64,000 bases of DNA, from assembly GCA_016618085.1 (NCBI GenBank), contig JABLTG010000020.1, forward strand, positions 98,815-162,814, given 5' to 3'. Each line of letters opens with the position of its first letter. The first letter of the stretch is position 1. The notes under the pieces were generated by a model. That model had not been told where the DNA came from, did no database searches, and saw only the letters and a program-made list of their open reading frames with translations. This DNA is from Neovahlkampfia damariscottae. Lineage: Eukaryota > Heterolobosea > Selenaionea > Neovahlkampfiida > Neovahlkampfiidae. The position numbers and the translations under genes were made by a program. Positions 1 to 64,000 of the stretch are shown piece by piece.

Positions 1-2463
1 CAAAAAAAGAAAAATATGTATGAACTATTAAATAATAAATATGAGATGATACAATCTGAAATATTCAATTATCTTGAGAAGTTCAATCATTTGAATAAAA
101 TAGAAAAGAACGACAATAATGAAATATTTGATATTATTTTATTTTATGAAGTAAGAATAGAGTATTAGATTAAATATAAAGAAACAATTTGAGAAGTTGG
201 TAGAATATTTATTCAAATCAAATTCAAATTTATTAAAAGACTATCATTTTTTTGAAATGTTTTTTAAATCCAATGAACATTTAAATAAATTAATTCAAAT
301 GATTTCTAGTTTTAACAGTACTATAATGAGTACTACTAAATTATTACCTCAAAATTTTAAAGAAACTTTAAATTTTGATTTAAAAATGATTGATGAAGAA
401 AATGAAGAAGAAATATTTTTGAAAGAAAATAATGAACTTTTAGATCATAAAAATGAAGAATATTTAAATCATTTGCTGAATATTTTACCACAAAATTATA
501 TTTTAAATTCAAAAATATTTGTAAATAATCATTTTCAATTATCCAAATTAGTTCAATATTCCTATTTGGAAAAAAGTAATTTCTTATTTGAAAATATATC
601 TAAATCATTTAATAAAATGATAATCACTAAAGAGTCGAAAGATTTTAAGATGATAATTAAAGCAAAACAAATAATTAATGAAGCATCAATAATATCCAAT
701 GAATTCGTAATTCAAAAAAATTTCAAGTTGAAAGTTTTAAATAAATATAAATCATTTATTGGTAAGAAAATTAAGAAATTGAAAAAGTGAGTTATTTAAA
801 TGAATTGAAACCTTATAGAATGCAAATTATTATATTTGAATACTTCTGTATAAAATTAAAGAGAAACTCAACCAAGAATTCAATTTTATTCAAAAATTTA
901 AATTTAAAACTAATTCTATTGATAAAGAAAGTTTTAAAGGAATCTATTTTCAAAAAAGTGCTTTTGAACAAAATTATAAATAATTTTAAAATTGGAGATT
1001 TCAAAAAATCAAGAAATTTATTGAAATTAGAAAGATTTCCAATTTATATTGAAAATTTGATCACGAAAAAAATTCAATGGAAATCATTTCATTTTTCGAA
1101 ATTTAATAATTTCAATGATGCGGATGAACAAATTGATGTTTTATTTTCAACAAAAACTGATTCGTTGAATGAAAAGAAGGATGAAAATATGTTCACCAAT
1201 AATATAGCACCAAGTAGAATATCTTTATATTTGAAAAATAAGGATGAAAAATTGTTGAATAATGAAGATGATTTGATTAAAGATTTGAAAGAGGTTTGTC
1301 ATTTGTTCTTTTTAAATTTCAAAATAGAAAATTGAAGAATTCATTGAACCAAAATTGAAAAAGAAAAATATTTTAATATCACATTTTAATAACACGTCTA
1401 ATGTTTATTCAAAATTATTTCCATTTTGTCAATCAATCAATGAAGAAGTATCAAAAATTCAGTCTTTTTCAAATAAAATAATTGTAAGAAATATTTATAT
1501 TCAACTATAATAAGGATAATGCATTTGAAAAAGTAAATGAAGTATTAAAAATGAAGGAATATAATATTCCATTTGAGTATTTGAAACAATCCAATTTATT
1601 CAATTCCTATATGATTGATGTATTAAACGAAGATGATGAAGAATTGAAATTAAAATTACTGAAAGAATACAATCATCCATTGGATATTAATCTATCATTA
1701 AAAATTAAAGAATTAAATGAAGTATGATAATATCTTTAACATTCATTCTTTTTAGAAATTCGAAAATGAAGATATTTCAATTATTGAATTGATGAATGAA
1801 AAATATATTCAATTTTCATTAGTTTATAAAAAATATGAAAAAATACAAAGGGAATTTTTGATAAAGACTATTAAAGAAGATGTAAGAAACATTTCTGAAG
1901 ATTCAGGAGTTTTGTTTTGTCATCAAATCTCAATGTTTATTTCGAATGGTAAATCAAAATTTATATTTGATTACTTTTTAGTTCCATCATTTAAATTTGA
2001 AGAATTTTATTTGAAATATTCAAATTTAATTTCTTTGATTCTTCCAAAATTAGTATCACTTCGAAAAGTTTATCTTGCACCATTGAAAACAGAATTACAC
2101 AAACTAAAGAAACGAAAACGATTATTTGAATTAATTGAATCATTTAATTCAAATATAAATTTGCATGATCAAATTTTAAATCCAATGACTCATTTGATTT
2201 GTTTCAAAATGGTTGGAAAAGAAGAAATGATACCAAAATTGATCAACTTATCAAAATATCTAGATCTATCATTAAATATAGGATTTATGGAAGATTTAAA
2301 TGAAAATATGGTGAAAAGTAGATTTGAAAGTGAAAATCATTGGATAAATGAAGAGAGCATTGATGAAATTATTGATATTTGGTTTAAAAATGATACTGCA
2401 CATCAAAATATGAAAAAGTGTTGTAGTTTTTTTGAAAGAGTAATAAATGAGAACCTCAAGTAA
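1..2463 (+). CDS. Uncharacterised protein, 5' end outside the window
   Basis: This is a multi-exon gene whose product I do not recognise. The frame is open from base 1. Introns at 151-181, 787-818, 1294-1327, 1484-1514 and 1722-1755 (31-34 nt, all GT-AG) join six exons into at least 766 codons ending in TAA at 2461-2463. The product is rich in Lys, Asn, Ile, Glu and Phe, looks mainly helical, and has no signal peptide, membrane span or catalytic motif that I can see. A Met codon in frame at 16-18 could be the start, but no CCAAT element is visible before it, so more exon probably lies to the left. The next gene starts 94 bp downstream. A helical tethering or scaffold protein is possible, but that is a guess. 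Confidence 0.6.
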
Positions 2464-2511
2464 AAATAACGTGGAAACAACAATGGAAATAAAAATTTTG
2501 GAAACTTGTGA

Positions 2512-2518
2512 CCAATCA
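2512..2518 (+). promoter_or_regulatory. CCAATCA promoter element of VPS16
   Basis: CCAATCA lies 40 nt before the VPS16 ATG and 48 nt after the stop of the upstream gene. The same heptamer or its complement occurs in this position before most genes of the window, which supports starting VPS16 at 2558 rather than at the earlier in-frame Met codons. Confidence 0.6.
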
Positions 2519-2557
2519 AAAAGTTTCTCATTTTTTTGTGGATTTGAAAACAATTCA

Positions 2558-5133
2558 ATGAGTATTGCTGCTGACTGGATTAAAGTAGGTGGAACAGGTA
2601 ATCAATCCTACTATCAAAAAAAAGAGGTGTATGATATTGATTGGAATATATTAGAGTTTGATTTTGATAATTATGTGGTAGGTGTTGCTTCTAATGGTGG
2701 ACCTGTAGCATTATCACAAGATCCAATGAAGGCACTTTTAGTAAATAGTCTTGAAGAAAGTTTACCTTTTATATATATTTACTCTTCATCTGGACGTTTA
2801 ATTTCAAAGTTTATGGTAAATAATTTTCTTTTTTTCGAATTTTTTAAAGTTTAACAAAGGATCAGTACATTCTTTAGGATGGACATCAGATGAAGACTTA
2901 GTGGTTTTGACTTGTGAAGCACAAGTCTTTTTATATGATTTTTATGGAAACCTTAAACATCAAATTTCATTTGTCGAAAAAGTAAAAGATTCTGGAATAT
3001 TATATTCTGTTTTATGGGAATGTGGATTAGCTATAATGTCAAATGATTTAGAAGTTTGGGTCATTTCTGATTTTGATGACTCTTACTGCGAAATGTTACA
3101 AAACGTAAAATTTCCAGATATACCAAATGGAATTGAAGTATTACTAAATTATGATGAAGATGATATGTTTTTAATACCAGAAATATTAATAGCACCAAAA
3201 GAAGGTAGTTTAGTTTTAAATGGAATGGATGGATATCGAGATTTAAAAGTCAATAATGGTCCATTTTTAAGTTTAAGTTTATCACCTTCAAGAAAATTAA
3301 TTGCATTATTTTCAGAAAGTGGAATGTTATTTATATATGATTCAGATCTGACTCAAATTGTTACAGAATTTAATACTAGATCAAAAGCAGCACCTTCACA
3401 ATTTATTTGGTGTGGTGATGATAGTATTTGTTTATATTGGACACCACAACAACTTAATAAAAATGATAAATCATTAGTACTTATGATATCACCTATTGGA
3501 TATAATAAATTTACATTTGATGGTTCAATTTATTTATCATCTGAAATTGATGGTATACGTATATTTACATCAGATACATGTGAATTTTTACAAAAAGTAC
3601 CAAGTAAGATAAAAAAAATGAATAACAAATTCAAAAGATTCAATTAAAGATATCTTTAGTATTGGATCATTAGAACCATCAGCACAATTATTTGATTGTT
3701 TTACAGAATATGAAGAAACAAGTTCAATTCAAATGAAATATATTGAATCTTTAAGAAGAGATTTGAATGAAAGTATAATTGGATGTTTAAATGGAGCATG
3801 TTCAGAATTTGATTTAAGAATTCAAAGAAAATTACTTGGTGCAGCATCATATGGTAAATCATTTTTAAGAAAATTTAATTCACAATTATTTGTTGAAAAA
3901 TGTCAAATTATACGTGTTTTAAATGCAATGAGAGATGAAAAAGTAGGTATACCAATTACCTATGAACAATATAAAAATTTAACTATTCAAAAATTAATTA
4001 AAAGATTATTAATTAGAAATTTACATTTTTTAGCATTTAAAATTTGTAATTATTTGAATATTCAACCATCAATGGTTGTTGAACATTGGTCAATGGAAAA
4101 AATAAAAAGATCAGAAAATGATGATGAAACATTAAAATTAGTTGTTGATAAAATGAAAATGTCACCAAATGCATCATTTTCAAAATTAGCAACTATTGCA
4201 TTTGAATCTGGAAATAAGAATTTAGCATTAGGATTTCTTGAATATGAAATATCAGCTGGTGAACAAGTACCTGTTTTAATGAAAATGAAAGAAATGAAAA
4301 GAGCATTATTAAAATCAATTGAATCAGGTGAAACTGATTTAATTTATTTAGTTTTACTTGAAATTAAAGAAAAAGTTGAACCAAAAATATTATTCAAAAT
4401 TATATCTGAACCATATTTTGAATTACCAAAACAATTATTAATAACATATTGTAAAGAACAAGATACTGAATTTTTAAAACAATTCTTTCAATCTTCTGAT
4501 TTACCAGAAGAAGCTGCTTTAATGTTTATTCAAGAAACATTTAATCATAAAAATGATAATTCTGCAAGAATTAAAAGATTAAAAGTTGCGAAAGATTTAT
4601 TTTCAACAAAAAAAGAATGTTATGTTGATTCAAAATTAATTCAAGAAGAAATTGATTTAATTAATATTCAAGAAGATTTTGATTCATTATCTTCTGATGC
4701 AATCTATTCAAATACTTCAATTTCAGATTCAATTTATAATGCTATTCTTGAAAGACAAGATAAAAAAGCATTGGCTTTGAAATCAAAATTCTCAGTTCCA
4801 GATAAAAGGTATTGGTGGTTAAGAGTTAAAGCATTATCAAAATGTGAATATTGGGATGAATTAGAATCTTTTGCAAAATCAAAAAAATCACCAATTGGTT
4901 ATTCTCCATTTGTTCAAGTTTGTTTAGATAGAAATAATTTAGTTGAAGCATCAAAATATGTTACAAAAGTGTCAGATCCAAGAGAAAAAGTTGATTTTTG
5001 TATTCTTCTTGGAATGTGGAAAGAAGCAATTGATGCAGCAGCAAAAGATCAAAAATTATTAGTTACAATTGCAAATAAAACAAAAGATCCACAAATTAGA
5101 GGTACTATTCAAACTTTATTAAAGAAATTTTAA
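2558..5133 (+). CDS. VPS16: VPS16, HOPS/CORVET vacuolar tethering subunit
   Basis: VPS16 is a core subunit of the CORVET and HOPS tethering complexes, which act in endosome and lysosome fusion. Introns at 2816-2849 and 3604-3637 give an 835-residue protein, nearly the length of the animal orthologue. The N-terminal half is the beta-propeller (Vps16_N), with family-typical stretches such as GGPVAL near residue 45 and DGIRIF before the second intron. The C-terminal half is the alpha-solenoid (Vps16_C), with recognisable blocks GIPITYEQYK, LLEYE/SAGEQVP, PDKRYWWLR and KSKKSPIGY. The start at 2558 aligns with the start of known orthologues and follows a CCAATCA element by 40 nt. The stop codon overlaps the stop of the convergent gene, so there is no 3' spacer. 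Confidence 0.95.
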
Positions 5134-6431
5134 TTTATAATCACATCACTAAATCTATTTGATACAATTGTCTTTGAAATATTCATTTTAGAAAATGATT
5201 CAATCAATTCATCTTTTTCTCTTTTTCTCTTTTTTAATTCTTTGATAATTCTACTTTGTCGGAGATTAATCAAATGAAGTTGAGTAATTGTTGTTTTTTG
5301 ATGATCAATTATCTTTTTGTAATCATCAACAGTCACTCTCAATAATGAAACTATTGGTATTTTTCTCTCACTTGTTGTTTTGGTTTTAATATTTGAAAAA
5401 TCACCAATTGGGGCTTTCATTCCAGGTGGTCCTGTTAATGGTCCTCCCATTGGTGGTGGTGCAGGTGGTCCTCCCATTGGTGATGGACCTGGAGAATTCC
5501 TCTTAAAAAGAGGCACTGACGCTTCTGGCGGTGTTGATGGAATTGATTTTGGAGAATCATCTGATGAAATGATTATTTCACTTGACAATTCTTTTTTTAG
5601 AATATGATTGGTCTTCTCTAATTCTTGATTTCGTTTTACCATTTCATTCAATTCTTTCCTCAATTTTTCTATTTCTGATACTTCCGAAGATTCTGTTGGT
5701 GTAAAGATATCAAATGTTTCTAAATCTTCAAGAATCATTCTTTCTTCTTTTGTTTCAATAATTGGAATCCCTTGACCAAAAATAGTTTGAAATTCAATAT
5801 TTGACAACATTGTATCAAATTCACTGAATTGAATTTCTTCTTCTTTGAAATTAAAATCAAAACATTCTGAGGGTATTGATTCTAATTTTTTTCGTTTTGT
5901 TTCTTTTTGTGATTTATTTTCATCCTTTACCATTGTATCATTCTGTCTCTTTTGATAATAATTTGGTGGTTTTGAAATCAAATAAAATTCTTTGCTTTTT
6001 AACACTTTTGAAAATGTAACAAATTCAACAAAATATTTAATCCAATTTGTTTTAGAATGTCTATTTACTTGTGACACTCCAATATCCTTACTTTTATCTT
6101 TGTACAACTTTGTACAACAAAATTAAAAACAAATAAAATTTACAAAATAAATGAAATGTTTTTCATCATTTATCTCAATAATTCTTTCAAATTCTGGTTT
6201 AATATTCATTAAACCATAATTAGGATCTATTTTATACCAATTTGGTCGTTGATTTTTATGAAAATTTGATTTATATTTTGATGGTATTATTATTTCAAGT
6301 TTTAAATATTTTGAAAATATAAGTTCATCAAGAGGTTTCATTCTTTCTCCTTTTATCTCAATATCATCTGATTTAATGGTTATTTTTTGTTTTATTGAAT
6401 CATCTTCTGTCACTAAACTGGACAAATTCAT
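5130..6431 (-). CDS. Proline-rich coiled-coil protein of unknown function
   Basis: One intron (6108-6143) joins two exons into 421 residues. The start at 6431 follows a TGATTGG element on the coding strand by 13 nt. The first ~130 residues look beta-rich and carry no family signature that I know. A predicted coiled coil follows around residues 245-275. Next come a Pro/Gly/Met-rich stretch with repeated PMGGP units and a basic helical C terminus. The order coiled coil, polyproline, basic tail resembles actin-regulatory scaffolds such as WASP or formin relatives, but I see no WH2 or FH2 signature, so this is only an analogy. The 3' end overlaps the VPS16 stop by four bases. Confidence 0.6.
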
Positions 6432-6646
6432 TCTGAAATGTTCTCCAATCAATTTCTGTTATTTTGAGAAACTGAAAGTGTGATCATGTCTGGTGCGTTA
6501 TTGGAGAAAACAAAGAAAAAACTGACAAGAATGAATTTCAATATCTTAGAGAATTTCTAGGTTCTGAAAAAACAGATTATAATTTATTTTTTAAGTTATA
6601 AACTAAGGTTTATTCTGATAACGTAACTAATTACATTGGAGGAGTC

Positions 6647-7893
6647 TTACTCTTCTCTTAACTCTTTTCTTTTTGTATGAGAATAAGCAATATCCCCTGT
6701 TGAATTATAGATATCAACTCTTGATTCAGTTGTTGTCAAATGATGAATCATGAATCCCTCACTTTTTCCCAAAGAAAATTTAGAATGAGTATGATTGGTG
6801 ACAATCCAATTTGCCCATGTTTGTCCACCAGCTCCATTTACAAAATAATCCATAATAGTTTCATTCTTTGGTCCATAAGGAATTTGAATATGTCTTTCAG
6901 AAAAATTTAAAAAAAAAAAAAATTAAAAAATACTGAAGGATATGCCTAAAAAGTTAAAAATAAATAAACATACTGATGTCCACAAAAATATGCATCAATT
7001 TGAAATTCTTCAAATAATGATTCAAAATCTTTCATGTATGTATGTCCTTTTTAAAATTGTTTAATCAAATTTTAAATATATATTTTACCCCAATCACCAT
7101 AATCACCTCCAGAATACATGACATGATGACCATAAACAAATCTCCATCTATATGTATGTTGTCCTGCTTCTAAAACATTTCTTAACCAATCAATAACTTC
7201 TTTGGTTGATAATTTTGCAACATGTGGATATTCAACTTGATACTCTGGATCAAATCTTGTTGTATCAATAAAAATTTGTTGAAATCTTTCACCTGATTTC
7301 AAATAACTTTCTTTTGTATAATAATAAAAAGGCATATGCCAATGTGGATTAATTTTACTATAAGCAATCTCTGATAAAGCAGAATTAGGTTTTCTATGAT
7401 CATGATTTCCAAGTATACAATACCAATGTAAATTCTTCAAAGAATCATAAATATTATAAACATTTTCATAAGTAGTTTTAAAAAGTGGATCTGTGACATT
7501 GTCAACACCATACCAATAAAAATTATCACCCATAGACAATATATAATCAATATTTGTTTTTCTTGCTTCCAAACTTTTTCAATTAATTTTTTGATTAAAA
7601 TCAAACCTCATCATTTTTGCAACATTCTTTTGTTGAGGTGAATCCAAACCCCAATCACCAACATATATCATATTATAAGTTGATTTTTTTGGTATAGTAA
7701 AAAAAGTTACCAACGTAACAGTCAAAATTGTGGCAATAAATAAAATAAGAAGGATTGAAGAAATAAAAGGACAAAGTAGAAGCTTCAATTTTCTTAGATA
7801 AGGATTTTCTTGTTTTTGATTTGACTCAAATTTTTCATAAAATTCAATTCCTTGAGTTTCTTGTTCCAAATCTGCGTCACTTTCATTCAACAT
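6647..7893 (-). CDS. Membrane-anchored purple acid phosphatase (TRAP type 5 family)
   Basis: This is a metallophosphoesterase of the tartrate-resistant (purple) acid phosphatase family. Exons 7607-7893, 7089-7573, 6974-7046 and 6647-6893 give 363 residues. All metal-binding blocks are present in order: GDWG, GDNFY, GNHDH, YGHHVMYSGG and GHQH, the last one formed across the final intron. An uncleaved hydrophobic segment around residues 40-65 (LLILFIATILTVTLVTFF) follows a cytoplasmic-like N terminus, so the enzyme is probably a type II membrane protein with its catalytic domain in the lumen or outside the cell. The last intron (6894-6973, 80 nt) is the longest of the confidently placed introns. 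CCAATCA lies 16-22 nt before the ATG. Confidence 0.93.
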
Positions 7894-7993
7894 TTCTGAA
7901 AACTAAAATGATTGGTTAGAAAGTTCAAAAAAGTTGTTTATATTTACTCTTTTATAGTTTATTTGTTAAATTTAAAAGATGTGATTTTTCCAA

Positions 7994-8000
7994 CCAATCA
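7994..8000 (+). promoter_or_regulatory. CCAATCA promoter element of the capping enzyme
   Basis: CCAATCA followed by a short AT tract lies 31 nt before the ATG at 8032. The extended form AACCAATCATATTTTTT recurs almost unchanged before the lipase gene (10013 onward). Confidence 0.55.
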
Positions 8001-8031
8001 TATTTTTTGAAGTCTCAAAACAAAAAGTTCA

Positions 8032-9976
8032 ATGGAAAAACTCGCAGAACAACAGCCAACGAAACAATTTTTCTTGAGGGCTTCAAAAGACTGGGTTAAT
8101 ACAGTTCATAAAAAAGAGATAAGTCAGGAAGAACAATACACCATTTTAAAATATATGCAAGAACCTGACGAAAATATGGACTATGAGTCTGCAGATCAAT
8201 TCTTTCGAACCTTAGTGAATGATAATGTATTTTCAGGTCATAATACTCAAAGACCTGAAAATAGAAGTTTATTTCCAGGTCCAATGGCAGTACAAATGGG
8301 TAGAAAACATTTAAATTATGTTCGCGACTTAAAATATTGGATAACAGAAAAGAGTGATGGTATAAGATGCATGGTAATTTAATTAATTTAATTTTATATT
8401 TCAAGATGTTGACCTTATATGAACCAAATTTGACCAAATGGAAAATAATAGAACCAATGACTAAAATGTTAAATTGGCTTGATAGTTCAGCAATTGAAGT
8501 GACATATAATCACGCCAAAAGAGAAGATGAAAGACAATTTGATATTGAATTAGAAGATGGTTCATACTCTTTTGACGCTGAAAATTTGACACTGGAAAAG
8601 AATTCAACAATTTTTAAATTAAAAAGAGTACAAGGATGCTCTTTTTCATATTTATTTGATAGAAAATATTCATTTTATTTATGTACCGAAGAATTTTTAT
8701 TTCCAACACCTGAATCATTTCAATATGTTAAAAAACAAGAAACAGGAGAACTTTCATATCAAAGAGTATTAATTTTAGATGGAGAAGTACTTTATAATTT
8801 TAGAGATCGTAGATATAATTATACAATTTATGATATTATAACTTTATCAGTTCAAAAAGATTTAAGTAGGAATATTAGTTCACCTTGGTCATGTTCAAAA
8901 TTAAATATTGAAAAGAAATTAAAAACAATTGATCAATGTGTTATTCAACCTCATTATTTTCTTTATAAAGAAGTTTTAAAAACGAATACACCAAAATGTT
9001 TATTTTTGATTTTAAAACATTTTTATCCAAAAGAACAAGTTGAAGAAATTTTAAGTCATATTAAAAAAGATGAAAAATCAGGTGAATATTTATATAAGAA
9101 TTATAATAAAAATGATGGACTAGTATTCACACCAGATGATACAAAATATTATACTTTTTTACCTGGAACAAATAATTTTTTATTAAAATGGAAATGGACA
9201 GATAAATTAACTTGTGATTTTGAAGCATATCCAAATCCTACAAATGATAAATTTTCATTAAAATATGTAAAACAAACAATTCATTTCTTAAACAATAATA
9301 GATGGTTTATAAACAAAAAGTGATTTATAAAGATGTTTATTTAACAAAAGACAATAAACCTCTTGAAAGAAAAGAATGTGTTGTTGAATGTTTATTTGAT
9401 AGAGAAAATCAAAAATGGGTAGTATTATGTTTAAGAAATGATAAAACTCATGGAAATGGTTTTAATGTTGTTTCAAATACATTAGAGAATGTTATTGAAA
9501 ATTTAACAAGAGAAGAATTAATTGATGTTATCAAAGGAAAATCATCAAATAAAAATATGTCAATAAAGAATGATAAAGAATATATTCAAGATGTAATGAA
9601 TTCTGATTATTATGCTCATTTTGAAATTGGAAAAAAAAAAGATCAATTTTTATACATTCAAGTTAAACATTTCCCAAAGAATTCAAGAGATGCAACAACC
9701 AATTATCAAAGAGTTTGGGATTGTATTGGTCCAGAAGGTGATACAAATGCTGATCTTGAATCAATTGTTAATCAATTATATCAAGATGCAAGATCAAGAA
9801 AACAAACTTTATGTGCTAGATGTATTTTCATTCCTTCTTTAGGCATTTGGAAAATTATGGATTTTAAAGGATCATTGGAGAGAGCAACTGGAAATCAACT
9901 GGTCAGTACTTTAGAAAAAGTTGCAAGTTTGACTGCAAAAAATAAATTAAAAAGAAAAATTAATGAAATTGAATGA
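8032..9976 (+). CDS. mRNA capping enzyme, guanylyltransferase
   Basis: This protein transfers GMP to the 5' diphosphate end of nascent mRNA. Introns at 8374-8405 and 9267-9301 give 625 residues. Nucleotidyltransferase motif I is KSDGIR (Lys near residue 109) and lies right before the first intron. Later blocks are ILDGEV (motif III), DGLVFTP (motif IV) and LLKWKW (motif V). The OB-fold follows and includes the family block ECLFD...W. I see no triphosphatase domain before and no methyltransferase domain after the transferase. Instead there is an N-terminal ~105-residue extension and a C-terminal ~150-residue globular-looking extension of unknown role. The second intron is needed to join the OB-fold in frame. 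Confidence 0.92.
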
Positions 9977-10014
9977 AGGAATAATTAAAAATTTTTTTTT
10001 TTAATTTTTCCGAA

Positions 10015-10021
10015 CCAATCA
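10015..10021 (+). promoter_or_regulatory. CCAATCA promoter element of the lipase
   Basis: CCAATCA followed by an A/T run lies 16 nt before the lipase ATG, in a 61-bp gap after the capping enzyme stop. Confidence 0.55.
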
Positions 10022-10037
10022 TATTTTTTTTTCCTGA

Positions 10038-11444
10038 ATGAACACAATTTACAATGCAACAAAAAAGTTGACATCAGAGTTCTCAATGGCAGAATTATTT
10101 TTTGGAATACAATATATACAACATGAATTTGATGAAAAAGAATTTGTGAACACATCGAATATTTTTCAATTGGACGAAAAAGAAATTGAACTTTATTCAT
10201 ATTTATCAAATATTCAGTCAAAAGTGAATAAAAAAACAATGGAAGATTTTGTTAAATCATCATGTTTACCAATTCAATGGATTTTAGGATATCAAATTGA
10301 ATCAACAAAAGAAAGAAATGGATATGTTTTAGTTTTAGACCATAGTATAAAATCTTTATGTTTATATATAAATGGAACTCAAAATTTTACTGATTTAATT
10401 ACAGATATAAAAGCAGATTCGATTGAATTTCTTGATGGGTTTGCTCACAAAGGAATGTTACATATTTCAAATTGGTTTATGGAAAATTTAAAAGATTTTA
10501 TATTAGATACACTAAAAATTAATCAAGATTATAATTTTTATATTATTGGTCATTCATTGGGAGCAGGTGTAGCTTCCATTTTGAGTATAAGATTAATTGA
10601 ATTTTTTCCAAAATTAAAATGTATTGGATTTGCTTGTCCATCATGCTTGTCAGAAAATTTATCAAAACAATCATCAAAATATATTATAAATTTTATAAAT
10701 CAAAATGATTTTGTTCCAAGATTTTCAATTTATTCAATAAAAGAAATGAAAAAAAAATTACCAGATGATTGGATTGAAAAATTTCGAGAAGATGTTAAAA
10801 ATACAGAATCAAGTTGGATGAAAGGATTGAAGAAAGCAGGTGCTATTGATTATCTTTTAAAACCAACTAAAAAAGAAGAAAGAAATGTAAAACTACCTCC
10901 TATTCCAGTGAATTTATTGAATCAAAAATTATATCCAGTTGGAAGAATTATTCATTTTTATGAAATTGAAAATGAATTATTTTTGAACGAACCAAAACTT
11001 GATGATTTTTTAGATTTAATTTTAATTGGTAATTATGTAGAGGATCATAAAATGATTCATTATTTTGAGAAATTTGAAATGTTAAAATTAAAATTATCAA
11101 CTATAAAAAATATCGAAAATTTTGATGAAAAAGAAGAAAAATTAAAAATATTAAAATTATTAGACGAAAAAGAAGAAAGATTAAAAAAAGAAATAGAAAA
11201 AGAATTAATAAAAAAAGAAGAAGAGAGATTGAAAAAAGAAGAAGAATTATTGAGACAAGAAGATGAAGAATGGGAAAAGATCAATGATCCATTTGAAGAA
11301 ATTAAAGAAGAAGAACTACCTCCTCTTCCAAAAATTAATAGAACTAATCAAATATTACCACCTATACCTTTGAATACATCATTGAAAATGACAAATAATT
11401 TGAACAAAAAATTACCACCTCCACCAAAAGTTTTGAAAAAATGA
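10038..11444 (+). CDS. Class 3 lipase, sn1-diacylglycerol lipase-like
   Basis: This is a single-exon alpha/beta hydrolase of 468 residues, probably acting on acylglycerols or phospholipids at internal membranes. The nucleophile elbow GHSLGAG places the catalytic Ser at residue 173. The acid is probably Asp224 in NQNDFVPRF, and the His is probably His337 in the DHKMIHY block, which resembles the DHxMxxY signature of diacylglycerol lipases. No membrane span or signal peptide is evident. Residues ~350-410 form a strongly charged KEEERLKKE coiled coil, and the tail carries three short proline motifs (LPPLP, LPPIP, LPPPP) that could bind SH3-type or EVH1-type domains. It shares a 3' boundary of 2 bp with the convergent GTPase gene. 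Confidence 0.9.
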   Translation: MNTIYNATKKLTSEFSMAELFFGIQYIQHEFDEKEFVNTSNIFQLDEKEIELYSYLSNIQSKVNKKTMEDFVKSSCLPIQWILGYQIESTKERNGYVLVLDHSIKSLCLYINGTQNFTDLITDIKADSIEFLDGFAHKGMLHISNWFMENLKDFILDTLKINQDYNFYIIGHSLGAGVASILSIRLIEFFPKLKCIGFACPSCLSENLSKQSSKYIINFINQNDFVPRFSIYSIKEMKKKLPDDWIEKFREDVKNTESSWMKGLKKAGAIDYLLKPTKKEERNVKLPPIPVNLLNQKLYPVGRIIHFYEIENELFLNEPKLDDFLDLILIGNYVEDHKMIHYFEKFEMLKLKLSTIKNIENFDEKEEKLKILKLLDEKEERLKKEIEKELIKKEEERLKKEEELLRQEDEEWEKINDPFEEIKEEELPPLPKINRTNQILPPIPLNTSLKMTNNLNKKLPPPPKVLKK

Positions 11445-11446
11445 TT

Positions 11447-12176
11447 TTATTGGATGGTTTCAACATTTTCTAATTCCTTCATTTCTTCACTTTTTTCATT
11501 TGAAAAATCATCATCATCAAGACCAGTTTCTAATTCAATAAATGCTAATTTTTCAAGCCACCAAGGAAGTGGAGGATACATTACATCATGCATCCATTTA
11601 ATACCTTCTTTTACATTTTCTTCATTTTTAAATGAACACTCAAATATGTTCCATTTTTTATTTTTTAAATTTTCTTCAAAGTTAAATATTTTCATTACAT
11701 CTTCTTTTGAGATTTTATTTTCATTGTCTTGTTTGTTCAAATAAAATAGAAATGGTATTTCTTTATCTTTTTTGGTTATTTTAAAATTATCCATTTCAAT
11801 CATTGAATAAAATTCATTTTTAATCACTTCTAAATTATCTAAAGAATCTAAAACAAAAATAAAAGCATCATAAGAAGAAACTTCTTTCCAATTTTCTTTT
11901 TGTTCATTTGAAAAATCATACACTTCATAATATACTTCACCAGATATAACTGTCTGTATTTTAGCTTTATTCTTCAATTTTAATTCATTATTTTTTATAG
12001 GTTTATGATACTTTTTGAATAAATCAGATAAAGTTGATTTTCCTAAAGAAGAAATGTCAAAACAAAACCAAATGAATACCAGATTGTTTTTGACCCCATA
12101 TTAATAACATAAACTCTCTTTGAGGAAATAGAAATGATTCCATGTCATCAGCTCGATCAGAGAACCATTGTCCCAT
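11447..12176 (-). CDS. Arf-like small GTPase with a degenerate G3 motif
   Basis: One intron (12043-12079) splits the P-loop and gives 230 residues. G1 is GQKQSGKST and G4 is NKQD; the fold order and a C-terminal helix match Arf-like or SRPRB-like GTPases. The product begins Met-Gly, so N-myristoylation is possible. The G3 region reads YDFSNEQ where Arf proteins have WDxGGQ, so the glycine that binds the gamma-phosphate is missing, and GTP hydrolysis or switching may be altered. The C-terminal ~30 residues are an acidic tail. CCAATCA lies 13 nt before the ATG on the coding strand. Confidence 0.75.
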
Positions 12177-12223
12177 TGTTAATAACTTTGATTGGATAAA
12201 ATAAATAAAAATTAATTTTATTT

Positions 12224-13245
12224 TTAAAATGGTAAACCACCTCTACCACCTCCACTTCCACCACCTCTTCTTCTTTCATAACAAACATTATATTTTTCAA
12301 TCACATCATTCAATACATTTGTTCCTTTTGTCATTGTTGACATATATGTTATCAATAAAACTTCATTCATTTCTTTTGTATAATCTTTTCTAAATTGATC
12401 TGAATCAACTGTTGGAAGACGATGACAAACTGAAGATATTTTTCGTAAAGTATCATAATCCTTTTCAATTTTACCTTCTTTGACTAATTCTAAATATTTT
12501 ATCATTAATTCAACTCTATCATTGAGCATTGTTACAGCATTTGAAAGTGAAGAAAATCTTGGAATTACTGGAAAAAAAAAAAAAATAAATGTTTTTAAAA
12601 ACTTACAAGAAGATGAATCTGTTGATGTTTGTTGTTCAAGTTTGTTTACATGTTCAACAGTGATTCTTTCACTTTCAACTGATTGAACAGAGAAATCAAG
12701 TGGTGCAAATTTGACTAAGTCTCCAGTACTTGAGTATTCAATAACAGTCTCATATAAATAAACTGGAAATTCTTTTTGATTTTTTTTTGGTTTTGTATCA
12801 CAAAGTAAAAAAAGTGGACTTTCAAGTATCATCATAAATTGTTCATGAATAGCTACTTCATCTTTTGTAAGTGATTCTCCAACAGTATACCATCCAATAA
12901 CTTCATGATCTGGAAAAATTTCACCATCTTTTTATAAATATTAGAAACAAAGAAAAACTAACAAATTTTTTTTTTTGAGTCTAAAAAGTCTTTGTCAATT
13001 GAACATTTTCCATCTTTGACATCAATTTTTAAATCAAATGAAATATCAATTTCAACACTTCTGCCTGATTGTTTTCCGTATAAAGCTCCAATAATTCTTG
13101 GCTTTAAAATTTAATATTATAACTTTTTTACTGTTTCTTCATTTGAATTAACTTTTATTCTGGTAAAGTGATCTGAAACATTAAGTACAACTAAAGGGTG
13201 AAGAATTGCTTCTAAGGCGGATGTGCTTTCTTGTATTAAACTCAT
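12224..13245 (-). CDS. CSN6: COP9 signalosome subunit 6
   Basis: CSN6 is the catalytically inactive MPN-domain partner of CSN5 in the COP9 signalosome, which removes NEDD8 from cullins. Exons 13132-13245, 12963-13101, 12607-12927 and 12224-12567 give 305 residues. The N-terminal MPN domain has family blocks HPLVVLNVSDH, PRIIGALYGK and GWYTVG. The C-terminal half has ESPLFLL, RITVEHV and the helical pair HRLP...YMSTMTKGTNVLND. As expected for CSN6, the JAMM zinc motif is absent. The Gly/Arg tail GGGSGGGRGGLPF is unusual but ends like other CSN6 proteins in a Gly-Leu-aromatic motif. The start follows CCAAT by about 10 nt. Confidence 0.92.
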
Positions 13246-13365
13246 TTTTTATTTTATTGGCTAAAAATACCACCAATCACAACGTCATTTATTTTTAGAT
13301 TTGAAAAATAATTCTTAAGATTTATTCAAATTTATAATCTCGAGATTTATTCACAGTTTATTTCA

Positions 13366-14259
13366 TCAGAATTTTGTTTTCAAGAATTTTTCTTTTAAAT
13401 CAATCAAAATGTCGTCATGATGATCACTAATCAATTTATCAATATTTGGTTTTGAAAATGAATAATTGTATTCATCTTTAAAAATTAATTTAAACATAAA
13501 AAAATAAGAAAATAAATCAATAAATATTGTATCATTCAATTCTCGAAATAATTCAATTTTGAATAACTTATTTTTAAAATAATCAACTAAAAATTTTCTT
13601 AAATTATCCTTTTTTGAATCATTTAAAAAATAAAAACCATTCAAATTATCATTTAAAAACTTTTCATCTTTCAAAACAAAAGTAATGAAACATTCGACTG
13701 GGTTTGTCAGAAAATATGAAAATAAGAATTCATTTGATTTCATTTTATTCAAATAACAATTTCCAATATAAAAATTACATTCATTTTTTAATTCATTATT
13801 CTTTTTAAATTTATTAAAATTGAATTCATTGGATATTTCAAAATCGAATATTAAAAAATAAAATTTGTTTTCATTTATAAATTCATTAAATGAAAGGATT
13901 GAGTTATCTTTCAAAATTAATGCAATTTCTTTTTCTTTTGATGTAAAAAAACGAACAACTTTTGATTGAAAATAACTCTTAATTTTTTCATCTTTTTTGT
14001 TTAATTTAATTTCACCTGAATAATAAAGTACCGATTTATCACGTTTTGATATCAAATTTAAATTTTCTTTCAATTTTTTTTTATCAAAATTATTATTTAA
14101 ATTGTACTTTAGTTGAGGATAATAAAAGGTAAAATATTTTACAAGATTTAAATTATTCTCATTATTTGAATATCTTTTACTTTTTCCATTTATATTTATT
14201 AAATGATTCACAATCACATTCAATCTTCTTTGAGAAGATGAACTAGATTGAGAATTCAT
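13366..14259 (-). CDS. Uncharacterised protein
   Basis: This is a single-exon ORF of 297 residues starting at the first ATG after an ATTGG element. It begins with a Ser-rich stretch (SQSSSSSQRR) and continues as an Asn/Lys/Phe-rich, largely helical sequence without recognisable motifs, signal peptide or membrane span. Its codon use matches its neighbours. It sits head-to-tail between a membrane protein gene and CSN6. I cannot assign a function. Confidence 0.55.
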   Translation of the reverse strand: MNSQSSSSSQRRLNVIVNHLININGKSKRYSNNENNLNLVKYFTFYYPQLKYNLNNNFDKKKLKENLNLISKRDKSVLYYSGEIKLNKKDEKIKSYFQSKVVRFFTSKEKEIALILKDNSILSFNEFINENKFYFLIFDFEISNEFNFNKFKKNNELKNECNFYIGNCYLNKMKSNEFLFSYFLTNPVECFITFVLKDEKFLNDNLNGFYFLNDSKKDNLRKFLVDYFKNKLFKIELFRELNDTIFIDLFSYFFMFKLIFKDEYNYSFSKPNIDKLISDHHDDILIDLKEKFLKTKF

Positions 14260-14315
14260 CAACCAATCAAACTCTTGCGCCAAAAGAAATCAAAATTTTA
14301 TTTTAAAAAAATGAA

Positions 14316-15236
14316 TCAAGGATGCTCTTTTATGAATAAAAAATAAGGATAACCAGTTGCAAATTTAAAAGTTAAACCTAAAATTAACCCATAAAAAAAA
14401 AATGAAATAATTGAAAATATGATTCCATTACAAATATAAAAGAAAGTCCAACCAAATATTTTGGTGTACTTGTTGTAATTTAATGAAATTCTTATTAAAT
14501 AAAGAGTTCCTCTTTTTCTCAAAAATACAACCATTGTCAAAATTAAACAAAAAAAATATGATCCAAGTGTTGAAACTATTGGAGTACCCCAATTGACGAG
14601 CCATGCAGTTGATTTTGGAGCAACACACCAAGGACATTTATGTTCAGCATGTGGATCATAAATATTACAATTATTAATGCCTCCAAGCCATAAAAAAGTA
14701 CATCCACATCTGAATAATAAACCACAATATGGTAATAAAAATAAATATGAAAAAAGATAACTAAATCCAAATATTGGAAATATAAACAAAATTGAAGAAG
14801 AAATGAAACCTACAATCTTTAAAAAAATGGTTTTGCAAATTGATTCATCTCTTGGTTTGAGTGATAATTTTCGTTTATCCAACAACTTTTTTTTAACATC
14901 GTCATCAGATTCATCATCTGTTGTAATTATTCTTTCATCCTCTATGTTTGTTTTGGTATTCGCATTAGGAACTTCTGTTGTGATGGAATCTCTTTCATTT
15001 CTTTCAAAATGATGTTCCATTTCTGGAAGATCTATTATTTTGATATTTTGTTGTGATTCTGTTGATTCAGATCCTTCCTCTTTGCCAACTCCAGATTTTG
15101 AATAACTTTGTTCAATATCCTCATTTTTCATTGTGGTTGAATCAACATGAAGTATTTCAGGTATTTTTGTTGAAGATGTTCCTTGCTCAAAGACTTCATG
15201 GAATTCCTCCACTTCAGCAATTTTATTTTCGTTCAT
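14316..15236 (-). CDS. Four-span membrane protein with a CxC/CPWC cysteine cluster
   Basis: This is a single exon of 306 residues. The first ~135 residues are acidic, Ser/Thr-rich and probably cytosolic. About four hydrophobic segments follow (near residues 138-170, 215-240, 262-275 and 280-300). Between the first and second lies a conserved-looking cysteine loop with RCGCTFLWLGG, CNIYDPHAEH and KCPWC. I recall similar RCGCT...HCPWC loops in small multispan proteins of bacteria and protists, but I cannot name the family. The cluster could bind a metal or form disulphides in an extracytosolic loop. The ATG is 4 nt after ATTGG. Confidence 0.65.
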   Translation of the reverse strand: MNENKIAEVEEFHEVFEQGTSSTKIPEILHVDSTTMKNEDIEQSYSKSGVGKEEGSESTESQQNIKIIDLPEMEHHFERNERDSITTEVPNANTKTNIEDERIITTDDESDDDVKKKLLDKRKLSLKPRDESICKTIFLKIVGFISSSILFIFPIFGFSYLFSYLFLLPYCGLLFRCGCTFLWLGGINNCNIYDPHAEHKCPWCVAPKSTAWLVNWGTPIVSTLGSYFFCLILTMVVFLRKRGTLYLIRISLNYNKYTKIFGWTFFYICNGIIFSIISFFFYGLILGLTFKFATGYPYFLFIKEHP

Positions 15237-15404
15237 TGACCAATGAAAATTTCTACACAGTTTTTATTTTGAAAATAAATTCTTTCTACTGAGATTCACT
15301 GGTTTTATTTTTTAATTGAGAATTTGTAACTATTGAGTGAAGAAAGACAAATTTGAAGTTGCCAAATTGGAACAGTCCAGTTGACCAATTAAACAGTTTT
15401 GAAA

Positions 15405-16385
15405 ATGCAAAAGTTGAAAATCGTTCGTGGACAACTTCATCTATTGAAAAGAACAAAATCTCGATTTCTCAACATATTGGATGTAAACCAACGAAGAGAT
15501 TATACTATGGAACAAAACAAGAATAAAAAAGAAGAAATTAAAAAGAATATTGAAAAACAAAAAATAGAAAAAGAGGAGAAAATGAATGAGAAACAGCCAG
15601 ATTCTTCAGAGACTTATATACATGCAATATCCACATCCGTTATAAATCAAATGAAACTTTTGAACTCCTATGAAGTACGAGGTTATTCAATTTTACAAAT
15701 TACATCTGTGATAATTGTATTAGGTGGTTTTATATTGTATTTATATGGAGATAAAATTAAAGTATTTGGAGCTAAAAAAGGTGCAGATTTAACAAGTGAT
15801 GTATTGCAAGATGATAATGTAAAAACCAAAGCAGGAGAATTATCAAAAGATGTTATACATTCAATTTTAAATGATAAAACAACAAAAAATCAAACAGTTT
15901 CATTTTTAAGTCAATTAGCAAATGATCAAAGAACATTAGAATCTATTGTTAAAATATTAAATGATAGTTTAAAAAATGAAGACACAAAAGAAGCATTTCA
16001 AAATTTATTAAAAACAACTTTTATTTATTTGTATCAAAATGATGGATTTAAAGATCAAACAACCGAATTTTTACAATACTTATTAAAACAAGATAAAACA
16101 AAAGAAACATCAGTTTATATTTTCAATTCAATATTACAAAATGAATCAGTTAAAAAACAAGCAGCTGATTTATTATCAAATGTAACAAATGATCCAAATT
16201 TAAGAGTACAATCATTTGAATTAATGAAATGGAGTTGTATGCAAGTATTACAAGATGAATATGTTCAAAATCAAGCAAAAGATTTTGTACAAAATGTATT
16301 AAAAGATAAAAAAGTGCATGTTGATGCAGGTGATGCACTTTGGGAAGCAGTAAAGAATTCAGTAACTCCAAGTTTTTTGAGATAA
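15405..16385 (+). CDS. Mitochondrial single-span protein with helical repeats
   Basis: This single exon encodes 326 residues. The start at 15405 follows CCAATTA and opens a basic, acid-free stretch (MQKLKIVRGQLHLLKRTKSR) typical of a mitochondrial presequence. A charged linker and one transmembrane helix (SVIIVLGGFILYLYG, near residue 105) follow. The remaining ~210 residues are repeats of ~35 residues with recurring features such as K-aQ-a--LL and NDPN/NDQ/KDK, and look like an alpha-solenoid. I infer an inner- or outer-membrane protein exposing a helical repeat domain. Its molecular role is unknown. Confidence 0.65.
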   Translation: MQKLKIVRGQLHLLKRTKSRFLNILDVNQRRDYTMEQNKNKKEEIKKNIEKQKIEKEEKMNEKQPDSSETYIHAISTSVINQMKLLNSYEVRGYSILQITSVIIVLGGFILYLYGDKIKVFGAKKGADLTSDVLQDDNVKTKAGELSKDVIHSILNDKTTKNQTVSFLSQLANDQRTLESIVKILNDSLKNEDTKEAFQNLLKTTFIYLYQNDGFKDQTTEFLQYLLKQDKTKETSVYIFNSILQNESVKKQAADLLSNVTNDPNLRVQSFELMKWSCMQVLQDEYVQNQAKDFVQNVLKDKKVHVDAGDALWEAVKNSVTPSFLR

Positions 16386-16405
16386 AAAATTTTTTAATTC
16401 ATCTT

Positions 16406-18673
16406 TTATGATGTATTTCCATATTTCCAATCTTTAACAACGTTTCTATATTTTTCAGCTAAAATTGGAAAATTTTTAAAAAATGAATCATTTTCGTATA
16501 AATTTTCAACAACATGTTTTGCATGTTCTAAAATTTCATTTTCTTTTGGTAATTTTGTTAATTTTAAATAAGTTTTTAAATTTCCACTTTGTTTTAAACC
16601 AAGTAAATCACCTGGACCTCTTAATTTCAAATCCATTTCTGATATTTTAAAACCATCATTAGTTGCACATATAATTTCTAATCTTTCATTTGATTCTTCA
16701 TTCATTTTATTTTCATTTTTCATTAATAAACAATAAGATTGATCAATACCCCTTCCTACTCTACCACGTAATTGATGAAGTTGAGATAAACCATATCTTT
16801 CTGAATTTTCAATTACCATTACAGTTGCATTTGGTACATCAATACCAACTTCAATTACAGTTGTAGCAATTAAAATATCAGTTTCTTTATTTTTAAATTT
16901 TCTCATTTCATTTTCTTTTTCTTCTAAACTCAATTTACCATGAACTAAACCAATATTATATTTTTCAAATAATGAATTCTTTGATAAATTTTTAAAAGAT
17001 TCTTTTGCTGATTTTAAATCAAAAACATTTTCATTTTCATCAATAAAAGGATAAACAATATAAGCTTGATGACCATTTTCTAATTCAGATTTCAAAAAAT
17101 TTAACATTTTTTCTCTTTCATTTTCATTAATTATTGAAGTTTTAATAGGTTTTCTTTCTTTTGGTACATCATTTATTGTTGTAATTTTTAAATCAGCATA
17201 TTTTGTCATTCCTAATGATCTAGGTATTGGTGTAGCACTCATTAATAATAAATGTAAAACTCCTTTTTCTAACATAATTTGTCTTTGTGCAACTCCAAAT
17301 TTACAAAATTCATCAATTACTAACATTCCAATATTTTGAAAATTCAAATTTTCATTTAAAATAGTTTGAGTACAAACACATATTTTTGATTCACCTGATT
17401 CTAATGATTCTAATATTTCATTTCTTTCATTTTTACTTTGACCTCCAATTAATAATTTAACATTCTCTTTTTTTAAAAAATTTAATAAATAAGAATAATG
17501 TTGTTCTGCTAAAACTTGAGTTGGTGCAACAAATATTCCTTGATATCCAGAATCTAATGCTAATAATAAAGATACAATACCAACTATAGTTTTACCACAA
17601 CCAACATCTCCTTGTAATAATCTATTCATTTTTAATCCTGATTTTACATCATTTATAATTTCATGAATTGCATCTTTTTGACCTTTGGTTAATGGAAATG
17701 AAAGTGAATCTAAAAAGGATTGTGTATATTTTCCAATTCCTTTTAATTTTAAATTTTGTTTTCCAAGTTGTTTAAATCCTAATACTTCATTATTATATTT
17801 TATATTTGAATAAAATAATTGAAGAAATATACATTCATCAAATTTTAATCTTTTTTTTGCTTCTTCAATTCTTTGAATTGAATTTGGAAAATGTATTTGA
17901 GTATATGCATCTCTAATTCCTATTAAATTATATTTCTTTAAAATCCAAGTTGGTAAGTATTCTCTAATTTCGGAAAATTGAATTGCTTGTTGTATTAATT
18001 TTAATAAACTCTTTTGACCAATTCCACTTTTACTTAATACTTGATTCTTTTTGTAAATTGGTAAAATTTGAAAATCTAAATTTTCATAAACATAGAATTC
18101 AGGTTGAATAATAGTTAGTTTTGAGTTACTTTTTGATACTTTTCCTTTAAACCAAATTGTCAAATTTTTTGAAATGATATCTTTAATTTCATGTCGTAAA
18201 TATGAATTTCCTCTAAAAAAATATGCGCTTATTTGATTATCATCTTCTTCTGAACTATTTTTATCGACTTGTTGTATTTTTAAAATTCCAATTGGTTGAC
18301 TTCGATTTTTTATTCTAATTTGATCATAGTCAATCATTTTTCCAAGAAATGATACTACTTTACCATCATGGTGATCTGAGAAATTGTTTTTTAATTTTAA
18401 TTTTTTAAAGAAACCTGAAATATCTGAAATAGAAATAATTTCCGTCATATCTACATAATCTCGAGGATAATATTTAATGATATCTTCAATGGTGTTCACA
18501 CCTATTGAGTTGAAAGCTTCTACTCTTTTTGGTCCAATTTTACTTAAACTTCCAATATTTTCCTCAACTTTCTGAGAGAATGTTTAAATTTTGTTATTTG
18601 ATACCTTCGTCAAGGTTCCATAATATTTATACAACCGTATGAAACTCTTTTGAGGTGTTATTTTCTTGAGCAT
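16406..18673 (-). CDS. recG: RecG-type DNA helicase, probably mitochondrial
   Basis: RecG drives branch migration and fork reversal. An intron (18572-18604) joins a 23-residue first exon to the main exon, giving 744 residues. The first exon (MLKKITPQKSFIRLYKYYGT) is basic and acid-free, as in a mitochondrial presequence. The wedge-type start IGPKRVEAF, the OB domain, Walker A GDVGCGKT (near residue 344), SATPIPRS, the VHGK block, TTVIEVGIDVPNA and QLHQLRGRVGR are all present. Motif II is the oddity: it reads DEFC instead of the DEQH usual in RecG (codons at 17303-17314). Eukaryotic RecG is otherwise known mainly from plants and some protists. An organellar origin is likely. Confidence 0.92.
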
Positions 18674-18811
18674 GTTTCCAACTTCAAAAATTGAGAAAAA
18701 ATTTATCCAATCAAATCATTTGGTGATGTGTCTTTGAAAATTAAATTTGAAAAGTGGTTTTGAAAAATAATATTTGAAAAACAATTTCTTTTTATTTCAT
18801 TGGTCAAACAA

Positions 18812-19694
18812 ATGTCAAAAGTTTTGCAAAGAAAGTTGCTCAAAATTTCTGACAACACAGGAACTCCACTCAGCATACTTCAATTCAACACTCTTGCTGA
18901 TGAACTCAGTGATGCATTCCCAGAAGCTAATCCTGATATTTTAAAGTGGAATTTTAGAAGTGAATTATTGCTTGAGGAAATTATTCAACGAGACAGTGAT
19001 GTGATTTGCCTGGAAGAAGTTGACCATTTTGATGATTTTTTTTTTCCACATTTATCTAAACTTGGTTATGATGGAAAGTTTTTAATGAAGACAATGGAAA
19101 ATAATAAACCAAGAGATGGATGTTGTATTTTTTTTAAAAATTCAAAATTAAAACTTGAAATCTTGAAAGAAGTACATTTTAATTACACCAAAGATGCAAA
19201 AGGTGCTCAAGTTGGAATCATATGTAAATTCCTTTTTGAAAAAGTAAGCCACAACAAAATAACTTTAGAAATCATTTTTATGTGCAATGACTCACTTAAA
19301 AGCGAAAGAAGGACATGAAGAATTAAGAAAGAATCAAATTAAACACTTTATTTCCGAGATCAAAAAAATGAATGAAAATAAATTACCAATAATAATTTGT
19401 GGTGATTTGAATGATATTCCTGATAGTTTATGTTACAAAGAATTAGAATTGAATGAATTTTCAAGTTCTTATAAACTATATGGTGATGATATTGAACCAT
19501 ATACAACCTTCAAAAAAAGAAAAGAAATTGTGAAAAGATGTATTGACTATATTTGGTATACAAGTGATACATTAAAAGTTGAACAATTATTGGAAATACC
19601 AAATAGTGATGATTTAAAAGATTATTTACCATGTGATATATTTCCAAGTGATCATTTATCAATTCAAACTATTTTTAATTTTATTGAAAAATAA
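18812..19694 (+). CDS. Nocturnin-like endonuclease/exonuclease/phosphatase protein
   Basis: A 25-nt intron (19244-19268) joins two exons into 285 residues. The protein matches the nocturnin/CCR4-type EEP family throughout: QFNTLADEL, ALKW-like LKWNFR, ICLEEVDHF (metal-binding Glu), GCCIFF, THLKAK, CGDLND and PSDHLS (catalytic Asp-His). Nocturnin in animals removes the 2' phosphate from NADP(H); the wider family deadenylates mRNA. The conserved YTTFK and DYIWY blocks favour a nocturnin-type enzyme. The start follows ATTGG by about 12 nt and has a basic N terminus that could be a mitochondrial signal. Confidence 0.9.
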
Positions 19695-19706
19695 ACCAAG
19701 ATATTT

Positions 19707-20716
19707 TTATTTCTTTTTTGAATTTTCAACTAAATTCATTAATTCATTCTTTTGAGCTAATATTTTTAATAAATTCACTAAAAATGGAACATAATTATGA
19801 CGTCTTCTTTGATTTTCTTCTTTATAATTTTCCATTTTTAATTCTTCTTCTTTTAATCTAATCATTAATTCATTAATTTCTAATTTATTTTTTATTGAAT
19901 CTTTTTTTAGTTCAACTATTTTTTCATTTAAAATATCTTTTCTATCTCTAATCATTGCTTGAATAGAAAATAAATCATTTTCTGTGTAAGTTGAAATTCT
20001 TTTTTGTATTGTTGAAATTAAAATATTAATCCAATCATTTTCTTCTTTGTATTCTCCAATTTTTATAGGTCCTTGTTGTAATCCATCTAATTCATATAAT
20101 ACACCATCAAATGGTACATAAGAAATAAAATGAAATGCATCTCCCTTTTTTTTTTGAGAATTAATTTTTTTTTCGTCTTTTACTTTTCCAGAAGAAGATT
20201 TTTCTTCATCAAAAATGAATGAATCTTGAGCATTAAATGAATTATGAGCATTTCTAATTTTATCTACCGATCCTAAACTTGTTCCTCTGTCTTCAGGAGA
20301 AAAACTTTCAGTAAATCCTTTAAAATCTTTTAAACAACTTCCAATATCAACATTTTCATTTTTAATATTCAAAAGAATTGATAGAATTGCTTGAGTAGCA
20401 CAAGCGTCTTGAATCATTTGTCTCAAAAAAAAAACTTAAAAACTAAATGATATGTCATACTTCATAAAAAATAAATCTTTTGGATATTCTTTTGCAATTT
20501 CTCTTTTTTCTTTTTCTTGTCTATATTTGAACAAAAATACAATACCGTAAATTGGTCTAAAAAAAGAATTATATTTTTTTTTTTTTCAAACGAGAGTTGT
20601 TTTAACATGTCAGCATCAACCATAATTAACTCTTCCATCTGAACACCTTTAACACCCATCAATTGGATCAATTCAGTAAATACACCAGGATCAGATTCTA
20701 TTGTGCACCAACTCAT
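19707..20716 (-). CDS. UCHL5: Ubiquitin C-terminal hydrolase UCH37/UCHL5
   Basis: UCHL5 is a deubiquitinase of the proteasome lid and INO80. Exons 20592-20716, 20461-20556 and 19707-20421 give 311 residues. The opening [15 protein letters not shown] is diagnostic. The catalytic Cys is in DACATQ, the His in DAFHFISY and the Asp in YELDGL. The C-terminal ULD includes the [14 protein letters not shown] block used to bind the proteasome receptor. The insert after HNSFNAQ is longer and more charged than usual. Convergent with the nocturnin-like gene, with a 12-bp gap. Confidence 0.94.
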
Positions 20717-20774
20717 TTTTTAATTAAACCACAGGTTTTGCCCAATCAAAATGATCAAAAACTTAAATATTTAT

Positions 20775-22644
20775 TCAAATTGAATGATGATATTGAGTTG
20801 TTGCTGAATCACTTTTTTCTGAATAATTAACATTTAAACAAGATGTTGGTACTAAAATTCTTTAATTTTTTTTTCAACTTACAATTATCATCTTTCCTAT
20901 AATCTTCACCACAGAATTTACATTTCAAAATTTCATCTGGAATATCCATCATTAAATAATTTGATTTTGGATTTGAGACTAAAAATAATAATGTCTGTTG
21001 ATTGAGATACCAACAATATGAAATATCAATCACAGGATGAGAAGAAGGAAATTTAATTTGTTTAAATTCACCATTTGTTGAAGATATTCTTACATTAACA
21101 CGATTTGGTTCATTTCCTAATCCAATATATCCTGAACCTGAAATAAATACATCACCATTAATAGTATGTAATAACAATGCATTTTGAATACTTCTAATAT
21201 TCTTTATAAATCCAATTGAACTTGTATCAATTTCATAGAATGATGGTTCATTTGAAATAGAACCTTCAATTTCTCTTCTCTTTTTTAATGTTGATAAAAA
21301 ATATTCATTTGAAATAAAAACTCTTCCTGTGTCTGATAATAATGCGATAAATGATGATTGAATTTCTATTTGATTAATTTGAATATCATAATCAAATTTA
21401 AATAGTACAGGTAATGACGAAAAATTATTAATCTTTGGATATTTATGAATTGAAACAGTTTTGTTATTTTTATGAATCAATCCAATTCGTTCTTTGTTCA
21501 ATGTATAAATGTCATGAATATTTTCAGCAAACTTAATGGATTCATTTAAATAAGCATCACCTGATTTGGTCAATACAATCCCATTGGATATTTTTTTAAT
21601 TTTTTCTTCGTGTAATGAAGTCACAAAATTTGAATGTTTTCTATCAAATGACCATAAACAATCTTGATTATTTGTAAAATAAAAGATATTTGAATCAAAT
21701 AAAACAACCGATGAGTTTTGATTTGAATCAATTTGAATAATATTTCCTAAATTAAAATTATTTTCGAATTCAAAATTCAATTGACTTTCAAATTTTAATA
21801 ATTTTGAATTGGATTTGTTTGTAAAATCAATAATTTCAAATACTTGATTTTTGATTGAAAATAAAAATTGATTTTGAATTGATTGAATACCTCTACCTTC
21901 TAAAGGTAAATATTTTGTTGGTAAATTATTGATACTATAAACATTAACAAAATATAAATCTGAAAATAAATAATTTTGATGATAAAGATTCTTCCAATTT
22001 ATTTTTTTGTCCTTTTTTTGATTGATCAAATTAAAATATTTTTCGTCTTTTTTTTTCAAAAATAATTTCCATAATTCTTGATTTTCTGATAAATTTTTAA
22101 ACTGAGAACAAGTTCTTGATAATTTCTTCAAATCAAATTCATTTAAAAATATAAAAATTTGAAATAGAATTTCTTCAACCAATTGATCTTCTTTCATTGG
22201 TATAAATTTTAATTCTTCCATTGCTTTCGTTTCACATAATTTAATTTTTTCACCTTCTTTTCCCAATAAATAAATTTGATTTAATTTTTTCGCTTTATTG
22301 TAATAATTTAATGCTTTTTGATGCTTCTTTTCTTCAAAATAAATTTCTCCAATTTGAAATAATAATTTAGCTTGTGGTTTTGCAATTTCAATTTGTAATA
22401 AATCTTTTAAACCATTTTCATTTTCTTTTAATTTTAAATAACATTCACTTCTTTTATTCAATAATGCACAAATTACAAATTTATTTGTTGATTTATAAAG
22501 TTCATTTTTTGATAATTGTGAAAGATTAGAAAAATTGAATACTTCAAGACCTTCAGTATAGTCTTTTAAAGCTTCAGTATAATTTTCACTTTTGAATTCT
22601 TTGTTTCCTTTTGATAAACATTGGTTTGATTTTCCACTTGACAT
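20775..22644 (-). CDS. TPR, F-box and RCC1-like repeat protein
   Basis: A 31-nt intron near the 3' end (20852-20882) gives 612 residues. The N terminus holds about three TPR units (residues ~1-145). An F-box-like helix trio follows at ~150-200 (EEILFQIFIFLNEFDLKKLS...W). The rest is a divergent beta-propeller with RCC1-like signatures, best seen in GDVFISGSGYIGLGNE. Near the end is a CKFCGEDYRKDDN segment that could hold a zinc ion. The architecture suggests a substrate adaptor of an SCF ubiquitin ligase. Targets are unknown. CCAATCA lies about 60 nt before the ATG. Confidence 0.8.
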
Positions 22645-22805
22645 TCAAAATTCCAGTTTTGCTTTTTGCTTTGAAATTGTTATAAAAAAGAAAAAACAAA
22701 ATGATTGGTTAATAATTTGACCAACAAGAAGAAGATAAATTCGTCAATCATTTTTACTTGAAAGATTGTCTGATTCAACAAAACAAACAAAAGTGTTGAT
22801 AGTTT

Positions 22806-23583
22806 TTATTCCATAAACACAAGTATCACTTGAACAAAAACAACAATTAAAGAAAACAAAGCAAATTGACTTGCATCACTTGTTGGTGTTTCTGGTTTTT
22901 TACCTGGGCTCTTTAGAGGACTTTGTACAGGTGTTGGACTTGAAACAGGTGTTGATTTTTCGCAGGATACCATTTGAACATGAACTTCTTTTCCACAGTC
23001 TTTAGTTATAGTTTCCGTTTTTGTTGAATTTGAAGAACAATCAGTATTTGGATAAGTATTTATCATTATACTGTCATTCTCACAAGTATATTTCAATGAT
23101 TGTTGTTCATTTAAAAAGTTTGGAACACATTTATCGACATATCCTCCATTTATTTGAATTGGATCACCATCGCATGTTGAAGAGTTGAACTGTTTGAATT
23201 TATACCCAATACTGACAGGTGGTTCTTCTAAATTACAAACTGGCATCGCCCAAATGTTACCAGTTACTTTAAAACATTTTCCGCCTTTAAAAATAAGAAA
23301 TTACTTTTTCCGACTTACTTTCTAGTGATTGTGTTGATGCACATTCAGTAACATTACAATTTTGTTTGCAACCTGTTGAAAACATGATGGTTGAATTTTC
23401 GCATTTTGGGAGTAAATATGAAGTCATTGAAGAAGGAACACATTTGTTGTCTTCATATCTTTGGTATTGAAATAATGAAGCTGGATCACAGTTACTAGTC
23501 GAAAAATGTCCAATGTAAATGGCAGCAACTGAAAATTGAATAAAATAAATTAAGCTGCAGAGAACTAAAATTTGGTACTTCAT
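22806..23583 (-). CDS. Secreted or surface cysteine-rich protein
   Basis: One intron (23285-23318) gives 247 residues. The N-terminal signal peptide (MKYQILVLCSLIYFIQFSVA) is clear. Two similar halves follow, each with several Cys residues and an NST/CDP...C pattern (ATSNCDPASLFQ, NSSTCDGDPIQ), which suggests an internal duplication. A Pro/Ser/Thr stalk (PVSSPTPVQSPLKSP) leads to a C-terminal hydrophobic segment of ~20 residues with almost nothing after it, as in a GPI-anchored protein or a tail-anchored surface protein. Several N-glycosylation sites are present. Function unknown. Confidence 0.75.
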
Positions 23584-23763
23584 TAAAATTTTATGAAAAA
23601 CAAATTTGAACTTTAGAGTCACTAAATAAGAAATTGTTTAACCTAAAATTTCTGAATTTAGTTCAAATTGATTTCAGCCTTTAATTTTTCTGGATGATAG
23701 TCAAAAAAAACAAAATGAACAAAAAAGGAAAAATAGAATTTAAACATAAAAATAAAAATTCAT

Positions 23764-26700
23764 TTAAAAGTCTCCAAAAAGATCATCAAGAGTTGGAGGT
23801 TTCTTATTTTGAGAAGAAGGTGATGCTGTAAATGTATCATTATCATCATCAAAAAGTGAATTCTTTTTTGCAGATTTTGTATCAGCTGCCAATGGATCTA
23901 GTTGAATTGGGTCATCAAATAAAGATGAGGCCTTTGGAGTTGCAGAAAGATCACTATCAAATAAATCATTAGATGAACTTTTAACAGGTCCAACAGCAAA
24001 ATCATCATCATCACTTCCAAATAAATTCTGTGTTTTTGGAGTGGAATGTGATTTTACAGGTGCAGAAAATTCATCATCTGAATCTGTCTCTTCTTTTTTT
24101 TCTTCTTCTTCTTCAACTGATACATCTTGTTTTAATGCTTGAGGAGGTTGGTCAAATTCATCTTCTTCTTCTTCTTCTTCTTCTTTTTGTTCTTCAATTT
24201 GAGAAAGTTCATTTTCATTAGAATTTGGTTCGACCTCTTCAACAACTGAAGGAGGTGGTAAATCTTCAGTTTTTTGTTCTTCAATTTCTTTTGTTTCTTC
24301 TTCAACAGTACTTTCTTCTTCTTCTACTGCAGGAGGTGGCAAAAATTCAATGTCATCCTTTGAGTTTTCTTGTTTAATCTCCTCAGACGAATCATCTTCC
24401 TTTGTTTCAGCTTCCATTTTTTCCTCTTTCAAATTTGATTCAAATGGATTCTCATCTTTTTCTTCTTCATCATCCCTAATAAGAGGAGAAGTAAATTCAA
24501 CAACTTGTTCTTCTTTTTTGTCTTCACTTGGTGTTGGTGATGGTAAATCGAAAGTTGCTTCAGTCAATGAAGTAACACTAGGTTCTGTTAATGTTGAAAG
24601 AATTGGGGAAATTGGATTTGTTCCTAATGCAGAATTTTCTCTTGGGGAGCTTTCAACAGATTGAAAATCATCTTTTTCTTTGTCAGAAGAATCTCCACTG
24701 TTTTGACCATTTTGTGGTTCTGAATCTACAGAATCTTTTACATCTTCAATTTCATCAGTTTTTGTCAATGGTTCAACTGTATTTTCTGATTCAACTTCCA
24801 GTTCTTCAGATTGTTCAATTTCTTTTTCTTCTTCTTTTTCTTCAACAATTTCTTTTATTTCATCAATTTTGTCTTCAATAACATCTTCGATTGTATCTTT
24901 TTCAATTTTCTCTTCAACCACATCTTCAACTTCTTCAATTTTATCTTCAACTTCAACATTTTCTTTGACTTCATCATCAACTTTATCTTCAGTCTCTGAT
25001 TCCACTTCATCAACTTTAGTTTCTATATTTGATTCTATTGATTGTTCAACACTTTCTTCTTGAGTACTTTCTTGTTCATCTTTCTTTTCTTCTTCTTCTT
25101 CTTCTTCTTCATTCTTTTCAACAATTTTATTATCATCTTGTTCATTATCACTTTCAACAATTTCATCATCTTCATTCATTTCTAAATTTTCTAAATCATC
25201 ACCTTCAATTGCTTCAATTAATTTCAAAGTTGATTCTTTAACTTTTTGACCTAAAACAGATGTAAGTTTTGAACCATAATATTTTGAATCTGCTTTGAAT
25301 TTCTTTTTGACAGTAAAAAATAATGAACTCATAAACTAAAAAATATTAAAAAAAAAAAATATAAAAGTTTTTACAGATTTCATTGCATCTGAATATTCTT
25401 CTTTTGTATCTTCTAATAATTGATCTTTAATTTCTTTCATTTTTTGTTTAAACATTTCTTTCATTTGATTAATTTCATCTTCATTTTCTTTTGTTAAAGT
25501 ATCAATTTCATCATCTTTTTTTTTTGTAATTTCTGATAATTTTGTTTTGAATTGTTCTCTTAAATCTTCAATAGTATCATCTAAATCATTTTCTTCTTTT
25601 AAACTTTCAACTTTTTTCAAATATTGATCTTTTAAATTTTGAAAGTTTTCATCTGATTCTGTTGTCAATTTTGTAATTTCATTTGAATGAGATTCTTTAA
25701 GTTTTAAGAATTCTTTTTGATATGCTTTTTTTAAATTTTCAATTTCTTCTTGATGAATTTCTTTTAATTTTTCCATACCATCTTGATAAGATGAATTTAA
25801 AGATTTTGAATTCATTTTTTGTGTTGATTTTTCTTCTTGTAAATCTTTTTCTAAAATTTTAATTTCATTTTTTGATTCCGAAAGTAAATTCTTTAATTTA
25901 TCATTTTCAATTTTAAAATGATTTAATTGAACATTTAAACTTGTTTGATTTGATTTTATATCTTTTTCTTCACTTTTTAAAGATTCATTTTCTTGTCTTA
26001 ATTTTAAAATTGTACTTTTTAAAACATCATCTTCATTGGCTGAATCTTGTGTCATTTTTTCAACTAATTTTTTCATTTTTTCTAAATCATTTGTTGAATT
26101 TAAATATTGATGATCTAATTTATCATATTTTAATTTTAATGTTGTATATTCATCTCTTTCATTATTAATAGATTCTTGTAATTCAACAATTCTTTGATTT
26201 AATTTTGTTATTCTAATATTAGCATTTTCTAAATCTTTTTGAAGAAATTCATCAGTTGTATGATCTAATTTTTCAAGTGCTCTTTTACGTAAAAATAAAA
26301 TTTTTTCATTTAAATTATCAATAGTCTGTCTTTCATCTAATATTTCTTTACGAAGTGATTCATTTGTATCAACTAAATGTTGAACATTTTGAAGTAAAAT
26401 TGGTGCTGACATTAATCTTTCTTTTTTATCTCGATCATTAGTTTTCATTAATGTTGTAAAATCCATATTATCAATTTTATCAGAAATTTCATTCATTTTT
26501 GACATTAATTCTCCAATTTCTTTAATGTTTGATTTGGTTTCAACAATTATTGGTTTTTCTTCTTTTATTTCTTCTTTTGATTCTTCTGTTTTATTTTTTT
26601 GAAGTAATTCAGTTAAATTTTGAACTTGTTTTTGTAACATATCTACTACTGATTGTTGATTTGAATTACCAAAAGATCCATTTTGTTGAGGAATATATTG

Positions 26701-28039
26701 AGTATTTTGATTGAAAGATTGATTCATTGGTGAATTTGATTGATTGATTTGTTGTTGATTCATTGAATTTTGATTAAATGATTGATTCATTGGTTGTTGA
26801 TTCACTTGTTGTTGTTGTTGTTGTTGTTGATTCAATTGATCAATTGGTTGTTCATGAAAATCTTGTTCATGAGGTTCAACAACATTAAAAATTGTTGGTG
26901 TTCCATGTTTTTGAATTCTTGACAAAAGCGTATTTTGTTGTGGTTGTTGTTGTTGTTGTGGAGGTAATTGTTGTTGTTCATAATCAGGTTGACTCTTTGG
27001 ACTTTCTAAAAATGTTGGTTCCTTTGGAACTGAATTTTTTCTTGATGATTTAAATTTAATAACTTCAATTTGAAAACATAAAGTACTGAATGGAGGAACA
27101 ACTGGATTTCTTCCTGAACAAAAGAATTAAAATGAAAAATAAAACCTTCTTCTCCATAAGCTAAATGATTTGGAATAACAACAAATCTTTTTCCACCTGT
27201 TTTCATTCCTAGAACACCTTCTTCCCATCCTTTTATCACAGCATGTTCACCAACAGTAAAAGTTAATGGTTTATTTGATTGTGCATTGCTATCAATCATT
27301 TTTCCTAAAGAAGATATTGAGAAATATTCATTTATTTTTACCTAACTTTGGTAGTTGTCCTTGATCTGTTTGTAATAACCATCCAGTATAAAAAACTTGA
27401 ACTTTATAAGAATTATTAATTGTTGATTTTCCTGTTCCTTCAACAATATCATTTGAAATAACATTCTTTCCATCTGAAAGTTTAAATTTTGCAATAGTGA
27501 CATTAAATGTAAACTTGAGTGCATCTTGATTTGTTTTAAATAAAACACTATAATATCTTTGTTTGTCATCATAAAAATAAACATAATTATTTTGAACAGT
27601 AAAAGAATATTCTGGATAAATAGTTGAAGTACATAAAAACTCAGTTGAACTTTTATAACACAAAATGTGATAATGACTTGTTTGCATTTTACCTATAATT
27701 GCAATTCCAATTTTTCCTTTTTGAAAATTTTAGTTTCCTTTTCTTTTCTACCTTTTCATTTTTTTTATGTGAAATATTTTTTTTTTTACCTTGAGGAATG
27801 TATTTGCCTTGTTCTAAGACATATAAATGACATGATGGATTTGCATGAAGAATTGAAGTTTCAGGTGTTTCTTGTTTCTTTGGTTTTTCTGGAATGTAAG
27901 CGAATGGATTTTTATCTGTTGTTTCTGTGGTGCTAAAAACATTTTGAAGTCTTCCACGACTGCAAAAAATTAGAATCAATAAAAAATACCTTTTGTTTGT
28001 ATCTAAACCAGAAAACAAGTCTTCTGAATCTGAGTCCAT
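23764..28039 (-). CDS. FKBP15: FKBP15/WAFL: WH1-like, FKBP and coiled-coil endosomal protein with acidic LF tail
   Basis: Six exons (27990-28039, 27790-27959, 27342-27716, 27146-27304, 25375-27113, 23764-25335) give 1354 residues. Order: an acidic start with DLFSGLD; a WH1/PH-like domain with YIPQGKIG and VYFYDDKQRYYSVLF; an FKBP domain with YTGW, GWEEGVLGMKTGGKR and YGEEG; a Gln-rich linker; a ~450-residue coiled coil; and a very acidic 500-residue tail. The tail ends in repeated LF-acidic motifs (NLFGSDDDDF, DLFDSD, SLFDD, DDLFGDF). Animal FKBP15 has the same order and ends in a comparable LFGDDDD motif. FKBP15 works with the WASH complex in early-endosome traffic. The FKBP pocket Phe is Ile here (MIDS for KFDS). 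Confidence 0.9.
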
Positions 28040-28114
28040 TCTTCTATTCAGTTAACCAATAAAATTAGCTTCTAAAATTTAGGAATAAAATAGTGGAAAG
28101 AAAAAAAAAAATTT

Positions 28115-29503
28115 TTATTTTTGTTTATAAAAACTATCCATTAAGTCATGAATTGGTGATTCCATTGAATTATTGTTTTGTTTTGGTGAAGATGATAAAT
28201 CAACTTCAATTTCCATTTTATCAACTGATTTTGTTGTACCTGATTTGAAATGTTTGAGACTTTCAAAAGTTAATTTTCTTAAGCCTTTTTCTTCAACTTC
28301 ATCTTCAAATGAAAAATCAAATTTTGAAGATTCAACGATATCATCTTCATCATAAAGCGAAGAGAAATATGGATGATTAAGAGCATCATAAGCTGATATT
28401 CTTTTATTTGGATTTATGCATAACATTTTTTCTAGTAAGTCAATACCTTCTGGACTCGCATTTGGAAATACTTTTGCAAAATTTTTCTTTTGGGTAACAG
28501 GAAGTTTTGCAACAAAATCTAAACTTTTTTTAAATTTTCATTTAAAAATTACCAATTCCTTCTTGTGATGCAATTAAATCTTCTTTTTTTGGTGTTCCTA
28601 CAAGTTCTAAAATTATTCTAACTTGATCAGCTGGATTCTTTCCTTTGAAAATTGGTTTTCGATAATATAATTCAGCAAACATACATCCAACACTCCACAT
28701 ATCTACTTGAGGAGTAACAGTTGAATTCTTCAATAATAATTCAGGTGCGCGATACCAACGTCTTGAAAAGGTCAAAAAAAAATATATAAATTTACGTTTG
28801 AACATAATTTGTTGACATTGTTGGATCTTCATCAAAATTTATTCCTCTTGCTAATCCAAAATCAATCATTTTTAATTCACAATTTGAATTCAATAAAATA
28901 TTTTCAGGTTTCTTTGAAGTTTGTATTAATACAATTTATTATTTTTACCAAGTCACGATGAAGAATATCAGCTGAGTGTACAAATTGTAGAGCTAATAAA
29001 ATTTGATAAACGAAATATTGAATATGTTGTTCCGATAATTTTTGTTTAGACTCCAAAATCTAAAAAGGTTAGAAATTAAAAAAAAAAATAAACATTTCTT
29101 AAATCTGTGTCCATTAATTCAAATATTAAATACACGTCTGTTAATTCTTCAACAGTAGGTGGACATACAACATCTATCAATCTTATTATATTTCCATGTT
29201 CTTTTATATGTTCCAAAATCTATATGTGTGAAATTAAAAATAAGTTTATGAATGAACCTTAATTTCTCTTAAAATTCTTTTTTGCACAGTTTCAGATCTA
29301 CACTCTGAAATTGGATTACCGTTTTTATCAAGAACTGGAAAAACTCTGTAATTTTTTTTAACAGCTATTGGTTTATTTGTTTTTAAATCAACACCTGAAG
29401 CTACTACAGCATAACTACCTTTTCCTCTGAATTCTGTTAATTTGTAATTCTTTGGTAAGTCAAATACTTCACCTTCAAGAATTTGTACGTTTGATTGGCT
29501 CAT
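28115..29503 (-). CDS. MAP kinase (ERK type) with a TNY activation loop
   Basis: Six exons (29258-29503, 29094-29219, 28949-29059, 28796-28911, 28553-28761, 28115-28518) give 403 residues. The kinase core is complete: GKGSYAVV, the AVKK lysine, HRDLKPEN (formed across an intron), DFGLA, RWYRAPE and the CMGC insert with the MAPK-type LGTP-like VGTP. The activation loop reads [15 protein letters not shown], so the phospho-acceptor motif is Thr-Asn-Tyr (28804-28812) instead of TEY, TGY, TPY or TDY. The ~80-residue C-terminal tail is acidic and Ser-rich, with an [12 protein letters not shown] segment. Introns are all 34-38 nt. Confidence 0.88.
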
Positions 29504-29569
29504 CGACAGAACTGCATGTCATTGGTTGATTAAAAATGGATGGATTATTTGTGATTTAGTTAATTTTAT

Positions 29570-32500
29570 TTAAATTTTAATTTTTCTTTTCTTCTTTCCA
29601 CCTTTTTTGAATAATTTTTTATCTTTTTCTTCTTGATCTAATTTCTTTTCAGCTTCTGAATCTTTTAAATAATGTCCTTTTGCTCTTTTATTTGATTTTG
29701 ATTCTGATGCTAAAGAGACAATTCCTTGACTAACATCAATTCCAGCTGTATCTTGAATTCCAGTCATTTTAAATTTTTCAGAATTTTTTGCATCTTCAAT
29801 AAATTTTTGAATTTTTTCTTTCTTTTTTGATTTTGGTTCATCATTATCATCTTCATTTTCAAGTTCATTCTTTTGATTTTTCTTTTCATTTGATTCTGAA
29901 AATGTTCTTTTTTTTGTTATTTTTTTTGTTGATTCTTCCAAAGGTGTTTCAAAAATATCTAAAATTTCAGGTGCAAATTGTTTTGTTGATTTTTCATCAA
30001 AATCATCTTCTAAATCTTCTAAAGTAACATTTCCTTTTGATTCAATTTTCTTTTCAACCACTTTTTTTGGTTTCTTTTCATAATTTTTTTGATATCTTAA
30101 TTTATCAACATCTTGTAAATATTTAACAGTTTTTCTCATAATTTTATTGAAAAATGCTAAAACTTGATTTGATTGTAAATCAATCTTTTAAGGTAGAATT
30201 TAATAAATATATTAAAAAGTACTTACATTTAAATCATTTAAAGAATGATGTTGTAAACCAATTCCAACTAAAATTGCAGCTTGAATAAATGAAATACTGA
30301 ATGGTAACTTATTACTAAAATATAATTGTGCAATTATTGGTACTAATTCAATAATAACATGATAATCAATTAAATTTTTTGAATAAGAATTTAATCTTTT
30401 AAAATCATATTTTGAAAAATATAAATCTAATTCATAATGTGATAATTTTCTATCTGAAATATCTTGATCTTTCATTGGCTTAAAATCTAAAAGTGATAAA
30501 ACAAGTGATGGATCAAAATCTTTAAATTCAAATGATAATAAACTTAAAAATCTTTTATGAAAATCTTCTGTGAAAGATTTAACATATAATTCAGTTTCTT
30601 CTTGTTGATCAATTGATTTTAATACAACACAAGTATGTTCACCTGTTAAATCATTCTTTTTTGAATAAAATTAGAAATAAAAAGTTCATACTGGTGTTAA
30701 TCTAATATAGACTGGAAGAAAATCTGTTTTTTTCCAAAAGTTATAAAGATTTGAAGTTAATCCAAATGATACACCAATATAATTTAATTTTTCAGGTTTT
30801 CTTTCACTAAGTGGAATTAATAAAGGTGGTAATTTCTCTCTTGGTCTTAATATTTCTTTTGCTAATTCATTATTTTCTGATTGTTTAAATGATTCTTTTT
30901 CAAAATTTTGTTCTTCTTTTTCTTCATCTAAATCAAACATTTTTCCTTCATAGTATTGTGTTAATAATTCAATAGAACGTGATCCATAACCCATTTTTTG
31001 ATAATCTGGATGTGTTGCAATTCTAACAACTCTTGCTCCTGATAAAGAACTAAATTTTGATTCTTGAAATTGACGTGCAATTAAATATGGAATTAAATCA
31101 CCATCTGGACTTTTACCTTGTGCTAAATTAGAATTGATAATCTTTTCTGAAATTTTTCCTTCTAAAGCAACTTGAATAACACAAAAAATATCTGGTAAAG
31201 AATTCGAATTTTCATCAATTGGTCCTAATAAAACAAATAAATGATGAGAAGGAGCATCAGATAACATTTGTAAATCATTTGGTGTATTTTTATAATGTGA
31301 TGAAACATATAAAGACATCATATTCTATTTTAAATTATTTAGTATTCAAAATAAATAGTTACATGTAAAAATACTTCTGATGCTTCATTATAAGAAAATA
31401 AAGTATCTCTATTGACATAATATAAACTACAATCTTGTGGATGTGGACAATTTGATGTAATCGTAGCAGCAGATGTTGCATCTAAACATAATAAATCATG
31501 TAACCATTTTTCAATTCTATCATGCATTCCATATCTGATTGGTTCTTCTAATTTCACTTCAACTAATTTTCTTCCTTTTTCATTGGTTGTTTTTGCTGAT
31601 TGACTGGAATTTTCTCTCAAATTTTTCATTAATTTTAAAGATAATGATCTTCCTGTTCCTTCATAACCATTAATAGTTGAAGACATAAAAACTAAATAAT
31701 TTCCTAATAATTTTTTAACGATTGGTAAAGGAATGGCAGCTGCTTCATCAATAATAACTAATTCAGCTTGTCCTAATTTTTGATAATCATTTGGTTGAAT
31801 ATATTGAATAGTTTGACGATGTTCCTTAAAGATATTTACTCTAACAATTGCTTTCTTAAAATTTGGATTTGTAGATTGAACAATTTCATAATCAATTTGA
31901 TCTTTATAACCCAATTTATCAAATCCTTTAAAAATGAATTCAAAAAGTGTTCCTAAATTCTCAGGTGAAGGTGATGTAACAAATATATTTGAATAACCAA
32001 ATGCAATTGCACTTACAATAGCTAATCCAAGTGATGCTGATTTTCCTCTTCCTCTTGATGCAGTTAATGTTACTGTTGTTTGTAATGATTTTTCAGAAAT
32101 TGATTCAGAAAATTGTAAAAATGCTTTTCCTTGATCTAATGTTCTTGTTAATGAAATTAAAGGTCCAATTGGTTGTGAATTAATAAGACTTTCTTTTAAT
32201 TTGATTAATTCTTTATCTTCATCTGTTAAAATATGATTATCTCCTCTTGAACCTTTATTATCTAATACAATAGGTTCTATTTTTTGTATTTTTGAAGAGA
32301 GTGGTAAAATATTTAATGTATCATCAACAACTAAACAATTTTGACATGTTGCTAAAGATAATAAAAATCTTTCATTAAATCTTCCAACAATTTCACTTTG
32401 TGAATCATTTGTTCTGTATCTTGAATGAACATCCATTGCCATTGTATATAATTGTTTTAATGAATTCATTTCAGGTAATAAAAATAAAATAATACCACCA

Positions 32501-33077
32501 CCTTCAACTGTTTCAATAGTTCTTGCTAAAATATTTGGTGTAATTCCTTCAAAATCCTTTTAAAATGTTATTTCATGAATTTCTTTTTTTTACTTGTAAC
32601 ACTAACATTCCATATGTCTGACCAAGTACATTTTGAGTTTCTTTGAAATAACAAAATCTAATATCAGTTGCACTTAAAAATAAATGAAATGGATCATTAA
32701 GTATTTCTTCTGTTTTTTCAGTTGCATCAGGATTTTGTTTCAATTTTTGTTTTGTTTTTTTTTTTAGTTGTTTGTATCTTGATCTATCGTCTGTAGTGAA
32801 ACCTAATTCTTTTTTGTAACACCATAAGATATTTGGTCGACTTTTAATTTGGGCTTTTGACAACATATAATGAAGATTTACAACTAAAAATATTTAGTTT
32901 TTTCTTTTCCTTAATACCTTGTTCTCTTGCTTTGGATCCAACAATCACAAACATTGATCTATGTCTTTCTTTGACACTGTTTTCAACAAGTGTTTTAACT
33001 CTTGAATCAACCTATTTCAGTATTAAATTTTAATTCATTTCAGTTCAAACCTTTTTTTTTGTAGTTTGTTTGCTCAT
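29570..33077 (-). CDS. NAT10: NAT10/Kre33 RNA cytidine acetyltransferase
   Basis: NAT10 makes N4-acetylcytidine in 18S rRNA and tRNA and is essential for small-subunit assembly in the nucleolus. Seven exons (32918-33011 and 33051-33077 at the 5' end, then 32594-32883, 31363-32556, 30692-31324, 30227-30655, 29570-30184) give 1093 residues. The helicase-like core shows Walker A GRGKSASLG, IIDEAAAIPLP and SSTINGYEGTGRSLS. The GNAT domain has VVRIATHPDYQKMGYG. The tail is Lys-rich, as in orthologues. The ATG is 3 nt from a CCAATCA element that reads on the opposite strand. Confidence 0.96.
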
Positions 33078-33222
33078 CGACCAATCATTGAACTTTGTTG
33101 GTGCATTTTATTTTGCAAAATCAAAGGTGAAAATTCTGTATTCGGATTTTATTTTCAATTTATTTAAATTTGAAAAAAAATAATAAAATTCTTGATGGTA
33201 TGAATTTATTGGTTGATTTCAA

Positions 33223-33333
33223 ATGGAAGAAGAAAAAAAACAAGAACAAAAAAGCTGGTGGCAAGAAGTTTATGATTCTTTAATGGAATTTGTTGGTGCC
33301 TATAACGAAAGCTATGATCACAGTGAAGAATAA
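33223..33333 (+). CDS. Small acidic protein of 36 residues
   Basis: A short ORF opens with an ATG 10 nt after an ATTGG element, the arrangement seen at most genes here, and ends in TAA at 33331-33333. The peptide starts with a Lys/Glu/Gln run and continues SWWQEVYDSLMEFVGAY, a possible amphipathic helix with two adjacent Trp. It lies alone between NAT10 and the MYB gene, in a stretch with no other explanation. No homologue comes to mind. Expression is unproven. Confidence 0.45.
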   Translation: MEEEKKQEQKSWWQEVYDSLMEFVGAYNESYDHSEE

Positions 33334-33469
33334 TTGATACTGAATTTGAAAATCAACAATGTACTAAAATGTTTTACTTTCATTTAACATTTGTTAATTA
33401 TTTGGTTGCCTACCCCTTTTCCAATAATTCAAATCAAAAAAACTATTTGAACAAAATAAGGTGTTAATT

Positions 33470-35265
33470 TTATTGTTGTTTTTGTTTTTTTGCACTTCTT
33501 TCATCTTCTTCAAGCATTAATTCATCTAAATTATAAAATCCGAAAGAATCTAATTCTTGATCAACTGAAAAGTTCAGATAATCCATTTCCATAGGAGGTG
33601 TTGCTGTTCCTGTCATATGATCTGTTTCAGTAAATGTAAAAGTTGATGAAAGGTCAGTATCATCATCATATAAATCATTTGACAAATCATATGTTGAATC
33701 TTCTGTTACAGTTGTATTACTTACAGTATTTGTTTGACTTGTTGTTTGACGCATACCTAATGGTAAAAATATATTGTTTGGAAATGTTCTTTGTTGATTT
33801 GTTTGAACAAATGGAAAATTTGAAGTTGGTGTTGTTGGTGTTGGTGTTGGTGTTGGTGTTGTAGGTGCACTTGTTTTATTAAAACTGTACAAATAAGGAT
33901 ATGATGAACTTTTTGGTTCTCTTGGTCTTTCTTTTTTTTTTTTTTCTTTCATTTTTGTTCCTTTCTTTTTATGATACATAATTGAGTTATAATGATTTTT
34001 AACTTGATTATCAGTTCTACCTGGTAATAGACTACTAATATCACACCATTTATTTCCTAATCTTTTTTGTGCATCAATTAAAATTTTTTCTTCTTCTTCT
34101 GAAAAAGGTTCTTTGTTCACACTTGGATCTAAATGGTTATACCACCTTTCACGACATTGTTTACCAATACGTCCAGGTAAATGATTTGCTATTAAAGTCC
34201 AATTTTCAGTTCCATATTTTTGAACTAATACTACAACAATTCCTGAAAAGATTATGTTTTAGAAATACAATGATATTTTACTGTCTTCCTCTTCTGTCCA
34301 TGGTCCTTTGATCAAAGAAGGATTTAATACTTTTTGCCATCTATGAAGACATTGAATTGGTGTTCTACCTTCTAAACATTCTGATACTTTTTTCCAATTC
34401 TTTGCTTGATTTTCTTTAACTGCTTTAATTAAAATCTCATCCTTTTTGAATCAAAATTAGAAACCGAAATGAAATTCCTACTTCTTCTTTTGTCCATCCA
34501 CCTTTTGTTGATTTTCTAACAGCTCCAATTCTAAATATATGTTAGCTTTTCAATATTTTTTTACCTTCTATTTGGCTCTTCTGGAGCTGGTTTATTTTTG
34601 TTCAATCCAAAATGAGAAAATTGATCTCTCATTCTTTGTACAATATCCATTTCACTCTGTGGCCTTGGTAGTAAAGGTTTTCCAAATGGTTCTAAAAAGG
34701 AATTTGTTTGTGTACTTGATCCTTTGAAGAGAGGCAATTTTGAATCAAGCATAAAACTTTGACTTTGTTTGATTGGAGACGATTTTGGAAGCTCTGTTGT
34801 ACCTTTCAAATTTGTGTGTCCTGATTGTGTTTGTTGCTCTTGTTGTTGAATAACTGGTTCATGTTTTGGTTTGATGTTCAAACTGGCATTAAAATCTTTT
34901 TGAAACTTTTCGAAATCTTTTGAGAACTTTTCAAATATAGCCTTAGGTGTTTGTTGAGTTGAAGAAGTAGAATTACTACTTGGTTGTTTTTGAAAAAGCT
35001 GGGCGAACTTTACGTTTTTTGATTCTTGTCCATCTCCTTGTTTTGAAACTTCAAACAATTTTTCAAAGAAATTGTTGATATTAATATTCTGACTTGTATC
35101 AGGTGTATTTTCTACAACTTCATCCATATGATCACTACCTTTGGATTGACTTTCTGGCTCTTTTTTATGTTCAGTTTTTTTGCCAAAAATCTCTTCAAAG
35201 TTTTTACGAAAGTTGTTGTCAATATTCAAGAAATTTTTTGGAGCTGAATTGTTGTGGTTTGACAT
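33470..35265 (-). CDS. Three-repeat MYB transcription factor
   Basis: Exons 34565-35265, 34482-34530, 34282-34441 and 33470-34242 give 560 residues. The long N-terminal part is Gln/Ser-rich with FEK/FFEKLF segments. Three MYB repeats follow in order: one with [15 protein letters not shown]...NWKKVSECL...QCLHRW, a second with [15 protein letters not shown]...NWTLIANHL...QCRERW and a third with [14 protein letters not shown]...WCDISSLL...VKNHY. This is the R1R2R3 arrangement of c-MYB-type regulators. The C-terminal part has a Thr-Pro repeat ([13 protein letters not shown]) and an acidic tail. DNA binding to MYB sites is inferred from the domain. Confidence 0.93.
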
Positions 35266-35630
35266 TTTTTCACCAAGCGGTCAACTGTCCAATGAATGAA
35301 ATTGAAACTTTTTTATTGGACAATTTTCCAAAAATAAATCGAAAAAATTATATTTTTTTTGAATTTTATTGAAATTTTTTTTGAATTTTAAATGACAAAT
35401 TTGGCCAATCAAAAGAATAACAAATTATCCGAAAACTTTTCTGCGATTGGAGAAAAAAAAAGATTTATTTTTTGATAAAAAATGATTCAAATAAAATTTC
35501 TTTGATCAAATTGTCAATATAATCCTCTTGGTCTTTGACACTTTTAGCAATGGTGGTGACTAGTGAAGATCATTCAATCCCTCTCTTCTCAAAAACTTAA
35601 CAATTTTCTGTTTATAAAGTAGAAACGAAA
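35266..35630 (+). other. Intergenic region between divergent genes
   Basis: This 365-bp stretch separates the MYB gene from a small plus-strand ORF. It contains several CCAAT elements in both orientations (for example near 35284, 35319, 35405 and 35439) and A/T runs. I see no ORF, RNA gene or repeat in it. Confidence 0.4.
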
Positions 35631-35927
35631 ATGACCAGTACCTCATGCCATGCACATATGAAGAACATTGGATCAAAAACCAAGGAATCTATTATCCAAT
35701 TCTTTGGACTACAGGATCAGATGGTAGGCAAAAATGCTACGTCTCTGAGTAGTGCTTACTGCAACACAAATTTTTCTTCGTTTCTGATTGGCATTCTTCT
35801 TACAGGTGTCGTCATGTATTATCTTTCGCTTCAAAGTCCAATTGAAACTAAAAGAACCTTTAAAATTAATATTTTTTTTACTTCAGTAACATTGGTCAAT
35901 TCATTTTCAATTCGTTCAAATTTGTGA
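35631..35927 (+). CDS. Possible small single-span membrane protein
   Basis: A 98-codon ORF starts with ATG at 35631. It has a Cys/His-containing start (TSTSCHAHMKNIG) and one hydrophobic segment (FSSFLIGILLTGVVMYYL, near residues 50-68). The part up to about codon 75 has a more balanced base composition than the surroundings, while the last ~25 codons look like untranslated AT-rich sequence. An intron starting near 35836 with an acceptor before 35888 could replace that tail. No family recognised. Confidence 0.4.
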   Translation: MTSTSCHAHMKNIGSKTKESIIQFFGLQDQMVGKNATSLSSAYCNTNFSSFLIGILLTGVVMYYLSLQSPIETKRTFKINIFFTSVTLVNSFSIRSNL

Positions 35928-36034
35928 AAGACTAGAACATAAAAAAATCAGAATTTACTGAAATTTGTTCTTCTTCATTATATCCAATTTTAATTTTTCC
36001 TTCATCCAATATTTCAGAGCATATAAATTTATCA

Positions 36035-36132
36035 AATTTTCTTCATAATAAAAATTTAAACTATTATTTGTTTGATTCACATGATAGTTTATTATTTTCT
36101 TCATAGTTTAAATTTAAATTATGAAGAAAATT
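36035..36132. repeat. Large imperfect inverted repeat (hairpin)
   Basis: Arms 36035-36064 and 36103-36132 match at 28 of 30 positions, separated by a 38-nt spacer. The flanks (35930-36380) are AT-rich and have no convincing gene. It could be a miniature element, a palindrome left by a lost element, or a structured RNA or terminator. Confidence 0.7.
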
Positions 36133-36377
36133 ATCTAAAGAACCTGAGGAACCTATTTTTGAAGTAAAGTGATAATTTTTACATTTTGTGTTCAAAGGAT
36201 AAGTGAACAAAAATTTGAACAACAAGCAAAATCAAAGTTGTGTGTTTCATCTGTGAAACCGTTGATCATTTTGATTGGTAGAAAAAATGATTGTTTTTAA
36301 TTTAAAAAAATGAACAAATTGACAAATTTTATTAACCTTTCTGAGAAGAAGTCTTTGAGTACAAGTTGAATAAAGGT

Positions 36378-37151
36378 TTATTTTGTATAAAAACCAAAAA
36401 CTAAAACAATTGGTCGATTAGACTGTTGGTTCAAAAAAACAAGAGAAACAGAATTAGAAATTTCTTCTATATGTGGCAATACAAAGTTATCACAATGTTT
36501 CAATTGCATATTATACCACCTGCCATCTATACAAACTCTATCAATATTTCCCCTTTCTCCATCTATGTTGTAGTTTGGTGCAGTCTAAATTGGTGTATTA
36601 AAACATGAATCATCACAATAAATCTCTTGTATTACCATACTTTTTAACCATTTTTCTGTCTGATCATCAATATTCTTTATACCTTGTTCATCAATTTTGT
36701 ATTGACAAATCCACATTGGTGGAATATTCTTCAGATGATCAGGTTCATTAAGAATAAAAATTTCTGTTGGACTCTTTAAAATTGATTGACCTGCTGTCTT
36801 TAAATTGTTTTGAAAATTGATCTTATTATTCATGTTCATTTCTTCTGATTCTGTATAATCTATATTATTTGAATTGGAGATGAATAAATTATCTGATATC
36901 GAAAATGCTTGTTCTGAAAATATTGATTCATCCTCTTCTGATTCATCGATCTCCATATTCATAAATTCTTTAAATAAATAATCATTTTCATCATCATCGT
37001 CTTCAACAGGAATGAATGGATCTGTATCATTCATATCCTCAACTGAATAAATGCCATACTTTAATTTTTTAAAATCTCAAATTAATTTAAGAATGATTTT
37101 ATCTTGACCAGTTAGGTTATTAAAATGTGCTTCATTTTCATTATATAACAT
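36378..37151 (-). CDS. Uncertain spliced gene or decaying gene
   Basis: One frame stays coding-like from 37151 to 36378 but is crossed by a TGA (37077-37079) and a TAG (36585-36587). A 51-nt GT-AG intron ending at the TAG, just before ACTGCACC, removes the second stop and keeps the frame (joining WLKSM to TAPNYN). A 66-nt intron starting gtcaag and ending ttcag would remove the first, but its donor is unlike others here. The middle part is very acidic (VEDDDDEND, DESEEDES) and the end has a GERGNIDRVCIDGRWY block. Either a poorly modelled real gene or a decaying one. No function assigned. Confidence 0.4.
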
Positions 37152-37633
37152 TTTAATTCTCTCTAATTCTTTAATACAAAGTTGATCCGAAGCCACTTTT
37201 CCAGCTTCGAAGAGCGTTTATTGACTTTTTTATTGGCTATTAAACGGATTTTTTTTTGCTTGGGTTGGTCAAGCCAAAAGCTAAAATTTAACAGCAGCCC
37301 AGAAAAAGACTCCGAAGGATGAAAATGTTGTCAAAAAATAGTCAGAAATTTTCTTCATAAAATTTGACCAATAAAATGGCTCTGGTAATACCAAGAAAAC
37401 AAATGAAACCGAAAAAATACGAAAAGAATTTATAAGAGATATTTTTAGATCAGAAACATCGTTTCATATGGGTGCAAATAACAACAAGATTGAAGAATTG
37501 GAAATGAAGACAAAGAGTCAGGTTTAATAACAAGGAAACAAAAAGCAGAATTACAAAACTGGATGATTTTGACAGCTCCAAAAATGATGAAGTTCAGGAG
37601 TTTGAGATTCAAAATCTTAATATTTCAAAGAAT
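37152..37633 (+). other. Gene-poor stretch with a possible frameshifted remnant
   Basis: CCAATAAA at about 37369 precedes an ATG at 37377, as at a real gene, but the frame stops after 19 codons. A second frame reads on with a coding-like segment (KEFIRDIFRSETSFHMG) to about 37525. A single missing A near 37422 would join the two. I read this as the remnant of a short gene, or a short gene with an indel. Nothing else is visible up to 37633. Confidence 0.3.
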
Positions 37634-39246
37634 TTATATTTTATTTGTAAATTCAATCTTTTCAAAAGCAGATTTTACTTGTTTACCTTTGAATGCTAAT
37701 CCTAATTTTATTACACTTTTTATTTGTTCATATTGATGAATTTCAGTTGAATAGATATCATCAATTTGTTTGATTGCATTTTTTGATAAATTTTCAAGAT
37801 CATTTCCATTTTTTGATTGTTTGAATTCAATAATAAATGCAACATGTTTTGATTTAGATTTTGAAATAATTAAAACATCATATCTTCCAAGTCCACTTTC
37901 TCTATTGGAATGAATAATGTGAGTACCATTTAAACTTGCAATAAGTCCAAGGAAAAAAAAATGATAACTCTTTTCTTTATCTTGATTTCCAAAATCATGA
38001 TAACTTGATGTAAAAATTAAATAATCAGATAATTTTTTTGTAAATTTTTCAATATCTTCATCTAATAAACTTTGAATGAAAGAATGATATTTTTGTTCAC
38101 CCATTTCATCATTCTTCAATAATCTTTTTAAAAAATGCCTTCACTTCTTTATTTGGAATGATGAGATCACAAACATATTGTCTTTTAGAATTAAATCTAA
38201 CTTCTTTTGTTGTTAAATAACTAGTAAAATAAAATAAATTCCAAATTGGTGATTCACTCGCCTCAAAATTTTTCAAAGTCATTTGTTCATCAATTTTTGG
38301 TGATAAAACCACCTGAAATTAATGTTAAGAGATCTTTTTGAATTTCTACTGATTTTTCTGTTATAAGTTTTTTTATCAATGAATTTTGAGATGTATTTAT
38401 CCAATATAATTTTAATTCACCAATATTTTTAATAAATTTATTGATTGACCATGGATTATATAAAGTTGATTGATAAATCTTATCCATTGTACCATTCTTT
38501 TATATCATCAAATGAAGACATTTTTAAATCAGATTCTTGAAGCATAATTTGAATTTCTTCATCTAAATATCCAAAATAAGTGCTATAACGTTGGTCTAGC
38601 ATATATATTCTTCAAAGTTATTAACTCCAGTGAATAAATTCGCTTTTGCAATACGTAATATTCCAGTTAATATTGCTTTTTGAAGATATCTATTATTTTT
38701 AAGTGTTGAACTGAATAACTTTCTCATAAAATTTGTTACATCTTCTAAATATTTTTGTTCATCTTTAACATAAGCCATTTGGAGAGATGTATCATATTCA
38801 TCTATTAAAATAAAAACACTTTTTTGATAATAATCATAAAGTAATCTTGAAAGGAAGTAAATGGACACTTCAAGTTGTGCTTGTGATACTTTACCAGAAA
38901 GATATTGGTTAAAAATTTTTTTTCATTACTGTCCAGCCTTGAAAGAAGATATTTGTGTTCTCTGTAAAGTTCTTGAATAAAAAAATTAAATTTCTCTGAA
39001 AAAGATGTAAAGTTGTTCTCTGTTAAATCTTTGAAGGTAATGTAAATAACTGGATATTTTCCTTGATGTTCTTTCAAATATTTTCCATCTTCAATTTTTG
39101 AAATTTTATAATCTTCAAATATTCCTTTTGTTTCTTTGTTTAGAACAGAAGGAGAAAAGAAGTGTTGAATCATGGACATATTAAGTGACTTGCCCCCCAT
39201 CTTCTTGGACGTGTAATTAAAATTACTTCTGATAAATCATCTATTA

Positions 39247-39322
39247 AGACTCTTGGACAATTAGTGTCTTTATGAGAATAAAGGTTATTTTCAAGTTGAA
39301 GAGTGGTGTTTCAATCGAACAA
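39247..39322 (+). repeat. Left terminal inverted repeat
   Basis: This arm is the inverted copy of 40665-40740, with differences at only three positions before the similarity fades. It starts directly after the TATTA target duplication. Confidence 0.85.
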
Positions 39323-39351
39323 GTATTCTTTTCAAATATAACACCATTAAT

Positions 39352-39432
39352 TGAACAACGAGTGTGTCAATTCACAACAAGTATATCATTAGGCAATAGG
39401 TCTGTCTTTTTAACAATAAGTTCATCACCATC
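39352..39432 (+). repeat. Left subterminal ~19-bp repeats
   Basis: About four degenerate units of ~19 bp follow one another, with a core like ACAATAAGTNNATCATTT. The same unit occurs in opposite orientation at the other end. Arrays of this kind often serve as transposase binding sites. Confidence 0.6.
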
Positions 39433-39643
39433 AAATGAAACACTTGTTGCCCACCAAGTCCTATTATTATTCATAAGCACACTCTTCAAGTTGGTGAGTG
39501 ATGTTATTATTAAAAGCTGAAGTTCTGAAGAAATAAAATTTATATTGATATTGAACTAATTCTCAAAACATAAAATATATTTAAAATTTTGAAAAAAGAA
39601 AATTTTTACTTGAAATTATTAAAAATTTAATGAATTTTACTAA

Positions 39644-40354
39644 TTAATCTGAACCATAAGATGCATAACCATCATAATCACTTCCATAATCACAATATCT
39701 ACTGTAATGATATTCATGATCAGATAAACTTTCGCTACCATCTGAATATTCATCAAAAATCCATTTATCAATTGAATCCCATTGTTTTTTACTTAATACT
39801 CCACAGTTTTTAGCAATTTTATGAAAATGAAATTTAAATCTTTTTTTATAAGTTCTTGGATGTGAAACAATAAATAGTGTGCATTCATAAAATTTGTTTC
39901 TCTCTTTAAGATCATTCATGTCGTACATCTGTTTAAACAATCCAATTCCAAGCAAAGCTGCCATAGATCTTCCAACTTTTCTTTGCTTATATTCTTCAAG
40001 TTCATCAATATCATAAGATTTGACTTTAATCAATTCAGATATTTCCGTTATGTTCATATTAATTTCTGGAAGTTCAAGACCCAAAAAATCAAAAGTTTCT
40101 AATAAATTTAAAATATCTTCTTTTAAGCTCAAATTTGAATACAAATAGAAGAAGTCTTGTTTTTCGAGAAATTTTAAAATGACAAGAAGGTAAATTTTTG
40201 GAATATTAACTATAATTTTAGAATCAACCTTTTCAATTTTAAAATTTTCTTTAAGAAGAGAATTAAAATAAGGAATTTTTAAAAGTAATGACTTTTGAGC
40301 TAAAATTTCCTCTTCATCTTTTAGAATCAAGTTTACAGTATCCTCGTTCATCAT
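39644..40354 (-). CDS. BTB/POZ-domain protein carried by the element
   Basis: A single exon encodes 236 residues. Residues ~1-85 match a BTB/POZ fold: VNLILKDEEEILAQKSLLL, then PYFNSLLKENF and a later strand-helix block ending VILKFLEKQDFFYLY. A second helical block (EEYKQRKVGRSMAALLGIGLF and following) and an acidic, Tyr-rich tail (YHYSRYCDYGSDYDGYASYG) complete it. BTB domains dimerise and often recruit CUL3 ubiquitin ligase. The start is the first ATG after an ATTGG element at 40384-40388. The ORF is intact although the gene around the element is decayed, so it may still be expressed as cargo. Confidence 0.75.
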   Translation of the reverse strand: MMNEDTVNLILKDEEEILAQKSLLLKIPYFNSLLKENFKIEKVDSKIIVNIPKIYLLVILKFLEKQDFFYLYSNLSLKEDILNLLETFDFLGLELPEINMNITEISELIKVKSYDIDELEEYKQRKVGRSMAALLGIGLFKQMYDMNDLKERNKFYECTLFIVSHPRTYKKRFKFHFHKIAKNCGVLSKKQWDSIDKWIFDEYSDGSESLSDHEYHYSRYCDYGSDYDGYASYGSD

Positions 40355-40544
40355 CAAATTACCAACTTTTTTTTATTGATCGACCAATAGAAATACTCAT
40401 TTAAAATGCAGATTTTTCTGAAAAGTCTCATTTTCAAGAACTATACTTTTCTGTTGAATCTTAAGCTTATATGCGATATTTGTTTCCATAACACGACCAA
40501 TTACCAAGGATTTTATAAGTTGCGAAAAACCTTTTGTGAAATAA

Positions 40545-40655
40545 GTTACTCGTTATGTCATGAGAGACTTACTTGGCAAATGATCGACTTATTGTTAAAT
40601 GATATACTTATTGTCAATTGATGAACTCATTGTCTAATGAGTGATATCATATTTA
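40545..40655 (-). repeat. Right subterminal ~19-bp repeats
   Basis: On the minus strand four to five degenerate units follow one another (GACAATGAGTTCATCAATT, GACAATAAGTATATCATTT, AACAATAAGTCGATCATTT and weaker copies). They mirror the array at the left end. Confidence 0.65.
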
Positions 40656-40664
40656 AAAGCACTC

Positions 40665-40740
40665 TTGTCCGATTGAAACACCATTCTTCAACTTGAAAAT
40701 AACCTTTATTCTTATAAAGACACTAATTGTCCAAGAGTCT
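40665..40740 (-). repeat. Right terminal inverted repeat
   Basis: This arm ends ...CCAAGAGTCT directly before the second TATTA copy and is the inverted partner of 39247-39322. Confidence 0.85.
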
Positions 40741-40908
40741 TATTAATTCTTTAATCATTAAAGTTTTATCAACATAAAGAAACTTTTTGTTTTCAACAAT
40801 CTTTCTAAAATCATCAACACCAATTGGTGGTATCTTTTTGGAATAAAAATTAAATTTTTTGAAACGCAACAACTTGTTGAACTTAATCAAAAACATGATC
40901 AATGAAAA

Positions 40909-40915
40909 TGATTGG
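40909..40915. promoter_or_regulatory. Shared divergent CCAAT element
   Basis: A single TGATTGG element lies between the broken AAA-ATPase gene (ATG at 40896, minus strand) and a small plus-strand gene (ATG at 40967). It could serve both. Confidence 0.5.
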
Positions 40916-40966
40916 TTACAAAAAAAATTTTACTTTTTTGTAATCGTTTTTGAAGATTTTTAAAAA

Positions 40967-41190
40967 ATGAAAGAAGCTGATGTTAGCAACAGAGTTTTAC
41001 CTATACCCAAATACTCTTTCTCTTTCAGCTGAAATCAAAAAAATTCGTTCATAAAGAAGTAGTAAAAGAAATGACATCTATAAAATATAAATTCTGGATA
41101 CAATTGATAATATTGGGTATAATACTTTCCATTTCTTTCAATTTCTTTTCGAAATTCAAATTAGAAAAAAAAGAATGGGCCAGTTGCTAA
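40967..41190 (+). CDS. Small single-pass membrane protein of 62 residues
   Basis: Two exons (40967-40993 and 41029-41190) are joined by a 35-nt intron with a pyrimidine-rich end (ctctttctctttcag). The frame runs to TAA at 41188-41190. The protein has a short basic N terminus (LKSKKFVHKEVVKEMTS), one transmembrane helix (FWIQLIILGIILSISFNFF, residues ~31-49) and a short charged end KKEWASC. It resembles small ER or mitochondrial membrane subunits, but I cannot name it. The promoter element is shared with the divergent gene. Confidence 0.6.
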
Positions 41191-41345
41191 TTATTTTTCA
41201 AATATGAACAATCAAGAAACTATAGATATTGAAATCAAGATATTATAATATGAATTACTAATGTCTTCTGGAAATATTCTGGCGTAACTTTCGGTTAAAT
41301 TGTATTCATTCAATGTTCTATCTTTCTGTATCTCTTTCAAATCAA

Positions 41346-41867
41346 CTAATTTATGGTTAAAAAATTTTTTTCATGTTGTTGGTTGAGGAACTGACGGATT
41401 CGTTTTTCAATTTCATCTACATATGCTCCAGACTTCATACAGTCTTTTAAATAAGGTTGTGCATTTGTCCATGGAACTTTTTGAAGTTCTTTTAATGTGA
41501 TTATATCTGTAATTTTATAACCATGATTTATAATTAAATCTTCTGATGGTTCTGGTGAAATATTCTGAGCTTGTATTAAGAATATATCATATTGGTTATT
41601 TGTAAATGTACTTTTGAAAAATCTATACCAATAACCAGCAGGAATTTTGAAATCTTCAAAAAATTGGTTGAGCAATTTGAAAAAATTTTGTAGATTAGAC
41701 GATCCAGCACGAAAATTTGGTAAATTAGATGTATCGATTGTTTGAATCCTTTTTTCTATTTCACTGTGTTCTTTGCTTTCTTGAAGTTGTAATTGAGCAA
41801 TTTTCTCTTTATTTTTCTCCTGTTCCTTCATGACATGTAGTCTTTTTGTTTTTGTGCATGCTGACAT
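41346..41867 (-). CDS. Gag-like ORF, possibly a retroelement remnant
   Basis: This ORF of 173 codons starts at ATG 41867. It has a coiled coil (MKEQEKNKEKIAQLQLQ...), then LPNFRAGSSNLQNFFKLLNQ and a helical region with a Gly-Tyr-Trp-Tyr and Ala spacing that resembles retrotransposon Gag capsid folds. No zinc knuckle, protease or reverse transcriptase follows. The frame remains open upstream into the 3' end of the CCT gene, and no CCAAT element precedes the ATG. It lies at the edge of the accessory island. A host gene of unknown function is an alternative. Confidence 0.4.
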   Translation of the reverse strand: MSACTKTKRLHVMKEQEKNKEKIAQLQLQESKEHSEIEKRIQTIDTSNLPNFRAGSSNLQNFFKLLNQFFEDFKIPAGYWYRFFKSTFTNNQYDIFLIQAQNISPEPSEDLIINHGYKITDIITLKELQKVPWTNAQPYLKDCMKSGAYVDEIEKRIRQFLNQQHEKNFLTIN

Positions 41868-41919
41868 ACTGAAACAATTTAGGCTGACCAAATGTGAGAA
41901 CTTCGATTTTGATATTCTT

Positions 41920-43913
41920 CTATTTTTTTCTTTCCATATTTTTTTGTTTCTTTTTGTATTCTTTTTGTTTCTCGTAGAATTTTTCTTCATTATTTTTATA
42001 TTTCAATTTTTTTTCTTTTGTCCAATTTTTACCAAAGCTAGTTGTCAATCTTTCATATTTCCAATCTCTTTCATTCTCCAATGAAATATCAAATTCTTGC
42101 TCTTGTTGATTTAAATTCTGTGCTTGAATAATTCCATCTAAATTCAATAATACTGACAGAGTTTCAATGGACAAATGAATTTGTTGAATTTTAACACGAA
42201 GAGAATCAAATCCATTGGATTCAATAAATTCAATTGGAAAAGAATTCAAATCAAAAGTATAAAAAGAGTCCTTTCTTTTCTTTTGAACATTTTTCCATTT
42301 TTCAATATCCTCAAACCAATCAAAACCATTATTTTTTAAAAGTACTCTTGGAATGACCTCTAATGCTTTGGAAAATGAATCCACAATTTTCTTTTCTTTT
42401 ATGTCTTCAATAATTAAATTTGATAAAAAATTTGAAAGAAAAATCTCCACACCTCCTCCTGAAGGAATCAATAAACAATCTTCAAATGAATTTCGAATAA
42501 CACATAAACAAGTGACCAAACAATCTCTAATTAAATCTAATGAATATTTTGTAGGTGAATTTATAATAATTGAGCAGGTTTGAGATGATTCTGATTTAAA
42601 TTTAAAAAGTGATTGGCCATCTTCATTTTCGATAATCAATTCATCACATGAACTCAATTTTTCATTCAAATTTTTAACTGATAATAAGTCATCAATTATA
42701 TTTCCATTTAAAGATTTTACTGATTTTTCAAAAGTGGATTGAGATATATTTGAAATGATTATAATATCATTTAATTCATATTTAATTTTATTGGAGATTT
42801 CAAATGTTGAAATAATTACATCACACTTTGAATTTAAAATTATATCTAATTTCTTTTCTAAAATCTGTTTTTCACCTTTTAATAAATTTAATCTCTCCTT
42901 TGCTGAATTAAATTCTAATTGGATATTTTTTTGTTCTTTAATTTTTAATTCATCGTTTAAATATAAAATTCTACAATTCTTAATATATGAAATATAATCT
43001 TCATTCAATCCATTTTCACACTTTTTTTTTTTTTTAATTATTTTTTTCAAACTGTTGTTTGAACAATTGAAAATCCTTTTATGGACTCAGCTCGAAAATT
43101 ATAATTCTTTTTAAAAATCAATTGGATGTTATTTATATTTATTCTTAAATCTCTTAATTCTTTAATAGATAATCCTCTATATAAAGAGTTCATACAATCA
43201 ATACATGCATTTGAAATTTTCTTTAAATTTCCTTAAAAAAAAACTAAATCCAATTACCTTTGATATTTCTTGATTTAATTTCGTATTTGTAACTGTAAAA
43301 CATAATTTAAATAATAAATCATTATCAGGATGTATTTTAAAATTAAGTAAATCATTCTTAGGTATTTCTTCTTTTAGAATTGAAAATTGAAGAGATTTTA
43401 ATTTTTCAATTAGAATTTTTGAATATTTCAAAAGTATTGATGATATATATGTTGTATCTAACCCTAAATCCATTAAAATCAAACATTCTTTGTGTAACTC
43501 ATTCAACAAAAGTATAACACCTGTTGTTCCATCTCCACAAGTCATAAATTGATTTTTTGATAATTTTACAATAATAGCCCCTTTTTAAATTTAAATTCTT
43601 TTTTTAATTACCAACTGGATGTGAAATTGGGATATTCTATTTTTATAAAATTCAATTTGTTCTTACGTTCAAAAGATAATTGGTATTATTACTCAACTTT
43701 ATATTTTCTTTTTGATTTTTTAAATTTCCATCATTCATAATCTTTGGTGTAATTATTATGTATTTACCATTTGGTCCAAAAGTTGATTCAACCATTGTTG
43801 AAATTTGTATTAAGATTGAGCTGATTATATTTTGAACATTTTTTGAATTCTTTTTTTAATTTTTAGAAGGAATTATTGGTTTTTACTATGATTTTATCAA
43901 ATTTTGAATTCAT
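41920..43913 (-). CDS. CCT6: Very divergent CCT zeta (TCP-1) chaperonin subunit
   Basis: Six exons (43887-43913, 43667-43849, 43612-43636, 43258-43580, 43053-43220, 41920-43020) give 608 residues. Group II chaperonin marks are present: TFGPNGKYIIITPK, HPVGAIIVKLSKNQ, GDGTTGVILL (ATP site), SGGGVE and the closing FSKALEVIPRVLLKNNGFD. The last block, and NSAKERLNLLKGEKQILEKKL in the apical region, match CCT6 better than other subunits. The sequence is far more divergent than any other housekeeping gene here and ends in a ~65-residue Lys-rich extension not usual in CCT6. A paralogue of CCT6 with a new role is possible. Confidence 0.75.
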
Positions 43914-43973
43914 TTTTTTTTTTTTTTTTTGAATAAAGTCAAGTGGAAAGTAAAAAAATTGTTTGATTGGACA

Positions 43974-44369
43974 ATGAGTACAGAAAAAAAAGAAGGAAAT
44001 TTGTTAGACAAACCTACAAAAATTGTAAAAGGAAAAAATGTTTCTGGAAGAGTTTGGAAACAAGAAAAGAAAAAATTTTCACATGGAATACAAGACAAAC
44101 CAAAATCTAATATAAAAAGAGATGAATTTAAAAAAATGAAAGAATTAGAAAAAAAATTAAAAGAAGACCTAGAAGAAGAAAGAAAAGAAGAAAAAAGAAG
44201 AATTCAACAAAAAAGAAGAGCAAAAGAAGAAAAAATGTTGAAAGAAAAAAATCTTGAAGGTTTAAAACAAAAAAAGAAAAGTAACGGTGCTAATCAAAGA
44301 TTGACAAGAAAAGAATGGAAAAAAGTTAAAGCTGCACAAGAATTCAATATCACTACTCGTCAACTTTAA
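43974..44369 (+). CDS. CGR1/CCDC86 family nucleolar protein
   Basis: A single exon of 131 residues starts 4 nt after TGATTGG. The family block is SGRVWKQEKKKFSHGIQDKP, followed by a long Lys/Glu coiled coil and a basic tail with RLTRKEWKKVKAAQ. CGR1 in yeast is needed for processing of pre-rRNA for the 60S subunit; CCDC86 is its animal relative. Divergent from the CCT6 gene with a 60-bp spacer that includes a long T run. Confidence 0.85.
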   Translation: MSTEKKEGNLLDKPTKIVKGKNVSGRVWKQEKKKFSHGIQDKPKSNIKRDEFKKMKELEKKLKEDLEEERKEEKRRIQQKRRAKEEKMLKEKNLEGLKQKKKSNGANQRLTRKEWKKVKAAQEFNITTRQL

Positions 44370-44524
44370 ATTCAATTTATAAAATATTTAAAAATGTTAC
44401 ATTAAAAATTTTGTCGTCGTTTTAAAACATTTTGATTAAATTTATCATTCTGAATAACTAAAAGTTCATTCTTTGGAAAATTAAAATTTATTAAAATGAA
44501 AATTAATTTTTTCATCTTATTGGA

Positions 44525-45902
44525 TCAACAAGTTCTGATTTGATATTTACCAGAAATTGTAACATAACGAACACCTTTAAATGCTTTATAAGTTTCACCT
44601 TTAACAACAACTTGATCAATTTTTAAACCTGAATAAGCGATAGAAGGAATTTTAAATTTCAATTCAACTGAAGGTGTAGTATCTGGTACTTTTGTATTAT
44701 TTTCAAGAAATATTTGACCTGAACAAGATGGTGTTTTTTGATTTTGACTATTAAATTTACCAATAGTCCAAATTAACTCTTTCTTTTTTGAATCAAATTT
44801 TACATTTCCAAAAGTAGTTGTAACTTTGGAACTAACAACACTCTTTGGTAAAGGAACAATAATTCTAACCTCTTCAAGTGAATTTCCTTCAATTGATTTT
44901 GAATTTGCCATAATTTGAACATTAGCACCACCATCAAACCAATTAATTTGAGGTCGACAATAAATTTGTGGAATAGTAATATCTTTTACTCTATTTGAAA
45001 TTTATATTAATATTTTCTTTTCTTTTTACCTGTATTTCATTAATTCAAAATTTCCATCTGGAGGAACAAATGAAATAACTTTATCTTGTTCATATTTTGA
45101 ATATCTAACGCATGGGTGAAAAGAAGAATCAGACACAAGTGAAGGATCTTTTAAATATAAAAGTAAATCAGGCATTCCAGAAAGTCGACAATTTACGTTC
45201 ATAACTCCATTAATTTCGCAATTAACTGCAATGCCATTTCTATAGGTTGATTAAAAAAAAAAAAAAACTTACACATCAATTGTTGAATTAATTTCTTCCA
45301 CAATATCAAGATAAAATTGATTTTGATTATATTTAATTCCTGTTTTTCTCCATTCAATATTAGGTCCATTTGAATGTCCAAAAGTTGGTTTTGAAACATG
45401 AAGAGATTCTCCTGGAGGTGGTTTAACTAAATCACTTAACATAGTTTGTTCTGTTGTGAGAGGAAATCCAAAATCTATAATTTCATCCAATAACTAAAGT
45501 TCAAGTTGGAAAAATTGATTTTTTTTTTTTTACCTGGTAAATTGTTACAAAGTTTTGTTGAATTGTATCTTCACTTATTTTTTTACAATAGGTTTTGATA
45601 ATTTCAACAATTCGATTTAAAAGTTCTATACCCATTAGAGGTGGAATTTCTTTTCTAGTGACTCCTACAAAATAAATACCATATCTATAAACATGAAATA
45701 AATAATAGTTTCCACTTTGCATAACTGGTGAAGCATCTTCAGGTTTTTCGCATTTTTCAACTTCACTCCAAAATTTTTCTCCTACAGATCTACTGATTCT
45801 ACCACACCAATGTCTTTCAATTAGTATTTCACTTTTTTATTGTTTTAGAAGAAATAAATTGATGAACCCTTTTCCAGTGATGATGAATAAACTTTGGATC
45901 AT
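44525..45902 (-). CDS. AP3M: AP-3 adaptor complex mu subunit
   Basis: The mu subunit of AP-3 recognises tyrosine-based sorting signals on cargo going to lysosome-like organelles. Exons 45868-45902, 45534-45831, 45273-45493, 45030-45239 and 44525-44990 give 409 residues. The N-terminal longin-like part (MIQSLFIITGKGEILIERHW) and the mu homology domain are complete: GFPLTTEQ, GVMNVNCRLSGMPDL, SFHPCVRY, SFVPPDGNFELMKYR and the end FKGVRYVTISGKYQIRT. These match AP-3 rather than AP-1, AP-2 or AP-4. A 14-A tract lies in the third intron. Confidence 0.93.
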
Positions 45903-46014
45903 TCTAATTTGTTCGTTTCAACCAATGGGATTTTTTTAAGTTTTTCTTTTGAAAAAAAAAACGAATTTCTCAATAACACACAAAACTGAAAAAAAAATGA
46001 ATCCATTCATTAAT

Positions 46015-46125
46015 TTATAAACAAAACCCATCTTCTGGAACAAAACCTTTATTTTTAATCAGAGGAGATGGATTGGCTTGTTGTTCCTCAAACTTCAAAT
46101 ATATCAACTCAAGAATCACAATCAT
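46015..46125 (-). CDS. Possible 36-residue small protein
   Basis: A short ORF starts just after the stop of the coiled-coil gene. Its composition is hydrophobic then polar (ILELIYLKFEEQQANPSP), and it ends in GFVPEDGFCL. No CCAAT element stands in front of it, so it may be a last exon of the coiled-coil gene that I cannot join, or chance. Confidence 0.25.
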   Translation of the reverse strand: MIVILELIYLKFEEQQANPSPLIKNKGFVPEDGFCL

Positions 46126-46130
46126 AAATT

Positions 46131-46748
46131 CTATTGAAATAATGATTTATTTGAAATTAATCTTTGATTAAAATATTCTTCTTTTTTTTGAATAAATTTT
46201 ATCATTTCTTCAATTGAATCTTTTTCATTTTTATTTTTTTTTGAACAATTAAAATTTGAATGAATATCAATTGATATCTTTTGTGATTTAACTAAATCTA
46301 ATAATTCTTCATTCTTTTTTCTCAATTTTGAATTTTCTTGAAATATTTTTCTTTTCATTTGTTCTTCCGTTAAAATTTGTTTATCTAAATTATCTGTTCT
46401 ATTTTGAATAACATCATTTAATTCTTTAATTTTTAATTTAAATTCATCATTTTCAATGGATAACTTTTTATTTCTTTCATTTAAATTTTCATTTAATTTT
46501 GAAATTCTATTAAACTCTTGTAAATTTTCTGATTTTTCTTTTTTTTGTTCATTTTCATTTTTTTCAATTTCTTCTTGAAGTAATTTAATTTTTTTTACAA
46601 AATCAAATTTTTCTTTTTCATATTCTTTCTCTGTTTTTAATACACTTTCACGAAATTTCAAAAAATTATCAGTTACATCTGTCAATGTAGTTTCTAATTC
46701 AAAATTTCTTTCTTTTAATTCTTCAATAATTTGTTGTTGATTATTCAT
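46131..46748 (-). CDS. Coiled-coil protein of unknown function
   Basis: A single exon of 205 residues is predicted as coiled coil over almost its whole length (Glu/Lys/Leu/Asn heptads), except for a short Cys/Asn segment around residue 165 (HSNFNCSKKN). It has no domain signature. It may be a centrosomal, basal-body or tether component, but the sequence gives no specific clue. Confidence 0.6.
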   Translation of the reverse strand: MNNQQQIIEELKERNFELETTLTDVTDNFLKFRESVLKTEKEYEKEKFDFVKKIKLLQEEIEKNENEQKKEKSENLQEFNRISKLNENLNERNKKLSIENDEFKLKIKELNDVIQNRTDNLDKQILTEEQMKRKIFQENSKLRKKNEELLDLVKSQKISIDIHSNFNCSKKNKNEKDSIEEMIKFIQKKEEYFNQRLISNKSLFQ

Positions 46749-46828
46749 TTTTATTTTTTATTTTTTATTTGATGAATTTATCCACCATAGATCAAATTAT
46801 TTCTAAATATGTGAATTATTTTGGATGA

Positions 46829-48310
46829 TTAATTCCATTCAGTTTTTGAAAAATAACCAAAAAATTTACAAGCAATTAAATTACTAATAAATAATCCAAT
46901 TGCACTAATAATTTCAAAAATGAAACAAGGAATAAAAGTAAACCAAAATGAACCTCCAAAAACATTATCTAATCTTAATGAAAATGGAATTAAAAATCCA
47001 ACTAATGGAATTAAAAAACATCCTGAACAAGTTAATATTGTTGAAAATCCAAATAAATTTAAAGTATATTCACTAAAAAAAACTAAAAAACATAAAGGAC
47101 ATGATATTAAAAAACATAAAAATAAAAATATCCAAGTTGGTATTAATGTTGCAGTCCAATAAAGATTTTGTGAATGATAAACATTATCTAATTGAAATCC
47201 AACAAATAAACATTGAATTGAAACATAAATATTAATTGCTAACATTACAAGATAAATCCAAAATGAAAAAAAGAATTTCTTTTTTCTGACTGTTCTAAAA
47301 AAACAAAATATGAAAGGTACAATAGCAAATAATGCTGTGTTTAAATAAATAGGTATTAAAAATAATGAAATTGGTAATGAAGGAAAATTACTAAATAATA
47401 ATGATTTCATGGTAAAACAAATTATTGATAATGGAATCCAAAATACTCCCCATATTACAAAATTAACACTTAAACTTAATTGAAATTTTGATTTTTTTGG
47501 GTATTCTGGTGCTGATATTTCTTCTGAAACTGATAATTTATAATATCGACGTTTAAATAATTCAAAAAGGCATGGATCTATCAATAAACATGATACAACG
47601 AATATAAAACTTAAAATGCATAAAATTAAAAATATTCCGACAATAGGCCAAATAAATTCTGGTCTTGATGGTATTGATCCATCTAATAATAAAATTGAAA
47701 TAATCGTCATGAATAAAATTCCTAAAAAAAATAAAGATGGAAATAAACAACCATAGAAGCATCGACTTGTTGTTGAAATCTTTTCATATTTTCTTAAGTT
47801 GAATTTACTATCATTTAATTTAAATCTTAATTCATAATTATATTCACAATTTTTCATATAACTTTCTTTGAATTTTTTTTTTTCCTGTTTTACAGTTTTG
47901 AACCTCCATTTTTTACGAAAATAATAAGATTCCCATAGTTCATCGTTGGCTGATACTTTTCTCCAATTTTTACAAATTTGACCAGCCTTTACAAGTTCTT
48001 TTTCATCAAAAAAGCTGTAAATGTTTATCAAAATGTCGTCATACATATCTCCTAAATTCATTGGTTTTAAATTAGGTTTGATATCAAAGTTTGATTCATA
48101 TACTCTTTCACTCAACTCATCTCTTGGTGATAAAAGTTGATCGTTCGTTTGTTGCGAATAAGTTGAGTACCTTGAAGTCGTACTTTGAGTTGTGTCTCTT
48201 TTAGCCAAGTATTCTTCATAGTTTTTTTGAGCTGGATTCTCTTCAGCATGTATTATACGACTAATTGTGTTGGAGTAGTGTTTGGTCAGAGACGTTGCCA
48301 ATTCGGCCAT
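46829..48310 (-). CDS. F-box protein fused to a TMEM185-like membrane domain
   Basis: A single exon of 493 residues. A Ser/Thr-rich N terminus is followed by an F-box at ~88-135 (YDDILINIYSFFDEKELVKAGQ ... NWRKVSANDELW). About ten hydrophobic segments fill residues ~180-490. Three of them carry a repeated LD(G/N)...W..F/P pattern (LLLDGSIPS, FQLDNVYHS...LIPTW, LRLDNVFGG), as in TMEM185/Tmemb_185A proteins. A membrane-anchored SCF adaptor is the natural inference. The ATG lies 3 nt after CCAATCA. Confidence 0.8.
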   Translation of the reverse strand: MAELATSLTKHYSNTISRIIHAEENPAQKNYEEYLAKRDTTQSTTSRYSTYSQQTNDQLLSPRDELSERVYESNFDIKPNLKPMNLGDMYDDILINIYSFFDEKELVKAGQICKNWRKVSANDELWESYYFRKKWRFKTVKQEKKKFKESYMKNCEYNYELRFKLNDSKFNLRKYEKISTTSRCFYGCLFPSLFFLGILFMTIISILLLDGSIPSRPEFIWPIVGIFLILCILSFIFVVSCLLIDPCLFELFKRRYYKLSVSEEISAPEYPKKSKFQLSLSVNFVIWGVFWIPLSIICFTMKSLLFSNFPSLPISLFLIPIYLNTALFAIVPFIFCFFRTVRKKKFFFSFWIYLVMLAINIYVSIQCLFVGFQLDNVYHSQNLYWTATLIPTWIFLFLCFLISCPLCFLVFFSEYTLNLFGFSTILTCSGCFLIPLVGFLIPFSLRLDNVFGGSFWFTFIPCFIFEIISAIGLFISNLIACKFFGYFSKTEWN

Positions 48311-48313
48311 ATT

Positions 48314-48320
48314 TGATTGG
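48314..48320 (-). promoter_or_regulatory. CCAATCA element of the F-box membrane protein gene
   Basis: The heptamer ends 3 nt before the ATG, one of the shortest spacings in the window, which implies a very short 5' UTR or initiation within the element. Confidence 0.5.
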
Positions 48321-48496
48321 TTGAAAAAAGTAGGTGTTCGGATATTTTTGTTTGTTTTTCTTTAAAAAATAATTTTACAATTTTTCACATCTTCTTCACA
48401 GAAATCATTTGAAATAGTTTGGTATTTTTCTGAATAATTTTGATGTTGTTGTACTTTTCTCAAACCAAATTCTTGAAATTAAATTAAATTTTATTT

Positions 48497-48748
48497 TTAA
48501 ACATAAACACCACTCCAAAGGAGTAAAAAGAAAAGTCCAGTACCTAAAAGTGTAGATGATGTTACAGCTAATATAACTTCTTGAACTAAACTTCGGTTTT
48601 TTGCTGATGTTGTCATTTCATAACTTTTATTTAGTTTATATTTTTCTTACACAATGAACCAAGCCATCAATGGAAATCCAATAAAACAAAAAATTAAAGC
48701 TAATTGAAAATAACTTGCAACATCAACCGGTGGTGAAAAAGAATTCAT
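48497..48748 (-). CDS. TMEM258: TMEM258, oligosaccharyltransferase subunit
   Basis: Two exons (48651-48748 and 48497-48623) joined by a 27-nt intron encode 74 residues. The protein matches TMEM258 (OST5 family) along its length: a SPPVDVASYFQLAL start, the first helix ending MAWFIVYE, and the hallmark end FFLLLWSGVYV. TMEM258 is a small two-helix subunit of the ER oligosaccharyltransferase. CCAATCA lies 10 nt before the ATG. Confidence 0.9.
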
Positions 48749-48792
48749 AAGTGAAAGATGATTGGACAATAAAATTAACAAATTTTCAACAT

Positions 48793-50296
48793 TTATTTTC
48801 TTGAAAAATCCAAAATTGAATTAGTCATTTTAGGATCTTTAAAAGGACAATCAAAATCATTATTCTTTGACAGTGGTTTACAACTCTCATCTTCTTTGGT
48901 TTTATTAAATCTCAACCAAAATGCTTGAAAGATATTAAATAATTCATATCTTTTTACCTCTATCAAAAGATTTCAATATTATACCTTCTTCAACAAAATT
49001 TCTGAAAAATAAAAAATCTTTTGAAATTAATCTATTCACAAATTCATCTAATTCTTTATGTGAAGTGAATACTTTCTTTGATTCATTGATGTTAAATTTT
49101 GTTCGAAATTTTTCATTCATTTCAAATTCCATGATCTAATTTTTTAAAAAAAAATGATAAACTTACACCAACACCCCTCTCACGAATTTTACCTAAAAAT
49201 TTATGAATTCCTTCTGGTAATTCATTCACTTTGTCAGTTAAATTTAATATATTTATCAAATAATCAATAAACTGTTGACAATTTCCAGAATGATCATTAA
49301 ATGGATCTCCAGAAGTTTGTTTATATGTATAACTTGTATTCCATTCAATTATAATATCTACAAGTGATTCAATAATCTCATTTAATTCTTCTAAAGTTGA
49401 AATTGAATATATATCTACACAAAATATAGATTCAGATGATTTACAGGGTCTTGGTATAACTAATTCACTAGTATTCCTAAGAACAAATTTGTATTAAATA
49501 AAAAAAGAAATTACCATTCTAACTTCCATGGTCCAATGATTAAAGAAGGATGAAGTAGTCCATATTCTGGTAACCATCCCATTTTTGAAAGGACTGGTGC
49601 CATGATTGAATTTCCGAATTTTCTTATTGCGCTATCTGTTGCTTCAGATAGTACTAATTTTATTTTTATACAATTTCCGGTGCTGTTCAATAAATCTTTC
49701 AATTGGTTTTCTTTTGTAACTTCTTCTTCAGTTTTCATGTATGAATTAATGTAAACAAAACCATTTTCTTTTAATACAGGTGCATCAATAATTTGAAAAA
49801 CAACTTTAATCATTCCATCAACTTCTTTTAAATCAACATTAATTTTTTCTTCTTTGTTTTGTTTCTCAGTAATGAAAATTGAACGAGTTGTATCAAAAAG
49901 TTCATTTTTTTTTGGAAGATCAGTTCGAAATGTTGATTTAGATATTAATTCTTCTTCTTCTTCTTCTTCATAATCTTCTTCATCTGAAGCATAAATATCA
50001 CTTGAGTCATCATCTTCTTCAGAAACGTAATTATTTGTTGAATTTAAAGAATTATATATATCAAGTTTTTCAAATCCTTTGATATTATGATGGAAATAAT
50101 TTTCTTTCAAAAGTTTCTTTGAGCTTAAAATTTGACAAAAATTATTTAATTCTTTTTCATCTTTAAATTTGTTTTGGTATTGAGGTGATTTAAGTATTTT
50201 TTCTTTAACTACTTCTCTTGGTGATTTTTTTTCCACCATTTGAGTCAAGTCATCTGTAGACTCTTGTCTTAAAACCCAAGTTTTGAACCAATTCAT
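48793..50296 (-). CDS. LRAT/NlpC-P60-like protein, paralogue A
   Basis: Exons 49515-50296, 49167-49476, 48958-49135 and 48793-48923 give 466 residues. The first ~230 residues are charged, with an acidic run (EEDYEEEEEEE). A putative hydrolase core follows with His in YGLLHPSLIIGPWKLEW and Cys in GNCQQFIDYL. The order His then Cys, and the NCxxFxD block, resemble the permuted papain-like fold of LRAT, HRASLS and relatives. The C-terminal part ends with AFWLRFN and CPFKDPKMTNS, shared with paralogue B (53213-54402). The substrate is unknown. Confidence 0.65.
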
Positions 50297-50339
50297 CCCA
50301 ACTTCGATTTGATTTTGTCCAATTAAAATTGAATTGTTT

Positions 50340-50730
50340 TTATTTATCTGAACTTTAGCCTGGAAATATAAGGTGTAATTTTGAATTCAATATAAACCTT
50401 CAAAGCTTCAAAAAAACATTGAATATTTTTATCTTCAACATGTTCAATTTCATCACCTCGAAATATTTACATTCAATTACTTCTTCTTCATTCCAATTCG
50501 AGTTAACTTTGAAATTTGTGAAATCATTTTATCATTGATTTTCATTTCATGAATAATCATTTCTTGAGATAGATTCAACAAAAAAGAAAAAATGACAAGT
50601 TAAGAATGTAAAAAAAATGTACCACAAGAAGCCATTAAAAATTTTACTACTGATTTTATAGGTTTATAGTATGAATTTAGTACGAAGTCTTCAACAGAAA
50701 GAAAACTACTGTTTATTTTTTCATTCAACT
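50340..50730 (-). other. Coding-like but broken stretch
   Basis: On the minus strand an open segment (SFLSVEDFVLNSYYKPIKSV and MASC) could be spliced by a 59-nt intron to EMIIHEMKINDKMISQISKL before a TAA. Another open segment follows in a different frame (GDEIEHVEDKNIQCFFEAL) and could be spliced to the region just upstream of paralogue A. No single frame-consistent gene with an ATG and a CCAAT element fits. It may be a decayed gene or a short unrecognised one. Confidence 0.3.
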
Positions 50731-50732
50731 AT

Positions 50733-51595
50733 TTACTTTGTCTTGCCGTAAGTGGAATTCAAATGGTCCCATAATGGACTAACTTCCCCAAAATTACAAT
50801 GCGATTTTTCATGGTGTATATTATGAGTTTCTGATGACGTGATCCAAATAAATGACAAAAATTGATCAAAGATTCTGATTGAATAACCAGAATGCATATA
50901 TAAATTTATGTGAACAAAAAACAAAATGTACCCAACATACATTTGAGCAGAAATTTGAATTTGATTAATCATTGCCAAATAGATTGGCGAAAAAGTGAAA
51001 AATGCATCAACAGGATGAAATGAAAAACTAAAAAAAAATGTGAACATCTGAACAATTTATACCTCGCAAAAGTACTTGGATCATGAAATGCATGATGAAA
51101 TTTATGAAATGGGAACATATATGGTCGGTGTAAAAACCAATGTTTCCAATAAGTAAATGCATCAGTTGCAAATAAAAATATGATGAATTGTATCAAAGTG
51201 AAGGAAAATGATTGATTTAATTTCCAAGAAAATACAATTTCTTGACCTAACCTAACTTGTGTAATTGGCCAAGCAGCTATTGATGAAATAGTAATGACAG
51301 TCATAGTTGTACCAAATATTTCTTTTTTAACTAAAGGGTTAAATTTCTTGTACGTTTGTAATTTGGATCCCAATAATTCAGTAATTTTCCAAAAAATCAT
51401 GCCACCACCTATTAACCAAGCTTCTAAAAAAAGAGAGCAGTAAATAAAGCTTTCAAAATATAATTGTGGAGATTGTGGATGAAAGAACCCTGGAATGAGA
51501 AGAACCACTGGAAATAACCAGAACAACACATCCACATATTTTAAATTAAATTTTTGAATAGCTTTCAAAAAGTCATCAGTCTTTCCTTTTTTCAT
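50733..51595 (-). CDS. Fatty-acid hydroxylase/sterol desaturase family enzyme, copy 1
   Basis: Exons 51063-51595 and 50733-51027 give 275 residues. This is a multispan di-iron membrane enzyme with the family His boxes: KHWFLHRP, HKFHH, HPVDA and HNIHH. Members hydroxylate or desaturate sterols, sphingolipids or fatty acids in the ER. Product specificity cannot be told from the sequence. It is a tandem duplicate of the next gene (51675-52520), from which it differs by having an intron between FAS and FHPVD. The minus-strand coding direction and CCAAT element are shared with copy 2. Confidence 0.87.
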
Positions 51596-51674
51596 GAGTG
51601 AAGAAAAAAAATTGGTCCAATGGAATGGGAGTGTTCTATTTTTAGATGTTCAAATCTCATTAATGAGCACATTT

Positions 51675-52520
51675 TTATTTTTTCTGATTCTTTTGATAAG
51701 TACCCATTATGTAATCAAATAAAGGTGACACTTCACCAATATTGAAATGAACAACTTCATGATGGACATTGTGAAATTCAGAAGAATTGATCCAAAAAAA
51801 TCCTAATATTTTATCAAACAAAGGGATTGAATACCCACAATGCATGTATAAATTCAAATGTACAAAAAATAAAATGTATGCGGAATAAACATAACCATTA
51901 ATTTGAACAATTGTTAAAGTTGAAAAATACATTGGACAAAATGTCGCCAAAGCGTCAACAGGATGTTGAGCAAATCCAGCAAAACAACTTGGATCAACAA
52001 ATATATGATGGTACTTGTGATAAGTGAACATATAAGGTCGATGAAGAAAGTAATGTTTCCAATAAGTAAAAAAGTCTGAACCAACTAAAATCAATAAAAA
52101 TTGAAATATTGCTGTTTTAAGTGTTGGATATTCTTTCCATGAAAAAACAATTTCTTGTCCTAGACGATATTGAGTTACACTCCATGCTGAAATGGCAGAA
52201 ACAGTAATGATGGTGGCAGTTGTTCCATAAATTTCCATTAGAACTTTTGGTTTATATTCTTTGTAGGCTTGTAATTTTTTTCCGATTTTTTCCATTATGG
52301 ACCATATTATGTATGAAGCTATAAGCATCCAAACTTCTAAGAAAATCACACAAATCACAAAACTTTCAAAAAATTTCTTTGGATGGGAATGTAGCAAACC
52401 TGGAAGTAATAGTAGTACAGGTAGAAGATAAAATATTTTGTCAACATGTTTTTGATTGAATTTTTGCAATTTTCTTCTCCAGTCCAATTGTTTCACTTCA
52501 CCCTTCGACACTTCAGCCAT
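51675..52520 (-). CDS. Fatty-acid hydroxylase/sterol desaturase family enzyme, copy 2
   Basis: A single exon of 281 residues. The His boxes are KHYFLHRP, HKYHH, HPVDA and HNVHH; about five hydrophobic segments surround them. It ends in a Lys-rich tail (NQKK) that could be an ER-retrieval signal; copy 1 ends GKTK. About half of the residues agree with copy 1 over the whole length, so the tandem duplication is not recent. Start at 52520 follows ATTGGTCAA by a few bases. Confidence 0.87.
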   Translation of the reverse strand: MAEVSKGEVKQLDWRRKLQKFNQKHVDKIFYLLPVLLLLPGLLHSHPKKFFESFVICVIFLEVWMLIASYIIWSIMEKIGKKLQAYKEYKPKVLMEIYGTTATIITVSAISAWSVTQYRLGQEIVFSWKEYPTLKTAIFQFLLILVGSDFFTYWKHYFLHRPYMFTYHKYHHIFVDPSCFAGFAQHPVDALATFCPMYFSTLTIVQINGYVYSAYILFFVHLNLYMHCGYSIPLFDKILGFFWINSSEFHNVHHEVVHFNIGEVSPLFDYIMGTYQKNQKK

Positions 52521-52639
52521 TTGACCAATGAAATGATTCGTATGTATTTCTAATATATTTTTGAAGATTTTTAATTATTTGATTAAAGTATTTAAGTTCA
52601 TTTTGAATTTGTAAATTCTTTCTAAAATAAAATTCCTGA

Positions 52640-52646
52640 CCAATTA
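52640..52646 (+). promoter_or_regulatory. CCAATTA promoter element of eIF1
   Basis: CCAATTA lies 40 nt before the eIF1 ATG, in the divergent spacer to the desaturase copy 2. Confidence 0.45.
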
Positions 52647-52686
52647 GATTTTTTTATTTTTCAAAAAACTCAAAACAAGAACAAAC

Positions 52687-53053
52687 ATGTCCATTGAGAA
52701 TTTAAACCCAACTTTTGGTAACTTTTCAAATAATAAACTGAACTTTTCTAGATCCATGGGAAGATACAGAAAAAGAATCAGGAATTGATAATAGTTCAAT
52801 TATTCACATTAGAACTCAAGCGCGTAATGGAAGAAAAAAAATTACAACCGTTCAAGGTTTACCAAAGAATACAGCATTTAAATTACTACTTAAAGAGTGG
52901 AAAAAAGTTTTCCATTGTAATGGTAGTATTGAAGTTGATGAAGAATTTGGAAAAGTTATTCGTCTTTCTGGTGATAACAGAAAAGCAATTGCTGAATTTC
53001 TTATTGCAGAAGAAATAGGAACAAAAGAAACTATCAAAATTCATGGTGGTTAA
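52687..53053 (+). CDS. SUI1: Translation initiation factor eIF1 (SUI1)
   Basis: Two exons (52687-52717 and 52752-53053) with a 34-nt intron encode 110 residues. The SUI1 fold is complete: IHIRTQARNGRKKITTVQGL, FHCNGSIEVDEEFGKVIRLSGD and the end TIKIHGG. eIF1 guards start-codon choice on the 40S subunit. The ATG itself has the short AAAC context of this gene-dense genome. Confidence 0.95.
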
Positions 53054-53212
53054 AAATAAAACTTTTGTAAATTTCGTTTCAAAAAAATATTTGTCTATCT
53101 TCACTCTGATTGAGTGGTTTATCACAATGAAGATTATTTTGAGGAGTAACACTATCCTTAATAATAGACAAAGAAATACTCTCAAATAGAACATCAAAAT
53201 AATTTAATTTGA

Positions 53213-54402
53213 TTACATTTTTTGAATTGCTGTTCCTTTAAAACTATTTGTCAATGCAGGATCTTTAAATGGACATCCTGATATTGATGGTTTATATTTA
53301 ATCATTTCATCATCATCATGTTTTAATTCTGATGCATTCATTCTCAACCAAAATGCTCTATCAAAACATTTTAAAATCTAAATTTAAATGAATTAAGTTT
53401 TTCTTACTTCAAAATCATCTTTGTATTCTTTTTCAAAATTTGGTATTTTTTCTATTAAAGTTTGTACAACTAAATCCAATTCAGAATGAGATTTAAAAAC
53501 TATTTCATTTTTTTGACTCTCCAAAATTTTTTTTATTTCATCAGAAAAGATGTAACTCATTTCACATGTTTGTCCTAATTTTAATTTTTTAATATATTTT
53601 GATATTTTAGAAGTTGAATTTGTTTTTGATTCTCTTCCAATTGAATGCATAATTTCATCAATAAAATGAAAACAATTATTTTCTTGATTATTATAATTTT
53701 TAAAAACATTCCAATAAACAACTGTTTCTGATATTTTCCAAAATAAATCTTCAGAAGTTTCAATTATACCTAAATCTAAAACAAAAAGAGCATTTGTTGA
53801 AAATATTTTTTTTGGAACACAAAAACTCTTTTTAGACCACTCTAAAAATAAAGGACCAATCTAAATTAAATTATAAATTATAATGTATTTACTAAAATAG
53901 CTGTATGAAATAATCCATAAGAAGCGTGAGTTGAAGTTACTTCAGATATTTGAAGAAGAGGTGAAACTAATGTTCTTAAATTTTTTTCAATTTGAGTATG
54001 CTTAATTTCTGATATTATTAATTTAATTTTCCATGTTTCTTTTTCTTCAATTTCAGTAGCAAAAAAAGATTCAAAAAATTTTGGTGAATCTGAAACACAC
54101 TCCGCCAAATGTTTCGCTTTTTCTTTATTCTTTTCTGTCAAGTTTATTCCTGATTTTAAAATTTTCTTTAATATTATTTTCTTTCTTTGTTCTAACGACA
54201 TGTGCTGTTCTTTTTCTATTCTTGGTGTTTTTGGAGCTTTTATTTCAAGTCTTGGTGACGGTGCAAGTAAGTCTGAATTTTCAAATTTAATCTCTTCTTC
54301 TTTATTTACAATTTCTTCAATTGGAAGATTAAATTTTGGAATTGAAGTGGACATTGTTGGTTTAGGATTTGGCGACACCTCCTCTTCGCATTTTTCCTCC
54401 AT
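53213..54402 (-). CDS. LRAT/NlpC-P60-like protein, paralogue B
   Basis: Exons 53893-54402, 53408-53860 and 53213-53377 give 375 residues. The first intron is needed to form the core block: YGLFHTAIL joins IGPLFLEW. The Cys block is NNCFHFIDEIM, and the end carries RAFWLRMNAS and CPFKDPALTNS as in paralogue A. The N terminus is proline-rich and contains PRLEIKAPKTPR. CCAATCA lies 6 nt before the ATG. Paralogues A and B differ in length because of their unrelated N-terminal regions. Confidence 0.65.
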
Positions 54403-54475
54403 CGTTTTGATTGGACAAAAAGTAATATTGGAATTCCAGAAAATAAGAGGTGGGATGAATATTTTATTTAACAAT

Positions 54476-55966
54476 TTATTCCTTTTTTTCAACTTTTTCA
54501 GTGGTATCTTTTTCCATATTATCAATAAGATTTATTTCTTCTTCTCCATTGATTTTTGAAAGATCCTTACGATCAAGTTCAATACTTCCAAATTCTTTTG
54601 AATCTCTTGTTGTTGAATTTTCTCTTTTTTTTGTGATTGAATCTCTAATTGATTCTCTTGAATTTCTAGTTATACTATCTCTTGCTTTTGTGATTGAATT
54701 TCTTGAAGTAGAATGACAAATTTCATTATTAGATGTATTTGTACAGCCACATGATAAATTCAAAGGAACTAATTTTCCATATTTATTATATGTTGCAAAA
54801 GTTAAATCTTCTTCATTGATAAATTCTGGTTGTACAGTTACATTGTGAATTCCATCATGATGTAAAATTTGATGAATTTTATCATTAATTTCATCAAATT
54901 TTTCAAAATCCAATTGATACATAACAACATGCATTGAACAAACAGTTACTGTATCAACTAATTGCCAAACGTGAAAATCATGAATTTCAATAACTTCATC
55001 AATATCGAGCAATATTTTCTCTTGAATTTTTACAACATCAACATCTCCAGGACTCTTTTGAAGTAAAATTGAAGATACTGTTCTTATCAATGGAATTGAA
55101 ATCAATAAAATGATTCCTACAATAAAAAAACTACATATTGGATCAATATATGAAACAAATGAATATTCTTTGAAAATTGAATTTAAAATACCATTTGAAA
55201 GAACAATTAATGATGAAAATGTATCACCAACATAATGTAAAAATGAAGAACTTAAATTTGGATTTCTTTTAAATTTCAAATAATTTCTTTTGATAAAATT
55301 TTCTTCTAAATCAGCTGGAGTACTTTCTTCTTCAATTAATCCAAAAATACCAAAAAGTGATGAACAAAGAAGACTGATAAAAATACCACACGCTTGAAAA
55401 AATAATTAAAAAAAAAAAATGATAAATTTACAAGCAATGATTAATATTGAAAAACCTCCACTGACAGGTTCAGGATCAAAAAATTTAGGAACTATATTTT
55501 ACTCAATAAAATTTCTTACCTGCTTCAATCGTGATAAAAATGGCAGTGCTTAATAATAAAATTGAATTTATAAGTCCTCCTAACAATTCTGCTCTTTGCA
55601 TTCCATAAGTGTATCTTTGAGAGTTTCTTACTTTAGAGCTCTATTTAAAAAGTGAGAAAGAAACAAAATTCTAACATAATCTGCCCAAAACGAAACAATC
55701 ATTGATATAACGTCTATTAAATTATGAATACCGTCACCAAGCAGTGAAAGTGATCCTGTCAGCCTCTTTGAAGAGAAAATTATTTCTACAATTGCTAAAG
55801 TGAATAAAATTGATCCCATCAGAAACATGAGGATATACTTTGGCAGTTTTGATTTAAATGTTGTAGTGTTTTCGTTTCTCAGGTGCATTAACAGTACACC
55901 ATCCTTTGGTTCTGTTTCAGTTATTAAATACTCTGAAAGATCTACCGGAGTTTTTTCGGTTTCCAT
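54476..55966 (-). CDS. Cation diffusion facilitator, zinc transporter (SLC30-like)
   Basis: Exons 55676-55966, 55520-55640, 55432-55491 and 54476-55392 give 462 residues. The zinc site is formed by HNLID in the second helix and HYVGD in the fifth. The block RYTYGMQRAELLGG is typical of SLC30A1/A10-type carriers. The cytosolic C-terminal domain (VIEIHDFHVWQL) is followed by a Ser/Arg repeat tail (RNSITKARDSITRNSRESIRD). It likely exports zinc (or manganese) from the cytosol as a proton antiporter. The second intron is only 28 nt. Confidence 0.9.
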
Positions 55967-56070
55967 TTTTTTTTTTGTTCCGTTTCGAATTTAAGTTCTT
56001 TTTACCAATCAAAATTCATTTTATCCGGTGACGATTTCATTTCGGAATTCATTTGAAAATAATTTTTGCA

Positions 56071-56532
56071 TCAATTATTCTGTGATTTAAAAAATGCTAT
56101 AATTCCAGGGTGATCTTCTTCTTCTTCATAAGAAAAATTATAATTTGTTTCATCATTTTGACTTCCAATGGCCAAAGAAAACGTCCGGTTCAACGAGCCT
56201 GGGCTACAACTATATTCTGTTTGCAAAATTTCTTGGTTTTCTATGTTTTTTATTTCTTTCTCAACAGAAGTATTGGTATTTACTTCTAAGGAAAGGTCAT
56301 TCTTCTCGTCAACTTTGACTTGTGTAATATTTATTTCCAAGTCAAATGAATTCTCAGTGTCTATCAAGTTTATTTGTGAACTAGTTGTAGATTCTGACCT
56401 TTGTAATGTTGACCGATTTGGACGGAAAATATCAAAACAACAAAATAAAAATGGAAGATTGTTGTTTTCATCATTTTGTTCTCTAGAGTCATTAAGTTCC
56501 TTGCTGTCACGAAGTTTCACTTTTTTGACCAT
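56071..56532 (-). CDS. Uncharacterised acidic protein
   Basis: A single exon of 153 residues. It begins basic (MVKKVKLRDS), has a short Cys/Phe segment (LPFLFCCFDIFRP) that could be palmitoylated, and ends in a Ser-rich, acidic tail. No family is recognised. The next gene to the right is divergent, 219 bp away. Confidence 0.5.
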   Translation of the reverse strand: MVKKVKLRDSKELNDSREQNDENNNLPFLFCCFDIFRPNRSTLQRSESTTSSQINLIDTENSFDLEINITQVKVDEKNDLSLEVNTNTSVEKEIKNIENQEILQTEYSCSPGSLNRTFSLAIGSQNDETNYNFSYEEEEDHPGIIAFFKSQNN

Positions 56533-56742
56533 GAAAACCCTGACTTGAAAATTGTTGACCGTTAGGACTCCAATGAATTTTTTGGAAGGTTGGATGTGGT
56601 GACCAATGGTTTTGCTGAAAAATAGAAAAAACTGAAAATACTCAAAAACTGGGCTTCAACAAAATTTGACTCTGATTCCAAGAGATTTTTTCATCTGAGC
56701 TATTTGAGGGATGGTATAAATCATTGGTCAATTATCATTTAT

Positions 56743-56749
56743 CCAATCA
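56743..56749 (+). promoter_or_regulatory. CCAATCA element before the secreted protein gene
   Basis: CCAATCA ends 2 nt before the ATG at 56752; the 5' UTR must be very short or start upstream of the element. Confidence 0.5.
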
Positions 56750-56751
56750 AA

Positions 56752-57392
56752 ATGAAACTCCAATTTTTGTTGTTTGTCCTTATTGTTGCTTGTGTATTTG
56801 CCACTCCTTCAACAAATTGTGCCTCTGCTTCATATTCCTGTACTATTGGTCCAGGTGAATGCAGACCAAACTATCCAGCGATTGCTGTTGGACTCGTTTC
56901 ACAAATCGCTGACGGCTCAGGTGGAAGAGGTGTATTAGGTGGTGGAAAGTTTAAAAAAGCAAAAAAACGTCTTCAAAAAATCACAACAGTACCAGCTGTT
57001 CGTACAATAAATGAAGTTGACGTGAAACTCATGTGTTTACAAAGAAGTTGTACAAGCGCATCAAAATGTAAAGTATTTAGCTATGATTTAAAAGTTACAA
57101 CTCAACAATACAAAAATTTGAAGTATTTCATTTCTTTTTATTAACGTCTTTTGGAAGAAAAATATGTTCTACTAACGTTGAAAACTGCTCATGTGGCTAT
57201 GTAAAAGCTCAATTAAGAAAAAATGGATTTATTCAACATTCAATCAAATTAGGACAAGACATGTCATTAATTTGCCCAGTTTATCAAGCTACATCAGCAA
57301 ATCAAGGACACAGCACTTTGGACTTGGAAGCGTCAGCAGAAGAACTTGAAGATCAAGTGTCTATTCTTGAAGAAGAAATTTCATCTTTATAA
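56752..57392 (+). CDS. Secreted cysteine-containing protein
   Basis: Two exons (56752-57122 and 57158-57392) give 201 residues. The signal peptide is MKLQFLLFVLIVACVFATPS. The mature part has about eleven Cys residues, with a Gly-rich segment (GSGGRGVLGGGKFKK) and a Lys-rich block, and it ends with an acidic amphipathic coil (ASAEELEDQVSILEEEISSL). No transmembrane helix after the signal. Cys spacing does not match a family I know. Possibly an extracellular or vacuolar protein. Confidence 0.75.
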
Positions 57393-57437
57393 AAGTTAAT
57401 TTTCTTTTCTTGGATTTTTTTTGTTCCACCAAACAGA

Positions 57438-58040
57438 ATGAAGAAAACCATTGAAGTTGAAGGAAAATTTCTCTTCACAAAAAATGATTTGGACAAATTC
57501 ACCAGGTTATTTCAAGTGGTTTCAACTGAGAACATAAAAGACACCTACTATGACACGAAGGATTATTTTATGACAAAAAATGATTTTTGGTTAAGACAAA
57601 GAGAAGAGTATTTTGAATTAAAGTTTAGAGTTGGCTCAACAGAAAACAGAAATATACTTTCATACAAAGAAATCACAGATCTGAATGACATTGAGCATCA
57701 TTTAAATCACTTGTTTGAAAAACAAAAAAGGTTAAAAGACTATTTGGAAGTGTTTGAACCGTTTGCGACGATAGAAACATCAAGAATGAAATTCAAATTC
57801 AAGGAATTCAATATTGATTTAGATTCAACAAATTTTGGCTCCAACTTTGGTGAAATTGAAATACTAGTGGAAGAAGAAAAAGAAATTGAAGAAGCGAAAA
57901 AAAAAATTGAACATTTTATGAAAGAACATAATTTGAAAAGAGATAAAATTGGTAAAGTGCTCAGTTATATTCTCAAGAGAAATCAAAAACAAAAAAAAAT
58001 TTTGTTTGAGAATATTCAATTAAATAATTTATTAGAGTGA
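57438..58040 (+). CDS. CYTH-domain triphosphatase, thiamine-triphosphatase-like
   Basis: A single exon of 200 residues. The signature ExExK is EVEGKF at residue 6 onward. YYDTKDYFMTKNDFWLRQR and the later strand-forming Glu/Asp blocks (FGEIEILVE) fit the tunnel fold of CYTH enzymes such as thiamine triphosphatase. Metal-bound triphosphate would be the substrate; whether thiamine triphosphate, tripolyphosphate or an RNA 5' end cannot be told. Convergent with an unknown gene 22 bp away. Confidence 0.85.
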   Translation: MKKTIEVEGKFLFTKNDLDKFTRLFQVVSTENIKDTYYDTKDYFMTKNDFWLRQREEYFELKFRVGSTENRNILSYKEITDLNDIEHHLNHLFEKQKRLKDYLEVFEPFATIETSRMKFKFKEFNIDLDSTNFGSNFGEIEILVEEEKEIEEAKKKIEHFMKEHNLKRDKIGKVLSYILKRNQKQKKILFENIQLNNLLE

Positions 58041-58062
58041 ATACAATCAAGGAATGTCACTC

Positions 58063-58560
58063 TTAGATGAAGTTAATATGTATGTTATGCAATTTTTCAA
58101 CTTTGAATTCCCTCAGGTCTCTGGCCAAATAAATTTTTGAATGTAGTTCTAATACACGATTTAATGTTGGATTGAAGCCATCTTTATCAGTTGTTGTATT
58201 ATCACTATTCAAGTAATGCACTTCAAAATAAGAAGAGTCTTGTTTCCATGCAACAAATAAATTTCCTTCATTTTGAATAATCCAGTGATCATTTAGAACA
58301 GTAGGAAATCCTTTTGACTTCCTTGAAGTGATTATTTTAGCTGTGATTTTCAGAGGTAGATCATAAAAACATTTAGTTTCTTCATGATAATATTTTAGCA
58401 ATAATAAACTTATTTCTGTCACCAAATCGTCATAACTCTTATTTACTATTTTATCAACTGATTTCAATTCTTTATTTTCTATTATTTTCACCACCTCTCT
58501 GGTCTTTTGTTCATAAATTTTAATTTTCTCGTCAAGTTCTCGTTTTTCTTCTTGTTTCAT
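58063..58560 (-). CDS. Uncharacterised protein
   Basis: A single exon of 165 residues beginning at ATG 58560, after a CCAATTGA element. It begins with a charged coiled coil (KQEEKRELDEKIKIYEQKTREV) and continues as a mixed alpha/beta domain with HWIIQNEGNLFVAWKQDSSYFEVHYL. No family recognised. The beta part could be a small binding domain. Confidence 0.5.
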   Translation of the reverse strand: MKQEEKRELDEKIKIYEQKTREVVKIIENKELKSVDKIVNKSYDDLVTEISLLLLKYYHEETKCFYDLPLKITAKIITSRKSKGFPTVLNDHWIIQNEGNLFVAWKQDSSYFEVHYLNSDNTTTDKDGFNPTLNRVLELHSKIYLARDLREFKVEKLHNIHINFI

Positions 58561-58692
58561 TTTTATCCAATTGAAAGTCAAAAAAACAAATTTAAATAGG
58601 AGAATCGGAATGAAATTAAAAGTTCATTTAAAAAAAAAACATGTTTTTGCAGCAAGAAATTATTTTTAAGTGAGAGGATATTTGGTGATTCT

Positions 58693-58699
58693 TGATTGG
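58693..58699 (-). promoter_or_regulatory. TGATTGG element between divergent genes
   Basis: TGATTGG lies 28 nt before the RTF1 ATG. Read on the minus strand it is CCAATCA, 133 nt from the divergent unknown gene. Confidence 0.45.
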
Positions 58700-58727
58700 A
58701 TAAAGAATAAAGAAAAAAAAAAAAGGG

Positions 58728-60254
58728 ATGAAGAGAGACCACGAAGATGATTTGGATAATGAATTTCTAATGTTAACAAAAAGAAAGAAAAAAGATACAG
58801 GATTAGAACTTGATGAAGAAGATGTTACAGAAGCCGATTTTGAAGACGGTTATGATTCTGATTTAATGGGAGACGACGCAGATGAACAATATTTAAATTC
58901 ATTATCAGAATTAGATAGAGAAATGATTTTATTAGAAAGATATGAAAAAAGAGAAGATTTAAAAAGATTAAGAGAAGAAGCAATTAGAAGCGGAAAATTA
59001 AAAGTTGAAAAATATGTAGAAAAAAAAAATACAAAAAGAAATTCTGCTTTATCTGATATAAGAGCTAAAAGACAAGCAAAAAGACAAGAACCTGTTAAAA
59101 AAGCACCAAAAAGTTCATATGAAAATGAAAGTAGTTATAGTATCAATAATATGAACAGAAGAAATAAAGAACAAGAAGAAGAAGTTAAAGTAACCTTTGA
59201 AGATTTACAAAAAATTACACTTTCAAGAAGAAGATTAGAAAAATGGGTAAATGAACCATTTTTTGAAAAAACTGTTTTACACTGTTTTGTTAGAGCAAGT
59301 ATAGGTGAACATAATGGAATACGTGTTTATAGATTTTGTGAAATTTCTGGATTTAAAGAAAAATCACTTTATCAAATTGATAGAATTTCAACTTCAAAAC
59401 ATTTAATTTTAAAACAAGGTGGAAAAGAAAAGAGTTTTCCAATTTCATTAATTTCCAATTCAAGTTTTACCAATTCAGAATTTAATAGTTGGTTAAAAGC
59501 AGCAAAAGAATCAAATGATTTTATACCAACAGAAGATGATATTGAAATGAAATTAGAAGAATTTGAAAAAGCAAGTGAATATACATATACAGAAGATGAT
59601 ATTAATAAACGTCTAGAAGAAAAGAAAAAACTTGGAAAAGAAATACCAGGTCAAAATTTAGCAGTTGAAAAATTAAAACTTTGCACATTAAGAGATGAAT
59701 GTTTTGATCATCAAAAAATGGATGAATACAATGAATATTGTAAAAAAATTGAACAAATTGAAATTTTATTAAAAAAAAGAGAAGAATCTCTAAAAAGAGT
59801 TTCAACTGTTGATATTTCAAAAATAACAAAAATTTTAAATCCAAATTCATTTTCAACTACTACAACTTCTTTAAATTCAAATATTTCTTCAAAAGTTTTA
59901 GATGCTTTAAAAGATAATGATGAAGATGAATTTGGTATAAAAAAGAAAAAAGAAAAATATGATGCTTTTTCAAGAAGACCAACTAGATCTGCTGGTATGT
60001 ATGTTCAAGTTGATCAAAATGATACAAATAATAATTTAGGAAGTCCTTCTCCAAGAGGAAGTGGTTTATTATCACCAATTGAAAGTCCATCTACTCTTTT
60101 ACAAAAAGCACATGATTTTGATTTGGTTTTAGATTTTGATTCTCAAACTCAAAAAATTGGAAAAAAATTAAATTTTGTTTCATCAAAAAATCAAAGTGGT
60201 GAATCAAAAAAATCAATTTCTATTGAAGAATATAAAAGAAGAAAAGGTATTTAA
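58728..60254 (+). CDS. RTF1: RTF1, Paf1 complex subunit
   Basis: RTF1 helps RNA polymerase II elongation and H2B ubiquitination. This is a single exon of 508 residues. The N-terminal part is acidic with SDLMGDDADEQYLNSLSELDREMILLERYEKR, the histone-modification region. The Plus3 domain follows (residues ~155-275: VTFEDLQKITLSRRRLEKW ... VRASIG ... YRFCEI), which binds phosphorylated Spt5. The C-terminal part has a coiled coil and an Asn/Ser-rich tail. ISY1 is 97 bp downstream on the same strand. Confidence 0.94.
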   Translation: MKRDHEDDLDNEFLMLTKRKKKDTGLELDEEDVTEADFEDGYDSDLMGDDADEQYLNSLSELDREMILLERYEKREDLKRLREEAIRSGKLKVEKYVEKKNTKRNSALSDIRAKRQAKRQEPVKKAPKSSYENESSYSINNMNRRNKEQEEEVKVTFEDLQKITLSRRRLEKWVNEPFFEKTVLHCFVRASIGEHNGIRVYRFCEISGFKEKSLYQIDRISTSKHLILKQGGKEKSFPISLISNSSFTNSEFNSWLKAAKESNDFIPTEDDIEMKLEEFEKASEYTYTEDDINKRLEEKKKLGKEIPGQNLAVEKLKLCTLRDECFDHQKMDEYNEYCKKIEQIEILLKKREESLKRVSTVDISKITKILNPNSFSTTTTSLNSNISSKVLDALKDNDEDEFGIKKKKEKYDAFSRRPTRSAGMYVQVDQNDTNNNLGSPSPRGSGLLSPIESPSTLLQKAHDFDLVLDFDSQTQKIGKKLNFVSSKNQSGESKKSISIEEYKRRKGI

Positions 60255-60351
60255 GATTAAAAAAAATTTGATTTGAAAAAGTTTTTTTTTTTTTTTTGAC
60301 CAACCATCTTGTCAGAATTTTCAACCAAATCAAAGTTAACCAAACAAAAAA

Positions 60352-61041
60352 ATGGCAAGAAATAGAGAAAAAGCAGCATCTATGTTAAATAGATGGACAA
60401 TGTTAAAACTTCATGGTATTGATGATGAAACATCATTTCAAAGACCAATTGAAGTAAAAGAAGTTAAAAAATTGAATCAAGCAGAAACTTGGAGAAGACA
60501 ATGTTTAAAAGAAGCAGATGATAAAATACAAACCATTCAAAATCCACAATTAGGTGAACATAGAACAAGAGATTTAAATGATGAAATTAATCGGTTACTA
60601 AAAGAGCTAAAAGCTTGGGAAAAACGAATAGTTGAATTGAATGGACCTGATTATTCAAAAATAACTCCTGAATCAAAAAACTCAGAAGTTTTAAATATTA
60701 ATGGATTTAAGTATTTTGGAGCAGCAAGAAATTTACCTGGTGTTCGTGAACTTTATGAAAAATCTCATTACAAAGCACCAAAAAAAACGAGAAGTGATTT
60801 ACAAAAATCTGTTGATGCATATTATTATGGTCTATATTCAGTTGATAAATCAATTGTAGATTTAGAAAAAGAAGCAGAAGAAAAAGAAAGAGAAAAAGAA
60901 ATAAAAAGATACAAAGAAACGAAAGAGTTTTCAAACTCAAAAGACTCCATTGAAATTTTAGATATAAAAATACCTTCAAAAGAAGAAATTCAAAAAGAAA
61001 TTATTGAAAAGAAAAAACTTGAAATTTTGAATAAATATTAA
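60352..61041 (+). CDS. ISY1: ISY1, pre-mRNA splicing factor
   Basis: A single exon of 229 residues. The ISY1 family blocks are MARNREKAASML, AETWRRQCLKEADDKI, GEHRTRDLNDEINRLL, GFKYFGAARNLPGVRELYE and KTRSDLQKSVDAYYYG, followed by a coiled coil and the closing SKEEIQKEIIEKKKLEIL. ISY1 is a member of the NTC (Prp19) complex and guards first-step catalysis of the spliceosome. It is near full length for the yeast type, but lacks the acidic insert of animal ISY1. Confidence 0.95.
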   Translation: MARNREKAASMLNRWTMLKLHGIDDETSFQRPIEVKEVKKLNQAETWRRQCLKEADDKIQTIQNPQLGEHRTRDLNDEINRLLKELKAWEKRIVELNGPDYSKITPESKNSEVLNINGFKYFGAARNLPGVRELYEKSHYKAPKKTRSDLQKSVDAYYYGLYSVDKSIVDLEKEAEEKEREKEIKRYKETKEFSNSKDSIEILDIKIPSKEEIQKEIIEKKKLEILNKY

Positions 61042-61063
61042 AAAAAAAAAAAAAATTAAATTT

Positions 61064-63187
61064 TTATTTCTTTTCTTCTTCTGATCCATTTATTTTTCCA
61101 TTTGATTCTTTTCCATTCATTTTTTCAGCCATAAACTGTAATTTTTCTTGTTCCAATTTTTTTTTATTTTCTTCCATTTGATATCTTTCTTTATTCATTA
61201 ATTTTTCCAAATGATCTAATTGTTTTAATTTAAATTCAACTTTTTTCATTTGTTTTTCTAAAATTAAAGCAATTAATCTTTGAATTTCTCTTTCTTCTTT
61301 TATAGCTAAAACTTTTGCTTTTGCAGAAGCAGCACCTATTGCAGCACTACACATTGTTTTTGTATCTAACTCTTGATTCTTTAAATCAACAATATTTGGA
61401 TTATCTAAACTTTTAAATGATTGTAAAGCAGCTTGTGCAGCAGAAGCAGCAACTGTTGGATGTACCATTGATGCTAAAAATGCAACAGTTTGCATAATTG
61501 GATTATGTGAATCACTAAAAGGTAATGGATCAGTTTCTTTAATTTTTGGTTCTTGTAATATAAATTCATCTTCAATTGGCATTTTTAAAAAATATGATAA
61601 ACATTCTTCTTTTGTTCTTGATCCAACTGCAGATGAAATTTTATTCCAATCATCTTTGTGTACTTCAATTGACTATAGTAGAGAGTTTAAAAACTAAAAA
61701 TATCTTACTTTTAATAAACGTAATACTTCTTCTTGATTCCAATCTCCTTTATCTGTAATTTTTGGTATTGGTACTGTATAAGTTGGTTGTACTCCAAATG
61801 ATGGTAATTCTAAAGAAACTAACTTTTCACTAGGTGTATATTCATGTACTAATATAGATGGTTGTTCTGTTCCTGAAAATTTATCAGGTGATACTCCATA
61901 ATTAATTAAACCCCAGTGTTCTAAAAATGAAAATACTCTTATGATTGATGATATATCACCAGCTAAATACTTTCGACATTCAGTTGCTGACAGATATTTG
62001 TCGGAATCTTTTCTAAAAGTTTCAATCATAAAATTACGATATTGTTGATAACTAAGAAATTTTAAGTTTTTTTTTTTTTCGTCTTACATTTCTGGTGTTT
62101 TTGTTGTACTTTGAGAATCAAAAAACTCTGGAAGTGAACGTTTTTCAATTTCATTTATTTCATCAATATTGAACCAAGTAGCATGAAATGGTACAACTAT
62201 TGGTGTTTTAAAGTCTTCTGGTTTTAAATCATCTTTTAATTTTTTTGAATCTACTTCATCAAATGTAATTTTACGTTTTTGAGTTGTTGGTTCTAAATCA
62301 TAATCTGATTCTTCCATCCATTCATTAAATCTCTCTGAATCAACTAAAAACTTTCCTGACTAAATGAATAGATTTTAGAATTGTTTTTAAACTTACAAGT
62401 TTCCATATTTTTTTTGTTGGTTTTATTAAAATTTCTTCAGTTGGTTTGTTGATCCACTTATTGTATGAATTTGGAAAGTTTGTCCAATGGATTAAAGTTT
62501 TTTGATTTTTTATATAATCAACTGGTTTATATTCTTGAAGTGGTTTTAAATCACCATTATCAATTAAATGAGTAAAATTTTTTGTATCAATTTTTCCTTA
62601 TAACAAAATTAAAAAAAAAAAAAAAACCTCCAAATTTTGTAATTATATTTGCATATTTTTGAGCGTCTTCTTTTGTTACATTTGTGGAAAAATTAAAAAC
62701 TCTTTGATTCAAAAAATTATTCTTTTCTAATTCTCCTTTAATTTTTTTCATTAATTCAACTACTCTTGCTTTATTGTTGAAATCAAATTCATCATTCATC
62801 ATTTCTTGTTTATTTAAAAAGTAGGTTTTTAAAATTAAATGTAAAGACCCATTGATTTGAAAATTTTTGAACAACTCAGAATCAAGTTTCGTCATTTGGT
62901 TTTTTATATTTTCATCTTTTGACTGGAGAAAAAAGATCAATTTTTTTACTTTTTTTTTTTTTACTGTTAATCCGAAGAGTTTTTCATTCTCATGGATGAG
63001 TTTTGTGACAATTGAACCAAGTTGCGAACTGGAAATTGTTTTGTTTTGAATTTTTTCATCAATTATTAAATTCTAGTGGTTAGTTTCTTGTTTTATTTTG
63101 TTTTTTTACTTTTGCTATGTTATCTAATTGACTTAAAATTGGTTGTGTTTCAAACTCTTTATTTTCAAAGTCAAAACTTTTGTTCAT
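61064..63187 (-). CDS. SMARCC: SMARCC/SWI3 chromatin-remodelling subunit
   Basis: Seven exons (63110-63187, 62965-63072, 62628-62922, 62397-62596, 62088-62359, 61709-62051, 61064-61672) give 634 residues. The N-terminal chromo/BRCT-type module of SMARCC appears to be present (WKLSGKFLVDSERFNEWME). The SWIRM domain covers PFHATWFNIDEINEIEKRSL, the exon-spanning EIYQQYRNFMIETFR and FLEHWGLINY. A SANT domain (DWNQEEVLRLLK ... DDWNKISSAVGSRT) and the C-terminal coiled coil (TVAFLASMVHPTVAASAA ... LEKQMKKVEFKL) complete it. This is the scaffold of a SWI/SNF-type remodeller. Confidence 0.95.
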
Positions 63188-63659
63188 TTCCGTTATCCAA
63201 TCAAATCAATTTTTGGAAATGAATAAAATTATAGGAAAATACTTGATTTATTGTTGAATCATCAATTCCAGAAAATTGGTTGAAACATGAAACCTGAAAC
63301 TTTTTGAATTAAAATTTTGTTCGGTTTAGGAATGTGAAAAAACCTAATATAAGACTGATTCATTTGTTTAAAATGATTGGAAAATTCATGAAGAAAAACA
63401 AATCTATCAAAGACCAAGTTGTGTCCATTCAAAATTTGATAAACCATTAAAATGTTCATTTTTTACATACATTACATGATACATTCCAACTAATTGTTGA
63501 GAAATTATTTTTTTGAATTTATTAGGAGAAAAATGATTAGAAAAATGATCATCCCAAGTTTTCAAATTTCCCTTGAAGTTCTTGCTGGTTTTTCAACCGA
63601 TTGAGACTTAATCTTCCATGCATCACAACAAATTACAACCTGTGATATAAATTTTTATG
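63188..63659 (-). other. Gene-poor stretch with a coding-like segment
   Basis: A 61-codon open frame without an ATG at its left limit runs on the minus strand from 63592 to 63407 (KTSKNFKGNLKTWDDHFSNH ... SNFEWTQLGL). It looks like real coding sequence but has no start, promoter element or obvious partner exon. A second open frame (63459-63262) overlaps it. It may be the decayed end of the mobile element that carries the Fanzor-like gene, but that link is only proximity. Confidence 0.3.
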
Positions 63660-63731
63660 CAGTCGACAGGATTCAAACCCACAACCAATCTGAAGTCACC
63701 TAGTGTTTTACCACTAAACCATGCCCGACTG
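63660..63731 (-). tRNA. tRNA-like gene or tRNA pseudogene, anticodon uncertain
   Basis: A 72-nt sequence on the minus strand has a perfect A box (TGGTTTAGTGG) and a near-perfect B box (GGTTTGAATCC), and its ends can pair over seven bases (CAGTCGG with TCGACTG, one G-T). The D arm GTTT/AAAC is good. The anticodon stem is poor: with the loop read as CTTCAGA the anticodon would be UCA, which reads UGA, but alternative registers exist. The spacing between acceptor stem and D arm is not canonical. I therefore call it tRNA-like and do not assign an amino acid. Confidence 0.45.
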
Positions 63732-63785
63732 GACGACCAATAAAATTTTATTAATTTTATTTTGAATAGGTCGTTTTCCGCTATC

Positions 63786-64000
63786 TTAAAACTGACTTTT
63801 CCGTTCATTCTGATTAATCAGACCAGACATTAAAATCAAGGTTTCTTTCGGGATAGGACCGTTGCCAGCAGTACTGGCAGTTTTTGGATTTCCAATAAAA
63901 TTTTGTATATTCATCAGAAATATATTTCTTGCTCCATTATAATCTCTTGGAAGAGAAAAATTACAATATTTACAATTGAAATAATCTTTTTTTCCAAGTT
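63786..64000 (-). CDS. Probable Fanzor (TnpB-like) protein, C-terminal end only
   Basis: The frame is open from the right edge to TAA at 63786-63788, giving the last 70 residues of a protein that extends beyond the window. It starts with FNCKYCNFSLPRDYNGARNI. A CxxC followed at this distance by RDxNGAxNI is the second half of the zinc ribbon plus the RuvC-III aspartate block of TnpB, IS607-type OrfB and eukaryotic Fanzor RNA-guided nucleases. A tail of ~40 residues with two NQ-type elements follows. The rest of the gene, including the RuvC-I/II residues, is not visible. The base composition of the last ~150 bp is less AT-rich than the surroundings, in line with a transferred element. Confidence 0.72.
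   Translation of the reverse strand, partial: LGKKDYFNCKYCNFSLPRDYNGARNIFLMNIQNFIGNPKTASTAGNGPIPKETLILMSGLINQNERKSQF

Follow-up and report, generated by a model that had tools for sequence, protein, structure and literature searches.

What kind of gene ends at the right edge of the window, and does the tRNA-like sequence beside it belong to that gene? By the window we mean the whole stretch of 64,000 nucleotides analysed here. With a probability of roughly 0.77, its right edge cuts through a eukaryotic Fanzor gene and leaves the C-terminal end inside; this gene would most likely be a Fanzor2 (IS607-derived), carried by a transposable element in a compact, AT-rich, protist-like genome. We call this Fanzor probable, not proven, because the DPG of RuvC-I, the alternative glutamate of RuvC-II and the first CxxC of the zinc ribbon are situated beyond the window.

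Fanzors are defined by DPG in RuvC-I and by a glutamate six residues before the zinc ribbon, called Ealt; both marks are common to Fanzors and the cyanobacterial pro-Fanzors (PMC10711439). In protists, Fanzors are known from amoebozoa, stramenopiles and others (PMC3627910, Table 1) and also from Naegleria (PMC10432273). We here use "Ealt lineage" for Fanzors, pro-Fanzors and related TnpBs. Since the positions of DPG and Ealt lie outside the window, the tail of the protein, which is no part of the published definition, had to be taken as a proxy of the lineage.

The reading frame at the right edge

The frame comprises 213 bases of the minus strand (63998-63786). It is open from beyond the window edge to its TAA and is right-truncated (Table 1). 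Its translation begins LGKKDYFNCKYCNFSLPRDYNGARNIFLMNIQ... What is visible of the protein starts with LG, a position between the two CxxC knuckles. The first of these knuckles has to be sought beyond 64000, as have RuvC-I and the RuvC-II glutamate. Six residues separate the second CxxC from the RuvC-III aspartate (CKYC-NFSLPR-D), and the family spacing from zinc ribbon to RuvC-III is CxxC-x(4,8)-D (PMC10711439). Beyond this aspartate the frame extends for 51 residues, the range in 45 relatives being 15-66. The earlier note had recognised CKYC and RDYNGARNI in TnpB/Fanzor spacing within the last 215 bp of the minus strand, and the open frame of 70 codons and the Pfam match given below confirm it. 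A transposase or an element end was not seen within the window.

Table 1. Features near the right edge of the window
Feature	Position	Strand	Remark
3' end of a TnpB/Fanzor-superfamily gene	63786..63998	-	70 codons + TAA (63786-63788), open at window edge
CKYC, second CxxC knuckle of the zinc ribbon	63963..63974	-	six residues before the RuvC-III Asp
RDYNGARNI, RuvC-III	63921..63947	-	presumed catalytic Asp 63942-63944
C-terminal extension of the Fanzor-like ORF	63789..63920	-	
Strong predicted RNA folding across the stop codon	63711..63880	-	candidate omegaRNA/reRNA scaffold, placed by predicted folding; excess folding reaches 64000 inside the CDS
tRNA-like sequence	63658..63728	-	A box 63711-63721, B box 63669-63679, degenerate arms

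Superfamily and host

The sole Pfam match of the tail is PF07282 (Cas12f1-like_TNB), the zinc-ribbon/RuvC-III domain of TnpB (E = 1.1e-4). Its 22.7 bits are under the curated cut-off of 26.3, and of the 60 positions of the domain the final 21 are matched, its remainder falling outside the window. Other collections point in the same direction: guided_TnpB was matched in NCBIfam at E = 0.0053, far under its cut-off, a transposase family in PHROGs at E = 1.9e-4, and OrfB/Cas12f-type chains were the top matches of the single sequence in the PDB (E ~0.02). A profile of the relatives gives the tail 38.7 bits (E 5e-11), and the runner-up among 1664 six-frame segments gets 7.3; a degenerate DNA pattern for RDxNGA occurs once in the window and in 0/100 shuffles. 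By these two results chance is excluded. Judged by its sequence, the tail is the second zinc-ribbon knuckle plus RuvC-III of a nuclease of the TnpB/Fanzor superfamily.

The contig is eukaryotic. Among the neighbours are Plus-3/Rtf1, Isy1, CYTH, cation efflux, Vps16, NAT10 and F-box proteins and an mRNA capping enzyme domain. A SWIRM/SWI3 gene extends over several exons, its same-strand pieces being found within 61064-62940, and has a short GT-AG intron between 61582 and 61750. On the same contig, a RecG-like helicase with wedge and domain 3 is encoded at 16406-18499 (minus strand); it is possibly of organellar or bacterial origin.

The window contains 25.8% GC. The edge had been described as less AT-rich than the neighbouring genes, and 63786-64000 indeed has a slightly higher GC content (30.2%), but 50/297 bins of 215 nt reach the same value. 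We therefore rejected base composition as evidence for a Fanzor tail.

The branch of the family

The residue at the Ealt position served to class 80 distinct tails, which were taken from prokaryote genomes, phages and viral contigs. They were drawn from loci L001-L108, which had been gathered before the viral contigs were scanned with the RDxNGA pattern. The count was limited to tails from ORFs of at least 150 residues in which a D-x-N motif is preceded by a TS-type anchor. RDxNGA is present in 40 of the 45 Ealt tails and in 0/35 non-Ealt tails, some of the latter having been fetched via a D[FYI]NGA[RL][NG]I scan and having ADxNGA. All Ealt tails with DPG carry the motif (33/33), as do 7 of the 12 in which DPG was not detected. 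The non-Ealt tails show RDxNA[AS] in 20 cases and another residue before the D in 15. As to sampling, one viral scan used D[FYI]NGA[RL][NG]I and a later one RDxNGA; NGA is enriched among the viral relatives because the scan patterns themselves required it. Several viral loci also share one contig or are near-identical (e.g., L004/L006, L036/L040, L030/L031).

Profiles tell a similar story. The window tail obtains 38.7 bits with the Ealt+DPG profile versus 30.8 with the non-Ealt profile, a difference of +7.9; for the 33 left-out Ealt+DPG members the minimum is 8.4, slightly above the window's value. In 35/35 cases a left-out non-Ealt member is matched better by its own profile, the difference being at least 3.5 bits. 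The tail resembles the Ealt lineage more than other TnpBs, by a modest margin.

Relatives in genomes, viruses and plasmids

A test that needs no pattern is to search seven whole genomes (G001-G007) with the window tail alone. Thirteen places in Arthrospira (G001) came ahead of all others, with E from 8.7e-6 to 1.1e-4; this genome has 47 PF07282 matches. The three of the 13 places that were read share a common tail around RDWNGA. One is full-length with DPG, one sits in a frame of 253 residues and one is broken; two show the Ealt glutamate, one of these with DPG, and the frame of the broken copy, which belongs to the same family, opens just past the Ealt position. The top place in G002, with DPG and Ealt, has E 0.0185 (18.5 bits). 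In G007, which is archaeal, a non-Ealt TnpB (L118) is matched weakly at E 0.007 (18.6 bits). Best E values in G004, G005 and G006 are 0.35, 0.42 and 0.03, respectively; in G003 the tail finds nothing, although the Ealt locus L022 is in that genome. The Arthrospira ranking suggests that the tail picks copies of pro-Fanzor type first.

A scan of viral contigs with the tail alignment yielded eight loci, several of them on contigs found in the earlier viral scan. Of the seven that were read, L109, L111, L114, L115 and L116 have DPG and Ealt, L113 has Ealt and no detected DPG, and of L110 there is a short piece with Ealt. In L114, L115 and L116 a frame that we take to be an IS607-type TnpA precedes and overlaps the nuclease frame. 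The L114 nuclease is 44% identical to the window tail across 34 residues; in 16 aligned relatives, cyanobacterial ones among them, identity ranges from 25 to 42%. A single-protein scan of the viral contigs for close relatives found none, and the L001 query recovered only its own contig. By tblastn, matches were weak, with a best E of 0.2 in phages and 0.03 in plasmids, the latter presumably from haloarchaea.

Two further observations concern the relatives themselves. L002 (7859-10970) apparently contains nested IS607-type elements, in the order of a TnpA frame, a second TnpA with TnpB and then the Ealt-type tail split off from the first TnpB. In L001, L004, L022, L024, L033, L035, L036 and L037 most of the zinc-ribbon cysteines are absent, while the E, the TS anchor and RDxNGA are kept; these zinc-ribbon-poor nucleases of the Ealt lineage come from viral contigs, phages and bacteria.

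Predicted RNA folding around the stop codon

For an IS607 TnpB and for Fanzors, a scaffold RNA that overlaps the 3' end of the gene has been reported (PMC10711439, PMC10432273). In the window, 63729-63900 (minus strand), a segment chosen by eye, is predicted to fold with z -3.23, and 0/200 shuffles are as stable. A sliding scan with 170-nt windows leftward from the right edge gave z of -3.05 (64000-63831), -1.47, -2.64, -2.92 (63880-63711), -2.09 (63840-63671), -0.61 and -0.04; farther left, z stays around 0 except for -1.19 and -0.91. The strongest of these windows, 64000-63831, is wholly coding, and its neighbour is the one that dips to -1.47. Among 196 background windows, z was at or below -3.0 in 2 and at or below -2.5 in 7. 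The scan thus indicates that excess folding sets in within the coding part and continues past the stop codon, and that it has faded in those windows that contain the tRNA-like stretch in full. Among the Ealt relatives, z is -2 or lower over the stop in 27/45 and in mid-gene in 11/45, the means being -2.36 and -1.29, respectively. The predicted folding agrees with a guide-RNA scaffold overlapping the end of the ORF. Some repeats in the vicinity of the gene end, both direct and inverted, are AT-rich and were dismissed as element ends.

The tRNA-like sequence

A tRNA-like sequence had been placed in 63460-63785. Its A and B boxes are real, but it spans only 63658-63728 of that stretch. It begins 57 nt past the stop of the Fanzor-like gene on the same strand. 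The A box is perfect and the B box has one mismatch, with 31 nt between them (63721-63669, minus strand). An A/B pair at up to two mismatches is absent from 20 shuffled windows. The stretch has 46.5% GC, reached by 3/901 bins, against about 26% in the window. It is flanked, as read by eye, by a six-base CAGTCG/CGACTG pairing in a shifted register.

A tRNA gene at 63658-63728 is nevertheless rejected. The Rfam tRNA model gives it 19.6 bits versus a cut-off of 29, its fold is no better than that of shuffles (z -0.36), the predicted fold contains no cloverleaf, and ARAGORN at default settings finds no tRNA in the whole window. With a relaxed score, ARAGORN proposes six tRNAs within 400 nt; at least two of these overlap, and this result was discounted. 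The whole window contains no Rfam match at curated thresholds, and the seven matches at E up to 10 do not include the tRNA. A repeat family within the window was rejected too: blastn of 63400-64000 against the window gave only short matches besides itself, and an 18-base piece with the A box has no second copy there. Most likely, 63658-63728 is a tRNA pseudogene or a tRNA-derived repeat and an independent neighbour of the Fanzor gene.

In 45/45 Ealt relatives, a comparable A/B pair is absent within 300 nt after the stop; their best pairs have 4-7 mismatches, like random pieces of the same loci, as compared with one in the window. All of these relatives come from prokaryotes or viruses, in which one need not expect pol III boxes, so that the scan opposes a conserved link and not a eukaryote-specific one. 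ARAGORN found one tRNA in 46 relative loci, upstream of the nuclease in L030, a weak control in that the program misses the window's tRNA-like sequence too, L125 and L011 are one place, and there is little downstream DNA in L121, L124 and L125. Among the listed papers that mention both Fanzor and tRNA, no title reports a link. The word "tRNA" is absent from the main text of PMC10432273, PMC11423790 and PMC3627910.

Comparison with known systems

Fanzor2, as known from NlovFz2 of Naegleria lovaniensis (PMC10432273) and from mimivirus L79, shares with the window tail the eukaryotic setting, the CxxC and the RD, and also strong predicted folding at the gene end. The comparison has its limits, for the window gene is known from its tail only and no TnpA is in view. 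Mimivirus L79 (PDB 9b0l), a Fanzor2 with an Ealt-like NEYLTTKTC, has RDxNAA in place of the RDxNGA of the window tail; RDxNGA is therefore not required for a Fanzor2.

The pro-Fanzors, i.e., cyanobacterial IS607 TnpBs with DPG and Ealt (PMC10711439), have a signature like LGxxxxFxCxxCxxxxxRDxNGAxxI, as does the window tail. They differ in that the window's host is a eukaryote, and in sequence by the identities to the 16 aligned relatives given above. With Fanzor1 the tail has in common the motif [C4 zinc finger]-X(5,50)-RD (PMC3627910). The lineage tail profile has 34 PDB matches at E up to 10, and 0/34 are chains labelled Fanzor; accordingly, no closeness to a solved Fanzor1 is seen. Canonical TnpB of IS200/IS605 and Cas12f share PF07282 with the tail; they are set apart by RDxNGA, which the non-Ealt tails lack.

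Mode of action and alternative readings

Going by its family, the full protein would have a RuvC nuclease fold with a zinc ribbon. It would bind an RNA made from the 3' end of its gene and the right end of the element. The sequence just past the element end would serve as guide, and matching DNA would be cut next to a short motif. Such RNA-guided cutting may favour the retention or the spread of the transposable element that carries it.

The earlier suggestion of a Fanzor-like tail is borne out by the motif class, the profile difference, the ranking in Arthrospira and the eukaryotic context. The gene might instead be a canonical TnpB (Ecan) that a bacterivorous protist acquired from bacteria; it would not be a Fanzor in the narrow sense, yet would remain an RNA-guided nuclease. 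We consider this unlikely, for the motif count (0/35) speaks against it, and the first 13 matches in Arthrospira, of which three were read, are or look like members of the pro-Fanzor family. It can claim for itself that the non-Ealt profile, too, gives 30.8 bits, that OrfB/Cas12f-type chains lead the PDB matches, that the non-Ealt TnpB of G007 is on par with the pro-Fanzor of G002, that the 70 visible codons do not extend to the positions of DPG, Ealt and the first CxxC, and that eukaryotic proteins from other TnpB branches occur in hosts living closely with bacteria (PMC10432273). A somewhat better chance, perhaps one to be kept in mind, is given to a dead remnant, of which the 3' end of a Fanzor gene alone survives and the nuclease is inactive. 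Short and broken copies do occur in Arthrospira, and the window offers a tail alone, with neither element end nor transposase. Yet no stop interrupts the 70 codons, which retain CxxC, RD and NGARNI, and the frame ends at a usual distance from the aspartate.

The earlier note had also envisaged a link between the Fanzor, its 3' RNA and a tRNA-like transcript. The tRNA-like sequence would then be a functional part of the Fanzor RNA, be it a 3' processing signal or a source of guides. Its position shortly past the stop on the same strand, boxes that are not due to chance and the z of -2.09 in window 63840-63671, which covers most of the stretch, could be taken in favour. The link did not hold up: z falls to -0.61 and then to about 0 once the windows include the whole stretch, the stretch by itself gives -0.36 and 19.6 bits versus 29, an A/B pair like it is missing from the 300 nt after the stop in 45/45 relatives, and no title among the matches listed reports such a link. 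We regard it as very improbable. Hardly better are the prospects of a variant in which the right end of the element abuts the tRNA-like sequence; the guide would start in tRNA-derived sequence, and the nuclease would be aimed at tRNA genes or tRNA-derived repeats, i.e., at multicopy targets. If true, an element ending there would suggest a targeting preference.

Significance

The preferred reading remains a eukaryotic Fanzor, most probably a Fanzor2, of whose gene the end is in view. Fanzors are programmable nucleases of eukaryotes, and with every lineage the spread of IS607 TnpB into these hosts is better documented. A Fanzor copy in a compact, AT-rich, protist-like genome would extend the known pattern and change no concept.
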